A stretch of DNA of 64,000 bases. Origin: Sneathiella glossodoripedis JCM 23214 (GTDB lineage: Bacteria; Pseudomonadota; Alphaproteobacteria; Sneathiellales; Sneathiellaceae). Below the pieces are notes generated by a model. The model was not told where the DNA came from and searched no databases. It saw only the letters and a program-made list of their open reading frames with translations. The translations under genes and the position numbers were made by a program. The DNA lies in NCBI RefSeq assembly GCF_000616095.1, contig NZ_BAMS01000002.1:1-64000 (forward strand), read 5' to 3'. Of this stretch, positions 1 through 64,000 are shown piece by piece (the first letter of the stretch is position 1; each line of letters begins with the position of its first letter).

Positions 1-195
1 TAAGTAAATAGTGTAATTAAAATATTCAATTTAAACCAGCTAAACTCGCTGTTGCAGAAGAAATATTTATCTGTCAAAATCCATTTATTAAGTAGATTAC
101 CCGGTAACTTGCGTAAAAGTGAAGGTGTGAACAAAAGTTCCAAAATCAAATTATCAAGTGGGCGCACTGCCTGCTAGCAAATAGGGTGGGGTCTT

Positions 196-2300
196 ATGTC
201 AGAAGTTTTGTGGATTCCGATCATCTGTGGGGTGGTCGCGTTGATTTATGGTGTATATGCCGGTAGATCGGTTTTATCGGCCGATGCAGGCACTGCACGT
301 ATGCAGGAAATATCAGCCGCTGTGCAGGAAGGCGCCACAGCATATCTTAACAGACAGTATTTAACGATCGCGCTGGTTGGAATCGTTATCTTCGCGGTTC
401 TTTGGTGGTTGCTTGGAATGAAAGTGGCCATCGGGTTTTTCATAGGTGCGGTACTTTCCGGTGCTGCTGGTTTTATTGGGATGCATGTTTCGGTTCGTGC
501 AAATGTCAGAACCGCGGCAGGGGCTGCCAAGGGCTTGAAAGAAGGTCTTCAGATTTCGTTTCAGGCCGGTGCCATAACAGGAATGCTGGTGGTCGGATTG
601 GCATTGCTTGCAGTCGCAGGATACTATTTGGCTCTTCTGATGATGAATGTTGATGGTCGGGAGATGATTGACAGTCTTGTTGCGCTTGGTTTCGGTGCTT
701 CTTTGATTTCTATTTTTGCCCGTCTTGGTGGTGGCATTTTCACAAAAGGTGCCGATGTGGGGGCAGATCTGGTTGGCAAGGTGGAAGCCGGTATTCCAGA
801 AGATGATCCCAGAAATCCTGCGGTTATCGCAGATAACGTGGGTGATAATGTGGGTGACTGTGCTGGTATGGCAGCGGATTTGTTTGAAACCTATGCTGTA
901 ACCGTTGTTGCCACTATGGTTTTGGCTTCCATATATTTCGCTTCGGATACTGCAATGATGGCTTATCCCTTGATGATTGGGGGCGTCTGTATCGTGACTT
1001 CTGTTGTGGGAACATTCTTTGTGCGTCTGGGGGCGAGCAACAACATCATGGGTGCCTTTATAAAGGGTTTGCCGTGACAACTATTCTCTCTGCCATTGCT
1101 ATCTGGCCAATTACCTCAATGACACTCGGTATGGATACGACATACACTATCGGGGATACCAGTTTTACAGGTATGAGCCTTTTTTACTGTGGTCTAATCG
1201 GTTTGGCAGTGACGGCGTTATTGATTTGGGTGACCGAATACTACACCTCAACTGAATACAGGCCGGTACGTAGTATCGCCAAGGCGTCTGAAACAGGTCA
1301 TGGCACCAATGTTATTCAAGGGCTTGCCGTATCAATGGAAGCTACTGCAGTGCCAGCCATTATTATTTGTGCAGGTATAATAGTAGCGTACAATTTTGCT
1401 GCACTGTTTGGGATTGCGATTGCAGTGACGACAATGCTTGCGCTTGCAGGAATGGTCGTTGCGCTGGATGCTTATGGCCCGGTTACCGATAATGCTGGCG
1501 GTATTGCAGAAATGGCGGAAATGGATGATGAGGTCCGTAAAACCACTGATGCTCTCGATGCGGTTGGAAATACAACGAAAGCCGTTACAAAAGGGTATGC
1601 CATCGGCTCAGCCGGCTTAGGTGCACTTGTGCTCTTTGCCGCTTATACTGAAGATCTGAAGTTCTTCATCAGTAATGCATCGCCTGACCGGTTTTCCTAC
1701 TTTCAAGGCGTGACATTGGATTTCAGTTTGCAAAATCCCTATATCGTGGTCGGTCTTATTTTAGGTGGTTTGCTGCCCTATTTGTTCGGCGCGTTGGGCA
1801 TGATGTCTGTCGGGCGTGCTGCTGGGGCCGTTGTTCGTGAAGTGCGGCGACAGTTTAAGGAGATACCTGGTATTATGGAAGGTACAGGTAAGCCGGACTA
1901 TGGGCGGGCTGTTGATATGCTGACCCGTGCAGCCATTCGCGAAATGATCATACCTTCACTACTCCCACTATTGGCACCAATCGTTGTATTTGTTGTGGTT
2001 AATCTAATTGCAGACAAGTCAGCAGCATTCTCTGCGGTTGGGGCAATGCTCCTGGGAGTTATCGTAACAGGTCTGTTTGTTGCTGTTTCAATGACAGCAG
2101 GCGGTGGTGCTTGGGATAACGCCAAGAAATACATTGAAGATGGAAATCATGGCGGCAAGGGTACTGATGCACATGCGGCGGCGGTAACGGGTGATACCGT
2201 TGGTGATCCTTACAAGGATACAGCTGGTCCAGCAGTTAATCCAATGATCAAGATTACCAATATTATAGCATTATTGTTGCTGGCGGTATTGGCACACTGA
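196..2300 (+). CDS. hppA: K+-independent proton-translocating pyrophosphatase (one-base frameshift in this sequence)
   Basis: Membrane pyrophosphatase that couples hydrolysis of pyrophosphate to proton export across the inner membrane. The N-terminal 293 residues and the C-terminal 408 residues lie in two frames that meet at 1068-1077; restoring one G near 1071 joins KGL to VTTI and gives about 701 residues, the usual family length. Seen: many hydrophobic segments, the substrate motif [11 protein letters not shown], then [12 protein letters not shown], and a GNTTKA motif. Family knowledge: Lys in GNTTKA marks the K+-independent proton-pumping class, whereas Ala marks the K+-dependent class. 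The start ATG at 196 has a GGGTGGGG ribosome site just upstream. It is monocistronic, ending in a strong terminator. The break is most likely a sequence error. Confidence 0.93.
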
Positions 2301-2320
2301 TGTTTGACTGCTGAAGGTTA

Positions 2321-2347
2321 AAGCCCCGCATCCGCGGGGCTTTTTTT
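2321..2347 (+). terminator. Rho-independent terminator of hppA
   Basis: Nine-base stem AAGCCCCGC / GCGGGGCTT with a four-base ATCC loop, followed by a run of T. It begins about 20 bases after the hppA stop and separates it from the convergent bamE gene. Confidence 0.9.
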
Positions 2348-2373
2348 GTAGATAGAAGTGATTGTATTTTTCG

Positions 2374-2820
2374 TTATTGGCCAGTATTAAAACGGCCAAA
2401 GTTACCAAATATCTGCTCAAAGAAGCCAAGTTTGTTCCCGCCTGTAGGTGTCGTGCGTTCGACAACCTCAATCTCGCGGCGGTCATCCTTGTCGTATTTT
2501 TTGATTTCTTTTACGACCTCGTTCTGATCAAAATGTATGACGATTACATTTTGTTCAATGATGTCTTTTTCCAGAAAAGCAATATGTTCAGTTTTCTTGC
2601 CAATATAATACCAGGCCTCTCCGGCATCGGGGAAGGTGGAAATGCTGGTCGGTGAGCCCATTTTTTCGATCACGTCATCTTTACTGCTGACACCAGTTTC
2701 AACCAAAGCGATCTGTTCGGGGTCAAGCCTGTAGCCTCTTTCCTCACGCACGGGATCACATGCTACTAGGGAAAGAGCAGCAAGCGATGTGCATATCGAA
2801 AGGGCCAGAAATTTTTTCAT
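2374..2820 (-). CDS. bamE: Outer membrane assembly lipoprotein BamE (SmpA/OmlA family)
   Basis: Small lipoprotein of the BAM complex that helps insert beta-barrel proteins in the outer membrane. I start at the ATG at 2820, eight codons inside the longest reading frame, because it opens a classical lipoprotein signal: MKKF, a hydrophobic core and a lipobox ending LSLVAC with the lipidated Cys near residue 21. The mature part has the SmpA/OmlA fold signature: GVSSKDDVIEKMGSPTS followed by W-Y-Y-I. About 148 residues, slightly long because of a charged and polar C-terminal tail. It is convergent with hppA and divergent from the cytochrome bc1 chaperone, as is common in Alphaproteobacteria. Confidence 0.88.
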   Translation of the reverse strand: MKKFLALSICTSLAALSLVACDPVREERGYRLDPEQIALVETGVSSKDDVIEKMGSPTSISTFPDAGEAWYYIGKKTEHIAFLEKDIIEQNVIVIHFDQNEVVKEIKKYDKDDRREIEVVERTTPTGGNKLGFFEQIFGNFGRFNTGQ

Positions 2821-2971
2821 CAGATTTCGTCCGTCAGGCTTCATTTATGCAGTCTTGCAGGGCTCAAGCATCTGAATCATTTGACTCTTAATAATGAACC
2901 GCTTAACTGATGCGCTATAAATGACATTTTCAGGTGTGAAATGTCAAATTTTTCCGTCATTGAGTGACACT

Positions 2972-3547
2972 ATGTTTTTGAAAAAATTATTCCGTCGAAA
3001 CCCTCTCAAACCGATTGCCGACAAATTGTATGATCAAATTGTTGCGCAAGCGCGAAAGCCGGTTTTTTATCTGGAGACTGACGTGCCAGATACGGTTGAT
3101 GGCCGATTTGAAATGGTCTCGTTACATTGCTTCCTCGTTTTGCGGCGCCTTAAGCGGGAGGGAGAAAACGGGCAGGAACTCGCCCAGACTTTATTCGACC
3201 GCATGTTTGCAGACATGGACCATTCATTGCGTGAAATTGGTGTAGGCGATCTAAGTGTGGGCAAACGCATCAAGGCGATGGCGCAGGTATTTTACGGACG
3301 TATTGTTGCCTATGGTGAAGCTTTGGATGGCGAGAGTGAAGAAACTCTGGAAATGGCGCTGGCACGGAATCACTATGGAACGTTGGATGAACCCCCATCT
3401 GAAGAAAAATTGAGGCGTATGGCAGTTTATGTGCGCGAAAATGATGCTTTGCTTGCCGGTCAGAGTTATACTGCACTCAGTACAGGTGACGTTCGTTTTC
3501 TGGATTTGGCTGAAACCGATGCGACAATGCGTGCCGAACCGAGGTGA
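2972..3547 (+). CDS. Ubiquinol-cytochrome c chaperone family protein (CBP3/UQCC1 type)
   Basis: Homologue of the mitochondrial assembly factor CBP3, which helps mature the cytochrome b subunit of complex III. Seen: N-terminal FLKKLFRRNP, then YDQIVAQAR, a region matching the family core (RFEMVSLHCFLVLRRL), and the FDRMFADMDHSLREIGVGD motif near the middle. The ATG at 2972 gives 191 residues; an in-frame ATG 51 bases upstream would add 17 residues not typical of the family. It stands alone between bamE and yceD. The family assignment is strong; the exact role in bacteria is inferred from mitochondria. Confidence 0.87.
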   Translation: MFLKKLFRRNPLKPIADKLYDQIVAQARKPVFYLETDVPDTVDGRFEMVSLHCFLVLRRLKREGENGQELAQTLFDRMFADMDHSLREIGVGDLSVGKRIKAMAQVFYGRIVAYGEALDGESEETLEMALARNHYGTLDEPPSEEKLRRMAVYVRENDALLAGQSYTALSTGDVRFLDLAETDATMRAEPR

Positions 3548-3711
3548 GCAAACATATTTTTGCCTTTAAATTCATATATTTGTAAAAGCTGTGTAAAATC
3601 CGTTGACCAATAGCCGCGAAACGCCTATTTTCGCGCCTTCGAATCGAAGACCGTACGATTTTCAGCGAAACTCGGTCATACTGGATCAGGATAAGTTGGA
3701 AAGGATGCTCC

Positions 3712-4281
3712 ATGCAGGATGCCGGGGCAGCATTTGTGAAATGGTTGAAAGTTGATCGCGTAAAGCGTGAACCCCTGACTTTCAGCTTTGCTGCAGATGA
3801 ACAGGAGCGGTCGGATTTGGCGAACAGGCTCGGAATTCTTGAGCTGAAGTCTCTGGAAGCGTCTGGAGAGATCAAGCGAAAAGGGGCCCGGGATCTGTTA
3901 GAACTGACTGGCAGGATCAAGGCGGAAGCCGTACAGGCCTGCGTTGTCAGTCTTGAGCCAGTGCCGCAAGAAATTGAAGAAGAGTTTTCCTTGTGTTACA
4001 CGTTTAACAAGGAAGACACCGTTCTTGAAGAAGCAGAATATGTTGTCAACAAGAACGAAGAAGACCTTCCCGAGTTAGTGGAAGGTGGACAGATTGATCT
4101 TGTGTTGGCGGTGGCTGAGCAAATTGCACTTGCATTGGACCCCTATCCTCGGGCAGAAGGAGCGGAGTTGTCCGGTGAAATGAAAAAACATTTGCTTGAA
4201 CCCGAGGACGAGGTTGAAGGCGAGACTGAAGAAGTTTATAAGCCTTTTGCCAACCTGAAGGATTTGTTGAATAGAAAATAG
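3712..4281 (+). CDS. yceD: YceD family protein (DUF177), upstream of rpmF
   Basis: DUF177 protein whose gene almost always precedes rpmF, in bacteria and in plant plastids, where homologues are linked to 23S rRNA accumulation and ribosome assembly. 189 residues. Seen: an N-terminal segment rich in Glu and Lys, a central EAVQACVVSLEPVPQEI motif containing the conserved single Cys, a conserved acidic stretch ending in LPELVEGGQIDL, and a C-terminal PFANLKDL tail that matches the family. The ATG at 3712 sits behind a GGAAAGGA ribosome site. Probably co-transcribed with rpmF (65 bases downstream). The molecular role in this organism is inferred. Confidence 0.88.
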   Translation: MQDAGAAFVKWLKVDRVKREPLTFSFAADEQERSDLANRLGILELKSLEASGEIKRKGARDLLELTGRIKAEAVQACVVSLEPVPQEIEEEFSLCYTFNKEDTVLEEAEYVVNKNEEDLPELVEGGQIDLVLAVAEQIALALDPYPRAEGAELSGEMKKHLLEPEDEVEGETEEVYKPFANLKDLLNRK

Positions 4282-4346
4282 CGGTATCTGAGAGGACGTC
4301 GCGATTGTTAGACACCCACGCGGGTGCATGAGTGAGAGATAGAGAA

Positions 4347-4532
4347 ATGGCAGTACCTAAGAGAAAGACGACCAAATCTAAGCGTAATATGCGGCGTGCG
4401 CATGACGCACTTGGTGGCACACAGGCACAGGAATGCCCAAATTGTGGTGAGCTGAAACGCTCCCATCACGTATGCGATTCATGCGGTTTTTACGGAGATC
4501 GCGAAGTTCTGGATACTGCAGAAGTTCTTTAA
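4347..4532 (+). CDS. rpmF: 50S ribosomal protein L32
   Basis: L32 of the large ribosomal subunit, 61 residues. I use the ATG at 4347, which starts [20 protein letters not shown], the invariant family opening; a longer frame starting 15 bases earlier adds five residues with no support. Seen: a zinc-ribbon arrangement with CPNCG followed by CDSCG, so this is a four-Cys, metal-binding version and not a Cys-less paralogue. Flanked by yceD and plsX as in most proteobacteria. Confidence 0.96.
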
Positions 4533-4585
4533 GCTGATCTAATCCTGTAGATTAGATGAAACAGTCAATAGAACCGGACGGTGGA

Positions 4586-5683
4586 ATGAGCGACAACGTT
4601 GTGATTGCCCTAGATGCGATGGGTGGGGACGATGCCCCTGATATTGTCATCAAAGGTGTGGACATCGTTCGCGTTCAGTTTCCGAACGCCCGGTTTTTGC
4701 TGTTTGGTGATGAAGCACGTCTGAACCCATTGCTTGATAGTCACCCAGGTGTCAGGGCTGTATGTGAAGTCCGGCACACTGACCAGTCCATTAAGGGTGA
4801 GGACAAGCCGAGCCAGGCACTGCGTAAAGGGCGCAAGAGCAGTATGCGTCTTGCCATTGATGCAGTGCGCGATGGCGAAGCTCACGGTGTTGTCTCAGCA
4901 GGCAATACGGGCGCGCTGATGGCTATGGCCAAATTCTCTCTGCGCACTCTTCCCGGGATTGATCGTCCCGCGATCGCCTCCGTCTTGCCATCCCCCAAGG
5001 GGGAGACGGTGATGCTGGATTTGGGTGCTAATATTGAATGTGATGCTGACAATCTTGTGCAGTTTGCTGTGATGGGCGCTGATTTTGCCCGCGCGGTGTT
5101 AGGCCGGGTCCCTCCACGGGTTGGTTTGCTGAATGTCGGTAGCGAAGAGCTCAAGGGCAGTGACACAATCAAGGAAGCGGGTGAGCGTCTTCGCTCCATC
5201 GAAAATGCACCCTTTGAGTATTCTGGCTTTATTGAAGGGGATGACATTACGCGTGGTGTGGTGGATGTTGTTGTTACCGATGGATTTACCGGCAACGTCG
5301 CTCTGAAAACTGCGGAGGGTGTTGTCGCTCTTTACACTAATTTTCTCAAGGAAGCTTTCTCCAGCTCCTGGCTTTCTAAGCTTGGCTATGTGCTCGCCAA
5401 GGGGGGGCTGAAGCTTTTGAAAGACAGGCTTGACCCCAGAGGCTATAATGGCGGCGTATTCCTAGGGCTTAACGGGATATGCGTTAAAAGTCACGGCGGA
5501 ACGGATGCTCACGGTTATGCAAATGCGATTGCTGTAACTGTTGAAATGGTCTCTGAAGGCCTGCTTGAGAAAATGATCGCACATTTCAAAGAATTTGATG
5601 TAGAAATAAAAGCCTCGGATACTTTGTGTTCGTCTGACACTGAGATGCCTGAAAAATCAGCACCGGCAGCGTCAGGATCATGA
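4586..5683 (+). CDS. plsX: Phosphate acyltransferase PlsX
   Basis: Makes acyl-phosphate from acyl-ACP, the donor for the first acylation of glycerol-3-phosphate in phospholipid synthesis; peripheral to the inner membrane. Seen: the family opening VIALDAMGGDDAPD, then the SMRLAIDAV segment, VSAGNTGALMA, a conserved VMLDLGAN, and VVTDGFTGNV. The ATG at 4586 (MSDN) has a GGACGGTGG ribosome site; a start 30 bases earlier lacks one. 365 residues, slightly over the usual 340-350 because of a Ser/Ala-rich tail. Located between rpmF and fabH, the usual cluster. Confidence 0.95.
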   Translation: MSDNVVIALDAMGGDDAPDIVIKGVDIVRVQFPNARFLLFGDEARLNPLLDSHPGVRAVCEVRHTDQSIKGEDKPSQALRKGRKSSMRLAIDAVRDGEAHGVVSAGNTGALMAMAKFSLRTLPGIDRPAIASVLPSPKGETVMLDLGANIECDADNLVQFAVMGADFARAVLGRVPPRVGLLNVGSEELKGSDTIKEAGERLRSIENAPFEYSGFIEGDDITRGVVDVVVTDGFTGNVALKTAEGVVALYTNFLKEAFSSSWLSKLGYVLAKGGLKLLKDRLDPRGYNGGVFLGLNGICVKSHGGTDAHGYANAIAVTVEMVSEGLLEKMIAHFKEFDVEIKASDTLCSSDTEMPEKSAPAASGS

Positions 5684-5734
5684 CACTATACAAATAACAA
5701 AAGCTGAAACAGGATTTCAGAGAACGGAACATTT

Positions 5735-6705
5735 ATGCGTCGCTCAATCATTACCGGTACGGGTTCTTATCTTCCAAAACGGATCATGACCAATGATGAA
5801 CTGGCTGATATTGTCGATACATCAGATGAGTGGATTCAGGCGCGTTCCGGTATTAAACAGCGACACATCGCAGCAGACGGTGAGCTGACTTCTGATTTAG
5901 GTACACAGGCTGCATTAAAGGCTATGGAGCAGCCGGCCTGGGCCCTGATGATATTGATCTGGTGCTTGTCGCGACCGCTACGCCCGACGAAACGTTTCCG
6001 GCCACGGCCACGACCATTCAACACAAACTCGGAATTACCGGTGGTTTTGCATTTGATGTGCAGGCTGTCTGTACAGGTTTTATATATGCACTTGCCACCG
6101 CCGATAACTTTATCAAGGCAGGACAGGTAAACCGTGCTCTTGTAATCGGGGCCGAGACGTTTTCACGCATTCTGGACTGGGAAGACAGAACGACCTGTGT
6201 CCTGTTTGCTGACGGGGCAGGGGCGCTTGTGCTGGAGGCATCTGAAGAAGAGGGCACAAATCAGGATCGGGGTATTCTGACCAGTCACCTGCATGCGGAT
6301 GGCCGGCATCACGATTTGCTTTATGTGGATGGCGGCCCGTCTTCGTCGCAAACAACTGGATATTTGCGTATGGAAGGCCGGGAAGTCTTCAAGCATGCAG
6401 TTACAAACCTTGCCAATGTTGTGGGTGAAGCACTGGACGCGACAGGATTAAACGCTGATGATATTGACTGGCTGATTCCCCATCAGGCCAACAAACGGAT
6501 CATTGACGGAACCGGGCGGAAACTGAAGATGGATCCGGCTAAAGTTGTTGTCACTGTTGATAAACATGGAAATACATCAGCAGCTTCTGTACCTTTGGCG
6601 CTTGACGAAGCTGTTCGCGATGGGCGGGTCACAAAAGGGGACCTTTTATTGCTCGAAGCGATGGGCGGCGGCTTTACCTGGGGATCTGCTTTGGTGCGAT
6701 TCTAA
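5735..6705 (+). CDS. fabH: 3-oxoacyl-ACP synthase III (FabH), one-base frameshift in this sequence
   Basis: Condenses acetyl-CoA with malonyl-ACP to start fatty-acid synthesis. The N-terminus ([13 protein letters not shown]) lies in one frame and the rest from about 5933 in another; restoring one G next to 5932 makes [15 protein letters not shown] and a 323-residue protein, the family norm. Seen: catalytic Cys in VQAVCTGF, His in [10 protein letters not shown], Asn in [12 protein letters not shown], and the terminal [16 protein letters not shown]. Follows plsX by about 50 bases. The break is unlikely to be real because fabH function is normally required and the rest is intact. Confidence 0.93.
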
Positions 6706-6710
6706 ATCGG

Positions 6711-6740
6711 GCGAATCCGTTGAGCTAGATTCGCTTTATA
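6711..6740 (+). terminator. Possible weak terminator after fabH
   Basis: GCGAATC and GATTCGC arms with a ten-base loop, followed by TTTATAT. It lies directly after the fabH stop; the T run is short, so termination may be partial. Confidence 0.45.
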
Positions 6741-6844
6741 TGCGATTTAGTGAATTATGAACCTGATTTGGTCGCAGATTTTATCATTTTTGCCATAAAA
6801 TCACTGGTTTAGTGGGTGTTCTTCTGTGTTTTTTGTCTTAACAG

Positions 6845-6872
6845 TTGACGCTTATCACGGCTGTGCTAATCC
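6845..6872 (+). promoter_or_regulatory. Possible sigma-70 promoter of ihfA-merR
   Basis: TTGACG at 6845-6850 and TAATCC at 6867-6872 with a 16-base spacer, ending 27 bases before the ihfA start. The -10 match is only moderate. Confidence 0.4.
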
Positions 6873-6899
6873 TTAAATACAGTGCACGAGGTGGGAAAC

Positions 6900-7196
6900 A
6901 TGAGCAAAAAAACATTGACCAGGGCGCATCTGGCTGAAGCACTCTACCAACAGGTGGGGCTCTCGCGAAATGAATCCGCAGAGCATGTTGAAGCTGTATT
7001 GGACGAGATATCAGATCGTCTGATCAAGGGAGAAACTGTCAAAATATCATCCTTTGGCAGCTTTCAGGTTCGCCAGAAAAATGGACGGGTAGGGCGCAAT
7101 CCGAAAACAGGTGAAGAGGTTCCAATTGATCCAAGACGGGTTCTTGTATTCCGAGCTTCACATGTGTTGAAAGACAAGATTAACAGTAACGACTGA
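6900..7196 (+). CDS. ihfA: Integration host factor alpha subunit
   Basis: DNA-bending protein, half of the IHF heterodimer, acting in recombination, replication and transcription. 98 residues from the ATG at 6900, which follows an AGGTGG ribosome site; a start six codons upstream is less likely. Seen: [19 protein letters not shown] opening, VKISSFGSF, and the DNA-intercalating arm with the [11 protein letters not shown] motif containing the conserved Pro. Sits between fabH and a MerR regulator, the standard alphaproteobacterial order. Confidence 0.96.
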
Positions 7197-7219
7197 TAGA
7201 TCGATTGTTACCGCTAAAC

Positions 7220-7690
7220 ATGTCTGAAACTGAAAACACAGAACAGCGAAAAGCACAAAAGTCACCGGATGCCTTTCGTACAATCAGTGAAGTCTCCGAA
7301 GAGCTGGACATACCGCAACATGTCCTTCGATTCTGGGAGACGAAATTCACTATTGTAAAACCTCTCAAGCGAGGTGGCGGGCGACGATATTACCGCCCGT
7401 CCGATGTGGAGATTATCCGCGGGATACGGGATCTGCTATATACGCATGGTTTTACGATCAAAGGCGCCCAAAAATTATTGAAAGAACAGGGCGGCAAGAT
7501 CGAAAATATTGAAGTGCTTTCATCAGGTAGCCCCGCGCCGACAGCGTCTTTGCTGACAACAGAAACTCAACAAGAGCAATCGCCTATAGAGGACGCCGAC
7601 GCACAGTCCCATAATTCTAATGACTTAAAGGGCGAACTTAAATCGGTGCTTGAAGAGTTGCAGGCAATTCGGCGGCTTCTCCCACGCTAA
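7220..7690 (+). CDS. MerR family transcriptional regulator downstream of ihfA
   Basis: DNA-binding regulator of the MerR superfamily. Seen: winged helix-turn-helix near residues 20-85 with the pattern [20 protein letters not shown], then [18 protein letters not shown], and a variable Ser/Glu/Gln-rich C-terminus ending in a short helix ([16 protein letters not shown]). There is no Cys cluster for metal sensing. 156 residues. A start five codons upstream is possible. The gene is almost universally next to ihfA in Alphaproteobacteria, but I do not know its ligand or targets. Confidence 0.88.
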
Positions 7691-7732
7691 TTTCATTGTA
7701 GAAATTTTTTTTAAATGAGCTCTCGGATTGCG

Positions 7733-7761
7733 TTGCAATGGGGATTTATCAAGGCTATAGT
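7733..7761 (+). promoter_or_regulatory. Sigma-70 promoter of tRNA-Pro
   Basis: TTGCAA at 7733 and TATAGT at 7756 with a 17-base spacer; the -10 ends 25 bases before the mature tRNA, and a GC-rich stretch follows it. Confidence 0.65.
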
Positions 7762-7786
7762 GCGCGCCGCCCCACCCCTGAAATGA

Positions 7787-7863
7787 CGGGCAGTAGCGCA
7801 GCCTGGTAGCGCACTTCACTGGGGGTGAAGGGGTCGTCGGTTCAAATCCGGCCTGCCCGACCA
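7787..7863 (+). tRNA. tRNA-Pro (anticodon GGG)
   Basis: 77 bases with encoded CCA. Acceptor CGGGCAG pairs with CTGCCCG and the discriminator base is A. The anticodon stem CTTCA/TGAAG closes the loop CTGGGGG, giving anticodon GGG, which reads CCC and CCU. The T loop is GTTCAAATC. Confidence 0.96.
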
Positions 7864-7870
7864 ATCAAGG

Positions 7871-7904
7871 AGCCCTTCGAAAATCAGTTTCGAAGGGCTT
7901 TTTT
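7871..7904 (+). terminator. Terminator of tRNA-Pro
   Basis: Twelve-base stem AGCCCTTCGAAA / TTTCGAAGGGCT followed by six T, starting eight bases after the tRNA CCA. Confidence 0.88.
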
Positions 7905-7978
7905 GTATTTAAATTCGCGACCATTTGCCGCTGTTTATTGAATTGAAAATCAAAACACTTCCAGAGTATGTTTCCGTC

Positions 7979-9037
7979 ATGATGGATGATGCTAGAAATT
8001 ACGGGTATTCAATGCCTGATGAAAACAGGATGCTGCTGGTCAACTGGTTGGTCGTAGTTGCCTTTTTAGTCTTTTGTATGGTGGTCTTAGGCGGGGTTAC
8101 GCGTTTGACCAATTCCGGACTCTCCATGGTGGAATGGAAGCCCGTTACCGGATGGCTGCCACCGCTTAGCGAGCAGGCCTGGATGGATGAGTTTGAAAAA
8201 TACAAGGCGTTCCCGGAATATCAGAAGATCAATAAGGGTATGAGTCTGGATGAGTTCAAAGGGATATTTGCCTTTGAATATGCTCATCGGGTATTAGGGC
8301 GGATTATCGGCCTCGCCTTTTTTGTTCCCCTGGTTCTGTTTGCTCTTATGCGAACGATACCGGTCCATATGCTGCCAAGGCTGCTGGGTTTACTGGTGCT
8401 TGGGGGAAGTCAGGGTGTCATGGGATGGATAATGGTAAAAAGCGGGTTGGTAGATCATCCTGATGTTAGCCATTATCGCCTGACAGCACATTTGGGTCTG
8501 GCGAGTCTGATATTGGCTGCACTGGTTTGGACTGCACTGGAAGTTCGTAGTCCGGCCATACGAAAGGTGCAGAATTCGACTGTAACCAATTGGTCAAAAG
8601 TGGTTCTAGCGCTTGTTTTCTTGCAAATTCTTGTTGGTGGTTTTGTCGCCGGTTTAAATGCTGGTTTTGTTTATAATGACTGGCCCACCATGGGCGGCGG
8701 TTTTGTTCCCGATGATATTTTTTATATGACGCCTTGGTATCTGAATTTTGTGGAAAATGTTGCGACAATTCAATTCACGCATCGCTTAGTTGCTTATCTT
8801 CTCTTCGGTGTGGCGTTGTGGCTTTTTTATCTGTGCCGGCGACGCGCAGGGGCGCAAAGTAAAAAGCTCGCTCATTGGATGATGGCTGCCGTTGTGCTTC
8901 AGATATTCTTGGGCATTTGGACGCTCATCAGTGTCGTACCTGTATCGCTGGGTGCATTTCATCAAGCCGGTGGTATGATTGTCCTTATTTCCTCCGTCAT
9001 GCTTGTTCATAGTCTGACACGGCAGCAGATTAAATAG
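7979..9037 (+). CDS. ctaA: Heme A synthase (COX15/CtaA)
   Basis: Integral membrane enzyme that oxidises the C8 methyl of heme O to the formyl of heme A for cytochrome oxidase. Seen: GGVTRLTNSGLSMVEWKPVTG near the N-terminus, YAHRVLGRIIGL with a heme-ligand His, QGVMGWIMVKSGL, HLGLASLILAAL, a second half with GFVAGLNAGFVYNDWP and FTHRLVAYLL, and FHQAGGMIVL at the end: the duplicated four-helix bundle of the type 2 (COX15) class. About 352 residues. The start is uncertain; a TTG at 7925 and an ATG at 8012 are alternatives, and none has a strong ribosome site. Confidence 0.94.
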   Translation: MMDDARNYGYSMPDENRMLLVNWLVVVAFLVFCMVVLGGVTRLTNSGLSMVEWKPVTGWLPPLSEQAWMDEFEKYKAFPEYQKINKGMSLDEFKGIFAFEYAHRVLGRIIGLAFFVPLVLFALMRTIPVHMLPRLLGLLVLGGSQGVMGWIMVKSGLVDHPDVSHYRLTAHLGLASLILAALVWTALEVRSPAIRKVQNSTVTNWSKVVLALVFLQILVGGFVAGLNAGFVYNDWPTMGGGFVPDDIFYMTPWYLNFVENVATIQFTHRLVAYLLFGVALWLFYLCRRRAGAQSKKLAHWMMAAVVLQIFLGIWTLISVVPVSLGAFHQAGGMIVLISSVMLVHSLTRQQIK

Positions 9038-9052
9038 AAATCGGGAGATAGC

Positions 9053-9445
9053 ATGCTTGCACGTTTGGATCATCTGGTCATAACCGTCACTGACCTTGAA
9101 AAAACGAAATCTTTTTATTGTGATGTTTTGGATATGCGCTTTGAGGCTTTTGGTGAAGGGCGGCAAGCCCTGCATTTTGGCTCACAGAAGATTAATGTGC
9201 AAATTGCCGGCAAAGAGCTTGAGCCCAGGGCTCATGTTGCAAAACCCGGAACGGCAGATTTATGTTTTATATGCTACGTACCGTTAAATACGGTGAAAGC
9301 AAGGCTGGAAAAAGCGGGTATTGAAATTCTGGAAGGCCCGGTGCGTCGGACTGGTGCTACGGGGCCGATCACATCCTTGTATGTGCGCGACCCCGATTTA
9401 AACCTTATTGAATTATCTGTTTATGATGACGTTCAGCATCACTGA
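9053..9445 (+). CDS. VOC/glyoxalase family protein
   Basis: 130-residue vicinal-oxygen-chelate domain. Seen: LDHLVITVTDLEKTKSFY opening with a His at residue 7 in a metal-ligand position, a second half-repeat, and the C-terminal RDPDLNLIELSVY with the Glu that usually completes the site. Such small proteins are often annotated as virulence protein or dioxygenase-like; the substrate cannot be told. It follows ctaA by 15 bases, with a GGGAGA ribosome site, and ends tail-to-tail with metY with no gap. Confidence 0.8.
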   Translation: MLARLDHLVITVTDLEKTKSFYCDVLDMRFEAFGEGRQALHFGSQKINVQIAGKELEPRAHVAKPGTADLCFICYVPLNTVKARLEKAGIEILEGPVRRTGATGPITSLYVRDPDLNLIELSVYDDVQHH

Positions 9446-10723
9446 TCAGCTTTGCATAAGGGCTTGATCCAGATCTGCAATTATGTCATCCGCGTTTTCG
9501 ATACCGATGGAAAGACGGATAACATCTGGCCCTGCGCCAGCTGCTATCTGTTGTTCCTCGTTCAGTTGTCTGTGAGTTGTTGAAGCCGGATGGATTATGA
9601 GGCTGCGGGTATCGCCGATATTGGCCAAATGAGAGAACAGATTCACATTCTCAACCATTTTAATGCCCGCATCGTAACCCCCTTTGATACCAAATGTCAT
9701 AACCGCACCACCAGCACCACCGGTATATTTTTGAGCGAGTGAATGATAGGCATCATCTTTTAGTCCGGCATAAGAAACCCACGATACTTTTTCATGGTTT
9801 TGTAGAAAATCAGCCACTTTGAGGGCATTTTCGCAATGTGCCTTCATACGCAGGGCCAGTGTTTCTATACCCGTAATAATCATGAATGCATTAAAAGGAG
9901 ACAGAGCAGGGCCCAAATCGCGAAGGCCAAGCGCCCGGCAGGCTATTCCAAAGGCAAGTTCACCGAAAGTTTCATGAAACTTCATTCCATGATAGGAAGG
10001 GTTAGGTTCACTTAAAGTAGGAAATTTGTCACTGGCGCTCCAGTCGAATTTACCTGAATCAACAATGATTCCGCCAACTGAATTACCATGGCCGCCTAAA
10101 AATTTGGTGGCTGAATGCAGGACAATATCCGCGCCCCACTCAATGGGTCGGCACAGATAAGGACTGGCTAGTGTGTTGTCAACAATTAGAGGAATACCAG
10201 CTTCGTGGGCGATTTCTGCGATCGCTGCGATGTCGGTCACTACGCCACCGGGGTTGGCCAGGCTTTCAATGAAGATTGCCTTGCATTTCGGAGTGAGTGC
10301 CTCTTTAAAATTGTTCGGATCTGCGGGATCAACAAAAATTGCATTCCAATTAAATTTTTTGAAGGACTGGCTGAATTGAGTAATTGACCCGCCGTATAAG
10401 CGTGTCGATGCCAAAAACTCGTCACCGGGTTCCATGAGCGTATGAAAGGCGATCATTTGCGCAGCGTGGCCTGATGCGACGGCAAGTGCGGTTGCGCCTC
10501 CTTCCAGTGTTGCGACCCGCTCTTCCAACACCGCATTTGTTGGATTGGTCAAGCGCGAATAGATGTTGCCAAAAGCTTGCAGGTTAAAAAGCTCCGCAGC
10601 ATGATCAGCATCATCAAATACATAAGATGCGGTTTGGTATATGGGTGTCACCCGTGCACCGGTGGTCGGGTCTGGTGCCGCGCCTGCATGGACGGCAAGT
10701 GTTTCAAATTTTGGATCAGTCAT
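9446..10723 (-). CDS. metY: O-acetylhomoserine (thiol)-lyase / aminocarboxypropyltransferase
   Basis: PLP enzyme that makes homocysteine (or methionine) from O-acetylhomoserine and sulfide or methanethiol. 425 residues, the typical length of the long MetY subgroup (cystathionine-type enzymes are about 380-400). Seen: FETLAVHAGAAPDPTTGA opening, IYSRLTNPT, the Gly-rich TALAVASGHAAQ, DNTLASPYLCRP, and SATKFLGGHGN with the PLP lysine near residue 207. Its start codon overlaps the last base of the upstream CoA-binding gene, so it is the third gene of an operon. No SAM riboswitch was recognised upstream. Confidence 0.93.
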   Translation of the reverse strand: MTDPKFETLAVHAGAAPDPTTGARVTPIYQTASYVFDDADHAAELFNLQAFGNIYSRLTNPTNAVLEERVATLEGGATALAVASGHAAQMIAFHTLMEPGDEFLASTRLYGGSITQFSQSFKKFNWNAIFVDPADPNNFKEALTPKCKAIFIESLANPGGVVTDIAAIAEIAHEAGIPLIVDNTLASPYLCRPIEWGADIVLHSATKFLGGHGNSVGGIIVDSGKFDWSASDKFPTLSEPNPSYHGMKFHETFGELAFGIACRALGLRDLGPALSPFNAFMIITGIETLALRMKAHCENALKVADFLQNHEKVSWVSYAGLKDDAYHSLAQKYTGGAGGAVMTFGIKGGYDAGIKMVENVNLFSHLANIGDTRSLIIHPASTTHRQLNEEQQIAAGAGPDVIRLSIGIENADDIIADLDQALMQS

Positions 10724-11214
10724 CAGCGTTTCCCTAGTAATTTATTTCTTTTGGATGAGATGATTTTGGACCGCCCGCCCATATAGGCGATTTCCCCTGA
10801 TAGCCGTCCAAATTCGATTTTCGGGCAGCGGTTCATAACCACCTTAAGCCCCGCAGATTCTGCGGTTTCAGCAGCTGTTTCATTAAACACCCCAAGCTGC
10901 ATCCACAGAACCTTTGCGTTTATGGCAACGGCTTCAGGAACGATGGAGGCCACAGCCTCACTGTTTCGGAAGCAATCCACCATATCGACAGGCACATCAA
11001 TATCGCTGAGGGAGGCGTAGAAAGTCTCCCCAAGGAACTCCTGTCCTGCTTTTCCCGGATTAACCGGCAAAATTCTATATCCTTTGCGTTTCATATACCG
11101 CATTACAAAATTCGAAGGGCGAGAGGGGTTGTCGCTCGCGCCAACAACGGCAATGGTTTTTACCTCTTCAAGGATGTTCGTGAGGTATTCATCGGTATAA
11201 CTACTGTGGTCCAT
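10723..11214 (-). CDS. CoA-binding domain protein (YccU family)
   Basis: Single Rossmann-type CoA-binding domain, 163 residues. Seen: TIAVVGASDNPSRPSNFV near residue 20, YRILPVNPG, VDMVDCFRNSEAV, LWMQLGVFNETAAETAESAG, and a terminal VMNRCPKIEF with the conserved Cys-Pro. The family is widespread with no settled function; in many bacteria it neighbours O-acetylhomoserine lyase, as here, which hints at a link with sulfur or acyl metabolism (inference). One-base overlaps on both sides show translational coupling. Confidence 0.88.
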   Translation of the reverse strand: MDHSSYTDEYLTNILEEVKTIAVVGASDNPSRPSNFVMRYMKRKGYRILPVNPGKAGQEFLGETFYASLSDIDVPVDMVDCFRNSEAVASIVPEAVAINAKVLWMQLGVFNETAAETAESAGLKVVMNRCPKIEFGRLSGEIAYMGGRSKIISSKRNKLLGKR

Positions 11215-12020
11215 TATTTATTCTGCCATTCTGGATCACGTTTTTCCAAGAATGCGGAGATTCCCTCTGCTGCGTCATGGGATTGCATATTACTGGCCAT
11301 CACTTCTGAAGTCAGTTCATAGGCGTCTTTCAAATCCATAGGGAGTTGTTTGTAAAATGCCTGTTTTCCGGTTTTTACCGTATGTGTGGATTTTGACGCA
11401 ATTTTGCCAGCAAACTCGGCGACAGTGTTATCGAGGTCATCGGCCTCTACCGCTCTGTTAATCAAGCCCATTCTCGCGGCGTCCTCAGCACTGATAAAGT
11501 CACCGCTTAAAAGCATTTCCATTGCGTGCTTCGGAGCAACATTGCGACTGAGTGCAACCATTGGGGTTGAGCAGAACAGACCCAGATTCACTCCGGGTGT
11601 GGCAAAGCGTGAGGATTTGCTGGCAAAAGCCAGATCACAACTGGCCACAAGCTGGCACCCTGCCGCAGTTGCAATCCCGTCAACCTTGGCAATAACCGGT
11701 TGCGGCAGATTAACAATTGCCTGCATCATCTCGCTGCATTTAGTAAATAGCTCCAACATTGTATCTTGTCGTCGATCAGACATGACCTCTTTCAGGTTGT
11801 GGCCAGATGAAAAGACAGGCCCTTCTGCATCAATGACCAAAACTGCGATTTCTGCGTTTTGAGCAATATCGGCAAGTCTGTCTGAAATGGCTTCCATCAT
11901 TTTTAATGAAAGCGCATTTCTGGACTGACTGTCCTTAAGTGTCAGCATCGCTATGCGGTCTTTGACAGTGAATTCGATCAATTGAGTTGCAGTGTTCAGC
12001 GCGGTGTTGGTCAGGGACAT
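11214..12020 (-). CDS. Enoyl-CoA hydratase/isomerase family protein, ECHDC3-like
   Basis: Crotonase-fold protein, 268 residues. Seen: RNALSLKMMEAI, FSSGHNLKE (CoA-binding/oxyanion region), VDGIATAAGCQLVASCDLAFAS, then TPGVNLGLFCSTPMVALSR, and a C-terminus with KQAFYKQLPMDLKDAYELTS and an EGISAFLEKRDPEW end. That second half closely matches the mitochondrial ECHDC3 subgroup by memory. A CSTP motif stands where active hydratases have the usual catalytic Glu region, so hydratase activity is doubtful. First gene of the operon with the CoA-binding protein and metY. Confidence 0.85.
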   Translation of the reverse strand: MSLTNTALNTATQLIEFTVKDRIAMLTLKDSQSRNALSLKMMEAISDRLADIAQNAEIAVLVIDAEGPVFSSGHNLKEVMSDRRQDTMLELFTKCSEMMQAIVNLPQPVIAKVDGIATAAGCQLVASCDLAFASKSSRFATPGVNLGLFCSTPMVALSRNVAPKHAMEMLLSGDFISAEDAARMGLINRAVEADDLDNTVAEFAGKIASKSTHTVKTGKQAFYKQLPMDLKDAYELTSEVMASNMQSHDAAEGISAFLEKRDPEWQNK

Positions 12021-12177
12021 TTTTCGCTCCCATTATTTACTTTGATTCTGTATTGGGCGCTAGAGTAGCGCATTTTCTGACCTGTGCAATCTCTGTTCTC
12101 TACCGAGTGAAGGCTGTTCACGAGTACTTATTCAGGATATAAGCGGCTTCGCATTATAAAAAAGGAGTATTGGCGCG

Positions 12178-12603
12178 ATGCCCAAAATGACACCGCAGAT
12201 GCTGGAAGCGTTTATCAAAAGTGATTTTCCGGAAGTCGCACATGTAGGGTATAAGGTATCTGAGCTGACTGACAGATCGATCACAGTCACAATTGAAACA
12301 AGTGAGAGTGATCTGCGTCCTGGGGGAACCGTTTCCGGGCCTACAATGATGTCGCTTGTGGATTTGACTATGTATCTGTTGCTCCTTGCACAGATTGGTC
12401 CAGTGGCTCTCGCAGTAACCACCAATCTCAATATCAATTTTCTTCGCAAACCAAATCCCGGGAAATTACGAGGGGAGGGGAGATTATTGAAGCTCGGAAA
12501 ATCTTTAGCAACAGGTGATGTTTCTCTTTATTCTGAAGGAGTTAGCGAGCCCGTTGCACATGCGACAGTAACTTACGCAATTCCGCCAGCAAAAAACACT
12601 TGA
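12178..12603 (+). CDS. PaaI-type hotdog thioesterase
   Basis: 141-residue hotdog-fold acyl-CoA thioesterase. Seen: LRPGGTVSGPTMMSLVDLTMYLLL, where the Gly-rich turn precedes the central hotdog helix with its acidic residue, then TTNLNINFLRKPNPGKLRGEGRLLKLGKSLATGDVSLYS, the typical strand pattern. The CoA ester it cleaves cannot be told. The ATG at 12178 has an AAAAGGAG ribosome site. Stands alone, divergent from the metY operon. Confidence 0.85.
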   Translation: MPKMTPQMLEAFIKSDFPEVAHVGYKVSELTDRSITVTIETSESDLRPGGTVSGPTMMSLVDLTMYLLLLAQIGPVALAVTTNLNINFLRKPNPGKLRGEGRLLKLGKSLATGDVSLYSEGVSEPVAHATVTYAIPPAKNT

Positions 12604-12619
12604 ATAAAGAAGGGAGTTT

Positions 12620-12660
12620 TTGCGGTAATATAATACCGCAATTATAATTGTGTGTTTTTA
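12620..12660 (+). terminator. Possible terminator after the thioesterase gene
   Basis: Perfect eight-base stem TTGCGGTA / TACCGCAA with a six-base loop, followed by a TA-rich stretch and a T5 run a few bases later. AT-rich, so strength is uncertain. Confidence 0.45.
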
Positions 12661-12674
12661 TTGCGTTTTTTCGT

Positions 12675-12703
12675 TTGACATTAGATTAAAGTGAACATAT
12701 AAA
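12675..12703 (+). promoter_or_regulatory. Strong sigma-70 promoter of rplM-rpsI
   Basis: Perfect TTGACA at 12675-12680 and TATAAA at 12698-12703 with the optimal 17-base spacer. Transcription would begin near 12710, about 65 bases before rplM. Confidence 0.8.
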
Positions 12704-12717
12704 ACGCCCAAGTTTCG

Positions 12718-12746
12718 GGGAGCATACGCTCCCTTTCTTTTGTTTT
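12718..12746 (+). promoter_or_regulatory. 5' leader hairpin of rplM-rpsI
   Basis: GGGAGC-ATAC-GCTCCC hairpin followed by TTTCTTTTGTTTT, a terminator-like shape placed at the very 5' end of the predicted transcript, before rplM. It may be an attenuator or the site for feedback control by L13, as ribosomal operons often have; this role is inferred. Confidence 0.5.
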
Positions 12747-12774
12747 GGCACGCTCAAGCGAAGGCTGAATTTTT

Positions 12775-13239
12775 ATGAAAACCTATTCTGCAAAACCTTC
12801 TGAGGTTGAAAGCAAATGGCTGGTTATCGATGCCGAAGGGCTCGTAGTTGGTCGTCTTGCTGCTCTTATTGCAAACCGCCTGCGCGGTAAGCATAAAGCA
12901 ATGTACACTCCAAACATTGATTGTGGTGATCACGTTGTTGTCATTAATGCTGATAAAGTGCATTTCACCGGTCGTAAACTGACTGACAAAAAATTCTACT
13001 GGCATACTGGATATCCGGGTGGAATTAAAGAACGCACAATGGATAAGATTTTGGGTGGTGCACATCCAGAACGCGTTCTTGAAAAAGCTGTTCAGCGTAT
13101 GATTCCAAAAGGTCCTCTGGGCCGGGCACAGCTCAAAAAACTTCACGTATATGGTGGTTCTGAGCATCCGCATGAAGCACAAAAGCCAGAAGTTCTGGAT
13201 GTTGCTGCGATGAACTCTAAAAACACACGGAGAGCTTAA
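12775..13239 (+). CDS. rplM: 50S ribosomal protein L13
   Basis: Early-assembly large-subunit protein, 154 residues. Seen: [20 protein letters not shown] opening, [44 protein letters not shown] and [20 protein letters not shown], all family hallmarks. Codon usage favours common codons, as expected for a highly expressed gene. Two bases separate its stop from the rpsI start. Confidence 0.97.
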
Positions 13240-13241
13240 GA

Positions 13242-13751
13242 ATGGCTGAAGAAGTGAACTCACTTGAGGATCTGAAAAACCTGACAGGTGGCGAAAGTGC
13301 CGCTGAGGTTGTTGAAGCTGCAGAAGTTATTGAAGCACCTCTGCCAGAGCCAAAAATCGACGAACATGGTCGTTCTTACGCAACAGGTAAACGTAAAGAC
13401 GCTGTAGCGCGTGTTTGGGTAAAACCTGGTAATGGTAAAATCACTATCAATGGTCGTGACCAGGAAGTGTATTTTGCACGTCCAGTTCTGCGTATGATCC
13501 TTGCGCAAGCTTTTGAAGTTGCTGATCGTGTTGAACAATATGACGTGGTATGCACTGTTAAAGGTGGCGGTCTGTCTGGACAGGCTGGTGCCGTTCGTCA
13601 CGGTATTTCAAAAGCACTGACACTGTATGAACCAGCACTGCGTCGCCCACTGAAAGCTGCTGGCTTCTTGACACGTGACAGTCGTGTTGTTGAACGTAAG
13701 AAATTCGGTCGTGCGAAAGCCCGCCGGAGCTTCCAGTTCTCAAAACGTTAA
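13242..13751 (+). CDS. rpsI: 30S ribosomal protein S9
   Basis: Small-subunit protein whose C-terminal tail reaches the P-site tRNA. The conserved domain starts near residue 44 ([20 protein letters not shown]) and ends [17 protein letters not shown], with the terminal Lys-Arg that contacts tRNA. The first 43 residues are an acidic Glu/Val/Ala-rich extension often present in Alphaproteobacteria, giving 169 residues against about 130 in enterics. Second gene of the rplM operon and followed by a strong terminator. Confidence 0.96.
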
Positions 13752-13775
13752 TTTTATTCGATTTATCGAAGAGAA

Positions 13776-13804
13776 AAGGGCTCCTATTTTGGGAGCCCTT
13801 TTTT
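13776..13804 (+). terminator. Terminator of rplM-rpsI
   Basis: AAGGGCTCC / GGGAGCCCTT stem with a short T/A loop, followed by a T run. It lies 25 bases after the rpsI stop. Confidence 0.9.
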
Positions 13805-13843
13805 GTTGCAGTTTCAAGAGATTTTCGATCTTTTATACGCATG

Positions 13844-14563
13844 TTAATTGGTTGGTTTTAATCGATCATAAAAACCGCCTCGGTGTTTGACTTCTACCAG
13901 TGCCGCTGTAAGTTCCGGTGCGAATTTCTTCAACCGCTCCCCAATGACATGGTATATTTTGGTCTGGTGGATAACAGCTTCCTTGATATCTTCGTTGGCC
14001 CCGATTTTTTCTTTAAACGAATGAAAAAGCGTTGAAGGCATAATTCCGGCGCTTAATCTCTTACCTGTTAAAACACGATATAGTCGCTCATATCCATCCA
14101 GAGGCATTGTTCTGGCACCATATTTTTCCATTATCGCCTTGTCCTGTAATGAACCGCGTAGAATACCGACGGTTCTACCTTTTAATGAGGACTTTATGTC
14201 AAAGCTCTCATGTTGACTGCGGTCGTAGAAAATTGAGATGGAAGCGTCTCCAATCGGTTCTTTGATGAATTCGATTTCAGGAGAGCTGGCTTTTAGAAAC
14301 TCTTCTGTTCGCCATAGATTTGCATCGACTTCCCCGCTTTTTAACGCTTGAAAAGCGCGTGTCCCAGGCATTTCAATAAACTGATGGCAAAGGCCTACTT
14401 TATGATACATTTCTGAAATCATTAGTTTGCCAACCTGTACCTCGGGAGTACCACAATCCCAGTAACTTATTTTGTAACAGCCTTTGGAAAGTGCCGGCGA
14501 TGTGAGCAGGCTACAGATAATCACCAGAAGAAAAGGTTTCGAAAATACCCGTATTGATCCCAT
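13844..14563 (-). CDS. Periplasmic substrate-binding protein-like protein, orphan
   Basis: 239 residues with an N-terminal signal peptide (hydrophobic LLVIICSLLTSPALS, cleavage probably before KGCYK). The mature part has the type II binding-protein pattern (GKLMISEMYHKVG, PGTRAFQALKSGEVDA, GRTVGILRGS) of the bacterial extracellular solute-binding family 3. Unusual Cys at the mature start (GCYKISYWDCG) may form a disulfide. No permease or ATPase of this class is adjacent; the downstream polyamine operon has its own binding protein, so this may be a sensor or an orphan. Ligand unknown. Confidence 0.7.
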   Translation of the reverse strand: MGSIRVFSKPFLLVIICSLLTSPALSKGCYKISYWDCGTPEVQVGKLMISEMYHKVGLCHQFIEMPGTRAFQALKSGEVDANLWRTEEFLKASSPEIEFIKEPIGDASISIFYDRSQHESFDIKSSLKGRTVGILRGSLQDKAIMEKYGARTMPLDGYERLYRVLTGKRLSAGIMPSTLFHSFKEKIGANEDIKEAVIHQTKIYHVIGERLKKFAPELTAALVEVKHRGGFYDRLKPTN

Positions 14564-14794
14564 TTATGTACCCGGCCTTTTGTTTTGTGCACGAGGAAGA
14601 TTCACTTGGTATTACAGGATTAATGAATTAATACCTTACAGGGCTTGACCAAAAAGTCAAAAAAACTGGTAGCAGGGCTCACTCCCTAAAATAGAGAGCC
14701 TACCTTGACTTCGCATCGCAATGAGCGTGTCTTCATAGTTTGAAAAAGACAGCGTAAGCAAACTATGTTGATACTTTTAGTTGCTGGCCAACGG

Positions 14795-16164
14795 TCAATC
14801 GGAGCTCTCTTCTTTCAGGTTTTTGGGCGCAAATACGCCACCAAATGCTCCAGCACCCGGGTTGACCGGCTCCTCTGAAGTTTCCTTCGGTGCAGTTTCA
14901 TTTAAATTCTGCGGTGCAAATACGCCGCCAAATGCGCCTTTACCTGGATTGTCCTTCTTGCTTTCCGGAACAGGGGCGGCACCATCAGGTGCATTATTTT
15001 CAAGGTTTTGAGGCGCGAATACGCCACCAAAAGCACCTTTGCCAGGCTTTCGATCGCCTGGTTTGAAGAAGGGGCTGCTTTTTGTTGTTCCTGCTGTTTC
15101 TTCAGCATTTCTTGACGGCGTTTTTCTTTGATTGCCTGAATTTTCTTCTCTGTTTCAATTCGTTTCTGTTCACGAACATCCAAAATACATTGTTGTGGGC
15201 TGTGAACCTGAGCGTACCAGATTGTCGAAATAGCGCCGAGTGTTAAGATGATCAAAAGTATGGCAGCTGGGTTTCCTTTAAGAAATTTAGGGAGTTGAAA
15301 ACCTTTGCCCGTCACCGCAGAAACGGGAGCGCCGTTTGCCAAAGCGAGCTGTTGTTTGCGGCGATACATCTCATGCGCGAGGGCTCCAAATAACGTGAGT
15401 GCTATGATGATGAATGCCAGGGCTGAGATTGAAGGATTGATGCCATAGCGCACTTTTTGAGCCAGCTCTATGGTCAATGTGGGATATTTGCCAAATGTAA
15501 ATGTTGTGGTGTTGTAATTTTCAAATGATGCCAAAAATGCGAGTACAGCGGCTGAACCAATAGCTGGCTTCATAAAGGGGAGTAGGATTTTGCGAAAGGC
15601 TTGAACGTTCGTCGCTCCCAAATCGAGCGCTGCTTCCGTAAGCCCGACATCAAAACGTTGCAATCGGGCTATAAAAACAAGCATGCAATAAGATGCGATA
15701 AAGGTGGATTGTCCCAATATTGTAAGGAAAATGCCGTTATGCAGGAAACTGTCACTGCTAAAGCCCAGCATGACATTGATGCGATCCCAGAATACGAGTG
15801 TTGAAATACCCAAAACTACACCCGGTATCAGGATAGGCGCGATCACAATGGTGTAATAAGTTGCCCGCAACCGGGGCCAGATCTGCGTTAGTATCAGGGC
15901 ACCGGCAAGCCCCATGGTAACGGATAAAATGACAGTTCCGGTACCAACGATGAGACTATTACGTATGCCATTTAATATACGTTCGTCATTGGCAAGCACG
16001 TCAAACCATTCAAAAGTCAGGCATTCCCAAGGGGTCATTTTGGGAAAACTCGGAGAATTAAAAGCAGTGATGCTCATAACCAGAAGGGGACCCAATAGGT
16101 AGCCAAAAAACAGGATCAGGTATGCGCCTAGAAGAATTTTGAGGAAGACATTTTCGGATTTCAT
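14795..16164 (-). CDS. Polyamine-type ABC transporter permease (PotC/PotI class) with repeat-bearing C-terminal extension; one-base frameshift
   Basis: Inner-membrane permease. Residues 1-275 form the normal domain with about six helices and the ATPase-contact loop EAALDLGATNVQAFRKILLP. Then comes an extra part: a further hydrophobic helix (about 307-326), a Lys/Glu/Gln-rich probable coiled coil (about 333-362) and three repeats GKGAFGGVFAPQNL. The reading frame breaks at about codon 364; one G:C pair restored in the run at 15071-15074 gives 456 residues ending at 14795. Unrepaired, the frame ends at 14902 in unrelated sequence. The start overlaps the upstream permease by four bases. The extension is not part of any PotC or PotI I know. 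Confidence 0.85.
14816..15049 (-). repeat. Three-copy coding repeat in the permease tail
   Basis: Three 48-base units at 15002-15049, 14903-14950 and 14816-14863 encode (K/N)PG(K/A)GAFGGVFAP(Q/K)NL, spaced 99 and 87 bases. Synonymous codon differences between units with nearly identical protein sequence suggest selection on the peptide. Confidence 0.85.
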
Positions 16165-17090
16165 TTGCCGATATCCCCCATTTTGACCTTAAATAAACGC
16201 ATCATCGACAATACAATCACGACGCAGGTCACGAGCAAGACAATTGCAAAGGCCGCACCGCGGGGCCAGTTGCCGCCTTGGTTGAACCATTGATAAATGA
16301 TCTGCGTGAACCACAGGCTGGATGGCCCACCAAGTATTTGCGGAGCCGCCAAGGCCCCCGCTGTAAGCATGAATACCATTGTGCAACCAGAAGAAATACC
16401 GGGCTTTGCGTATGGAATGACAACGCGCCAATGAATTCGTGCCCAGGACGCCCCCATATCCCGCGCAGCTTCTATCTGATTGCGATCCAGACTTTCGATA
16501 ACGTTGTAAATTGGAAATATCATCAAAAGGATATAAGCGTATCCAAGTCCAGCATAGAGGGCCACATTTGCTCTGATGAAATCGATGGGGTTATCGATAA
16601 GGCCCAGCGTCAGCATCATTTCATTAATCAGGCCTGTTTCTCCAAAAATAATCCGAAATGCGAATGCCCGAAGAATCTCGTTGATCCAGTAAGGGATAAT
16701 CAGCAACAAAACCAGTGCTCGCGCAAAACCACCTGCTTTAGTTTGCGCTAGGTAATAAGCAATTGGATAGCAGATCACCAGATTGAGTATGGTTACAAAT
16801 ACTGCTGCAAGTAATGTTCTGCCAAAAACGCCCAAATCCACCACGTTGTAAGAGCTATCGGCACCGGGTGCACCCAATACCAGATATTTATAATGCTCGA
16901 GCGTATATACGTCTTTTGGTCCCCCCATTTCAGGTGGGGGTAAATGGTGGCGAAAAGAGAAATCCAGCATGGAAAGCTGTGGTAAGATGATAAGCACAAC
17001 GACCCAGAAGAAAACAGCGAACAGTAAAAAACTGCCGAGTGCCAAGCCGTTTCGTTCGAAATAATTGTGAATGGCTTTGGTTACTGACAT
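16161..17090 (-). CDS. Polyamine-type ABC transporter permease (PotB/PotH class)
   Basis: First of two permease subunits, 309 residues. Seen: a long N-terminal helix (LGSFLLFAVFFWVVVLIILPQ), the periplasmic loop with FSFRHHLPPPE, further helices, and the EAA loop EAARDMGASWARIHWRVVIP that docks on the ATPase, followed by GALAAPQILGGPSSLWF, a family signature. Third gene of the operon binding protein-ATPase-permease-permease, which matches the pot arrangement of putrescine/spermidine transporters; the exact substrate is not proven. Confidence 0.9.
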   Translation of the reverse strand: MSVTKAIHNYFERNGLALGSFLLFAVFFWVVVLIILPQLSMLDFSFRHHLPPPEMGGPKDVYTLEHYKYLVLGAPGADSSYNVVDLGVFGRTLLAAVFVTILNLVICYPIAYYLAQTKAGGFARALVLLLIIPYWINEILRAFAFRIIFGETGLINEMMLTLGLIDNPIDFIRANVALYAGLGYAYILLMIFPIYNVIESLDRNQIEAARDMGASWARIHWRVVIPYAKPGISSGCTMVFMLTAGALAAPQILGGPSSLWFTQIIYQWFNQGGNWPRGAAFAIVLLVTCVVIVLSMMRLFKVKMGDIGK

Positions 17091-17096
17091 GGCAGA

Positions 17097-18209
17097 TTAC
17101 TCACTCGCCAATTCGCCGAAGGGCAAAATGATTGCCTGATCTGGATTATACTCCAGTGTTAAATCCTGTCCGACTTCCGACTGGCGGTCCTGCCCGACAT
17201 TCACCAGGGACATTTTTATTTCCTTACCCTGATCACCTTCAAGGAAAACGTTATATGTTTGCCCTTCAAACTCTTCATTTTGAACGCGCGCGCGGATTCT
17301 GTTGTGCGTTAAAGACGTCTCCGTAGCCAGATTGCAGGCTTCGGGGCGTAAAAACATCATCGCCTGATCACCGACCGAGAGTTGGCCTATGGCCGCAGGT
17401 GCTATGCGAGCAACAAGGGCGCCGCTGCGATTGGTTTCAATAATGGCATGTTTGCCATCAATGGATTTGATGCGTCCTCTGAAGACGTTGTTTTCTCCCA
17501 CAAACGAGGCGACGAAAGGGGTCGCGGGATCATTATATATTGTGTGGCCATCCGCGATCTGGTCAATCACGCCCGCCCTCATCACAGCGACATTATCCGA
17601 CATGGTAAGGGCTTCGCCTTGATCGTGTGTAATGTAAATGAATGTGATGCCAACGCGTTGTTGTATCTCTCGCAGTTCAGTGCGCATATGCTGGCGTAAT
17701 TTAAGGTCCAGAGCAGAGAGTGGCTCATCAAGAAGCAATACATCCGGCTCAGCGCATAACGCGCGTGCGATTGCGACACGTTGTTTTTGACCGCCAGATA
17801 ACTCTGATGGCAATTTGTCACCTTGACCAGGCAGAGCGATCATATCCAGAAGTTCATCTGCTCGTTTGCGGCGCTCCAGTTTGCTGACGCCTTGAACCTC
17901 TAGTGAAAAAGTAATGTTTTCCCACACTTTCATCAGTGGAAACAGTGCCAGATTTTGAAAGATAAGGGCCGTCGGGCGCTTGTTGGGCCCAAACCCGGCC
18001 ATATCCTTCCCGCCAATTAGTATCCGCCCATCGCTGGGCTCCAAAAAGCCTGAAACCGCCCGAAGGATGGTAGTTTTTCCGCAGCCGGATGGACCAAGAA
18101 AGGAGAAAAATTCACCACCATTAATATTTACATTTGCTTCGCGAACCGCCACAAAGTCACCAAATCTGATCCAGACATCCTCAAGTGTGACGCCGACACC
18201 TCTGCTCAT
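17097..18209 (-). CDS. Polyamine-type ABC transporter ATP-binding protein (PotA/PotG class)
   Basis: ATPase that drives import, 370 residues. Seen: Walker A GPSGCGKTT near residue 40, Q-loop in TALIFQNLALFP, signature LSGGQKQRVAIARAL, Walker B VLLLDEPLSALD, H-loop in ITHDQGEAL, and a C-terminal TOBE domain (about 280-370: VGDQAMMFLRPEACN). The C-terminal regulatory domain is typical of the polyamine, sulfate and sugar class. Lies between the binding-protein gene, from which a hairpin separates it, and the first permease (six-base gap). Confidence 0.93.
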   Translation of the reverse strand: MSRGVGVTLEDVWIRFGDFVAVREANVNINGGEFFSFLGPSGCGKTTILRAVSGFLEPSDGRILIGGKDMAGFGPNKRPTALIFQNLALFPLMKVWENITFSLEVQGVSKLERRKRADELLDMIALPGQGDKLPSELSGGQKQRVAIARALCAEPDVLLLDEPLSALDLKLRQHMRTELREIQQRVGITFIYITHDQGEALTMSDNVAVMRAGVIDQIADGHTIYNDPATPFVASFVGENNVFRGRIKSIDGKHAIIETNRSGALVARIAPAAIGQLSVGDQAMMFLRPEACNLATETSLTHNRIRARVQNEEFEGQTYNVFLEGDQGKEIKMSLVNVGQDRQSEVGQDLTLEYNPDQAIILPFGELASE

Positions 18210-18271
18210 ACCGCTCTCCGTGACCTAAATCGCTTACTGTCTTATTTTTTTGGCAGGATCATTTTTACAGG

Positions 18272-18301
18272 CTGCCCGACCATAACTTTCGGGCCGGGCA
18301 G
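18272..18301 (-). promoter_or_regulatory. Intra-operon hairpin between binding-protein and ATPase genes
   Basis: CTGCCCG and CGGGCAG arms with a 16-base loop that can pair further. No T run follows on the minus strand, so it looks like an mRNA-stabilising or processing hairpin that would raise binding-protein output over the membrane parts. Confidence 0.55.
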
Positions 18302-18319
18302 TCGTATTTCTAACTCAGA

Positions 18320-19464
18320 TTATGCGCTCTTGAATTTGTTTTCATATTCAGTGCGAACTTCACCATACCACGGTGCTTGAGGTGGCCACGGATTAAGATT
18401 GCTGAGTGATTCACCGGGGTAAGCATCAGAGAAGTTTTTCTTGTAAGCAGCACCAGCAAACCCGTCAGCGCCCAAAACAGGTGAATTATAGCCATGGTCA
18501 TCAATGGCTTTGCCTGCATTTTTCGCTTCGTATGAGAATTTGATGAACTCATAAATCTGATCAATATTTTTGGCGCCAACTGGCATTGCCATTCCATCTA
18601 CCATGCCATCGCGCCTTCCTTAGGTGCTTGATACATGATAGGCTCACCAGCGGTTTTCAGCGCCATTGGGGGCCCATCCCATGTCTGTCCGACGATTACG
18701 CCTTCGTTTAACAATCCATTTTTCTGGGTATCTGCATCATTCCAAAGAAGTTTGAGGTTCTTCTTACGGGCAATACACCACGAAGTTACTTTATCCCAGA
18801 TTGGACGCATGGTTTCTTCATTGGAATAGGCTTTCCACATATCACCTGGCTCGAGCTCGCCAATGGTTTCCATGTATAAACCGGCACATAGCATCATGGA
18901 GTGCGGACGTCCCATTGTTTTGCCGGCATTTGCTTCATCCCAGATGTCACCGTAGCTCGGTGCGTCGCCAGCAGGTGCCCACTTATCAGTCCGCCATGCA
19001 ATTCCTTCTGTTCCCCAAATGTGCGGCAGCCAATGGGAGCCTTTACCATTAAAGTTCCAATCTTTGTCGCCGATATTTGTCATGGCTGGATTAACCTTGT
19101 CGGTTGGTACACGGCCCATGTCAAACGGTTGAAGCAGTTCCAATGGACCCCATTCAAGTCCCTGATTATTGGTCGGAGATACGATGTCGAAGCCCTGACC
19201 TTTATTTGCTTTCATTTTGTTGATGATTTCTTCATTGGATCCGATACCGGTGTAGTTGATCTTGATGCCGGTTTCGTTTTTGAAATCTTCAATAAATTTT
19301 GGTGGCAAATAGTCAGACCACATCAGGATATTGATTTCCCCTGATGAGGATAATGCATTTTTGATATAAGCAGGACCAGTGGCTACAAAGGCACCCGCGG
19401 CCGTTGCACCTTTCAGTATTGTGCGGCGGTTGATTGAGCTGGATTTGTGTGTTTGTTTCGTCAT
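18320..19464 (-). CDS. Polyamine-type periplasmic binding protein (PotD/PotF class); one-base frameshift
   Basis: Captures the substrate for the ABC transporter. N-terminus has a twin-arginine-like signal (SSINRRTILKGATAAG) with the hydrophobic stretch to about residue 40, then EINILMWSDYLPPKFIEDF, the usual start of spermidine/putrescine binding proteins, and FDIVSPTNNQ. The frame breaks at 18601 (APKEGAMAW then stop); one restored G gives MAWVDGMAMP and continues to 18320 with a Trp-Pro-rich end, for 381 residues. First gene of the operon, with a GGGGAG ribosome site. Tat export is inferred from the Arg pair. Confidence 0.88.
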
Positions 19465-19982
19465 GTGCGACTCCCCGTTTGCGAAAGTTTTCTACCCGAC
19501 GGTTATGATCACAGGTTTTTTAATCCCATGTGACAGTCACCAGAAGGTCTTTGCTTTTTCACCCTTACCAGAAAAACGATAACACCACTTTTGTTCGCAT
19601 GAAAACATTTTTCTTTAAGTTTTTTTGAATGATGGTGAGTTATGATTTTGCTAGGAAGTAATTGATTTAAATGATTTATTTTTCCTGCCTAATCTTTGTT
19701 CGATGATTGAATATAATTAAGGCAATGCGCGTTTGACCGTTTAGGGTGCTGTGAATATGGCAAAGTTCCCCGCAAATCACATTGTTTCCCAAATTTAAAT
19801 ACCTGATGTGGTTATTTTTGGGAATCAGATGAGGGTTGTCAGAAATTTTGATGAAAGATTGGGCAATTCGGGTCACTTGTTTGAGTATTAGATTTATTCC
19901 TGATCAATTGAGCCTTTGCAAATAAAGAGGCCCTTTGTAAATTGAAAATGATTTGGGTTTTGTGTTTGAGGGGAGAATTAGA
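19465..19982 (+). other. 518-base intergenic region between divergent genes
   Basis: AT-rich region that must hold the promoters of the polyamine operon (minus) and the deiodinase-like gene (plus). I see no gene. An inverted repeat TTCCCAAA (19786-19793) / TTTGGGAA (19817-19824) could be an operator. A candidate plus promoter is TTGACC with TATGGC near 19733-19762, with a 17-base spacer, but it is weak. Confidence 0.5.
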
Positions 19983-20678
19983 ATGAGCCGGGTTTTTACG
20001 CCGGGTGTCCCATTTGAGCCTGTTCCATTTCCGGATAGGCAAACTATGGATGACAGAGAAATAAAAGAAAGAAGTGAGATTTTTTATCAGAATATTCGAA
20101 AACGCCACTCTACTCGCGAGTTTTCAGATCGACCAGTGGACAAATGTGTGATTGAAAACTGTTTGAGATCTGCGGGCACTGCACCTAGCGGCGCCAATCA
20201 TCAACCCTGGCATTTCTGCGCAGTATCTGACGCCGGGATAAAAGCAGAAATACAAACTGCCGCAGAAGAGGAAGAAAGGGCTTTTTACGGGGGGAAAGCT
20301 GCGAAAGAGTGGTTGGATGCCCTTGCGCCACTGGGGACGGATACAGCAAAACCGTTTCTATCGGTGGCCCCATGGTTGATTGTCATATTTGCTGAGCGGT
20401 ATGGGCGTTTGGAAAACGGGCAAACTTATAAGAATTACTACGTTAATGAATCTGTTGGTATCGCCACCGGATTTCTGATCAACGCGTTACACAGCTCAGG
20501 GTTGGCGACCCTCACTCACACACCGAACCCAATGAAGTTCCTGAATAGGGTGTGCGGACGTCCGGATAACGAGAAGCCGTTTCTTATTCTTGTGACGGGC
20601 CATCCTGCCGACGACGCTGTTATTCCGAAAAAATCACAGGTAAAAAAGAATTTGAACGAGTTTACGAGTTTTCTCTGA
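19983..20678 (+). CDS. Iodotyrosine deiodinase-like flavoprotein (nitroreductase superfamily)
   Basis: 231-residue FMN protein of the nitroreductase fold. Beyond the general fold it carries the hallmark [15 protein letters not shown] (FMN phosphate site) of the mammalian thyroid iodotyrosine deiodinase. The three residues that hold the halotyrosine zwitterion in that enzyme line up: Glu98, Tyr102 and, 21 residues on, Lys123, with the same spacing as human Glu157-Tyr161-Lys182. The end [21 protein letters not shown] also matches. It probably reductively dehalogenates halotyrosines; BluB and ordinary nitroreductases are less likely. The ATG at 19983 has a GGGGAG site. Alignment is from memory. 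Confidence 0.8.
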
Positions 20679-20685
20679 ACAGAGT

Positions 20686-21330
20686 TTAAATGGCTATCGT
20701 TTCGGGAAGTTCCGCCATATTGGCTTCGCTTTGGCGAAAAAACTCGGCTGCATGGAAACCGTCAACCAGTGAATGGTGAGCTTGTAAGTTAAGTGCCATG
20801 ATCCAGCGATCACCGCGTTGTACATACTTTCCCCATACAATTCGAGGAATACAATCGTCTTTGTTCATGGTGGGGTGCAGAGCACCCGTAAAATGAACCC
20901 AAGGCATGCAGGATAAATAAGTATAAAATCTTGATTGTGCTTTTTCTTCAAGCTGGGTCTGTTTCTTGGCTTGAGCAATTTCTGATAAGCAGTTGCTTTT
21001 AAAAGTTTCCCAACTTGCACTAAACGCAACTTCGCAAAAAGCAAATTCATTGTTCTGAATGGGTACCGTGAAAGAGGGATCAGTTTGATCAGTAATTTCA
21101 ACCCGATTGCCATCAAAGCGGGTCCGAAGCTCGTCTATTGAATTAACTGCGCGCATAATGCTGAACATGGTGAAAACGAAGTGAGGCAAACCTAACTGCC
21201 TTGCATTTTTGACAAATCGTGTGATGTCGATTTCAGTTGTTAAGGAAAAGAATGGATTTTCCGCTTTTCGGAAAAGCTCATAGGCATCACGTCTTGGCCA
21301 GTTTTCAATTTCGATTTCTTTAACAGACAT
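20686..21330 (-). CDS. Type A chloramphenicol acetyltransferase-like acyltransferase
   Basis: 214 residues of the CAT fold. Seen: the opening IENWPRRDAYELFRKAENPFF, the middle SFTVPIQNNEFAFCEV, YLSCMPWVHFTGALHPTMN, and the catalytic HHSLVDGFHAAEFF, where the first His is the base and Asp-Gly closes the motif. Family members acetylate chloramphenicol, but many environmental homologues have other acceptors, so a resistance role is not established. I use the ATG at 21330; a GTG at 21342 is possible. It is 16 bases downstream of lysE on the same strand. Confidence 0.82.
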   Translation of the reverse strand: MSVKEIEIENWPRRDAYELFRKAENPFFSLTTEIDITRFVKNARQLGLPHFVFTMFSIMRAVNSIDELRTRFDGNRVEITDQTDPSFTVPIQNNEFAFCEVAFSASWETFKSNCLSEIAQAKKQTQLEEKAQSRFYTYLSCMPWVHFTGALHPTMNKDDCIPRIVWGKYVQRGDRWIMALNLQAHHSLVDGFHAAEFFRQSEANMAELPETIAI

Positions 21331-21346
21331 ACGCTTTTGCACCAGC

Positions 21347-21997
21347 TTAATTTTGTTCGAACAATGCCCAAATATCCTTCATCGGTATAAGCGCACCCAA
21401 GGCCATGACGGCTCCGCCTGCGATTTGTGTCAGCCAAGTGCTGCCGCGTTCGTTTCCGTTGTTCAGTTTTGCCGTGATTGCACCTGCAAATAAACCAACA
21501 AATCCCATAATGAGCAGGGCGGTTAGCTGAAACAGGACACCAAAAATAATAAATTGAACTGTTATATATTCACTGGATGTGTCTACGAACTGTGGAAGGA
21601 AGGCAAGAAAAAAGAGCGCCACTTTTGGGTTCAGGATACTCATCAGAATTGTTTGGCGGTAGATATGCCCAATGGCAAGCTGCCGGTTGTCAGCACCTAT
21701 GGAAACTGCTGGTGATTTGTAAATTTGCCAACCGATATACACCAGATAGGCAGCGCCCGCATATTTAACGATAGCGAATAATACAGGTGAACTTGCCAAG
21801 ATGGCTGACAGGCCAAGAGCCGCCAGTAGAATATGAACAAAGATTCCGGTCACCAACCCAAGTGCAGCAATCAAACCAGCTTTCCACCCTTGTGCCAGAC
21901 CCCGCATCGCGACGTAAATGATGTCAGGTCCTGGCGCAATTGTAAGCATAAAGACAGCCGATAGGTAAAGAATAACTGTTGATAGTTCCGGGAGCAT
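21347..21997 (-). CDS. LysE/RhtB family exporter
   Basis: Six-helix inner-membrane exporter of amino acids or their derivatives, 216 residues. Seen: the family signature APGPDIIYVAMRGLAQGWKAG near residue 25-45, LGLVTGIFVHILLAALGL, the YLVYIGWQIYKS segment, and NPKVALFFLAFLPQFV. I start at the ATG at 21997, which begins MLPELSTVILYL; the longer frame adds 20 polar residues without support. Substrate unknown. Adjacent to the CAT-like gene, suggesting joint transcription. Confidence 0.85.
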   Translation of the reverse strand: MLPELSTVILYLSAVFMLTIAPGPDIIYVAMRGLAQGWKAGLIAALGLVTGIFVHILLAALGLSAILASSPVLFAIVKYAGAAYLVYIGWQIYKSPAVSIGADNRQLAIGHIYRQTILMSILNPKVALFFLAFLPQFVDTSSEYITVQFIIFGVLFQLTALLIMGFVGLFAGAITAKLNNGNERGSTWLTQIAGGAVMALGALIPMKDIWALFEQN

Positions 21998-22142
21998 GAA
22001 AAGCCTCAGTGATGTGTGTGTTGACGTCAGGGTATTGGCTTTATTCTTGGCAGACAAGCATCAAAAATCTGATAGGCAAGTTGAATGTGGGTCAGCTTGG
22101 TATTATAGGGGGTGGGCTTGGCAATATTCGACAGAGAAGACA

Positions 22143-22625
22143 ATGACAATCCAATATAGATCTGCGCTGGATTCAGACGCATCCGGTTTAATTCAACTGA
22201 TTGCAAAATGTTATGGTGAGTATGAAGGGTGCATTCTGGATGTCGATCAGGAGGAGCCTCAATTAAATTATATTGCATCCTATTTTAAGGAAAAGAATGG
22301 ACAGTTTTGGGTAGCAGAAACTCAAAAGAGAATTGTTGGATCCGTCGGCTATACCTATCTTGATGGTATATTTGAGTTAAAACATCTCTATGTTGATAGC
22401 GAGACGAGAAGGCAGGGAATAGCTTCTCGCCTTTGCGATTTGGTAGAAGCCGCAGCCATCGAAAGAAAGGCAGAGGCAATTATTCTCTGGACAGACACGC
22501 GCTTTCATCAAGCCCATTCATTATATGAACTGCGGGGATATACAGGTGGAACGCGGTCCCGCACGCTACAAGATTTAAGTAACACAATTGAATATTATTA
22601 TGAGAAATCTTTGCGGGTTGGCTAA
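22143..22625 (+). CDS. GNAT family N-acetyltransferase
   Basis: 160-residue GNAT acyltransferase. Seen: IQYRSALDSDASGLIQLI opening, WVAETQKRIVGSVGY (strand 2-4), and the acetyl-CoA pyrophosphate loop in LYVDSETRRQGIASRLCDLVE with R-x-x-G-x-A, plus LYELRGYTGG at the end. Start at the ATG at 22143 gives the family length; the longer frame adds 49 unsupported residues. The acceptor cannot be told. Confidence 0.82.
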   Translation: MTIQYRSALDSDASGLIQLIAKCYGEYEGCILDVDQEEPQLNYIASYFKEKNGQFWVAETQKRIVGSVGYTYLDGIFELKHLYVDSETRRQGIASRLCDLVEAAAIERKAEAIILWTDTRFHQAHSLYELRGYTGGTRSRTLQDLSNTIEYYYEKSLRVG

Positions 22626-22675
22626 TTTGGTGTATGAAACTCGTCCCGCAAAAAGATGAGGACTGGGAAACGTAG

Positions 22676-23008
22676 ATGGATTATCCAATCAGGGATATGA
22701 AAGAAATTGACGCCAAAGCGCTGGGAATTTTGACCGACGCAGATGGCAATTTTTCGATTGCAATCAAAGGTTACATTCATAGCCTGAGCGAAGAGGAACT
22801 GCTGTCTGAAATGACGGATCAGTTGGACGTGAGAAACTCAGTTCGCAATGCACTCTTACGCAAAGCCCAGAAAACCGTTTTGGCTGGATTGAAAAAAGGT
22901 CGTCTCCGATTGAGTGAAGAGGAACTTGAAGTTTTCGATCTGAATATATTGATATGGTTTGCTGATAAAGTGCTCAAAGGCGAGCATCAAGCTTATCTGG
23001 CAAAGTAA
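22676..23008 (+). CDS. Conserved-looking hypothetical protein
   Basis: 110 residues, unrecognised. The first 55 residues are mixed (FSIAIKGYIHSLSEEELLSEM), the middle is helical and basic (RNALLRKAQKTVLAGLKKGRLRL), and it ends with FDLNILIWFADKVLKGE. It has no signal peptide or membrane helix. A GGGAAACG ribosome site precedes the ATG. Argument for reality: clean ribosome site, amphipathic helices, and placement just ahead of argC (28-base gap). No function proposed. Confidence 0.65.
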   Translation: MDYPIRDMKEIDAKALGILTDADGNFSIAIKGYIHSLSEEELLSEMTDQLDVRNSVRNALLRKAQKTVLAGLKKGRLRLSEEELEVFDLNILIWFADKVLKGEHQAYLAK

Positions 23009-23036
23009 TAAGGAGCTGCTCAGGCAGTAAGTTGAA

Positions 23037-24098
23037 ATGGTTCATTCAACAGGTAAAATAAAAGCGGGCATACTTGGTGCAAGTGGGTACACAGGAGCGG
23101 AGGCCATTCGCCTTTTGCTTCGCCATCCGAATGTGGAAATAGTAGTTTTGACCGCGGATCGAAAGGCCGGAGAGGCAGTTGAAGACGTCTATCCCCATTT
23201 AGGCGGATACGGTTTGCCGGATATGGTGTCCGTTGAAGATGCTGACTGGTCAAAGGTAGATGTTGTTTTCTGTGGTCTACCCCATGGAACGACTCAGGAA
23301 ATCATTGCGAAGCTACCCTCTACTGTGAAGGTAGTGGATCTGAGCGCAGATTTTAGGTTGCGCGATGCAGATACATATGCGCAGTGGTATGGTCATAAAC
23401 ATATGGCACCTGAACTCCAGAATGAGGCGGTGTATGGTTTGACCGAGTTGAACCGCGAGGATGTGAAAAGTGCACGTCTGGTTGCTTGCCCCGGATGTTA
23501 TCCAACTGCAACTTTACTTGCCCTTGTGCCACTCGTTAGCGCTGGTCTAATTGATCCTAAAGACTTGGTGATAGACGCCAAATCGGGCATTACCGGTGCG
23601 GGTCGCGGACTAAAGCAGAACACATTGTTTAGCGAGGCTGGTGAGGGATTGAGCCCTTATAGCGTTGCTAGTCACAGACATGCGCCCGAAATCGAGCAGG
23701 AAATTGCAAAAGCGGCAGGCTTCGCAGCAAATGAGATGCGAGTGAATTTCATTCCGCATCTTATCCCCATGAGCAGGGGAGAACTTGTAACCTGTCATGT
23801 AAGGCTTAGTGAAGGAAAAACGGTTTCGGATTTGCGCGCGGAGTTTGCATCTGCATATGCAGATGAGCCCTTCGTAAGGGTGTTGCCTGAAGGGAAAATC
23901 CCTCAGACCCAGATGGTCAGAGGTTCCAATCATTGCGTACTGAATGTGTTTGAAGATCGCATTGCAGGAAGGGCAACTATTATTGCGACAATTGATAACC
24001 TGGTTAAAGGATCCAGCGGGCAGGCTGTTCAGAATATGAACCTCATGTTCGGCTTTGAAGAAACCTTGGGTCTCGAACAGGTTGCGCTGTTCCCATAG
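23037..24098 (+). CDS. argC: N-acetyl-gamma-glutamyl-phosphate reductase
   Basis: Third step of arginine synthesis: NADPH reduction of N-acetyl-glutamyl phosphate to the semialdehyde. 353 residues. Seen: nucleotide-binding GILGASGYTGAEAIRLLLRHP, DVVFCGLPHG, the active-site Cys in VACPGCYPTATLLAL near residue 155, DAKSGITGAGRGLKQNTLF, HRHAPEIEQEI, FIPHLIPMSRG and the C-terminal GSNHCVLNVFEDRIAGRATIIATIDNLVKG. Long (type I) class. Not clustered with other arg genes; a carbonic anhydrase-like gene follows 24 bases downstream. Confidence 0.95.
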   Translation: MVHSTGKIKAGILGASGYTGAEAIRLLLRHPNVEIVVLTADRKAGEAVEDVYPHLGGYGLPDMVSVEDADWSKVDVVFCGLPHGTTQEIIAKLPSTVKVVDLSADFRLRDADTYAQWYGHKHMAPELQNEAVYGLTELNREDVKSARLVACPGCYPTATLLALVPLVSAGLIDPKDLVIDAKSGITGAGRGLKQNTLFSEAGEGLSPYSVASHRHAPEIEQEIAKAAGFAANEMRVNFIPHLIPMSRGELVTCHVRLSEGKTVSDLRAEFASAYADEPFVRVLPEGKIPQTQMVRGSNHCVLNVFEDRIAGRATIIATIDNLVKGSSGQAVQNMNLMFGFEETLGLEQVALFP

Positions 24099-24122
24099 GA
24101 AATCAGGCTTTAGGAAAATGAG

Positions 24123-24644
24123 ATGAGTAATAATATTCACACATTCAAAGGGGTCACACCTTCATTTGATGATACTGTGTTTGTCGCCCCTTCAGCAGAT
24201 GTGATTGGCGATGTAGAAATTGGTGAAGGGTCAAGTATCTGGTTTAACTGTGTTGTTCGGGGTGACGTTAATTCCATTCGAATTGGTAAACGAAGCAACA
24301 TTCAGGATGGGACCGTTATCCATGTTTCCAACGGGACGCATCCTGCGGTTATTGGAGATGACGTTCTGGTTGGGCATAACTGCATTATACATGGATGCAC
24401 ACTTGAAGATGAAAGTTTCGTCGGTATGGGGGCTACTGTATTGGACGGTGCAGTTGTTGAAAGTGGCGCAATGGTTGCCGCGGGCGCGTTACTTACACCA
24501 AACAAACGCGTGCCAACGGGTGAGCTCTGGGGAGGCTCACCAGCGAAGTTTCTCCGTAAACTCTCTGATGAAGAGGTTGCAAACCTGACCAGCGGTGCAA
24601 AACACTATGCTGAGTTGGCCCAGATCTATAAATCAGGCAAATAG
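24123..24644 (+). CDS. Gamma-class carbonic anhydrase-like protein
   Basis: Left-handed beta-helix trimer protein of the gamma carbonic anhydrase family, 173 residues. Seen: hexapeptide-like repeats (VIGDVEIGEGSSIWFNCVVRG, NIQDGTVIHVSNGTHPAVIG), and the three metal His positions: His in VIHVSN, His in VGHNCIIHGC (two). Asp/Gln residues of the core are present (RGDVNSIRIG, NIQDG). Family members include true anhydrases and non-catalytic complex I subunits. Convergent with phaC, whose stop lies four bases away. Confidence 0.9.
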   Translation: MSNNIHTFKGVTPSFDDTVFVAPSADVIGDVEIGEGSSIWFNCVVRGDVNSIRIGKRSNIQDGTVIHVSNGTHPAVIGDDVLVGHNCIIHGCTLEDESFVGMGATVLDGAVVESGAMVAAGALLTPNKRVPTGELWGGSPAKFLRKLSDEEVANLTSGAKHYAELAQIYKSGK

Positions 24645-24647
24645 CCT

Positions 24648-26473
24648 TTAAGGTCCAGTTTTTCCTGGTTTCGCTTTTACACGCACATAGGAGCCAGGAG
24701 CATCTTCTATTGGCTTAAGCTTGCCTTTCTCGGGATCTCTGGCCGGGACTTTCTTGCCTGACTTTTTAGACAGCCATTTGTCCCAATGAGGCCACCATGA
24801 TCCCGGATGTTCACAGCGTCCTTTAGCCAGTCATCAGCTGTTTCATATTTTTTGCGGGAATTGTTTGTCCAGTATTGGTACTTGTTAGCAGATGGATGGT
24901 TCATGACACCTGCAATATGACCTGAACCTGCGAGCATGAATTCAGCCGGGCCGCTCATGAGCTTGGTTGCCTTGAATACTGAATTATAGGGGGCGATATG
25001 ATCCTCTCGGCTGGCCTGAACAAAGATCGGCGTCTTAACTTTAGAAAGGTCAATTGGTTGCCCGCCAAGGGTTAATCCTCCGGGCTTACTGAGAAGATTC
25101 TTCTGATACATATTCCTTAAGTAGAAGCTATGCATCTGTGGTGGCATATTCGTGGTATCACAGTTCCAGAAAAGAAGGTCAAATGGGAAAGGGTCTTTGC
25201 CCATCAGGTAGTTGTTCACTACAAAAGACCATATCAAGTCATTGGAGCGCAACATATTGAAAGTTGTCGCCATGTTTTTTCCTTCAAGAAAACCGGCAGC
25301 TTTCATTTTGCGCTCAATCATCTGCACCTGCTCTTCGTCCGTAAAGAGGAGCAAATCACCAGCTTCTTCAAAATCGGTCTGCGCTGCGAAAAAAGTGCAG
25401 GCCTTAATACGGTCCTCTCCAATAGCTGCAAGATAGGCGAGGGTTGCGGACATTAAAGTGCCACCGATGCAATAACCAATCGCGGTAACTTCTTTCTCGT
25501 CAATCGTTGCCTCGATTGCATCAAGTGCAGCCAGAATTCCTTCCGACATATAACTTTCAAATGTTCTATCCGCGTGCCGTTCATCCGGGTTGACCCAAGA
25601 AATTACGAAAACGGTATAGCCTTGATCTACGCACCATTTGATGAAGGAATTTTCCTGCTTCAGATCCAGAATATAAAATTTGTTTATCCATGGTGGCGTG
25701 ATAAGCAATGGACGTTTGTAGACTTCCTCTGTGGTCGGCGTGTATTGGATCAATTGCATCAAGTCATTTTGAAAAACGACCTTACCTGGCGTTACCGCAA
25801 TATTTTTACCAACCTCAAAAACGCCGTCAGGAACCATGCGGGGATTGAGTTGCCCTCTTCCATTCTTAAGATCCTCCAGCAAGTGCTCAAGGCCTTTGAT
25901 CAGGTTTTCTCCTTTGGTTTCATATGTGCGTTTTAAAACGTCGGGGTTAGACCAGAAAAAGTTGCTGGGTGACATTGCATCGGTAATCTGGCGTGTATAA
26001 AAATCGACTTTCTTGTGGTCGGTTTCAGACAGGCCGTCGACTTCTGCTACCATGTCATTAATGGTTTTTGATGTCAGAAGGTAAGACTGCTTGATATAAT
26101 CAAATATCTGATTTTTGGTCCATTCTTCTGAACGAAAACGCTTGTCGCTTTTGTCAGGCTCGATGACCGGTTTAACTTCTTGTCCCATTGCAGCCTGTGC
26201 TGCGTTTTGCCACAGCTCCATGTAACCTTGCCATAGCTGGGTTTGAGCTTGAATAATTTTTTCAGGCTCGCTGAGCATTTTTTGGGTGAGCTCCAGAAAC
26301 GCTCCGCTGATGTTCAGCGGGTCGATCTCAACCTGTCCGGCAGATTTTTGTTGCTCATAAAATTCTGTGACCAGCTCCAGGCTTTTTTGGGACAAGCGAG
26401 CCAGATTGTCTGCAAATTCCTGAGAGTCTTCAGGAAAAGCGGGTGTAGAAACATTCGGATTCCGGTCTGACAT
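24648..26473 (-). CDS. phaC: Class I poly(R)-hydroxyalkanoic acid synthase (PhaC); one-base frameshift
   Basis: Polymerises hydroxyacyl-CoA into storage polyester on granules. The core is in one frame to about 24813; restoring one G there yields DAVEHPGSWWPHWDKWLSKK and carries on to a stop at 24648, giving 608 residues, normal for class I. Seen: N-terminal PHA-granule domain, PPWINKFYILDLKQENSFIKW, the lipase-like box GYCIGG with catalytic Cys near residue 335, DFEEAGDLLLF, and HIAGVMNHPSANKYQYW with the catalytic His. The start is the ATG at 26473; the upstream frame extension is spurious. No phaA/phaB nearby. Divergent from an OmpA-like gene. Confidence 0.93.
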
Positions 26474-26714
26474 AAGGTGCCTCGTCTGTTTTCTTCTGTT
26501 TCTCTTATTTATGTTTACTTTAACAGATGGAATTTCAAGGGCATCATAAAAACAGATAATTATGACATTTTGTCGTGATAACGTTGAATATATTGCGGAA
26601 AATCCCCCTATGTGCTTTAAGTTGGTAAGAATACGGGAATTCAAGCGGACATCTTTTGTGCTATTAAGGGCGCAATTACGATGGACTGCGGTAACTGAAA
26701 CGGGTGCAGCGAAT

Positions 26715-27887
26715 ATGGTTGTAACAAAGGATAAACTTGTGAAGCTAGATTTTGGAAGTGCGAAACAAAGAGCTTCAAGGCTTGCAATGGCGGTGGCTCT
26801 ACTAAGTGTAACTGGCTGTTCCACTCCAGACTGGGTTAATCCTGTTACCTGGTTCGAAGATGACGAAGCAACTGGACCTATTGAAAGTAATCAACCCGAT
26901 GCAAATGCTGAAGGTGGAGAGTATCCTAAATTGGGCAAGACACCGCCTGTTCCTGGCCAGACGATTTCAATTGCAGAAGCTGAAACAATTGAAAATGGGT
27001 TGAGGGCTGACCGGCAAAATGCGGAGTATACAGATCAGCAATTACGGGCTGATACAGCAATACAACCCTTGCCGAAGCCAAAACCAGTCGCTCCACCTCC
27101 TGCACCAGAGGCGGAAGAAACCGCAACAGGGCCGGAAATTACTCCTGTCCCACCAGCACCGGTAGCCGCAACGCCTTTGGCCGCACCGGTATCACCACAA
27201 ACGGCAAATGGCGTTAAATTGATGCCTCAAGCAGCTCCTGTGACGACACCTGAGCAGGCTTACGCGCGCCAGGTTCCCGGAGCGAATACTGTGGTAATCA
27301 GTGGAAATGGGGTTCAGGATGTATTCCAACAACAATTGGCAGCGTCTGCGGCGACAACTACAACACTGCCTGCGAACACACAATTCCAATCCTATCCTGT
27401 GGCCCCGCTTAACAATTCAGCAGTAACTGTAGCGCCTATCATTCAGGATACTTATAACCAACCTGTGGCACTGGGGTACGGATCCGCAACTGGAAATGCA
27501 GCAGGTGTGAGTGGAGTTTCATCGGGTTCCTATGGGACGCCGGATGCTGTGTTGTATTTTGAAACAGGGTCAGCACGTGTTGGGCAAGGGGATATGAACA
27601 AACTGCGTCAGATCGCACAGGCTCAATCAGCATCTGGCGCAACCGTGAAGGTTGTTGGTCATGCTTCCAGTCGTACTCGTGAGCTGCCATTGGACCGCCA
27701 TAAAATGGTAAACTTGAGAATGTCTCAGCAACGCTCGACAAATGTTGTACAGGCTTTGATAAAACTTGGGGTTCCTTCACAAAAAATCATTGTGGAATCC
27801 AAAAGCGACAGTGAGCCTGTTACTCGCGAGGCAATGCCAAGTGACGAGGCAAAGAACCGTAGAACTGAAATCTTTCTCGTCAATTAG
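26715..27887 (+). CDS. OmpA-family peptidoglycan-associated lipoprotein
   Basis: Cell-envelope protein of about 390 residues. Seen: a lipoprotein signal with a lipobox VALLSVTGC (Cys near residue 39), a long disordered Pro/Ala/Thr/Gln-rich spacer (PKPKPVAPPPAPEAEE and more), and an OmpA C-terminal domain from about residue 270: VLYFETGSARVGQGDMNKLRQIA, VVGHASSRTRE, MSQQRSTNVVQAL, ending AKNRRTEIFLVN, which binds diaminopimelate in peptidoglycan. The start is uncertain: ATG 26715 or, better by ribosome site (AAAGGA), GTG 26739. Function: envelope anchoring, inferred. Divergent from phaC. Confidence 0.85.
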   Translation: MVVTKDKLVKLDFGSAKQRASRLAMAVALLSVTGCSTPDWVNPVTWFEDDEATGPIESNQPDANAEGGEYPKLGKTPPVPGQTISIAEAETIENGLRADRQNAEYTDQQLRADTAIQPLPKPKPVAPPPAPEAEETATGPEITPVPPAPVAATPLAAPVSPQTANGVKLMPQAAPVTTPEQAYARQVPGANTVVISGNGVQDVFQQQLAASAATTTTLPANTQFQSYPVAPLNNSAVTVAPIIQDTYNQPVALGYGSATGNAAGVSGVSSGSYGTPDAVLYFETGSARVGQGDMNKLRQIAQAQSASGATVKVVGHASSRTRELPLDRHKMVNLRMSQQRSTNVVQALIKLGVPSQKIIVESKSDSEPVTREAMPSDEAKNRRTEIFLVN

Positions 27888-27918
27888 AAAGTCTTTGTTT
27901 AAAACCTAATTCGCGGAT

Positions 27919-27956
27919 CAGTCCTTAAGCGTTTTGGCGCTTAAGGGCTGATTTTA
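27919..27956 (+). terminator. Strong terminator after the OmpA-like gene
   Basis: Thirteen-base stem CAGTCCTTAAGCG / CGCTTAAGGGCTG with one G-U pair and a six-base loop, then ATTTT. Confidence 0.85.
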
Positions 27957-27988
27957 CATAACATCCTAACAAAATAGAGAAAAGGTCG

Positions 27989-29209
27989 ATGAATTCTGAT
28001 TTCCACCGCATTAAGCGCCTGCCACCATACGTCTTTGAAGAAGTTAACCGTATGAAAGCAGCTGCACGAGCGGCCGGAGAAGATATTATAGACCTTGGTA
28101 TGGGGAACCCCGATCAGCCGACACCGCCACATATAGTTGAAAAGCTTGTCGAGACCGTCCGTGATGGGCGCACACATAGATATTCCACAAGTCGTGGAAT
28201 TCCGGGATTACGTCGCGCCAACGCCGCCTATTATAAGCGCAGATTTGGTGTGGATATTGACCCCGAAACTGAAACTATTGCGACATTAGGCTCCAAGGAG
28301 GGGCTTGCAAACCTGGCAATGGCGATCACCACACCGGGTGATGTTATTCTCTCTCCCAACCCCAGTTATCCAATTCATCCCTATGGGTTTATCATTGCGG
28401 GTGCAGTGGTCAGGCATTTCGAAGTAGGGCCTCATATAGATTTTTTTGAAGCGCTGGAGCGAGGTATGGCGCATTGTTACCCAACGCCAACCTGCTTGAT
28501 TCTGAACTTCCCTTCCAATCCTACAGCTATGACAGTAGATCTTGAATTTTACCGTCGGGTTGTTGCTTTCGCGCGTGAGCATCAAATGTATATTCTGTCA
28601 GATTTGGCATATGCGGAAATATACTTTGATGACAATCCGCCCCCATCCATCCTGCAGGTGGAAGGTGCAAAGGATTTGGCGGTTGAATTTACGTCATTGT
28701 CCAAAACTTATTCAATGCCCGGATGGCGGATGGGGTTTGCAACTGGAAACAAAGAGCTGGTCGGTGCGCTTACACGTATCAAATCCTATCTGGACTACGG
28801 TGCTTTCACTCCTATTCAGGTTGCCGCAACGGCTGCGCTAAATGGGCCGCAAGACTGCGTTGATGCAGCACGGAAGCTGTATCAATCCCGCCGGGATGTC
28901 ATGATCAGCAGCATGTCAGCGGCCGGCTGGGAGATTCCATCCCCCAGCGCGACCATGTTTGCTTGGGCACCCATACCGGCACCATTTACCGAACTTGGCA
29001 GTCTGGAGTTTTCGAAATTGCTTCTTCAGGAAGCAAAGGTCGCAGTTGCACCGGGGCTGGGCTTTGGGGAGCATGGTGATAAGTTCGTCCGAATTGCCAT
29101 GGTCGAGAATGAGCAGCGTATACGGCAGGCTGCGCGCAATGTTAAAAAGTTCTTGTCAGAAGCAGACCGTCATCTGGCATCCTATCACGAACAAAAGAGT
29201 GGTAACTAA
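27989..29209 (+). CDS. PLP-dependent aminotransferase, alanine transaminase AlaC-like
   Basis: Class I/II aminotransferase of 406 residues, cytosolic. Seen: DFHRIKRLPPYVFEEVNRMK opening, IIDLGMGNPDQPTPPHIVEKL, RYSTSRGIPGLRRA, NPSYPIHPYGF, LNFPSNPTAM, LSDLAYAEIYF, and the PLP lysine in SLSKTYSMPGWRMGF. The pattern matches the group annotated as alanine transaminase or LL-diaminopimelate aminotransferase. It directly precedes hom (one-base gap), so a role in aspartate/homoserine-related amino acid metabolism is likely; substrate not proven. Confidence 0.9.
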   Translation: MNSDFHRIKRLPPYVFEEVNRMKAAARAAGEDIIDLGMGNPDQPTPPHIVEKLVETVRDGRTHRYSTSRGIPGLRRANAAYYKRRFGVDIDPETETIATLGSKEGLANLAMAITTPGDVILSPNPSYPIHPYGFIIAGAVVRHFEVGPHIDFFEALERGMAHCYPTPTCLILNFPSNPTAMTVDLEFYRRVVAFAREHQMYILSDLAYAEIYFDDNPPPSILQVEGAKDLAVEFTSLSKTYSMPGWRMGFATGNKELVGALTRIKSYLDYGAFTPIQVAATAALNGPQDCVDAARKLYQSRRDVMISSMSAAGWEIPSPSATMFAWAPIPAPFTELGSLEFSKLLLQEAKVAVAPGLGFGEHGDKFVRIAMVENEQRIRQAARNVKKFLSEADRHLASYHEQKSGN

Positions 29210-29210
29210 A

Positions 29211-30491
29211 ATGAAGATTGGTATCGCGGGTCTTGGAACAGTTGGTGTTGGTGTTATCAAGATTCTGCAGGCGCATGCGGAATTGCTCAAAGCACGTTCA
29301 GGGCAAAGGATAGAAATTACGGCAGTCTCCGGTAGATCTCGAAGCAAAGATCGGGGGATCAGTATAGATGATTATACTTGGTATGATAACGCCGTAGATA
29401 TGGTTTCTGATCCCGAAGTAGAGTTGGTAGTTGAGCTGATTGGCGGCAGCGAAGGCGTGGCGAAGGACCTCTGTGTTGCAGCGCTTGGCGCAGGAAAATC
29501 GGTTGTTACCGCGAACAAAGCGTTGCTGGCAATGCATGGGACCGAATTGGCCAGCTTGGCTGAAAACAACAATGTCTCACTTAATTACGAGGCGGCGGTA
29601 GCTGGCGGTATTCCGATTGTAAAAGCATTGCGTGAAGGTCTTGCTGGAAATGCCATTAACCGGGTTTATGGAATTCTGAACGGAACCTGTAACTATATTC
29701 TGACTGAAATGGAAGAAACAGGCGGGGACTTTGGCGTAATCCTGAAAGAAGCTCAGGAACTGGGTTACGCGGAAGCGGATCCCGGATTTGACATTGATGG
29801 TGTTGATGCGGCGCATAAGCTCGCAATCCTAACCAGTTTGGCTTATGGGACACCCGTCGATTTCAACAGTGTCTATATCGAAGGCATTCGCGAAGTCGGG
29901 GCCCTTGATATCGCTTTTGCTCAGGAATTCGGTTATCGAATTCGATTGTTGGGCGTGGCTCGCAAAACAGCAAATGGTATTGAGCAGCGGGTACATCCGT
30001 GCATGGTGCGGCATGATACGCCTATTGCGAATGTATCAGGGGTATTTAATGCCGTTGTCGCGGAGGGTGACTTTGTTGACAACACAGTGTATGAAGGGCG
30101 CGGCGCGGGTGAAGGGCCGACCGCCTCTGCGGTGGTTGCAGATATAGTGGATATCGCTGCAGGTCGGCGGACCCCTACATTTGGCATCCCATGCTCTCAG
30201 TTACAGGATATCCCGAAAGTACCTGTCGAGGAGCATGTCGGATGTTATTATGTGCGTTTGACTGTTCTGGATTTGCCGGGAGTTATTGCGGATGTATCAG
30301 CCGCTTTCAGAGATGAAGAAATCTCGATTGAAAGTCTTTTGCAGCGCGGTCGAGCGCCAGAGGAAGCCGTTTCAGTGGTTTTGACCACACATGAAGTTAA
30401 AGAAGCAGCGTTGCAAAAAGCGCTCGCTGTAATTGAAAAGTTTGATCATAGCGTAGATAAACCGCGTATGATCCGTATTGCAACACTTTGA
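29211..30491 (+). CDS. hom: Homoserine dehydrogenase
   Basis: Reduces aspartate semialdehyde to homoserine, the branch point to methionine and threonine. 426 residues from the ATG at 29211; an in-frame extension upstream lies in the antecedent gene and is not real. Seen: Rossmann motif IGIAGLGTVGVGVIKI, NKALLAMHG, YEAAVAGGIPIVKALREGL, NRVYGILNGTCNYILTEME, AQELGYAEADPGFDIDGVDAAHKL, and a C-terminal ACT domain (about residues 350-426, YVRLTVLDLPGVIADVSAAF) for feedback by threonine (family knowledge). Second gene of a probable operon of aminotransferase, hom, glpX and recJ. Confidence 0.95.
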   Translation: MKIGIAGLGTVGVGVIKILQAHAELLKARSGQRIEITAVSGRSRSKDRGISIDDYTWYDNAVDMVSDPEVELVVELIGGSEGVAKDLCVAALGAGKSVVTANKALLAMHGTELASLAENNNVSLNYEAAVAGGIPIVKALREGLAGNAINRVYGILNGTCNYILTEMEETGGDFGVILKEAQELGYAEADPGFDIDGVDAAHKLAILTSLAYGTPVDFNSVYIEGIREVGALDIAFAQEFGYRIRLLGVARKTANGIEQRVHPCMVRHDTPIANVSGVFNAVVAEGDFVDNTVYEGRGAGEGPTASAVVADIVDIAAGRRTPTFGIPCSQLQDIPKVPVEEHVGCYYVRLTVLDLPGVIADVSAAFRDEEISIESLLQRGRAPEEAVSVVLTTHEVKEAALQKALAVIEKFDHSVDKPRMIRIATL

Positions 30492-30533
30492 ATATGAGTG
30501 AGGTGATTATCACCTCCAACTGGATGATAGAGA

Positions 30534-31490
30534 ATGTCTGAAATTTCCAAACTGGATCGCAAATTAACTCTGGAGATTGTTCGCGTAACCGAGGCTGCAG
30601 CCAGAGCTGCTTGTAACCTGGTTGGGCTGGGTGATGAAAAAGCAGCAGATCAGGCCGCAGTCGACGCTATGCGGACTGCCCTGAACGAGCTTGATATCGA
30701 CGGAACCATTGTTATTGGTGAAGGTGAGCGTGATGAAGCACCTATGCTGTATATCGGTGAAAAAGTCGGTACTGGAAATGGCCCTAAAATTGATATCGCA
30801 CTGGATCCGCTAGAAGGCACAACTCTAACTGCCAAAGGGGGGCCGAACGCGTTGGCCGTTATCGCTTTTGCAGAATCAGGGAACTTTCTTCATGCACCTG
30901 ATACCTACATGGAAAAAATTGCAATCGGTGGTGGCTATCCAGAGGGTTTAATTGACCTGGACAAATCAGCTGGAGAAAATATGCGTGCGTTGGCAGATGC
31001 CAAAGGGGTGCCGGTAAATCAGACTATCGCCTGTGTTCTGGATCGCCCTCGTCATGCAGAAATTATTGCCTCTATCAGAGAGACCGGAGCCCGTATCAAG
31101 CTGATATCCGATGGTGATGTGGCGGGTGTAATGGCAACAGCTAACCCTGATACAGGCGTTGATATGTATGTCGGAACCGGCGGCGCACCAGAAGGTGTTC
31201 TCGCGGCGGCTGCGCTGCGCTGCATCGGCGGACAAATGCAGGGGCGTTTGGTCTTCAGAAACGAAGACGAGAAAGCCCGTGCGATCAAGTGGGGCGTTAC
31301 AGATTTCAGTAGGGTCTATAATCTGGAAGAACTGGCGGCGGGAAGCGTAATTTTTGCTGCAACCGGCGTGACAGATGGTTCAATGCTGCGTGGGGTTCGA
31401 CAGATCAGGGATCGTGTTCATACTGAAACTGTTGTCATGCGGTCGCATACAAGCACAGTTCGTTATATACGTGGAAATCACCGCGCATAA
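30534..31490 (+). CDS. glpX: Class II fructose-1,6-bisphosphatase (GlpX)
   Basis: Gluconeogenic phosphatase, 318 residues, metal-dependent. Seen: LTLEIVRVTEAAARAACNLVG opening, the metal and substrate motif VIGEGERDEAPMLYIGEKVG, LDPLEGTTLTAKGGPNALAV, YMEKIAIGGGYPEGLIDL, ISDGDVAGVMATANPDTGVDMYVGTGGAPEGVLAAAALRC, and the late DGSMLRGVRQ. 42 bases follow hom and 14 precede recJ, which together read as a transcription unit; the same order occurs in other Alphaproteobacteria. Confidence 0.95.
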   Translation: MSEISKLDRKLTLEIVRVTEAAARAACNLVGLGDEKAADQAAVDAMRTALNELDIDGTIVIGEGERDEAPMLYIGEKVGTGNGPKIDIALDPLEGTTLTAKGGPNALAVIAFAESGNFLHAPDTYMEKIAIGGGYPEGLIDLDKSAGENMRALADAKGVPVNQTIACVLDRPRHAEIIASIRETGARIKLISDGDVAGVMATANPDTGVDMYVGTGGAPEGVLAAAALRCIGGQMQGRLVFRNEDEKARAIKWGVTDFSRVYNLEELAAGSVIFAATGVTDGSMLRGVRQIRDRVHTETVVMRSHTSTVRYIRGNHRA

Positions 31491-31504
31491 GGCGGGATTA
31501 ACCG

Positions 31505-33289
31505 ATGACCGGCGGTGATAGCACAGCATTTTTGGGTGTTAGCAGCTCATTGCTGGAAAAACGCTGGCGGCTTCGCAGCGGTGATGAGCGCACAGCCCTT
31601 GCATTGTCTCAACGCTTGGGCGTGCCAGAGATCATTGGACGTGTCTTGGTTGGGCGTGGGGTGAGGATTGACGATGCGGAGCGATACCTGCAGCCCACCT
31701 TGAGAGATCTGCTGCCTAATCCAAGTCAGTTTAAGGACATGGATGCGGGCGCAGAACGGATAGCTAATGCAATAACCAGCGGCGAAAAAATCGCTGTTTT
31801 TGGTGATTACGATGTGGATGGAGCTACATCGTCGGGATTACTAAAGCGGTTTTTCGACCTGATTGGGGTTCCGCTGACAGTCTATATTCCCGATCGCATG
31901 AAAGAAGGTTACGGTCCCAATAAAGAAGCCTTTGATAAGTTGCGCTCACAGGGGATTAATCTTGTGATCACAGTTGACTGCGGCATTGTATCTTTCGAAC
32001 CGTTGGAACATGCTCGTAAAATCGGCTTGGAAGTGATTGTGGTTGATCACCATCAGGCAGAAACAAGATTACCTGAAGCCGTAGCGGTCATTAACCCTAA
32101 ACGCCATGATGAAACTCAGGAGTATGCCTATCTGGCAGCTGTCGGGGTGAGCTTCATATTATTGGTTGCTCTCAATCGCTTTTTAAGGGAGAGCGGATGG
32201 TATGGGAGTAAGTCTCCCCCTGATTTGATGCATCTGCTGGATTTAGTGGCTCTAGGGACGGTTTGTGATGTTGTGCCACTTGTGGGACTTAACAGAGCTT
32301 TCGTCTCGCAAGGTTTGAAAATCATGTCGCAGCGACGTAATCCCGGCTTGGTCGCTCTGGCTGATGTCGCTGGAATAGATGAAACACCAGGAACATATCA
32401 TCTGGGATATATTTTGGGGCCGCGTGTAAATGCCGGGGGGCGCGTTGGTAAACCTGAATATGGGGCCCGTCTATTGGCAAGCACCAATTTCGATGAATGT
32501 GTTCAATTGGCCAGATTTCTCGATCAGAACAATACTGAGCGTAAAGAGATTGAGCAGCGGGTGACGGATGAGGCGCTGCAACTTGCTGAGTCTCGTTTGC
32601 AAGGCGACGAAGCTGTTCTCGTCGTTGCTGGTGAGGGTTGGCATCCGGGTGTTATTGGAATCGTTGCCAGCCGTTTGAAGGATGCCTTTCAACGACCCGC
32701 TATCGTGATTGGCCTTGACGGAGCAGAGGGTAAGGGTTCCGGTAGATCTGTAGTCGGTGTGGACCTGGGGGCAGCAATCGGTGTCGCTCGTCATAAAGGC
32801 CTTATAGTGGCCGGAGGAGGACATGCCATGGCTGCTGGACTGACAATTCAGTCCGATAAAGTTACAGAGTTTTCAGAATTTTTGAATAGCCGTTTGAGTG
32901 CTGATGTTCGAGCGGCAATTAAAAACGCTTCTTTAGGTGTTGATGGCGCCTTGTCTGTTGAGGGTGCAACTGTTGAGTTGATTGAACAGATGGAGCAGGC
33001 CGGGCCTTTCGGTGCGGGTAATCCTGAACCCAGATTCGTGTTAAATAATGTTAGGATCGTACAGTCCTCAATCGTTGGCGAAAATCACGTTCGAGTTATA
33101 TTAACAGGCGCTTCGGGTAAGGGGCGTTTGACGGGGATAAGCTTTAGAAGTTTGGATACGCCACTTGGTGTTAGTCTCTTGGAGCATCAGGGCGCCAGCT
33201 TTCATATAGCAGGGCATCTTCGAAAAAACACTTGGAGAGGACAAACTTCGGCGCAGATATTGATTGAGGATGCGATTAGATTAAGTTGA
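31505..33289 (+). CDS. recJ: Single-stranded-DNA-specific exonuclease RecJ
   Basis: 5'-3' exonuclease in recombination and mismatch repair, cytosolic, 594 residues. Seen: DHH-family motifs IAVFGDYDVDGATSSGLL, VITVDCGIVSF, VIVVDHHQAE, DLVALGTVCDVVPL, and the DHHA1 domain with HPGVIGIVASRLKDAFQRPA and GGGHAMAAGL, then an OB-fold domain (PFGAGNPEPRFVLNNVRI) near residue 490-590. Last gene of the hom-glpX-recJ unit. About 115 bases before tRNA-Glu. Confidence 0.96.
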   Translation: MTGGDSTAFLGVSSSLLEKRWRLRSGDERTALALSQRLGVPEIIGRVLVGRGVRIDDAERYLQPTLRDLLPNPSQFKDMDAGAERIANAITSGEKIAVFGDYDVDGATSSGLLKRFFDLIGVPLTVYIPDRMKEGYGPNKEAFDKLRSQGINLVITVDCGIVSFEPLEHARKIGLEVIVVDHHQAETRLPEAVAVINPKRHDETQEYAYLAAVGVSFILLVALNRFLRESGWYGSKSPPDLMHLLDLVALGTVCDVVPLVGLNRAFVSQGLKIMSQRRNPGLVALADVAGIDETPGTYHLGYILGPRVNAGGRVGKPEYGARLLASTNFDECVQLARFLDQNNTERKEIEQRVTDEALQLAESRLQGDEAVLVVAGEGWHPGVIGIVASRLKDAFQRPAIVIGLDGAEGKGSGRSVVGVDLGAAIGVARHKGLIVAGGGHAMAAGLTIQSDKVTEFSEFLNSRLSADVRAAIKNASLGVDGALSVEGATVELIEQMEQAGPFGAGNPEPRFVLNNVRIVQSSIVGENHVRVILTGASGKGRLTGISFRSLDTPLGVSLLEHQGASFHIAGHLRKNTWRGQTSAQILIEDAIRLS

Positions 33290-33406
33290 TAAATAAGGCA
33301 AAATGCGCACTTGCCCGACCAACTCAAAAAAAAATTAAAAATGTTGAATTTTTTACTTGATCGGCTCGGCAAATATCATTAGAAACTGCCTCCAGCAACA
33401 CAGTGT

Positions 33407-33481
33407 GTCCCCTTCGTCTAGTGGTTAGGACGCCAGATTTTCATTCTGGAAACAGGAGTTCAATTCTCCTAGGGGATGCCA
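33407..33481 (+). tRNA. tRNA-Glu (anticodon TTC)
   Basis: 75 bases with encoded CCA. Acceptor GTCCCCT pairs with AGGGGAT (G1-U72), discriminator G. Anticodon stem CCAGA/TCTGG closes the loop TTTTCAT giving TTC for Glu. T loop GTTCAATTC. Confidence 0.96.
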
Positions 33482-33505
33482 CCCTTCTTCTGGGGTTGCA
33501 CAAGA

Positions 33506-33530
33506 AAGCGTCCCTAGGGACGCTTTTTTT
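33506..33530 (+). terminator. Terminator of tRNA-Glu
   Basis: AAGCGTCC / GGACGCTT palindrome with a four-base CTAG loop, followed by T7, ending a 25-base spacer after the tRNA. Confidence 0.88.
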
Positions 33531-33623
33531 GTGGCCGGTTTTCTTCCTATTTTGAAAAGCGACGGTGCCTTTCCCATATAGGTGATATAATGTTTGCGTT
33601 GTGTTAGCTGCAGGAGGCTATTG

Positions 33624-33926
33624 ATGGATTTAAGGCTGTGTTTTGAAAATAAATCAGGTGTGAAAATAGATGAAGCGTCCGTCTTTCGTCATTATGCGGA
33701 AAATTATCTGTCTGGTTTTAACGTGGAATGGGGCGGCTCAATCAGTATTCCACATAAAGACACTCACACCGTCCAGATGGAGCCTGCCTGGCAGTATTTT
33801 ATTCGGGATGCCAGTATTGCCTGCCGTGATTATTTACAGGAGTATCTAACACGAAATCCCATGGCCGGGTATTTCGTGCATATTTATGAATGTGAACGCG
33901 GGCAGAATGATCGCAAAATCTATTGA
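33624..33926 (+). CDS. Hypothetical protein
   Basis: 100 residues, unrecognised. Starts at the ATG at 33624 behind a strong AGGAGG ribosome site; a longer frame would add ten residues. Mixed alpha/beta composition with a Trp-Gly-Gly (WGGSISIPH), many His and aromatic residues (YLSGFNVEW), and four Cys spread along the chain. No signal or membrane helix. Ends one base before the pentapeptide gene on the other strand. Reality is supported by the ribosome site only. Confidence 0.6.
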   Translation: MDLRLCFENKSGVKIDEASVFRHYAENYLSGFNVEWGGSISIPHKDTHTVQMEPAWQYFIRDASIACRDYLQEYLTRNPMAGYFVHIYECERGQNDRKIY

Positions 33927-35192
33927 TCATTTCTGATCAAATTTGGCGTCCTCAATAATTGCATTGGTCATCACAGCGCCTTCCAGATTTGCGCCTGTGA
34001 AGTCTGCATCCATCAGGTTCGCCTCAGTCATATCAGCTTCTGACAGATTTGCGTTCGTAAAACGGGCTGCTGCAAGATTGGCAGGCCATTTTTTGCCCAT
34101 GGGTTTCCCATCCGGACCCTTCAAATCAACAGCTGTAATCATCGCGCATTTTAAATTTGCATCAGTAAGGTTGGAACGCGTGAGGTTGACGCCTTCCATG
34201 ACGGAATAGGACATATCAACTCCGACTAGGGTGCAATTGGAAAGATCCGTCATGACCATTTGAGCCCCGCGCATATTGGTTTTGGTCAAATTGCATCCGC
34301 GCATATTGGCGCCACTGAGCGCACAGTCACTTAAGTCCATGTTCGACAGGTCCATTTCATGCAGATCTGCACGTTCCCCCGCAGATCCATTTGAGGCAAC
34401 CCATTTGAAGTGCTTTTCCAGAATAGTTTTGAGACTTGGCGGCAGCGGTGTGGATTCCCTCGTTTTTTCTGTCGGCATGGATTTGGCCTGATCGTCGCTC
34501 AAATTCACACCTTCCAGATTGGCTCCCTGCAACGACGCACCTTTGAGGTCCGCACCGTCGATCGTCGCACCGCTCAGGTTTGAACCGGTAAGATCAGCGC
34601 CTTTAAGGTTGGAGTTGCTCAGATTGCAGTTTTCCATATTGGCCCCTGCAAGCATGGCGTTATCCATTTCACTTTCAGACAAATCTGCGCCATTGAGCTG
34701 AGAATAGGCCAAATTTGCGTTGGATAGAAATGCTCCTGAAAGATTTGCTCCTGTCAGGTTGGCTTTTTCAGCGATGACATCTTCCATGTCTGAGCCGGAA
34801 AGGTTGGATGATCCAAATGTGACGGTTTTGCCGCCAGCCAGAATCATTGATCCACCCCGAAAATCTGCTTCTTGTAGGTTGGCACCATTCAAGCGCGCGC
34901 CGCGCAGTTCCGCCCCGCGTAAGTCGGCTCGAATGAGGAGGGCGTTAGTCAGGTCCGCTTTGGTGAAATCAACAGCAAACAGGTCCGCTTGTATGAGGTT
35001 GGCACCCCGCAATATAGCGCGCGACAGATTGCACCCTGAGAATACTGATTTCTGAAGCTTGGCACCTTCAAGATTGGCACCAGAGAGATCGACCTGCTTG
35101 AAGACTGCTTGTCGTCCTTCCTTGGGGTTACGCAGCCATTTTTTGTGTTGCTCCAACATTATTATTATCTCTTGTGGAGTAATGGTTGGCAT
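33927..35192 (-). CDS. Pentapeptide-repeat protein with two duplicated modules
   Basis: 421 residues, mostly A(D/N)LXX repeats forming a right-handed quadrilateral beta helix. Two similar modules: residues 8-35 open EIIIMLEQHKKWL followed by about 190 residues of repeats, then a linker with TEKTRESTPLPP, then residues 254-285 open LKTILEKHFKWVASNGS with a second repeat block to the end. The shared pattern (I/M)LE-x-H-x-KW precedes each block, suggesting internal duplication. No signal or membrane helix. Family members include gyrase protectors such as Qnr; whether this one acts so is unknown. Confidence 0.88.
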   Translation of the reverse strand: MPTITPQEIIIMLEQHKKWLRNPKEGRQAVFKQVDLSGANLEGAKLQKSVFSGCNLSRAILRGANLIQADLFAVDFTKADLTNALLIRADLRGAELRGARLNGANLQEADFRGGSMILAGGKTVTFGSSNLSGSDMEDVIAEKANLTGANLSGAFLSNANLAYSQLNGADLSESEMDNAMLAGANMENCNLSNSNLKGADLTGSNLSGATIDGADLKGASLQGANLEGVNLSDDQAKSMPTEKTRESTPLPPSLKTILEKHFKWVASNGSAGERADLHEMDLSNMDLSDCALSGANMRGCNLTKTNMRGAQMVMTDLSNCTLVGVDMSYSVMEGVNLTRSNLTDANLKCAMITAVDLKGPDGKPMGKKWPANLAAARFTNANLSEADMTEANLMDADFTGANLEGAVMTNAIIEDAKFDQK

Positions 35193-35347
35193 TTGTTTCC
35201 CTTTTGGACCTAGACTTTTACACAGCTAAAATTAGTTAAAAAACCACAATTTGGCTATAATTTTCTGTATTAAGGCCCCAAGGTTAATAACTCGTTTCCT
35301 TTATGATTGTTACAGTCGGATGAGATAAATTTTACAGGGTGGTAATA

Positions 35348-35602
35348 ATGAATATTACGCAGGAACAGGTTGACGCTTTACTGCTATGGATTGAAGATCG
35401 CAAATCAGCTTATCTGGCCAAAGGGTTTTCGTTGGCAGCGGAAGCTGGAATTGAAAAGCTTGGCGGTATGGATGCAGCGGCTCACTTAAGCGACGCTGAC
35501 AGGGAAAAGTCGTTATCCGATCTTAGGTCGGAAATGCTCTTGGCGGAAGAGTTCTACAAGGATGCCCGGCAGATATTGTTTGCTGGTAGGCAGGGTGGCT
35601 GA
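35348..35602 (+). CDS. Small hypothetical protein
   Basis: 84 residues, mainly helical (ALLLWIEDRKSAYLAKGFSL, then KSLSDLRSEMLLAEEFYKDAR), acidic, no membrane helix or signal. Start ATG at 35348 with a GGGTGGTA site; a GTG nine bases earlier is possible. Not recognised. Convergent with the PilZ gene 12 bases away, so shared regulation is possible but unsupported. Confidence 0.6.
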   Translation: MNITQEQVDALLLWIEDRKSAYLAKGFSLAAEAGIEKLGGMDAAAHLSDADREKSLSDLRSEMLLAEEFYKDARQILFAGRQGG

Positions 35603-35613
35603 CACAGCAGAAG

Positions 35614-35952
35614 CTATGCCAGTTTTTTGGCTTCCTCACGACGTTTCAATTCAACAATCTCTGTGATTTGCTCAATGAAGCGCTCTTCTTTTTCTTCGGA
35701 AATTTCAAATTTTACTGCGACGCCGTTTTGCAATTTGCGCACAACGCGGGCCGGGATCATCCCCAGATCTTCGATATTTACGGTTAGCCGCGTGTCATCT
35801 TTGAGCTGAACATCCATGCTGATGCCAGCACCACCGGCTGAAATATTCAGAATTTTTCCTTTAAACTGATCGTCACCAGTTTGCACAACTGCGGGAGCAG
35901 AAATGATAACCCTTTTATGTTCCCGTCTGTTTTCTACTGCTTCACTCGTCAT
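35614..35952 (-). CDS. PilZ domain protein
   Basis: 112 residues. Seen: the cyclic di-GMP site in two parts, RREHKR (RxxxR) near residue 9 and NISAGGAGI (the (D/N)xSxxG loop) near residue 36, then beta strands and a C-terminal helix rich in Glu and Lys. Both binding motifs are intact, so it should bind cyclic di-GMP. A single-domain PilZ protein acts as an effector by touching a partner protein; none is identifiable here. It is on the minus strand with no obvious operon. Confidence 0.88.
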   Translation of the reverse strand: MTSEAVENRREHKRVIISAPAVVQTGDDQFKGKILNISAGGAGISMDVQLKDDTRLTVNIEDLGMIPARVVRKLQNGVAVKFEISEEKEERFIEQITEIVELKRREEAKKLA

Positions 35953-36130
35953 TAAATCCCCCGATTAAATTTTTGAAATCAAGCGTGCTTCCAGTACCCA
36001 TACCCAATTAAGTGCTGTGACTTTGGGAGAAAATAGTTAAGAACATATTGTCAAAACGCGGTTTATTTTGAATTTATTGAAAATTTTTGCTAATATCCGC
36101 TTTAAGGATTTGTTTACGCTATCCCGTTAA

Positions 36131-36172
36131 ATTTCCTTAAGTGCTGGTCTTTTTGAAGGCCATTTCCTTAAG
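36131..36172 (+). repeat. Direct repeat of ATTTCCTTAAG upstream of a small gene
   Basis: Two exact 11-base copies, at 36131-36141 and 36162-36172, start 31 bases apart, about three helical turns. They lie just upstream of the 86-residue gene and could be an operator pair; function inferred. Confidence 0.55.
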
Positions 36173-36188
36173 AGTAAGAGGATACAGA

Positions 36189-36449
36189 ATGCAGCAGGTC
36201 GAACTCAAATCACTGGTCAGTGATTTCAAAACAGATTTCTCCAGCAAGTCGCGAGTTAATCGTAAAACTGTCGCTGATCGGGCCAATGTCGCCAATATCG
36301 CTGCTCTCGCAATGCTCTCTGATACGGTATCGGAAAAGAACACGGACAGTTTTCTTGCCAAAGCGAAAGAGATGAAATCTTTGACAGCCGAGTTGGGGGA
36401 AATGACCGATTTTCTGGAAGATCTGGGAAAGCGTGCTCGCAAAGGGTAA
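36189..36449 (+). CDS. Small hypothetical protein
   Basis: 86 residues from the ATG at 36189, which has an AAGAGG site; a longer frame adds 16 unsupported residues. Helical and Lys/Ser/Leu-rich (LKSLVSDFKTDFSSKSRVNR, DSFLAKAKEMKSLTAELGEM), basic tail KRARKG. No membrane helix. Not recognised. Followed by a clear terminator, and preceded by a direct repeat, which supports it being a real monocistronic gene. Confidence 0.65.
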   Translation: MQQVELKSLVSDFKTDFSSKSRVNRKTVADRANVANIAALAMLSDTVSEKNTDSFLAKAKEMKSLTAELGEMTDFLEDLGKRARKG

Positions 36450-36478
36450 TTGATCCTGTAAATTTGAAATTCCGTTGG

Positions 36479-36507
36479 GGCAGGCCAACTGGACCTGCCT
36501 TTTTTTG
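36479..36507 (+). terminator. Terminator of the 86-residue gene
   Basis: GGCAGG / CCTGCC stem with a nine-base loop followed by seven T, 30 bases after the stop. Confidence 0.8.
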
Positions 36508-36540
36508 TGGCCAGCGTCCGCTCTCACCACTGGCGGCAAG

Positions 36541-37326
36541 TCATCGATGGTAGAGTTTATAGTTTCTGACGTGGCCATTTCTGATAAGTGTTTCCAGGGC
36601 CGCATTGAATTTTTTCAGTAACTCTTCTGCTCTGGGATGATTTTTGGAAAAAATCATATGTCCAAGATCGAAGCTGATACTTTCTCCTAAAATGGTAATC
36701 TGGTCTTTCTTGTCGCCCAGCGTATTCAATAGCTGAGAGGTGGCGACTTCCTTGTCTTCAATCATGAAATCCGCGCGCCCACGTAGAAGCATTTTCCAGC
36801 AATTGACAGGAAATACCCGCATAATTTTCCCTTTTCGATACATTCGATCGAGGCGTGGATGACCCGCATTGCCAAGTGGAAGGCATTGGGTGTAACCGAC
36901 CAGATCATTCCAGTTCTGAAATTGAATTGGTGAGTTTACGGGAGCGTAAATGTGGCTCTCCCACACCACAATAGGGGAGCTGTACAGAAAATCGCGGTTG
37001 CGCTCTTCCGTCTTCATATATGGAAATGTCGCGATATATTCTCCTCGCAGAGCCATGGAGTACCCCCGCTTCCACGGAAGATAATCGATCACAACCGGCT
37101 CATTCATTTCCTCGAAGACGCGTTTGACAAGCTCGGTTGTGATGCCGCCAACGGGATGCTGTCTGGAGCTGTAGGGAGGGTATTCCCCGGTCGCTAGTCG
37201 CAGTTGGGCGAAACTATTGCTCGTGAATGTGAAAATGACTGTTAAGCCCAGACCGAAAATCCAGCAGATGCAACCAACCCAAGATACCATTCTGAACCTA
37301 AGCTCACTTGTTGCACAAACAAACAT
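36541..37326 (-). CDS. Periplasmic solute-binding protein family 3 member, orphan
   Basis: 261 residues. Seen: an N-terminal hydrophobic signal (GLGLTVIFTFTSNSFA) after a cytosolic lead, then LRLATGEYPPYSSRQHPVGG, the usual first strand of family 3 proteins, MALRGEYIATFPYMKTEERN, and a C-terminal LIRNGHVRNYKLYHR. No permease or ATPase is adjacent, so it may be a sensor or pair with a distant transporter. The signal peptide start is unclear: MVSW at codon 13 would also fit. Ligand unknown; similar to 13844-14563 only in family. Confidence 0.75.
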   Translation of the reverse strand: MFVCATSELRFRMVSWVGCICWIFGLGLTVIFTFTSNSFAQLRLATGEYPPYSSRQHPVGGITTELVKRVFEEMNEPVVIDYLPWKRGYSMALRGEYIATFPYMKTEERNRDFLYSSPIVVWESHIYAPVNSPIQFQNWNDLVGYTQCLPLGNAGHPRLDRMYRKGKIMRVFPVNCWKMLLRGRADFMIEDKEVATSQLLNTLGDKKDQITILGESISFDLGHMIFSKNHPRAEELLKKFNAALETLIRNGHVRNYKLYHR

Positions 37327-37527
37327 GACGCATCACTAAAGTAACGCGCGCACAGTGTTAGTCAATATTTCAATTTTTCGAACATTTGAGAGAACTGGTA
37401 TTGGGATTTATCGATCAGGTAACACTGCGAACCGCTGGGCTAAAGTGGTTGCATCAGCACTCCATATAGATCTCTCTAGTGAAATCTGTGCCTTATAGTG
37501 TTGTTGGCATAAGGCGTATCACGCTTA

Positions 37528-37863
37528 TCATCCAGTGTATACAATTTCTGATATATGAAGTGAACTTAATAAGATAAAGCAGAACAGTGCAGTTGGAAGA
37601 CTCCCAAGGATGCTTGCTGAAATTTTTACAGTTAACTCATCTTGCGCCTTAAACGTAACAACTAAAAGGAGCAGCCAAGAGCACAACATTAGTACAGTAT
37701 AGGCTAGCGTGCTTAAACTCCATCGGTACGTTAGCCAATCTAACTTGCCATCAGCATCATAATATCCTTCGATATAACCTGATAAACCTAAAATCTGCGT
37801 GCTTAAAAATACTATAAAGAATGTGATCCACTGCCCACGGGTTCTTGAGATGCCTGCAATCAT
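37528..37863 (-). CDS. Hypothetical membrane protein
   Basis: 111 residues with three hydrophobic segments, at about 12-28 (ITFFIVFLSTQILGLSG), 48-69 (LSTLAYTVLMLCSWLLLLVV) and 82-102 (ISASILGSLPTALFCFILL). A short loop DADGKLDWLTYRW lies between the first two. Not recognised and not in an operon. Codon usage looks ordinary but the surrounding 37.3-38.1 kb is more AT-rich than the rest. Confidence rests on length and topology. Confidence 0.55.
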   Translation of the reverse strand: MIAGISRTRGQWITFFIVFLSTQILGLSGYIEGYYDADGKLDWLTYRWSLSTLAYTVLMLCSWLLLLVVTFKAQDELTVKISASILGSLPTALFCFILLSSLHISEIVYTG

Positions 37864-38125
37864 TTGCGTTTACCTTCATTTAAGCGTTGCCACAACTGAA
37901 CGAGTTATTAGATTGCGACACGAACTTTGATCAAAGTAGCACTGGAGCTAAGTAAATAGAGTAGTTTCCTTGGGATCGTACAAACTCGACTTGCACTATA
38001 CATCTTGGTAGGGGAGAGAATTAAGTTTGAAGTTAACAGGTGCGATTTGTACAAAAATTATGAAGGTGAGGGAAGATAAAATGTCTGATGCTTGAGTTTG
38101 ATGGTACAAAAGAGCATTGAAGTTT

Positions 38126-38199
38126 TGGCTGGGGAACCTGGACTCGAACCAGGATTGACGGAGTCAGAGTCCGCTGTCCTACCATTAGACGATTCCCCA
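38126..38199 (-). tRNA. tRNA-Gln (anticodon CTG)
   Basis: 74 bases with encoded CCA. Acceptor TGGGGAA pairs with TTCCCCA, discriminator G. Anticodon stem GCGGA/TCCGT closes the loop CTCTGAC giving CTG for Gln. T loop GTTCGAGTC. Confidence 0.95.
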
Positions 38200-38427
38200 G
38201 CAGGATCACACTCAATCGTGTGAATAGGCGGCTTCACTACCAATTCAGATCAAAGCTGTCAATGAGGTAATTGCCTGTTTTAAAAAAAATTGGCGGGGCC
38301 GGGAGCGTTGGAAAACTGCAATTGAGATAACTTTACAAATTTTTTTGTGAAAACTTCCTCGGAAAACTGTTAGTCTATCTACAAACAGCCAATTGGCTAA
38401 TTCTTTATGTCCTGGAGGGCAGTTTGA

Positions 38428-39528
38428 GTGACTGTGTCAAATAGTCCGAGCAAGGTACGTGACAACAGGCGGAGATATCGACAAAAGCCAAGACCGGCGA
38501 GATGGAACAAAGGAAGATGGTCCCATACATACGGGGCAGTAGATCTTGGAACCAATAATTGTCGGTTGCTTGTCGCAAAGCCTGAGTCCCGCAGCTTTCG
38601 TGTGATCGATAGCTTTTCGCGGATTGTGCGCCTCGGCGAAGGTGTGAGCCAGAGTGGCCAGCTTTCAGAGGCTGCGATCAATCGCACCATTGAAGCGTTA
38701 TCCATTTGTGCTGACAAGATGGATCGCCGCGGTGTCTCCCGCATGCGCTGCGTTGCAACTGAAGTCTGCCGAAAAGCAGCAAACAGTACCGAATTTCTGG
38801 AGCGGGTCCGCGCTGAAGTTGGTATTGAGCTGGATATAATCTCGACGGAGGAAGAAGCAACGCTCGCGCTCAACGGATGCGCGCCGCTGTTGGACTATCG
38901 CAACAAGTTTGCACTTGTATTTGATATCGGCGGAGGCAGTACAGAGTTGGTCTGGCTTCGCTTAGGGCGAAACCGTGAAAACCGGATCGTTGGATGGACC
39001 TCAATTCCTTATGGTGTTGTGTCTTTGACTGAACAGCATGGAGATGTCTCGACGGATCCGACAGCTTATCAGCGAATGATCGCAGATGTGGCCGTTCATG
39101 TGAAAGCCTTCGAAGAAAAATACCGAATACGGGAAGAAATTCGAAGGGGCAGAGTTCAGATGCTGGGGACATCCGGTACGGTGACCACGCTAGCCGGTGT
39201 GTTGTTTGGCTTGCCACGATATAATCGGCGCCGCGTGGATGGTGCTTGGCTGCAGACTTCCAAAATACTGAAAATCTGTGACCGTTTGGCGAGCAGCGAT
39301 TATAACGCACGGGCGGGGGAGCCTTGCATCGGGGTTGAACGCGCAGATCTGGTTGTCTCGGGTTGCGCAATTGTGCAGGCAATGTATAACACATGGCCCG
39401 TACGCAGGTTGCGCGTTGCGGACCGCGGCGTCAGAGAAGGTTTGTTGATCGGCTTGATGAAAGATGCCGATAGGGAAATCGAGCAGGCTGCCGAACTAAC
39501 CCCCAAAGTAGCAGAGAAGTTGATGTAA
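38428..39528 (+). CDS. ppx: Ppx/GppA phosphatase family protein
   Basis: Exopolyphosphatase/guanosine pentaphosphate phosphohydrolase family, cytosolic. 366 residues, the short form usual in Alphaproteobacteria. Seen: actin-like ATPase motifs GAVDLGTNNCRLLVA near residue 36, STEEEATLALNG, and FDIGGGSTELVW (phosphate 2) near residue 170, then GTSGTVTTLAGV. Basic N-terminus. Starts at a GTG with a GGAGGG site. Its stop overlaps the rlmE start by one base, an arrangement seen across the class. Confidence 0.93.
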   Translation: MTVSNSPSKVRDNRRRYRQKPRPARWNKGRWSHTYGAVDLGTNNCRLLVAKPESRSFRVIDSFSRIVRLGEGVSQSGQLSEAAINRTIEALSICADKMDRRGVSRMRCVATEVCRKAANSTEFLERVRAEVGIELDIISTEEEATLALNGCAPLLDYRNKFALVFDIGGGSTELVWLRLGRNRENRIVGWTSIPYGVVSLTEQHGDVSTDPTAYQRMIADVAVHVKAFEEKYRIREEIRRGRVQMLGTSGTVTTLAGVLFGLPRYNRRRVDGAWLQTSKILKICDRLASSDYNARAGEPCIGVERADLVVSGCAIVQAMYNTWPVRRLRVADRGVREGLLIGLMKDADREIEQAAELTPKVAEKLM

Positions 39529-40244
39529 TGGTGAATAAAGGCAATAAGGGCAAAAAGGCCGGTATTGGTGCGAGTGAGACAACAGGACGTCTGTTGCACA
39601 CGAAAGTGAAAACTGCACGCGGCCGGAAATATTCGTCAAAGCTTTGGCTTGAGAGGCAACTGAATGATCCATGGGTTGTAGAAGCTAAAAACCGCGGTCT
39701 ACGGTCTCGCGCCGCATTTAAACTGATGCAACTCGATGATAAATATAAATTACTTAAGCCCGGCGATTCCGTTGTGGATCTTGGGGCGGCACCTGGCGGC
39801 TGGACGCAGGTTGCTGTGGAGCGTGTCGGGGCCTTAAAAGGCAAAGGGCAGGTTCTTGCTGTCGATATCCTTGAAATGGAACCCATGGCCGGTGCAGAAG
39901 TCATGCAACTCGATTTTACGACGGAGGATGCGGACAAAAAGGTCAAGGACCGTTTGGGCGGACCTGTCAATGCCGTGATATCCGACATGGCTGCGCCAAC
40001 AACAGGTCATCGGCAGACAGATCACTTAAGAATTGTGTATATGTGTGAACTGGCACTGGATTTTGCTATTGATGTGCTGGCACCAGGCGGCGTGTTTGTG
40101 GCCAAGGTACTTAAAGGTGGTACCGAGAATGATCTCCTTGATCTGCTTAAGAAAAGCTTCGCAACGGTCCGTCACGCAAAGCCTGACGCAAGCCGCCTGG
40201 ATTCGCGAGAGGCTTACGTAATCGCGACCGGTTTTCGCGGCTAA
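39528..40244 (+). CDS. rlmE: 23S rRNA 2'-O-ribose methyltransferase RlmE (FtsJ)
   Basis: Methylates the ribose of U2552 in 23S rRNA, a late step of large-subunit assembly. 238 residues. Seen: RSRAAFKLMQLDDKYKLLKPG, the SAM-binding VVDLGAAPGGWTQVA near residue 85, the catalytic Asp and Lys positions in AVISDMAAPTTGHRQTDHLR and GGVFVAKVLKGG. The first 40 residues are a basic, disordered leader (NKGNKGKKAGIGASE). Coupled to ppx by one-base overlap. Confidence 0.95.
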   Translation: MVNKGNKGKKAGIGASETTGRLLHTKVKTARGRKYSSKLWLERQLNDPWVVEAKNRGLRSRAAFKLMQLDDKYKLLKPGDSVVDLGAAPGGWTQVAVERVGALKGKGQVLAVDILEMEPMAGAEVMQLDFTTEDADKKVKDRLGGPVNAVISDMAAPTTGHRQTDHLRIVYMCELALDFAIDVLAPGGVFVAKVLKGGTENDLLDLLKKSFATVRHAKPDASRLDSREAYVIATGFRG

Positions 40245-40411
40245 TTTAACTGGCGTAATTTTATTGCGCAGTGAGCAGATTTACCGCTTTAAAATTAGTC
40301 GACCGACCGGTTCTTTTAGGTGAATTTCAAAAAAATTTACGTCCTGCATTTTTGCTCTAGGAATTTCAAAACTTGCCGTTATGATTGCGCTGCAATTCTT
40401 AAGGAGTTGCT

Positions 40412-41874
<1,463 letters not shown>

Positions 41875-41894
41875 CAGCCCTACAGGATATTCAA

Positions 41895-43199
41895 ATGACT
41901 CCATCCGCCCGGTTAAGTGCAGTAGTTGAACTGCTTGATATCAGTTTTAACAGCACCGGGCGGGCAGAGCAGTCTGTCGGTTCATATTTTCGCGCAAGGC
42001 GCTATGCGGGATCAAAGGATCGACGGTGGATTACTGAGCAGTTTTTTCAAATCCTGCGCCGGCTCGGTGAACTTGATTTTCTCCTCGAAGAACTGGATCT
42101 CGCGGTAAATTCTCGAAACCGGGCGATTCTTTCTCTGATGGTGTTTAATGCATTACCTTTGGCGGAGATAATAGCGGGTTATTTTACAGGAACGCATGCC
42201 CTGCAAGAGCCTGATGACGCGGACATCGCCAAATTTACGGGATATTCCTCACTTGATTTTAACAGAGAGCACCTACTGGCTCGTAAGAATTTTCCGCAAT
42301 GGATGCTCACAAGGCTGGAGCGTGTATACGACTCAAAGCTTACCAGCATTGTGAAAGCTTATGCGGATCGGGCACCAGTCACTCTTCGGGTCAATCCGCT
42401 TAAGGCAGATCGTGATAGCGTTCTTGAAAAACTTGCAAAGCAGGACATCCCGTCGCAACCGACTGATATCTCACCGTTAGGTATTCGGTTGCAAAAGCCA
42501 CAAAACCTAAGTGCTAATGCTCTTTATAAAGAGGGTTATCTGGAAATTCAGGATGAAGCTGCACAAATCTCCGCATTACTTGCTGGGGCCAAACCCGATA
42601 GCAAGGTCATAGATTATTGCGCTGGAGGGGGCGGCAAGTCGCTGGTTTTGGCGGCATCCATGGAAAATAGAGGCAAGCTCTATGCATTTGATATTAATTC
42701 GCGGCGTATGAAGGATATTGCCGAGCGATGTCAACGCGCCGGGATTGATATTGTTGAACAGTATGTGCTTTCCGAAGATAAACAGAACCAAGCGTCGATT
42801 GAGAAGTTGTTGGGTGCAGCAGATCTTGTTTATGTTGATGCACCCTGCACAGGATCCGGAACCTGGCGACGACAGCCCGAGCAGAAATGGATTTTGACTG
42901 AGGAACAGTTCAGTGACTATGTCACGCTACAGCGAACAATTTTAGCTGACGCCTCTCATTACGTGAAGGTAGGCGGACAACTGGTCTATGCCACTTGCTC
43001 CATATTCGCGGAAGAAAATGCTGAGCAGATAGATCTTTTTCTGTCTGAGCATTCGAATTTTGAACGAACTGATGTTTCCATGGTATGGCAAGGCGCAGGT
43101 TTGCAGCAGTATCCGATAGAAGGGCCGGACTTGCAAATTACGCCTGATCAGTTTGGCGCAGATGGATTTTATAGTGCGATTTTACGTCGCGTGTCCTGA
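41895..43199 (+). CDS. RsmB/NOL1/Nop2-type RNA m5C methyltransferase
   Basis: Probable 16S rRNA (cytosine-5) methyltransferase. 434 residues. Seen: N-terminal NusB-like helical domain (ARLSAVVELLDISF, YAGSKDRRWITEQFFQIL), the motif I region VIDYCAGGGGKSLVLAA, DAPCTGSGTWRRQPE (motif IV with the catalytic Cys), and YATCSIFAEENAEQI (motif VI). Similar to RsmB and the PH1991/RlmI branch; the exact cytosine is not determined. Twenty bases after guaB, convergent with the pirin gene. Confidence 0.9.
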   Translation: MTPSARLSAVVELLDISFNSTGRAEQSVGSYFRARRYAGSKDRRWITEQFFQILRRLGELDFLLEELDLAVNSRNRAILSLMVFNALPLAEIIAGYFTGTHALQEPDDADIAKFTGYSSLDFNREHLLARKNFPQWMLTRLERVYDSKLTSIVKAYADRAPVTLRVNPLKADRDSVLEKLAKQDIPSQPTDISPLGIRLQKPQNLSANALYKEGYLEIQDEAAQISALLAGAKPDSKVIDYCAGGGGKSLVLAASMENRGKLYAFDINSRRMKDIAERCQRAGIDIVEQYVLSEDKQNQASIEKLLGAADLVYVDAPCTGSGTWRRQPEQKWILTEEQFSDYVTLQRTILADASHYVKVGGQLVYATCSIFAEENAEQIDLFLSEHSNFERTDVSMVWQGAGLQQYPIEGPDLQITPDQFGADGFYSAILRRVS

Positions 43200-43202
43200 G
43201 TG

Positions 43203-44117
43203 TTAATCAGGCAGGGGAATATAGTCTGCGTCATCCCCAGGAATTTTGGCAAAACGCCCTGCTTTCCAGTCTTCTTTCGCCTGTTCGATCCGCTCTTTGC
43301 GTGTTGAAACAAAATTCCAGTCCATGTACCGCTTTTCAATTGCTTCACCGCCAATCAGCACAACTTTACTTCCGGCTGTTGCCGTGAGGGTTATGTCCTC
43401 CTGATCAGAAAGAATGGCCATCGAATGTTGCTGAATTTCAGTGCCTCCTATTTGCGCTGAACCCGCAACTACATAAATTGCGCGCTCCTTCGCTGTGGGT
43501 AGTATTATTGTATTTTCCGCTTCGAACTGCGCTTCCAGATACAGCGTCTCAGCAAAGGTTATGACTGGCGATTTTACGCCAAATGCCTCACCCATCATGA
43601 CCCTAATCTGTGTTGATTCTGCGTATAAGGTTGGTATGTCATTTGCGCTGTAGTGAAAAAAATCAGGAGGCATTTCTTCTTTGTCCCGCGGAAGGGCGAG
43701 CCAAAGCTGCAAACCATGCGCTCTATGGTGAGAGTTTTTTATTTCCGGGCGTTCACGTTCAGAATGAACAATTCCTGACCCGGAAGCCATCAGATTAATT
43801 TCACCAGGCCTTATGACCTGTGTGGTGCCCAGGGAATCCCGATGCAGCATTTCCCCCTCAAATAAATAGGTGACTGTAGCCAGTCCAATATGAGGGTGAG
43901 GTCTGACATTTACGCCGTCGCCAGGGTTAAAGTCGGCAGGCCCCATATGGTCGAAAAAGACCCAAGGACCGACTTTCCTGTGTTGCCGGCTGGGAAGAAG
44001 TCTTCTGACTGAAAACCCTCCAAGATCACGATCTCTACCTTGTAACAGAACTGAAATTGCAGAGCAGGAATTCAAAATACCGCATTCACTTTCAAGTTTT
44101 CCGGTTTCATTGCTCAT
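43203..44117 (-). CDS. Pirin family protein
   Basis: Cupin-fold protein, 304 residues with both pirin domains. Seen: N-terminal VRRLLPSRQHRKVGPWVFFDH, the metal-ligand pattern PHPHIGLATVTYLFEGEMLHRDSLG (His, His, His and the Glu in LMASGSGIVHSERE), and a pirin C-terminal domain. Bacterial pirins include quercetin dioxygenases and regulators of metabolism; the substrate here is unknown. Convergent with the RNA methyltransferase, with a three-base gap. Confidence 0.9.
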   Translation of the reverse strand: MSNETGKLESECGILNSCSAISVLLQGRDRDLGGFSVRRLLPSRQHRKVGPWVFFDHMGPADFNPGDGVNVRPHPHIGLATVTYLFEGEMLHRDSLGTTQVIRPGEINLMASGSGIVHSERERPEIKNSHHRAHGLQLWLALPRDKEEMPPDFFHYSANDIPTLYAESTQIRVMMGEAFGVKSPVITFAETLYLEAQFEAENTIILPTAKERAIYVVAGSAQIGGTEIQQHSMAILSDQEDITLTATAGSKVVLIGGEAIEKRYMDWNFVSTRKERIEQAKEDWKAGRFAKIPGDDADYIPLPD

Positions 44118-44300
44118 TGAATTATCTCTCCTGCGGCTATTTTATTTCAGATAGGAGGTCTGATCCGTCTGTCCACTAAAATCCATAGCTGGAGCTAATC
44201 CTATAAACTTAGTGACTTGCGATACAGTATTTTTGATCCCATATAGAGTGAAAGACGTATACAGTTTAAACATAACTAATCTAAACGGGCGAGGTTGATC

Positions 44301-44783
44301 ATGAAACTCAAGGGTCTGGCATTAGTACTTTATGCGATGGCCGCCACCCATTTTCTAAACGCTGAAATGGTGTTTGCAATGGGCAGCAGCTCTAGCCCGT
44401 CAGCTGTTGAAAAGGCTGCGGATCCAGATTTTGCAATGGGAAAGAAGCAAATCGACTCGAAAAATTGGGAAGGTGCAATCAGCTCATTCTCCAAAGTAGT
44501 TGCAAAAGACCCCAATAACGCTGACGCGTTTAATTACCTCGGCTATGCGGAGCGCAATGCCGGAAATTACAGTGCCGCTTTTGAAGCTTATAACAAGGCG
44601 CTTTCAATTGATCCGAATCATAAAGGGGCCAATGAATATATAGGGGAAGCCTATTTAAAAACTGATAATCTGGCGAAAGCAGAGGAACATCTGAAAAAGC
44701 TCGACGAAATCTGTACATTTGGCTGCGCAGAGTACACAATGCTGCAAAGAGCAATTGCTAAATATCGAGGCGCCAATAGCTAG
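44301..44783 (+). CDS. Secreted TPR-repeat protein
   Basis: 160 residues. Seen: an N-terminal signal peptide (MKLKGLALVLYAMAATHFLNA), then two or three TPR motifs: WEGAISSFSKVVAKDPNNADAF, YSAAFEAYNKALSIDPNHKG, LAKAEEHLKKLDEICTFG. It also has two Cys (ICTFGC) near the end that may be redox-linked. Predicted periplasmic protein interaction partner. Starts at the ATG at 44301 with a GGGCGAGG site. Divergent from the pirin gene and 100 bases upstream of guaA. Confidence 0.8.
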   Translation: MKLKGLALVLYAMAATHFLNAEMVFAMGSSSSPSAVEKAADPDFAMGKKQIDSKNWEGAISSFSKVVAKDPNNADAFNYLGYAERNAGNYSAAFEAYNKALSIDPNHKGANEYIGEAYLKTDNLAKAEEHLKKLDEICTFGCAEYTMLQRAIAKYRGANS

Positions 44784-44884
44784 CAGGGCATGAGAAGTGC
44801 CCGCTGATAAAGAAGCGTCAAAAAATGGCGAAATGGTGTAGAATCTGGCTGGACTTTAGCTATCGCTGCCGTTAAATACCGTCT

Positions 44885-46432
44885 ATGAAAAATAGCATTC
44901 TGATCATCGACTTTGGAAGTCAGGTCACCCAGCTTATTGCGCGCCGCGTCCGTGAGGCTGGGGTGTACAGTGAAATCGTTCCTTTTAATACGGCTGCAGC
45001 GAAGCTGGACAGTTTCGATCCGAGCGGCATTATACTGTCGGGCGGGCCCGCGTCAGTTATTGGCGACGAAACGCCTCGGGCACCTGAACGCGTGTTTGAA
45101 ATGGGGATTCCTGTCCTTGGCATTTGCTATGGTCAGCAAACCATGTGCGCACAGCTTGGCGGAAAGGTCGAAGCACCTGAGCATCGGGAGTTTGGCCGTG
45201 CCCAATTCAATATCGTAAAAGAATGCAGCCTGTTTGAAGGATTTTGGGAAGCGGGATCCAGCGATCAGGTTTGGATGAGCCACGGTGACTCTGTAACAGC
45301 GATCCCACAAGGGTTTGAAACGGTAGGGACTTCCAAAGGCGCCCCTTTTGCAGCCATTGCTGATGAAGAGAGGAAATTTTTTGGCGTTCAATTCCATCCT
45401 GAAGTTGTTCACACTCCAAAAGGTCATCTACTGATTTCGAATTTCGTCCATAAAATCTGCGGCCTTGCCGGTGATTGGACTATGGCAGCTTTTAAAGAGC
45501 AGTCCATTGCAGCTATCCGCGAGAAGGTTGGTGATGCAAAGGTAATCTGCGGACTTTCTGGCGGGGTGGACAGTTCAGTTGCAGCCGTATTGATTCATGA
45601 AGCAATTGGTGATCAGCTAACCTGCGTTTATGTTGACAACGGTTTGATGCGTAGCGGGGAATCTGAACAGGTCGTTAGTCTGTTTCGTGACCACTATAAT
45701 ATTCCACTCATTCATCGTGATGCATCAGAGCTTTTTTTGAGTGAACTTGAGGGTGTTTCTGATCCTGAAGTGAAGCGCAAGACAATTGGCCGAATTTTCA
45801 TTGATGTGTTCGAAGAAGAAGCCAACAAAGTTGGCGGAGCAAAATTCCTGGCCCAAGGCACGCTTTATCCGGACGTCATTGAATCTGTATCCTTTTCCGG
45901 CGGCCCAAGTGTGACAATCAAATCTCATCATAATGTGGGCGGATTGCCAGAGCGTATGGACCTTGAACTGCTGGAGCCGTTCCGCGAGTTGTTCAAGGAC
46001 GAGGTTCGGGCACTTGGCCGTGAACTTGGCATGTCAAAGGATCTGGTTGATCGGCATCCTTTCCCTGGGCCGGGGCTTGCAATTCGTGTGCCCGGAGAGC
46101 TCAGCCGGGAAAGGCTGGATATTTTGCGAAAAGCGGATGTGATCTATCTGGAAGAAATTCGCAATGCTGGTCTTTATGATGAAATATGGCAGGCTTTCGC
46201 TGTGTTGTTACCTGTACGCACAGTTGGTGTGATGGGGGACAACCGGACTTATGATTATGTTTGCGCCTTGCGGGCAGTGACATCAACAGATGGCATGACT
46301 GCTGATTACTACCCATTCTCCCATGACTTCTTGGGACATGTATCCACTCGAATTATCAACGAGGTGCAGGGCATAAATCGCGTCGTGTATGACACAACCT
46401 CCAAACCTCCTGGAACCATTGAGTGGGAGTAG
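44885..46432 (+). CDS. guaA: GMP synthase (glutamine-hydrolysing)
   Basis: Converts XMP to GMP with ATP and glutamine, cytosolic. 515 residues. Seen: an N-terminal glutamine amidotransferase domain with the catalytic Cys in [16 protein letters not shown] and His-Glu in FHPEVVHT, the ATP pyrophosphatase P-loop [14 protein letters not shown] near residue 225, [15 protein letters not shown], and the dimerisation domain ending GTIEWE. Together with guaB it completes the IMP to GMP branch. No other genes are tightly coupled. Confidence 0.97.
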
Positions 46433-46605
46433 GGTATCGATAAAGGCAATCAGCTGGAATTAATCTGCGCAGAGCAATTCAGCGGTTTCTTGCCCGTATT
46501 GATCCCATTAATGCTGCAAGGTTCGGAGCACGCTTTTCGAAGAATGAACGCGACACTCAAACTTATGTGTGAGGCAATTAAAATCTCTGAGCCCGTTATA
46601 TCGTA

Positions 46606-46776
46606 TTAATGACGGGTGTTTGGAAAATTATTCTGTTCCAGTTTTTCCGAGATTGAAGTTGCGATGTCATGCCAACCGAACTGTTGGGCTGCGTGAAAGG
46701 CGCGTTGCAATCCACATGTATCAATTAAATTCTGCGCGATTGCCTGTTTCTCTTTGCTCAATAAGGTGCTGGCCAT
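46606..46776 (-). CDS. Small hypothetical protein (56 residues)
   Basis: Too short for a 60-codon cutoff. ATG at 46776 behind a good GGGAG ribosome site with a seven-base spacer. Starts MASTLLSKEKQAIAQNLIDT, has FHAAQQFGWHDIATSISEKL in the middle, and ends NTRH. Helical, no signal or membrane helix. It looks coding by composition and has a proper ribosome site, but the family is unknown to me. Lies 174 bases after guaA, opposite strand. Confidence 0.6.
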   Translation of the reverse strand: MASTLLSKEKQAIAQNLIDTCGLQRAFHAAQQFGWHDIATSISEKLEQNNFPNTRH

Positions 46777-47324
46777 AAGCTTACTCCCAGCTAAATACTT
46801 GCACTATTATGAAGTTTACCAACAACTTCTGAATTTAAGGTAAACATGAAGTGAGGCTAATTCCAGGGCAGAAATAAGGCAATTTAGTGATATTAGAAAA
46901 CTTGCATTTAATTGTCGAATGTGGCATAATCCTCACTATCAATAATGGTCTGGATCAGGCGGAAAATAAGGGTTCCGCATTCCATCAACAACAAGCAGAC
47001 CCTTATTGATCATAACGATGCCAAGGACGAAAACTGATCATTCTATTGGTTTCGCCGTTCGGATATTGGATGTTGATTATGGACGCCAGTTGCTTTGGCG
47101 CCTTGCTTTAAGAAAAACGATCTGTTTCCGAAATCATGAGGATTGGCACCGCGAGGATTAAATGGATAAATGACAGCAATGCATGGGTCTGTCATCTTCT
47201 TGAAAATCTTTTGCACGCCCCGGGGATAGCCCTTGGACGAAATTTATAGCGCCATAATTCCGAGTTTTCAGCACCTTGGTGGGGGCAAAGTCAATTTAGG
47301 CTGTTTTTCGGATATGGATCTGAT
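46777..47324 (+). other. 548-base intergenic region, no confident gene
   Basis: I see no recognisable protein on either strand. It holds an inverted repeat AATAAGGGT (46965-46973) / ACCCTTATT (46999-47007) with a 25-base loop, and short ORFs such as a 47-codon frame at 47018-47161 (+) that lack a ribosome site. It could be the remains of a decayed gene or a non-coding RNA; neither is supported. Confidence 0.4.
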
Positions 47325-47518
47325 CTACTGAAAATTGTCGAAATTTCCCCCAAATGCCGAATACAGGATCGCGGCCAGCATGCCGATGATGATCCATATG
47401 GCTATATTTCGAAACGCGGCTTTTGATCCGCCTGCCGGGTATAATATAAAAATCCGGGAGCAATCAGAAACAGAACCATAATTAACGCGACCAAATTCAA
47501 AATCTGACCTTCACTCAT
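47325..47518 (-). CDS. Small two-helix membrane protein (64 residues), one-base frameshift
   Basis: Starts at the ATG at 47518 with a GGGAG ribosome site. The first helix is LNLVALIMVLFLIAPGFLYY and, after a frame break near 47428, the second is IAIWIIIGMLAAILYSAFG, ending NFDNFQ at the stop in 47325. Restoring one G gives a 64-residue protein with two hydrophobic helices and a short basic loop. It would otherwise be invisible: each piece is too short. The family is not recognised. Both helices and the ribosome site make a real gene likely. Confidence 0.6.
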
Positions 47519-47680
47519 TGTTGAACTCCCAAATGGCATTTGATGACTGTAAATTTACCTTATTTAAGGTCAATTGCCTAATCGAGGCCACATTTTTGCA
47601 CATATAAAACAACAGCGTTTGCGTTCCTATGACAGTCGGTTTATTTTATCCCGCAAATTCAAGCCAATCTGGAGTTATTC

Positions 47681-48322
47681 GTGTCCGATATTTTTAGTGA
47701 AGTAGATGAAGAAGTACGCAAGGAAAAGTCCCTTGAGCTCTGGAAAGCCTATGGAAAGTATATAATTGGCGCATCCGTTTTGATTGTTGGCGTCACAGCA
47801 GCAGTTGTCGGATGGAAAAACTACCAGCTTGGACAAGCTCAGACTCAGGGTGATCAATATTTCTCTGCGGCTCGCATGTTGCAAGAAGGAAAGTATGTTG
47901 AAGCTTCTGATGCTTTTGCAATGTTGGCGGGAGAAGGTTCTGAAAGCTATGCTGCCCTTGCGGCGTTAAGTCAGGCACGTGCATTGATCGCGGCGGGTAA
48001 AGGCGATGAAGCTGTTGCCGTTTATGATACTCTCGCAGCTAGTGAGGCCGCACCAGAGTTTACTGCTGCTGCCAAAATAATGGCCGGATATTATTTGATA
48101 GACAATGGGTCGGCTGATGATGTTCGCGCTCGTGTCTCCGATCTGGAAGGGGCCGGCAGCCTTTGGTCTGCTTCGGCGCAAGAGCTGTTGGCTCTAGCTG
48201 CGCTCAAGGATGGAAAGAAGGAAGAGGCAGCGGCGCTTCTCAAAGCTTTATCTACTGATGCAGCGGCACCACACGGCATTAAAAGCCGCGCGTTGCAGCT
48301 GTTAAGCACTTTGGGTAACTAG
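47681..48322 (+). CDS. YfgM-like tetratricopeptide protein with N-terminal membrane anchor
   Basis: 213 residues. Seen: a cytosolic acidic N-terminus (DIFSEVDEEVRKEKSLE), one membrane helix at about 27-46 (YIIGASVLIVGVTAAVVGWK), then a periplasmic TPR-like Ala-rich domain (AALAALSQARALIAAGKGDEA). The order yfgM-bamB-der is shared with enterics, where YfgM works with SecYEG and periplasmic chaperones. Starts at a GTG with a GGAG site. Ancillary role inferred from context. Confidence 0.85.
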   Translation: MSDIFSEVDEEVRKEKSLELWKAYGKYIIGASVLIVGVTAAVVGWKNYQLGQAQTQGDQYFSAARMLQEGKYVEASDAFAMLAGEGSESYAALAALSQARALIAAGKGDEAVAVYDTLAASEAAPEFTAAAKIMAGYYLIDNGSADDVRARVSDLEGAGSLWSASAQELLALAALKDGKKEEAAALLKALSTDAAAPHGIKSRALQLLSTLGN

Positions 48323-48364
48323 CGCAAACACTATTTTCACAGAAAAAACGGGCGGGGCAATAGC

Positions 48365-49707
48365 GTGATAAAAACAGCAGTTTTGATTGGTAAGCAGGTT
48401 GCTATGGCGGGATTGCTCGTTTCAATAGCTGGCTGCTCGTGGCTTCCTGACTGGTTGGGGGAGTCAGAAGCGCCGCCACTACCTGGTGAACGGATTTCAA
48501 TTCTGGCGCTGGAACAAACGTTGGAGCCGGATGAAGAGCTCGCTGATGTAACAGTGCGCTTGCCCGCTCCCTATCAAAATGAAAATTGGCCACAGGCTGA
48601 TGGCAACGCAAGTCACGCTTTGCACCATTTAATATTGGATGGTGAATTGCAGGAGCAATGGCGTATTGATATTGGCGAAGGCTCCAGTGATGAAGCCCGG
48701 CTGATGGCGAAGCCATTGTTGCAGATGGGCGCATTTTTGTTATGGATGCAGAAAGCCACGTTCGTGCTTTTAACGCCAAAACGGGCAAAAAAATCTGGGA
48801 AGTCAATCTGACACCGCGCGGTGAGGAATATGGCACAATCGGTGGTGGGCTCGCGATTGAATATGGGCGCCTTTTTGCTACTACTTCTTATGGGGATGTT
48901 TGGGCGCTTGATCCAGCCTCAGGCGCTATGTATTGGAAGCAGAGCCTGAAAGTCCCACTGCGCGCCGCGCCAACAGTTGCGGAAAATACCGTCTTTGCGG
49001 TTACTTATGATAGTCGTCTTTACGCCTTGGATGTCTTAAGCGGTGACATCAACTGGGATTTTGAAGGGGGACTGGAAGTAACAGGGTTGCTGGGAGCAGC
49101 AACACCTGCCGTAGATAACGGAATTGTGCTTGTCCCGTTTTCTTCAGGTGAACTTTATGCCCTTCGGACAGATAATGGAGAGCAGGCTTGGAGTGATCAG
49201 TTGCAGCGTAAACGCCGCTCCAGTTCTTTGACCTCACTGACCGATATTAACGGTAGCCCTGTCATTGACCGTGGGATAGCGATTGCGGCCAGTTTTTCCG
49301 GACATATGGTCGGGATTGATGTGCGCACAGGCGAGAGAAAGTGGGAACAGGAACTGGCCTCGCTGCAGACACCGTGGGTTGCCGGTGATTTCGTTTTTAC
49401 CGTCACCACAGATGGCGAGCTGGTTTGCCTGACGAGACAAACGGGCAAAATCCGGTGGGTTCGGGCGCTTGGAAAATATGAGGATCCGGAAGATAAAACT
49501 GGCGTTATTGTCTGGTCAGGACCTATTTTGGCCAGTGATCGTTTGATTTTATTATCCAATTACGGTATTGGGGTGTCTGTTTCGCCTTACGACGGTACGA
49601 TTTTGGGTAAAGTGGAGTTATCTGACTCTGCTTCTATGGCCCCAATCGTAGCCGGAGGCATGTTATTTATTTTGACGGACGATGCCGAACTAGTTGCGTA
49701 TCGCTAA
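48365..49707 (+). CDS. bamB: Outer membrane assembly lipoprotein BamB; one-base frameshift
   Basis: Beta-propeller lipoprotein of the BAM complex. The N-terminal part (to about residue 118) and the rest lie in different frames; restoring one base near 48714 gives [18 protein letters not shown] and 447 residues. Seen: a lipoprotein signal with lipobox VSIAGC (Cys near residue 20), then PQQ-like blade motifs such as [43 protein letters not shown] and [14 protein letters not shown]. Starts at GTG 48365. Sits between yfgM and der, as in E. coli. Confidence 0.91.
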
Positions 49708-49715
49708 TTACTCTT

Positions 49716-51053
49716 ATGTCATTTACTGTTGCCATCATCGGGCGCCCGAATGTGGGTAAGTCCACTTTGTTTAATCGTCTCGTCGGAAAAAAGCTGGCAC
49801 TTGTAGACGATACTCCCGGCGTGACGCGTGATCGCCGCGAAGGAGATGCGCGTATTGGCTCGCTCAAATTCAAAGTGATCGATACTGCCGGGCTTGAAGA
49901 AGCTTTTGATGATAGTCTCGAAGCACGGATGCGCCGACAGACGGAAGCTGCACTGGAAGAAGCTGACGTTATTTTAATGCTGTACGACGCTCGCATCGGA
50001 ATTTCACCGATGGATCGGCATTTTGCCAGCTGGCTCCGGAAATCCACTGTGCCAGTTATTCTGGTTGCCAATAAATGCGAACGCAAGGATGCGTTGGCAG
50101 ATTTAGGGGAGGCCTACGCCCTGGGTCTTGGCGATCCCCTTCCGCTTTCTGCTGAACATGGCGAGGGAATGGGCGAGCTTTTTGACCTTTTACTTCCCTA
50201 TGAAAAAGAACAGGTAGAAGAAATCGCAGCCAAGGATCGACCTATCCAACTCGCTATTGTCGGACGTCCTAATGCAGGAAAATCAACATTAGTGAACAAG
50301 TTGATTGGTCAGGACAGGCTGCTAACAGGACCAGAGGCGGGTGTAACCCGTGATGCCATTGCCATCGAATGGGAATTTGAAGGGCAAAAAATCAAACTGG
50401 TGGATACAGCCGGGATTAGAAAACGGGCGCGAGTTCAGAAAAAACTGGAAAAGCTCTCAGTTGCGGACAGTCTGCGTGTTATCAAGCTCGCTGAAGTTGT
50501 TGTCCTTGTAATTGATGCTGATATTTCGTTTGAAAAACAGGACCTTACACTTGCATCTCATGTGATCAACGAGGGACGTGCTCTTGTTGTGGCGGTAAAT
50601 AAATGGGACACGGTCAAGGATAAGAATGCCGTCTTGCAGCATATTCGTGACAAGCTCGAAATTTCTCTCCCACAGGTGAGGGGAGTTCCCGTTGTAACCT
50701 TATCCGCCTTGACAGGTAGAGGTCTTGAAAAGTTGATGCCAAGGGTTCTTAAGGTATATGAGCTTTGGAATACACGTATTTCAACGTCGCGCCTGAACAG
50801 GTGGTTAGAGCTGATGCTGGAGAAACATCCACCACCGATGGCAAAAGGGCGCCGCTTGAAGGTCCGTTATATGACTCAGGTGAAAGCGCGCCCACCAACC
50901 TTTTCCCTGTTTATGTCATCGCGGGGTGAATTGCCGGAAAGTTATATTCGGTACTTGATTAACGGTATTCGCGAAGATTTTGATATGCCGGCGGTGCCCA
51001 TCAGGATTTCACCGCGCACAGGTAAAAACCCATATGTGGATGGTAAAAAATAA
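49716..51053 (+). CDS. der: Ribosome biogenesis GTPase Der
   Basis: Essential double-GTPase in 50S assembly, 445 residues. Seen: first G domain with [23 protein letters not shown] and NKCERKD; second with [12 protein letters not shown] (Ala in place of the usual Val), [11 protein letters not shown] and NKWDTVKD; then a C-terminal KH-like domain ([14 protein letters not shown]-like region: [18 protein letters not shown]). Nine bases after bamB, so probably co-transcribed. Ends at a clear terminator. Confidence 0.97.
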
Positions 51054-51057
51054 TTGA

Positions 51058-51090
51058 GTGGGCTTGTTTGGTTGCAAGCCCACTTTTTTT
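51058..51090 (+). terminator. Terminator of bamB-der
   Basis: Nine-base perfect stem GTGGGCTTG / CAAGCCCAC with an eight-base loop and T7, five bases after the der stop. Confidence 0.92.
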
Positions 51091-51091
51091 A

Positions 51092-52141
51092 TTAGCCGTT
51101 TCGCCTATTGAAAATATGCCAAACGATTTTTTCTTCGTTTATTTTTTCTACATTCAGATCAAGCATCTCTCTGTGGGAGCGTAAACAGCCGACCCAGAGT
51201 TCCTGCCAGCATGCGAACAGGAGTTGTCTCTCTTTGCCTTCCAACCCTTTTAAGATCCGAAGTCCGGTTTGTTCAAAACTAGCCTGATCCAAAGTGGCGT
51301 GATCAGTTGCAAAAACGTCATCGCCGAGCCCTATCATGACGTCCATAAGGAAGTTGCGGGCATCAATGCAATTGCCATCGGCCGCTTCCATAAATTGGGC
51401 AATCTTTGGATAATATTGCAATCCAATAAGGCGGGCGCTTAGTTGCCCGATTTCCAATGTGCTTTCTTCACCAATTACCTGAGAGAGTTCTGTAAGCCCG
51501 TTTCGAACATATTCCATCGCATAGTTGCGGTTGGCCTTGGCAAGGCGTTCCGCGCTCCAGTCACTTGCAGGGGGTGCGGGTTGGCTATCCGCATCGAACG
51601 GAGGAGGCAGCTCACCTTTTGAAAATTGCAGGCGTTCCTCGTCTTTCAGATCATGGTCATATTCTTTAAAATATCCGCAGAAGCCAAATTCACCTGTGAC
51701 ATCCTCTGACACACAGACATAGCCAAGTCTGGGGTTTTTGAGGGATATTCCGTTATGTGCATACCAGCCCCGCAGAAACCCTCTACCAACTCCGGGGGTG
51801 ACCCCGCAGAGGGTAGGGCCGTCATACATCCAACGGGGATAGCGAAAACGAACCCATGCTTTCTTGGGGCTCTCCTCCATATATTCAACCGGAACACCTC
51901 CGATGGAATTGGAAATAACGTGGTAGCGGGCGCACGCCACAGCATCTGGAAGGCCACTCAGTCCCAGTTTTTCAAAGCTGCTCAGGAATTTGTCCAGATG
52001 CTGCCGATGAAAGAGGCGAAACATCCATTCCTCCATGGTTTTTTCCCCATGTCGGGTTGCAACCATTAACTGGAGTCCTAACAGATAGGCGTGATGAAGT
52101 TCTGCCTGCGCTTTTATGGCAGCTTGCTGGGGATTGGCCAT
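51092..52141 (-). CDS. Unrecognised 349-residue protein
   Basis: No family recognised with confidence. Soluble, no signal peptide. Seen: a helical N-terminal third (AAIKAQAELHHAYLLGLQLM), a central Trp/Tyr/Gly-rich part (RFRYPRWMYDGPTLCGVTPG, then LGYVCVSEDVTGEFGFCGYF) with several Cys, and a helical C-terminus with a Cys-Trp pair (FACWQELWVGCLRSH). The centre recalls the hydrolase family of aminothiazoline carboxylate, but I cannot confirm that. The ATG has a strong GGAAGGA site. Ends two bases after the der terminator, opposite strand. Confidence 0.7.
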   Translation of the reverse strand: MANPQQAAIKAQAELHHAYLLGLQLMVATRHGEKTMEEWMFRLFHRQHLDKFLSSFEKLGLSGLPDAVACARYHVISNSIGGVPVEYMEESPKKAWVRFRYPRWMYDGPTLCGVTPGVGRGFLRGWYAHNGISLKNPRLGYVCVSEDVTGEFGFCGYFKEYDHDLKDEERLQFSKGELPPPFDADSQPAPPASDWSAERLAKANRNYAMEYVRNGLTELSQVIGEESTLEIGQLSARLIGLQYYPKIAQFMEAADGNCIDARNFLMDVMIGLGDDVFATDHATLDQASFEQTGLRILKGLEGKERQLLFACWQELWVGCLRSHREMLDLNVEKINEEKIVWHIFNRRNG

Positions 52142-52239
52142 TTTGTGATCCTTCCATTGTTGGAATGTTTTTATTTTATTTGGAAGTCCACAATACGCCT
52201 GAAAACTGGATGAGGGAATAAAAATCCCTCATCCCGCCT

Positions 52240-52938
52240 TTAACGGATAATTTCACCTGATTTGCTAAATTCCGGGCTCAGCGCGTCCAAAAACAACGCT
52301 GCCTGTTCATCCGCGGTTGCAAGTTTGGACTGATCTTCACCGGGATAGGCGGAAAGGCGCAGTTTAGTCGCAGTTGGTGTGGGTTCTATCAGGTTGACAC
52401 ACAGGTTTGATTTGGCCGTTTCGGCAGCATAGGTTCGGACCATTTCCTGCAAAGCCGCTTTTGAAGACGCATATCCCGCCCAAAATTGCTTGGCCATGTT
52501 AGCTTCTTTGGCGGTTACAAAAAGTGCACGGCCGTGTTCAGCATTACGCAAGAGCGGATCAAGAGCTCTTAGCAGGCGCCAATTGGCATGAAAGTTCAGT
52601 TTGAAGACATCTTCCCACAATTTTGGGTCATATTGATGAACCGGCGTAAGCTTTCCAAGCGTGGCGGCAGCGCCGACCAGAATATCCAATTTCTTCCACC
52701 GCTCATATAGTGGGGCGGCGAGGCTGTCGATCGCATTAAGTTCAAGCAAATCCAGGGGGACAAGCGTCGCCTGTCCGCCCAGTGCCTGAATTTCATCATC
52801 AACTTCTTCTAGGCCCCCAACCGAGCGGGCAACCAAAATCACATGTGCCCCTTCTTTTGCCAGAGCTTTGGCAACGGACGCACCGATACCACGGGAAGCA
52901 CCTGTAATGAGAGCCGTTTTATTCTCAAATCTTTTCAT
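52240..52938 (-). CDS. Short-chain dehydrogenase/reductase
   Basis: Classical SDR, 232 residues. Seen: TALITGASRGIGASVAKALAK with the TGxxxGxG cofactor motif, a DILVGAAA stretch where NAG-like residues normally lie, and YASSKAALQEMV with the catalytic Tyr-x-x-x-Lys. The basic residue after the first strand suggests NADP preference (inferred). The final CVNLIEPTPTATKL is typical. Substrate unknown. Downstream of purF by 13 bases, as is common in the class. Confidence 0.9.
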   Translation of the reverse strand: MKRFENKTALITGASRGIGASVAKALAKEGAHVILVARSVGGLEEVDDEIQALGGQATLVPLDLLELNAIDSLAAPLYERWKKLDILVGAAATLGKLTPVHQYDPKLWEDVFKLNFHANWRLLRALDPLLRNAEHGRALFVTAKEANMAKQFWAGYASSKAALQEMVRTYAAETAKSNLCVNLIEPTPTATKLRLSAYPGEDQSKLATADEQAALFLDALSPEFSKSGEIIR

Positions 52939-52951
52939 TTTATATATCCGT

Positions 52952-54420
52952 TCAGGATCGTTCCGCGAGCAGCGTCAGTTCTTTTTCTGCGCCGCTGTCG
53001 TTATCCACCAGATCGATGGGATAATCACCTGTAAAACAGGCGTCACAATATTGGGGGAGCTCGGCATTCCTGCTCGTTTCACCCATCGCTTTATAGAGAC
53101 CGTCAAGGGAGATGAAGCTCAGACTGTCAGCCCCTATGAATTTGCACATCGCATGCAAGTCATATTGCGCGGCGAGCAATTTCTGACGCGAAGGCGTGTC
53201 CACACCGTAAAAACACGAATGTGTTGTGGGGGGACTTGCGATGCGCATATGAACCTCTGTCGCTCCCGCTTCGCGAACCATTTGAACAATCTTGGTCGAT
53301 GTTGTCCCGCGGACGATACTGTCATCCACCAGTACAACCCGTTTACCTTCAATCATTGCGCGGTTGGCATTATGTTTAAGTTTTACACCCAAATGGCGGA
53401 TTTGGTCTGTAGGCTCGATAAAGGTACGACCCACATAGTGATTTCTGATAATCCCGAGCTCAAAGGGAACACCAGACTGTTCAGCATAACCGATCGCCGC
53501 AGGGGTTCCACTATCCGGAACTGGTATGACCGCATCCACATCAACCGGGTTTTCGATTGCCAGTTGGCGACCGATATCTTTGCGAACTTCATACACCGAC
53601 CGGTTTTCCAAAACACTGTCAGGGCGAGCAAAATAAATATGTTCAAAAATACAGAAACGCGGTGCCGGTGGAGTGAAAGGATGACTTGATGACATCCCAT
53701 TTTCATCGATGACAATGACTTCACCCGGTGCGACATCCCGAATGAATTCGGCGCCGATAATATCAAGCGCACAAGTTTCTGACGCCAGTATATAAGCATT
53801 GTCCAATTTCCCGAGGACAAGCGGCCGTACCCCGTGTGGATCGCGCATACCGACCATTTTTTTGCTGGTCAGCGCAACCAGTGAATATGCACCGGTTATT
53901 TTGTGCATTGCATCAACAATACGGTCTACAACCTTGATTTTCTTGCTGTTTGCAACGAGATGAATAATCACCTCCGTGTCCATGGTCGACTGGAATATGC
54001 TCCCTTCGAGACCAGTTGCTTGCGCAACGTAGCCGCATTGGTAAGGTTACCGTTATGGGCGACTGCAAGCCCGCCATTTGCCAGATCGGCAAAAATGGGC
54101 TGCACATTTCGAATAACAGTGCCGCCAGTGGTCGCATATCTGTTATGTCCGACAGCAGCGCTTCCTTTAAGACTATTGATAACCTCTTCTGAGGAAAAAC
54201 TGTCACCGACTTTTCCCATGGCTTTGTGGCTATGGAAATGGCGTCCATCATGACTGACTATTCCCGCAGCTTCCTGGCCGCGGTGTTGCAGGGCGTGCAG
54301 GCCCAGCGCAGCCAGGGCCGCAGCCTCGTCATGACCATAGATGCCAAAAACACCGCATTCTTCGTGGAGTTTGTCATCATCAAAGGGGGTGGTGAAGAGG
54401 TCCATGTCTTGCTCAGTCAT
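52952..54420 (-). CDS. purF: Amidophosphoribosyltransferase (PurF); one-base frameshift
   Basis: First committed step of purine synthesis. The N-terminal part (54420 to about 54003) and the rest lie in two frames; restoring one G in the GGG run (opposite 54002-54004) makes KGSIFQSTMDTEVII and 489 residues, family length. Seen: propeptide then the catalytic Cys in HEECGVFGIYGHDEAAAL, QHRGQEAAGI, HNRYATTG, PRT-domain VVLVDDSIVRGTTSTKI, and FEHIYFARPDS. Overlapping purF-cvpA order is conserved. Not credible as a real null mutation in an otherwise intact gene. Confidence 0.94.
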
Positions 54421-54424
54421 AGTC

Positions 54425-55108
54425 TTACTGGGTACCCTTGCTTAGTTTTTCCAGTTGCTGGCGGGATTTCTCATCATATCCCTTATCCAGTGTTTCAATA
54501 GCGTCTTTTACAGTCTTTTCAACATCTTTACGCAATCCTTCAGGAATTGCTTCGTAAGTCTGTTTAGCTGCGCCCGCACCCTGTTCAGCGTTTTCCACTG
54601 CGATTTTCAGATTAGCCTGCATGTCAGGTGGTGTCAGTTGTGCAACGAAAATTCCACTTGCCCTTGCGACTGGAAGCAATTTCGCTTCAGTAACATAAGT
54701 AGGGCGGTCGTTTGGTGGAATAAACTGTACAAAGACCAACCATGCAATGCCGACAATCACGACGGCGCGTGCAATTCCAAAAAATATACCGAGACTGCGA
54801 TCCAGTGCCCCAAGAGCTGAGGCTTTCACCCGTTCAGATATCGCATGGGTCAGAAATGAAATAATGACCAAACTGAGAATAAAAATTCCGGCGCCCGTAA
54901 TAATATCGGACAGAAGTAGGTTCTCAATATACTGACGGGTATAGGGCTTGAGTAGTGGAAACAGATAAAGTGCTAGAAATGTGGCTCCGACCCAGCCACT
55001 TATGGACAGGACTTCTTTCACGAAGCCTCGCATAAAGCCAAAGACTGCGGAAATCAGTAGCACCAGTAAAATAACTGCATCTGTAATATTGATTGGCAGT
55101 TCTTCCAT
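54425..55108 (-). CDS. cvpA: CvpA family membrane protein
   Basis: 227 residues. Seen: four hydrophobic helices (ITDAVILLVLLISAVFGFMRG; ISGWVGATFLALYLFPLL; IITGAGIFILSLVIISFL; FFGIARAVVIVGIAWLVFVQ) and a long charged soluble tail (about residues 150-227). Known to be needed for colicin V export and linked to purF in many bacteria; its molecular role is unclear. Lies four bases upstream of purF and 15 bases after radA, so likely one transcript. Confidence 0.88.
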   Translation of the reverse strand: MEELPINITDAVILLVLLISAVFGFMRGFVKEVLSISGWVGATFLALYLFPLLKPYTRQYIENLLLSDIITGAGIFILSLVIISFLTHAISERVKASALGALDRSLGIFFGIARAVVIVGIAWLVFVQFIPPNDRPTYVTEAKLLPVARASGIFVAQLTPPDMQANLKIAVENAEQGAGAAKQTYEAIPEGLRKDVEKTVKDAIETLDKGYDEKSRQQLEKLSKGTQ

Positions 55109-55123
55109 AAACTCAACGTCCCA

Positions 55124-56506
55124 TCAAACTTCAACCGCATTTTGCGATTTGCTGCCTGTAAACAGGCGAACGATTTCGGATAAATGTTCAACTTCAATTA
55201 TTTTCAGCGAAGGATCCTTTACCTTACTTCCACTGGGTATAATCGCATTCGTAAATCCGAGCTTTGCCGCCTCTTTCAAGCGGGCATCAGTTTGCCCCAC
55301 GGCACGTATCTCACCAGATAATCCAATCTCGCCAAAAATGATACTGTTTTCCGGTACGGGGATGTCAGAAATTGACGAAACAAGTGCTGCTGCCACCGCC
55401 AGATCGGCCGCAGGTTCATGTACCCGCAATCCTCCTGCAACATTAAGATAAACCTCGTTACCCGCCAGTGACAGCCCACAACGAGCATCTAGAACTGCCA
55501 AAATCATCGCAAGCCTGCTTTGATCCCAGCCGACCACTGCCCGTCGCGGTGTTGCTTGTTGGGATGGTGCAACAAGCCCCTGTATTTCCACAAGCAAGGG
55601 TCTGGTCCCCTCCATCCCTGCGAAAACGGACGCGCCGCTGATTTCCTTGTCCTGATTGCTCAGGAATAAAGAGGATGGATTTGCGACTTCGCTCAGCCCC
55701 GCGTCCGTCATTTCAAAAACACCGATTTCGTCAGTTGCTCCAAATCGGTTTTTTACGGCGCGTAAAATCCGGAATTGATGTCCTCTATCTCCTTCGAAAT
55801 ACAGAACCGTATCAACCATATGTTCGAGCACTCTTGGACCAGCGATTTGACCATCTTTGGTCACATGCCCGACTAGCATCAGGGCGCATTGCAGCTTTTT
55901 GGCAAGGCGTATCAATTCCTGCGAACAGGCACGCACCTGTGAAACCGAACCGGGCGCACTGTCGATATTATCGGCATACATGGTCTGGATACTATCGATA
56001 ATAAGCAAATCAGGTGGATCAGCCTTTTCCAGACTGCTGATAATGTCCCGCACCGAATTGGCGGAAGCCAGTTGCACGGGACTATCCGCTAACGCCAGTC
56101 TGCGTGCCCGCATGGAGATTTGAGCTGTCGCTTCCTCGCCAGAAATATAAGTGCATTTATGGCCAAGTCTTGCCATCAGCCCAACAGCCTGAAGCAGGAT
56201 GGTTGATTTGCCGATTCCGGGGTCTCCGCCGATCAGGACTGATGATCCGGGAACAAACCCACCGCCTAGAACGCGATCGAGTTCGTTCAGCCCGCACTTA
56301 AGGCGGACATATTCCTCGTGGTCTGTGTTGAGGGATGTGAACGCAATCTCACGGCCTTTGCCCGTTGACAGCCCCTTGGGTAAGGCATCCCGGCTTGTAT
56401 CCTGTATAATGCAGTTCCACTCACCGCAGTCATCGCATTTGCCTTGCCACTTGCGGTAGCTGCTTCCGCAATGCTGACAGACATACTGTTCACTTATGCG
56501 CGCCAT
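55124..56506 (-). CDS. radA: DNA repair protein RadA (Sms)
   Basis: Recombination helper ATPase, 460 residues. Seen: N-terminal four-Cys zinc finger (VCQHCGSSYRKWQGKCDDCGEW), Walker A GGDPGIGKST near residue 93, the RadA-specific KNRFG motif (AVKNRFGATDEIGVFEM), and a Lon-like C-terminal domain (VGWDQSRLAMILAVLDARCG, then NVAGGLRVHEPAADLAVAAAL). All main residues are present. Between cvpA and the Mla ABC genes, the class-typical order. Confidence 0.96.
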   Translation of the reverse strand: MARISEQYVCQHCGSSYRKWQGKCDDCGEWNCIIQDTSRDALPKGLSTGKGREIAFTSLNTDHEEYVRLKCGLNELDRVLGGGFVPGSSVLIGGDPGIGKSTILLQAVGLMARLGHKCTYISGEEATAQISMRARRLALADSPVQLASANSVRDIISSLEKADPPDLLIIDSIQTMYADNIDSAPGSVSQVRACSQELIRLAKKLQCALMLVGHVTKDGQIAGPRVLEHMVDTVLYFEGDRGHQFRILRAVKNRFGATDEIGVFEMTDAGLSEVANPSSLFLSNQDKEISGASVFAGMEGTRPLLVEIQGLVAPSQQATPRRAVVGWDQSRLAMILAVLDARCGLSLAGNEVYLNVAGGLRVHEPAADLAVAAALVSSISDIPVPENSIIFGEIGLSGEIRAVGQTDARLKEAAKLGFTNAIIPSGSKVKDPSLKIIEVEHLSEIVRLFTGSKSQNAVEV

Positions 56507-56521
56507 TTGGCCCCTTCAGTA

Positions 56522-57298
56522 TCAGGGTTTCAAGATATCCAGTTCAATGGGGCCATCCAGATCACCCCTGATAAATTGTTCGACATATGGATTTCCACAG
56601 GTTTCGATCTCATTTGCAGGTCCATTCCAGACAACTTCGCCTTTATAGATGAGTGCGATGCGATCGGCAATTTTTTGTGCGCTTTCCATATCATGTGAAA
56701 TGGTGAGCGTAGTCGCTCCCAGATGCCGGGTACAATCACGGATCAGAGTATCTATTACATCACCCATGATCGGATCCAAACCTGTCGTTGGTTCATCGAA
56801 AAAAATGATCTCAGGGTGAGTAGCGATTGCCCGCGCCAATCCCACCCTTTTTTGCATGCCCATAGATAATTCTGCGGGGTTTCGATCGGCCATATCTGCT
56901 TCCAACCCGACCAGCGATAACATCTCTATCGCTTTTTCCCGAGCTTTTGTACGGGCCATTCCCTGAGCCTGTATCAGACCAAAGGCTACATTTTCCCACA
57001 CGGGCAGGCTGTCAAACAAGGCGGCATACTGAAACAGCATTCCGGTTTTACGAAGGCTTTTTTCCCTTTCCGCTTGTGGAAGGCCGATAACCTGCTGACC
57101 GTCGATGAAAATCTCGCCGCTCTCCGGTGTAATCAGGCCCAGTATGCATTTTAACATTACGGACTTGCCCGTGCCTGAACCACCAATTACGACGAGGCTT
57201 TCCCCCTCCATAATATCCAGCGATAAACCATTAAGCACATGCTTTTTGCCAAATGATTTATGAACATTCTTAAGGCTGATTTTAGGTGGTTTGCTCAT
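56522..57298 (-). CDS. mlaF: Mla-type lipid ABC transporter ATP-binding protein (MlaF)
   Basis: ATPase of the MCE lipid-transport system that keeps outer-membrane lipid asymmetry. 258 residues. Seen: Walker A GGSGTGKSVMLK, the signature ELSMGMQKRVGLARAI (Met-Gly in place of the usual Gly-Gln), Walker B IIFFDEPTTGLDPI and H-loop TISHDMESAQKIADRI. Seven bases after mlaE. No mlaD (MCE-domain) gene is present in the window, so the substrate-binding partner lies elsewhere. Confidence 0.92.
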   Translation of the reverse strand: MSKPPKISLKNVHKSFGKKHVLNGLSLDIMEGESLVVIGGSGTGKSVMLKCILGLITPESGEIFIDGQQVIGLPQAEREKSLRKTGMLFQYAALFDSLPVWENVAFGLIQAQGMARTKAREKAIEMLSLVGLEADMADRNPAELSMGMQKRVGLARAIATHPEIIFFDEPTTGLDPIMGDVIDTLIRDCTRHLGATTLTISHDMESAQKIADRIALIYKGEVVWNGPANEIETCGNPYVEQFIRGDLDGPIELDILKP

Positions 57299-57305
57299 CA
57301 GTTTT

Positions 57306-58082
57306 TTAATCCAGCAACATGACAGTCAGGAAGTAATCGCTGATGAGAATCAGGATGAAGGAGGAGACAACAGCATTAGTTGTTGCGCGTCCAACCCCTT
57401 GCGCGCCACCTGTTGAGTTAAAGCCGTGATAACAGCCCATCAGACAGACAATAAAGCCGAATACAGATGATTTTATCAGCCCGGATATGACATCCCGCGC
57501 TTCAAGAAAATCAAATGTGTTCTTGATGTAGGAACTGGGGTTAAAGCCAAGGCTTTCTGTTGCTACCAGATACCCGCCGGATACGCCAATAATATCGGCG
57601 ATAAGGACTAGAAGCGGCAGGGTGATCATGCCAGCCAGCACACGTGGGGCTACCAGATATTTGAACGGATTTGTAGATAGCGTAACCAATGCATCTATTT
57701 GTTCAGTTACGCGCATTGTGCCAATTTCTGCCGCTATTGCTGCGCCAACACGGCCCGCTATCATCAAGCCGCTGAGGACTGGCGCAAGTTCACGTGTCAG
57801 TCCGATCACGACAATTGTCGCGACCGCGCTTTCAGCATTGAACCGTGATGACCCAACATAAATCTGCAAGGCTAGAACCATTCCTGTGAACAGGGCTGTC
57901 ATGCCAACGACAGGCAGTGAGTAATAACCTATGTTCATGAGTTGGCGCAGAAAGATACGCAAATAGAAGGGGGGGAGGAAAATATGACGAACGGTTTGCA
58001 CCGTAAACAGAGACAAATGACCGACGGCAGCCAGAAAACGCAGCGCGACACGGCCAATTGCCGCCAGAAAGTTCCATTCCAT
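57306..58082 (-). CDS. mlaE: Mla-type lipid ABC transporter permease (MlaE)
   Basis: Permease partner of MlaF, 258 residues. Seen: a start region MEWNFLAAIGRVALRFLAA, the MlaE core MTALFTGMVLALQIYVG, VIGLTRELAPVLSGLMIAGRVGAA, IAAEIGTMRVTEQIDALVTL, and the final helices. I use the ATG at 58082; a TTG 45 bases upstream would overlap alr. Twelve bases after alr, so they form one unit. Confidence 0.92.
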   Translation of the reverse strand: MEWNFLAAIGRVALRFLAAVGHLSLFTVQTVRHIFLPPFYLRIFLRQLMNIGYYSLPVVGMTALFTGMVLALQIYVGSSRFNAESAVATIVVIGLTRELAPVLSGLMIAGRVGAAIAAEIGTMRVTEQIDALVTLSTNPFKYLVAPRVLAGMITLPLLVLIADIIGVSGGYLVATESLGFNPSSYIKNTFDFLEARDVISGLIKSSVFGFIVCLMGCYHGFNSTGGAQGVGRATTNAVVSSFILILISDYFLTVMLLD

Positions 58083-58093
58083 ACCGTTCGACC

Positions 58094-59209
58094 CTATACC
58101 CCGTCCGTTAAGTACCTGCGATAACAACGGCGTCCGATGGATGTCAGAATTTCATAAGCGATCGTCCCGGCTTGCTTGGCAACTTCATCAAGGGTGATGT
58201 CGTCGCCGACCAGCGTAACAAGGTCGCCTCGCTTGCAATCTTCTTCTTCAAGGGACGTCACATCAACTGTTATCATGTCCATTGAGACGCGTCCAACTAC
58301 AGGTACCCGTTTATTGTTGATCGTACAATATGCCTTGTTTCCCAAATTCCGGAAATATCCGTCGGCATATCCTATGGCGACGGTTGCAATGCGGGACTTT
58401 TGGCCTGTGCGATAAGTGGCACCATAACCAACGGGTTTTTGGCTGTCAACGTTATGAAGTTGAAGGATTTTTCCCTGCCATTGAACAACTGGATTCATCG
58501 GATTGGCTTTGCCGGGAGTTGGGTTAGCTCCGAACAGCGCAACGCCGGGACGAACCAGATTAAAATGATACTCTTTCCCTAAAAATATGCCGCTGGAATT
58601 GGCGAAGCTCACAGGTAAGTGCTGCAACCCTTCTGGCAGGTTAGCAATCAGCTTATGAAGTTCATCAAGTTGTTCAGCATTTTGCTCGCTAGCGGGTATA
58701 TCAGCACTTGCCAGATGGCTCATCAGATATTGAACTTCGATACCGTCGAGCCAGTGGGGATTGGCCTTCAGCTCTTCTATATCTTCGGCCATCAAGCCCA
58801 GTCTGCAGATCCCAGTCTCAAGATGAATAAGCGCGGGCAGGGGACCGTGATCGTGTGCAAGCTCTGACCAGATTCGAATTTCATCAAGGCTGTTTAGAAC
58901 AGGCGTCAGACGCTCTTTGATGTATAAATCCTCGCAATCGATAAACAGACCGCCCAGAATAAATATTTCCGCATCAATCGGTAACGATTTGCGAAGGGAA
59001 ATTCCTTCCTCTGGTAAAGCCACAAAAAATTTGCGGCAGTCAGCACGGTAAAGGGCGTTACCAACTTCACTGGCGCCCAAGCCGTAGGCGTCAGCCTTGA
59101 TAACAGCCGCACATTCACTACTTTCAACTTCTGCTTTCAGGATCTGGTAGTTTTTCTGGATGGCAGTTAAATCAACGGTCAGATAACCACCGGATAACCG
59201 CGGATCCAT
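58094..59209 (-). CDS. alr: Alanine racemase
   Basis: Makes D-alanine for peptidoglycan, PLP enzyme. 371 residues. Seen: the PLP lysine in AAVIKADAYGLGASEVG near residue 39, NSSGIFLGKEYHFNLVRPG, RTGQKSRIATVAIGYADGYFRN, the second catalytic Tyr in the C-terminal part (VGYGATYRTG), and RVSMDMITVDVT. Start overlaps the dnaB stop by one base. Position between dnaB and mlaE is typical of the class. Confidence 0.95.
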   Translation of the reverse strand: MDPRLSGGYLTVDLTAIQKNYQILKAEVESSECAAVIKADAYGLGASEVGNALYRADCRKFFVALPEEGISLRKSLPIDAEIFILGGLFIDCEDLYIKERLTPVLNSLDEIRIWSELAHDHGPLPALIHLETGICRLGLMAEDIEELKANPHWLDGIEVQYLMSHLASADIPASEQNAEQLDELHKLIANLPEGLQHLPVSFANSSGIFLGKEYHFNLVRPGVALFGANPTPGKANPMNPVVQWQGKILQLHNVDSQKPVGYGATYRTGQKSRIATVAIGYADGYFRNLGNKAYCTINNKRVPVVGRVSMDMITVDVTSLEEEDCKRGDLVTLVGDDITLDEVAKQAGTIAYEILTSIGRRCYRRYLTDGV

Positions 59210-60684
59210 TAATGATGCTCCGGCAAATACTGATCGAGAGCCAGATCGCCAAAACGGGTAAATTCAGGCTGGAATTGCAGCTTAACAATTCCAATCGGAC
59301 CATGACGCTGTTTGCCGATGATGACTTCCGCCATATTGTGAACACGCGCCATGCGTTCCTGCCACTCCAAATGTTCCGGTGTGCCTTCTGACGGTTCTTT
59401 TCGGCCTTCGTAATATTCTTCGCGGTAAACAAACATCACAACATCTGCATCTTGTTCAATCGAGCCAGACTCTCGCAAGTCAGACAGCTGTGGTCGTTTG
59501 TCATCCCGGTTTTCCACCTGACGTGACAGCTGGGATAGTGCGATTACCGGAATGTCCAGCTCCTTGGCAACTGCTTTCAGGCCTTGAGTTACCTCTGAAA
59601 TTTCCTGAACCCTGTTATCGCCGCGTCCACTGCCTTTCATCAATTGCAAATAGTCGACGACTATCATGCCAAGCCCGTGACTGCGTTTTAGCCGGCGCGC
59701 ACGGGTGCGTAACGCTGCAATCGAGATCGCCGGGGTATCGTCAATATAGAGTGGCATCTCTGAAAGCAATGCGCTTTGTGGAACCAGTTTGTTTGCAAAT
59801 TCATCATCTGATAAATCACCTCGGCGCAATTTTTCCGAGCTGATTTCGGTTGCTTCTGCCAGAATACGCCCGACCAGTTGCTCAGCCGACATTTCCAGCG
59901 AAAAGAAACCTACCGGGGCGCCCTCTTTTCCCCCAGTTGCATGATATGCTTTAGCCGCATTATAGGCGATATTTGTCGCCAGCGACGTCTTCCCCATAGA
60001 CGGGCGCCCCGCCAGGATCAGCAGGTCTGACTTGTGCAGACCGCCGAGTTTAGCGTCAAGATCGCGAAGACCTGAAGTGACGCCGACAAGGTTGCCGTCA
60101 CGCTGAAATGCATCCTCAATTGATTTGACGGCAATATTAACTGCTACTCGAACAGGGGTGAGGCCCCCTTCATGAGATCCGCTTTCCGCAAGTGCAAATA
60201 GCTGCTTCTCTGCGTTTTCAATCTGTGAGGCAGATGTCTCCTCCAGAGTTGAATCATATGCGGTATTAACGATCTCTTCGCCAAGATTGATCAGCTCACG
60301 TCTAAGGGCTAGATCATAGATGATCTTCCCATAATTCTCTGCATTGATAATTGTCGTTGCAGATGCAGCAAGGCGGGCTAGATACTGGGCACCGCCGATA
60401 TCAGCCAGCGCTTCGTCATTTTCGAAATAGGATTTAAGCGTAATCGGATCTGCGATTTCCCCCCGGTCAATCAACAGTGATGCCGCATCATAAATTCGAG
60501 CATGAACGGGCTCATAGAAATGTTCTGGCTTCAGGAAAGAACTCACCTTCGCGGCTGCTTCGTTGTTAATCAGGATAGCGCCGAGCAAATCCCGCTCTGC
60601 ATCCAGATTATGGGGCAGGGTGCGATAAGTTGGTGAGGACGTATCCTCAGATGGTTTATCGGAATTGAATACAGGACTTTCCAT
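59209..60684 (-). CDS. dnaB: Replicative DNA helicase DnaB
   Basis: Unwinds DNA at the replication fork. 491 residues. Seen: N-terminal domain starting RTLPHNLDAERDLLGAILIN, Walker A in LILAGRPSMGKTSLATNIA near residue 215, Walker B-like GMIVVDYLQLM, and SREVENRDDKR-type DnaB motif (here SRQVENRDDKRPQLSDLRES), ending with a Gly-Pro loop and EFTRFGDLAL. I start at the ATG at 60684; the longer frame would add 29 unsupported residues. Three DnaA boxes lie upstream. Confidence 0.96.
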   Translation of the reverse strand: MESPVFNSDKPSEDTSSPTYRTLPHNLDAERDLLGAILINNEAAAKVSSFLKPEHFYEPVHARIYDAASLLIDRGEIADPITLKSYFENDEALADIGGAQYLARLAASATTIINAENYGKIIYDLALRRELINLGEEIVNTAYDSTLEETSASQIENAEKQLFALAESGSHEGGLTPVRVAVNIAVKSIEDAFQRDGNLVGVTSGLRDLDAKLGGLHKSDLLILAGRPSMGKTSLATNIAYNAAKAYHATGGKEGAPVGFFSLEMSAEQLVGRILAEATEISSEKLRRGDLSDDEFANKLVPQSALLSEMPLYIDDTPAISIAALRTRARRLKRSHGLGMIVVDYLQLMKGSGRGDNRVQEISEVTQGLKAVAKELDIPVIALSQLSRQVENRDDKRPQLSDLRESGSIEQDADVVMFVYREEYYEGRKEPSEGTPEHLEWQERMARVHNMAEVIIGKQRHGPIGIVKLQFQPEFTRFGDLALDQYLPEHH

Positions 60685-60751
60685 AGGCGCGACCCTAACA
60701 CAATTTGACGGGTTTGAAGGCAGGTAATTTACGCTTTTTAAGAAGAAAATT

Positions 60752-60844
60752 TGTGCATAAATTTTATACATGCCTGTGGATAACGTGGATGGAATTGAAA
60801 AGCTATTAAAGATAAGAGCACTATTGTGTGCATCTTGTGGATAA
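60752..60844 (-). promoter_or_regulatory. DnaA-box cluster upstream of dnaB
   Basis: Two perfect DnaA boxes, TTATCCACA on the minus strand (TGTGGATAA on plus) at 60775-60783 and 60836-60844, and a one-mismatch box TGTGCATAA at 60752-60760. All three have the same orientation and lie 68-160 bases before the dnaB start, within the dnaB promoter region. Confidence 0.72.
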
Positions 60845-60864
60845 TACCGGATTTAGGACTGTAA

Positions 60865-60896
60865 CAAAAAAACGGCACCTGAATACAGGTGCCGTT
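60865..60896 (-). terminator. Terminator of the rpsF-rplI operon
   Basis: AACGGCACCTG / CAGGTGCCGTT stem with an AATA loop on the plus strand; on the minus strand it is followed by T7. It separates rplI from dnaB. Confidence 0.9.
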
Positions 60897-60934
60897 CTAA
60901 GATAAGCTCATCAATTGATGAAACTAAGGCCGTC

Positions 60935-61504
60935 TTAGTCTTCGTCTTCAACTTCCGCTGTAGATTCGAAAACTTCATTACCGGATTCATCACGGGCGTC
61001 CAGTGCTGCTTCTGCAACAGCCTCAACAGATTCACCGCGTGCCTGAATTTCAGCTTCTTCTTCAGAACGGGCGATATTCACAACGATACCGACAGTTACT
61101 TCCGGGTGCAGGCGAACGCGCACGTCATGCAGACCAAGGGTTTTCAGTACCTTGTCCAAGATGACCTGTTTGCGATCAATTGTTGCCCCATTTTCAGAAA
61201 CGGCGCGGGCAATATCCTGTGTGCTAACTGAACCGTAAAGCTGCTGGCTTTCAGAGGCTGCGCGGATCAGTACAACGCTTGTACCATCCAGTTTTTCAGC
61301 GACTTTTTCAGCTTCTTCTTTACGCTTCAGGTTATCAGCTTCAAGCTGAGCCCGTTGCTTTTCAAAAATTTCAAGATTTGCCTTGTTGGCACGAAGGGCT
61401 TTGCCCTGTGGCAACAAGAAGTTGCGAGCATAGCCGTTCTTTACAGTAACGACATCACCCATTTGACCGAGTTTTTCAACACGCTCCAGCAATACTATTT
61501 CCAT
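60935..61504 (-). CDS. rplI: 50S ribosomal protein L9
   Basis: L9, a long-helix protein that spans from the ribosome surface, 189 residues. Seen: [21 protein letters not shown] opening, [21 protein letters not shown], the connecting helix ([19 protein letters not shown]), and the C-terminal domain ([16 protein letters not shown]). About 40 residues longer than enteric L9 because of an acidic tail ([13 protein letters not shown]). Fourth gene of the rpsF-rpsR-DUF2232-rplI operon, overlapping DUF2232 by one base. Confidence 0.95.
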
Positions 61505-62466
61505 TAGTCTTCCTCCTGGTTTGGCGTGGACGCTGCGCGCTCACGAACTCCAACCCAACTATCGACCAGTCCCAGTAAAACGATCACCAGCACCAGCCAG
61601 AAAATTAAAATCATCGACAAATACACCGCAGTCAGTATGACAGAGCGATAATCCCAGCCCTTTGATACCTTGTGGATAATGGCCATCCCTTGAAGGAAAA
61701 AGGCTATTTCCAAAGTGAGTGTCACTGCTCCCAGAATGGCATCTGCCCAATTGAAGAAAAAGCTGAACGCAAAGGCTCCAATTGTCGCAACCGCCATCCA
61801 GACGGGAAGCTTCAGTTCCTGAAATGCAGGACTGGGGCGCATGTTCTTATTAAATCTGACCAGAACACCCTGTGCCAGAATGCCTGCGATCATCAGGACA
61901 ATGCCCCAGAACGGGCCGAAAAATTGTGGCAGCAGCCGGACAATCATTTCAGCCGTAACTGATTTAAACATTTCCCCCTGTTGTTGAAGCTGCGGGACAA
62001 TCTGGTTGAATTGTTCAATCAGATTGGCTTTCAGCTCCGGGTTCAGATACAGCAATGATATTGCCATTCCTGACAGGAGGATACTCACAAATACCCAGCT
62101 CACCATAAGGTTAGAGACCGGATACCAAGTTATCTTTTCGTTTTCCTCGCGCCACAACAGGGATTGGCGGGTTAGAACCAAGACCGGCAGGCCGCAAGTT
62201 AAAACATATGTCAAACTGAATAGTGGAGCGACTAGCATCGCGGCAAGAAGTGAACCTGTTGCCACTGATACCAAACCGCCTGTTATTCCCCATCCCAGTC
62301 CAGAGACGAAAAGCGGGAACACAGATAAGGTCATAATGAACATCGTCTGTAGGGCATTTACTTGTCCTGGAGCTCCTTCATTTCCCTGAAAAGAGAAAAT
62401 GAAAAGCAATGTGCTAAGTGCCCCAAGAGCTGTATTTATGCCAATGTTCTTGACCATGTTTTCCAC
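61504..62466 (-). CDS. DUF2232 membrane protein
   Basis: 320 residues, about eight hydrophobic helices, with the DUF2232 pattern ([20 protein letters not shown], then [14 protein letters not shown]). Family found between rpsR and rplI in Alphaproteobacteria and Firmicutes (YybS); function unknown. Its position in a ribosomal operon, translationally coupled to rplI, suggests growth-linked expression but not a role in the ribosome (inferred). It lacks a signal peptide beyond the first helix. Confidence 0.88.
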
Positions 62467-62503
62467 TATCGGAAAAGGCGGAACACCGCCTTCCCGGTGC
62501 TAC

Positions 62504-62737
62504 TTATTTTACTACAAACGGCAACAGGGCAATGTTGCGAGCCCGTTTGATAGCTTTGGCAAGCTCACGCTGTTTCTTGGCAGATACAGCAGTAATACGG
62601 CTTGGCATGATTTTACCGCGTTCGGAAACAAAGCGTTGCAGAAGCTTTACGTCTTTGTAATCGATTTTTGGTGCACCCTCGCCAGAGAAAGGGCAAGTCT
62701 TGCGGCGGCGGAAAAAAGGACGACGTGCATCAGACAT
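62504..62737 (-). CDS. rpsR: 30S ribosomal protein S18
   Basis: Small-subunit protein that binds S6, 77 residues. Seen: [41 protein letters not shown], and [20 protein letters not shown], all family hallmarks. One-base overlap with the rpsF stop. Confidence 0.97.
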
Positions 62738-63156
62738 TATTCTTCCCCTTCATCTGTTGTTTCTTCGGAAGCTTCAGATTTGTCAGCAACGTCTTCGTCA
62801 CTGTCTTCACTGTCACGGCGGTTGCCGCGGCTGGATTTGCTCTGAAGCATGACGGAATCTTCTTCGTCAAGTTCGTCAACGCGAATGGTCATGTGACGCA
62901 GAATGTCTTCGTTCAGACGCAGATTGCGTTCCATTTCCTTGACAGCATCAACCGGTGCATCAATGTTCATGAGGACGTAATGGCCTTTGCGGTTTTTCTT
63001 GACTTTATAGGCAAGATTGCGAAGACCCCAGTTTTCAACTTTTGCGACTTTACCGTCTGCATCAGTAATAAAACCGGACATTTGTTCTGTCAGAGTATCA
63101 ACCTGTTGGGATGAAATGTCCTGACGGGCAATAAAAACTGTCTCGTAAAGAGGCAT
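62737..63156 (-). CDS. rpsF: 30S ribosomal protein S6
   Basis: Small-subunit protein, first gene of the operon, 139 residues. Seen: [40 protein letters not shown], and [18 protein letters not shown]. After residue 103 it has a 36-residue very acidic tail ([17 protein letters not shown]), longer than in enterics where the tail is poly-Glu-modified by RimK. A GGAG site precedes the ATG at 63156. Confidence 0.96.
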
Positions 63157-63256
63157 ATGTATAAGCTCCTTATGGCTTGTAGGTATCTGGAGTTAGCCCA
63201 ATGCTAACCGAACAGACATAGCCGACCTCCGTCGGCAAGGAGTATTGAGGCGGCGG

Positions 63257-63284
63257 ACTATACAGATTTCTCAAGTTTATGCAA
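63257..63284 (-). promoter_or_regulatory. Candidate promoter of the rpsF operon
   Basis: Minus-strand TTGCAT (63279-63284) and TATAGT (63257-63262) with a 16-base spacer, about 100 bases before the rpsF start. The -10 is near consensus. Confidence 0.55.
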
Positions 63285-63290
63285 GTGGGC

Positions 63291-63318
63291 TTGACAGGAT
63301 TTTCAATCGTAATATGAC
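63291..63318 (+). promoter_or_regulatory. Candidate promoter of fabD
   Basis: Perfect TTGACA (63291-63296) and TATGAC (63313-63318) with a 16-base spacer, 37 bases before the fabD ATG; back-to-back with the rpsF promoter. Confidence 0.6.
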
Positions 63319-63355
63319 TGTCACAGCAATATCTAACAGGATCGGACAAGTTATA

Positions 63356-64000
63356 ATGAAACGTGCATTCGTATTTCCGGGTCAGGGAAGCCAGACAGTC
63401 GGTATGGGCAAAGAGCTTTCGGACGCTTTTACCGTTGCCAAAGAAGTCTTTCAGGAAGTGGATGATGCGCTTGGGCAAAATCTCACCAAGTTGATGACTG
63501 AAGGACCGATCGAAGAGCTGACACTTACTGAAAACACCCAACCCGCCTTGATGGCGACAAGTGTCGCAGTCGCCCGTGTCTTGGAAAAAGAGGGCGGAAA
63601 AAAACTGGCTGATATGGCTGAATTTGTGGCTGGGCATTCCTTAGGAGAATATTCAGCGCTGACAGCGGCGGGATCGTTGCAGCTCGCCGATACTGCCCGG
63701 CTTCTTAAGGCACGTGGCCTTGCCATGCAAAAAGCGGTGCCGGTTGGTGTGGGTGCTATGGCGGCATTGCTCGGTATGGATATCAAGCCCGTCGAGGATT
63801 TGGTCGCGGAAGCGGCTTCGACCTCAGAAAATGACGAAATCTGTGTTGTCGCTAATGATAATGCAGATGGTCAGGTAGTTCTGAGCGGCCATAAAGGCGC
63901 GGTTGAGCGAGTAATTGAGCTGGCTAAGGAAAAAGGCGTGCGCAAAGCAATGATGTTGCCGGTCAGCGCACCATTCCATTGTCCGTTGATGCAACCGGCT
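63356..64000 (+). CDS. fabD: Malonyl-CoA:ACP transacylase (FabD), truncated by the window end
   Basis: Loads malonyl onto ACP for fatty-acid elongation. The first 215 codons are present and the gene runs off the edge. Seen: AFVFPGQGSQTVGMGKELSD opening, the catalytic Ser in VAGHSLGEYSAL near residue 95, AMAALLGMD, and the partner His in PVSAPFHCPLM near the end. The ATG at 63356 follows a good promoter. Divergent from rpsF, the usual arrangement in the class. Confidence 0.96.
   Translation, partial: MKRAFVFPGQGSQTVGMGKELSDAFTVAKEVFQEVDDALGQNLTKLMTEGPIEELTLTENTQPALMATSVAVARVLEKEGGKKLADMAEFVAGHSLGEYSALTAAGSLQLADTARLLKARGLAMQKAVPVGVGAMAALLGMDIKPVEDLVAEAASTSENDEICVVANDNADGQVVLSGHKGAVERVIELAKEKGVRKAMMLPVSAPFHCPLMQPA

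Follow-up and report, generated by a model that had tools for sequence, protein, structure and literature searches.

The window, the whole 64,000-nucleotide stretch of Sneathiella glossodoripedis DNA analysed here, encodes a PotC/PotI-type permease that continues past its six-helix core into a C-terminal tail. The tail comprises, in this order, a charged link, a seventh transmembrane helix (TM7), a cysteine, a charged helix, and three GAFGGVFAPxNL repeats, an anatomy that we assign with high confidence. On the sequences compared, such a tail is a regular part of an alphaproteobacterial clade of PotC/PotI-type permeases and occurs in several lineages. It is a real, conserved variant of a known importer, undescribed as far as the open-access literature was covered. 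The tail matched no Pfam or NCBIfam model, with hits at chance level only, and no description of a tail on a PotC/PotI-type permease was found among the matches listed from the open-access literature.

Architecture of the permease and its operon

The importer genes of the window lie on the minus strand, and their order, binding protein, ATPase, PotH, and PotI, is found again in L009, a Sneathiella sedimenti locus with its permease orthologue at positions 4001-5287. This is the composition of polyamine importers of the PotABCD/PotFGHI kind, to which the window importer belongs as judged by gene content. The features are as follows.

16164 down to 14795, minus strand: PotC/PotI-type permease gene (assembled ORF 14902-16164, minus strand)
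15355-16164, minus strand: permease core, residues 1-270, six transmembrane helices (Pfam BPD_transp_1)
16021-16023, minus strand: Cys48 (PWEC) in periplasmic loop P1, proposed disulfide partner (core-column pattern)
15268-15366, minus strand: positively charged link from helix 6 to helix 7, expected to be cytoplasmic (net charge before TM7)
15208-15267, minus strand: TM7, residues 300-319 (hydropathy, orthologue model)
15187-15189, minus strand: Cys326 (HSPQQC), immediately past helix 7 (joint pattern with Cys48)
15079-15189, minus strand: charged helix or coiled coil, residues 326-362, expected to be periplasmic (sequence, orthologue model)
15061-15088, minus strand: frame break, most likely an assembly error (intact relatives shift frame there)
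14996-15043, minus strand: repeat 1, GKGAFGGVFAPQNLEN (profile E 2.3e-8)
14897-14944, minus strand: repeat 2, GKGAFGGVFAPQNLNE (profile E 2.1e-10)
14810-14857, minus strand: repeat 3, GAGAFGGVFAPKNLKE (profile E 3.2e-8)
14795-14797, minus strand: stop codon TGA of the tail frame (sequence)
16161-17090, minus strand: PotB/PotH-type partner permease (orthologue at L009 3072-4004 matches PotB/PotH models)
17097-18209, minus strand: PotA/PotG-type ATPase (orthologue at L009 1953-3065 matches PhnT2- and PotA-type models)
18320-19464, minus strand: PotD/PotF-type substrate-binding protein, frame-broken (three relatives, in G041, G390, and G342, align in two frames at 18601)

The core domain is recognized by Pfam BPD_transp_1 in both the window permease (41.7 bits) and its L009 orthologue (46.7 bits), against a gathering cut-off of 26.4. 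The best NCBIfam family for the permease is the PotC equivalog NF007047 (122 bits, below its curated cut-off of 326), followed by the PotI equivalog NF007889 (110.7 bits, below its curated cut-off of 476). The window and L009 operons share their gene order with E. coli PotFGHI, but the PotI model, at 281 positions, lacks a tail. In Ruegeria pomeroyi, polyamine import by potFGHI (SPO3466-3469) is shown by mutants (PMC10130141), a result that we do not count as functional evidence for the tailed importers.

Foldseek searches with the model of the L009 orthologue returned 8y5i_C and 8y5f_C as the best matches, and its six-helix core aligns to E. coli PotC (8y5f_C) across residues 9-269. The E. 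coli PotD-PotABC system (8y5f/8y5h/8y5i; Sci Adv 2024, PMC11414716) has the same permease, ATPase, and binding-protein composition; that paper describes PotC with six helices and periplasmic loops P1-P3, P3 being the scoop loop between helices 5 and 6. The E. coli chain, however, is 264 residues long with nothing beyond helix 6, neither TM7 nor tail, and has Gly at the Cys48 position. Tail-less PotC/PotI paralogues from alphaproteobacteria, 23 rows that include L114 and L119-L123, belong to the same family and show 44-59% identity in the core, but cover 253-302 residues from the start of the match, end shortly after helix 6, and have Gly, Ser, Ala, or Glu at the Cys48 position.

The extra helix, charged helix, and three repeats that the earlier note had read after the permease core were confirmed by sequence, hydropathy, and an independent repeat profile. 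Hydropathy detects TM7 in all 80 kept relatives (the best 80 of 154), and the charged helix (326-362) is rich in Lys, Glu, and Gln. The L009 orthologue was modelled with AlphaFold2 at modest confidence (mean pLDDT 66, pTM 0.54); the model has TM7 as a helix at 298-319 and the charged helix at 323-357, with pLDDT below 50 in 361-383, 385-413, and 422-428. Because pLDDT is low over most of 361-428, the part that carries the repeats would be a flexible end extending past the helix that we propose below to be stapled. In many tails, those of L009 and L026 among them, another brief stretch, (K/Q)GPD(I/V)F, is conserved after the charged helix and ahead of the first repeat.

The binding-protein orthologue (L009 669-1838) matches PotD/PotF-type structures, the best being 7xjm_A (E 1.1e-27). 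Its N-terminus carries the stretch SRRNVLK, and that of the window protein (18598-19464) NRRTILK; we take these to be twin-arginine-like, suggesting Tat export. Directly 3' of the permease gene, at 13844-14563 on the minus strand, lies a gene for a small secreted-looking protein with no NCBIfam match at 1e-5.

The frame break in the assembled gene

As they stand, the assembled letters end the permease frame at 14902, and the three repeats are read in a different frame from the core, up to the TGA at 14795-14797. Two intact relatives align in one frame upstream and in another downstream of a shift located between 15061 and 15088. The window genes were compared with ORFs of related genomes, mostly from G041, and for the operon from G390 and G342. 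At an identity threshold of 55%, 48 ORFs matched; they cover 42 window genes, of which 8 align in two frames. These are the tailed permease, its binding protein at 18323-19464, and the following six; six of the gene names come from NCBIfam matches of the relatives' proteins.

196-2267: hppA, two frames against G041
5735-6702: fabH, two frames against G041
24654-26473: phaC, two frames against G041
40385-41871: guaB, two frames against G041
48365-49704: bamB, two frames against G041
52955-54420: purF, two frames against G041

A survey of 25 genomes of the family gave 17 matches, namely the window's own permease, 13 other tailed orthologues, and three tail-less paralogues, with no match at threshold in the other eight. 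All 13 of these tailed orthologues, which are from the same genus, are open through the repeats; one of the same-genus genomes is identical to L009 in this gene. It is unlikely that guaB, purF, and fabH are all broken in the living cell. Because these genes are broken in the same way and the same-genus orthologues are intact, an assembly error very likely accounts for the break at 15061-15088, as the earlier note had suspected, and the pattern points to indel errors through the assembly.

The opposite reading, that the frame truly ends at 14902 and that the repeats are either relics that are not translated or a gene of their own, takes the assembled letters at face value and is highly improbable. 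It is contradicted by the intact frame in 80 of 80 kept relatives (best of 154) and in the 13 same-genus orthologues, by the same kind of break in 8 of 42 window genes, and by the purifying selection acting on the repeats. A separate gene with its own start, which the earlier note had named as the case against a tail, was ruled out, since the window ORF list holds no ORF of at least 60 aa with its own start ending at 14795, and relatives encode the whole protein in one open frame; the tail belongs to the permease. Recoding under table 4 (TGA as Trp) was also considered, and ORFs listed under that code gave no sign of it. A programmed frameshift was set aside because relatives need no change of frame to encode the protein and because unrelated genes of the window show the same kind of break.

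Distribution of the tail and conservation of the repeat peptide

An uninterrupted tail is present in all 80 kept relatives (the best 80 of 154; 64-84% identity over the best segment), from a search that favoured tailed proteins in that two of its six query peptides lie within the charged helix. The titles of these relatives are those of alphaproteobacterial groups, except for L081, a metagenome bin labelled Gammaproteobacteria. The earlier note knew of no PotC or PotI with such a tail; the E. coli PotC chain and the PotI model indeed lack it, but in the alphaproteobacterial clade it is regular.

Surveys of the class and the phylum were queried with the core alone. In the class, 43 of 385 genomes gave matches, and the 30 loci read divide into 14 tailed, the window among them, and 16 tail-less. 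In the phylum, 10 of 299 genomes gave matches; among six newly read loci L163 is tailed and L164-L168 are tail-less. A survey of 149 genomes of the G331 family, which seems to include Ruegeria since L194 and L033 have the same tail, scored at most 11 candidates per genome and found a tailed match at threshold in six, only tail-less matches in nine, and none in 134. Distant tailed proteins retain TM7, the Cys, and a reduced motif (IFAPQNL, VFAPSNL; in one group PFGGAFGG). The window protein has all four traits of the clade, namely TM7, the Cys pair, the charged helix, and the FGxVFxPxxL repeats, the last lying past the frame break. On a tree of 67 core sequences, which was built with the Cys48 column omitted and contains several long rows, tail and no tail are separated by one change on a weakly supported branch (support 61). 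The tail would fit a single origin, for which support is weak.

A 21-position profile built from the repeats of other organisms only finds the window's three repeats in the 3.6 Mb genome (E 2e-10, 2e-8, and 3e-8). The fourth-best match in the genome has an E of 0.13, and no further near-consensus copy was found there, such copies being what the profile sees. The profile is blind to strongly diverged tails and missed those of G001, G040, and G135, which the core search later revealed. Applied to 142 genomes of the class, it returned the tailed permeases of G000, G041, and G042 together with eight weak matches (E 0.007-0.1), which we took as chance matches. Three of the eight carry IGGFGGVFDP, in proteins that are presumably PurM-like; the other five lie in unrelated-looking frames.

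Each kept relative has between one and three copies of FGxVFxPxxL (80 relatives, best of 154); by a simple pattern, two copies are counted in 72, one in 4, and three in 4. Over 158 units of equal spacing, the successive core positions are F in 153, G in 158, V in 140 (A in 14, I in 4), F in 157, P in 154, and L in 150 (I in 8).

Pairwise comparison of the three window repeats gave pS of 0.58-0.95 against pN of 0.03-0.11, and the proposal of the earlier note that the peptide is under selection holds on this sequence evidence. Among eight relatives, pN/pS is lowest in the core (0.09), followed by TM7 and the motifs (0.18 each), the charged helix (0.26), and the remainder of the flexible tail (0.32). 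As judged from these ratios, the motif changes less than the sequence around it, which is what a short binding peptide would be expected to show. Because FGxVFxPxxL is kept and the linkers are freer to change, the tail is more than the low-complexity surface that had been suggested as one possibility.

Membrane side, the cysteine pair, and the possible role of the tail

In the alignment of 96 tailed rows, which include the window (L104) and genes fetched twice (L105/L145; L106/L013), Cys48 and the tail Cys are both present in 89 and both missing in 7. Cys48 is absent from 23 of 23 tail-less rows, a set that holds one gene twice (L114 and L148). Among 270 core columns, this is the only one invariant across the 89 rows with the pair and missing from both the 7 and the 23; the other core Cys (160) shows no link to the tail Cys, which sits 5-10 residues past TM7. 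A further 21 loci, reduced to 16 when L169, L171, L172, L192, and L194 were dropped as repeats, agree: both Cys are present in 6 of 6 tailed and the P1 Cys is missing in 10 of 10 tail-less loci. One of these ten, L200, has an unrelated-looking C-terminal stretch bearing a Cys.

The seven rows lacking the pair (L026, L027, L049, L054, L059, L064, and L081) have Val for Cys48 and Ala for the tail Cys and form one clade, six of them being in the tree. The tree needs just two joint changes of the pair, so a sign test cannot reach significance. Because this clade retains the tail, a staple would not be indispensable. Tailed and tail-less permeases are also told apart by two other core columns, T176 and A212; residue 176, which we take to adjoin the EAA loop, is T in tailed and E or D in tail-less proteins.

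By analogy with E. coli PotC, both ends of the core would be cytoplasmic, hence TM7 would put the tail in the periplasm. Averaged over 46 relatives, net charge is +2.1 for the 25 residues that precede TM7 and -1.1 for the 15 that follow it. Because this charge pattern and the Cys pair agree, we place the tail very probably on the periplasmic side, and a disulfide staple from Cys48 in P1 to Cys326 at the base of the tail is likely. The charged helix beyond TM7 is rich in Lys and Arg, which is unusual for a periplasmic stretch and would suit a tail that stays in the cytoplasm, where, if the hydrophobic segment were not a full crossing, it could contact the ATPase or another cytosolic protein. 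We judge such an arrangement improbable, given the drop in net charge across TM7 and the joint presence or absence of the tail Cys with a Cys of periplasmic loop P1.

We propose that a PotFGHI-like permease gained a seventh helix that would return its C-terminus to the periplasm. The Cys48-Cys326 disulfide would staple the start of the tail and so hold the charged helix by its base at the translocator's outer rim, while the flexible, linker-rich end would display its one to three FGxVFxPxxL peptides as putative docking motifs. The most likely ligand would be the operon's own soluble PotD-like binding protein, which would be kept near the channel. The tail would then do non-covalently what fused binding domains do in other importers. 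OpuA is one of these, with binding domains covalently fused and kept beside the translocator; a similar effect is proposed for the tail, which, unlike OpuA, offers a charged helix and short motifs and no binding domain. Searches of the tail against Pfam and NCBIfam at E up to 1 found no binding-protein model, which places the permease outside the fused-domain importers.

With no other near-consensus copy of the motif in the genome, a dedicated partner is more probable than some general receptor, and the binding protein would be the most likely dedicated partner because only transporter genes are present at most of these loci and it is the soluble periplasmic member of the system. In 98 loci (nine of them tail-less) searched with tblastn, PotH is found in 97, the ATPase in 93, and the binding protein in 89. 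This count is better than our clustering of neighbours, which missed some transporter genes, at least partly for longer opposite-strand frames (clusters 4 and 9). In the clustering of 80 loci with flanks of up to 4 kb, solely transporter genes reach a majority; other clusters, some of them opposite-strand neighbours, as at L030, occur in no more than 24 loci.

Between the binding proteins of 77 tailed and 9 tail-less operons, differing residues are scattered and no obvious docking element was found; PotH has four tail-specific positions only (85 tailed versus 9 tail-less), and in both proteins such positions are confounded with descent. One binding-protein Cys occurs in 72 of the 77 tailed systems but in just 1 of the 9 tail-less ones, a distribution that alone would suit a partner of the tail Cys. 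It was rejected as such because 5 of the 6 rows seen of the clade that lacks the tail Cys carry it, and L035, L188, L189, and L191, which have the tail Cys, do not.

Tethering by the tail, as the earlier note had envisaged, is plausible, and the Cys pair and charge pattern support an extracytoplasmic tail. The whole explanation, a stapled periplasmic tail whose repeats serve as a putative tether for the operon's binding protein, has in our estimate somewhat less than an even chance of being right, and the identity of the partner is weakly indicated. A periplasmic tail might instead anchor or cluster the importer through another envelope protein, as first suggested, or through the cell wall; a flexible, multivalent tail with a strict short motif would suit this, and the lack of near-consensus motif copies in the genome leaves room for a partner outside the operon. 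Such a partner would, however, have to be present in all tailed lineages, and within the 4 kb flanks 24 of the 80 loci is the most that any non-transporter gene reaches, and we consider anchoring of this kind unlikely.

Helix 7, staple, and tail could also form an assembly or stability element, with TM7 packing against the permease pair and the repeats either binding to PotH/PotI in turn or protecting the C-terminus. The presence of TM7 in all 80 kept relatives (best of 154) is consistent with this, as is the separation of tailed from tail-less proteins at T176 and A212, expected if TM7 altered packing. Most of residues 361-428, however, have no predicted structure (pLDDT below 50), PotH differs at only the four positions, and a packing element would presumably need no repeated exposed motifs; we consider this reading quite unlikely. 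Generalizing from a tether to the binding protein, the preferred reading, to an importer class in which a multivalent, disulfide-stapled tail with FGxVFxPxxL holds the binding protein reversibly, by neither fusion nor lipid anchor, is possible but doubtful.

A well-studied importer type carries a conserved tail, probably outside the inner membrane, in several alphaproteobacterial lineages. Should the binding protein be recruited by the tail, this would offer a simple genetic way to study how uptake affinity for scarce nutrients depends on the local concentration of binding proteins.
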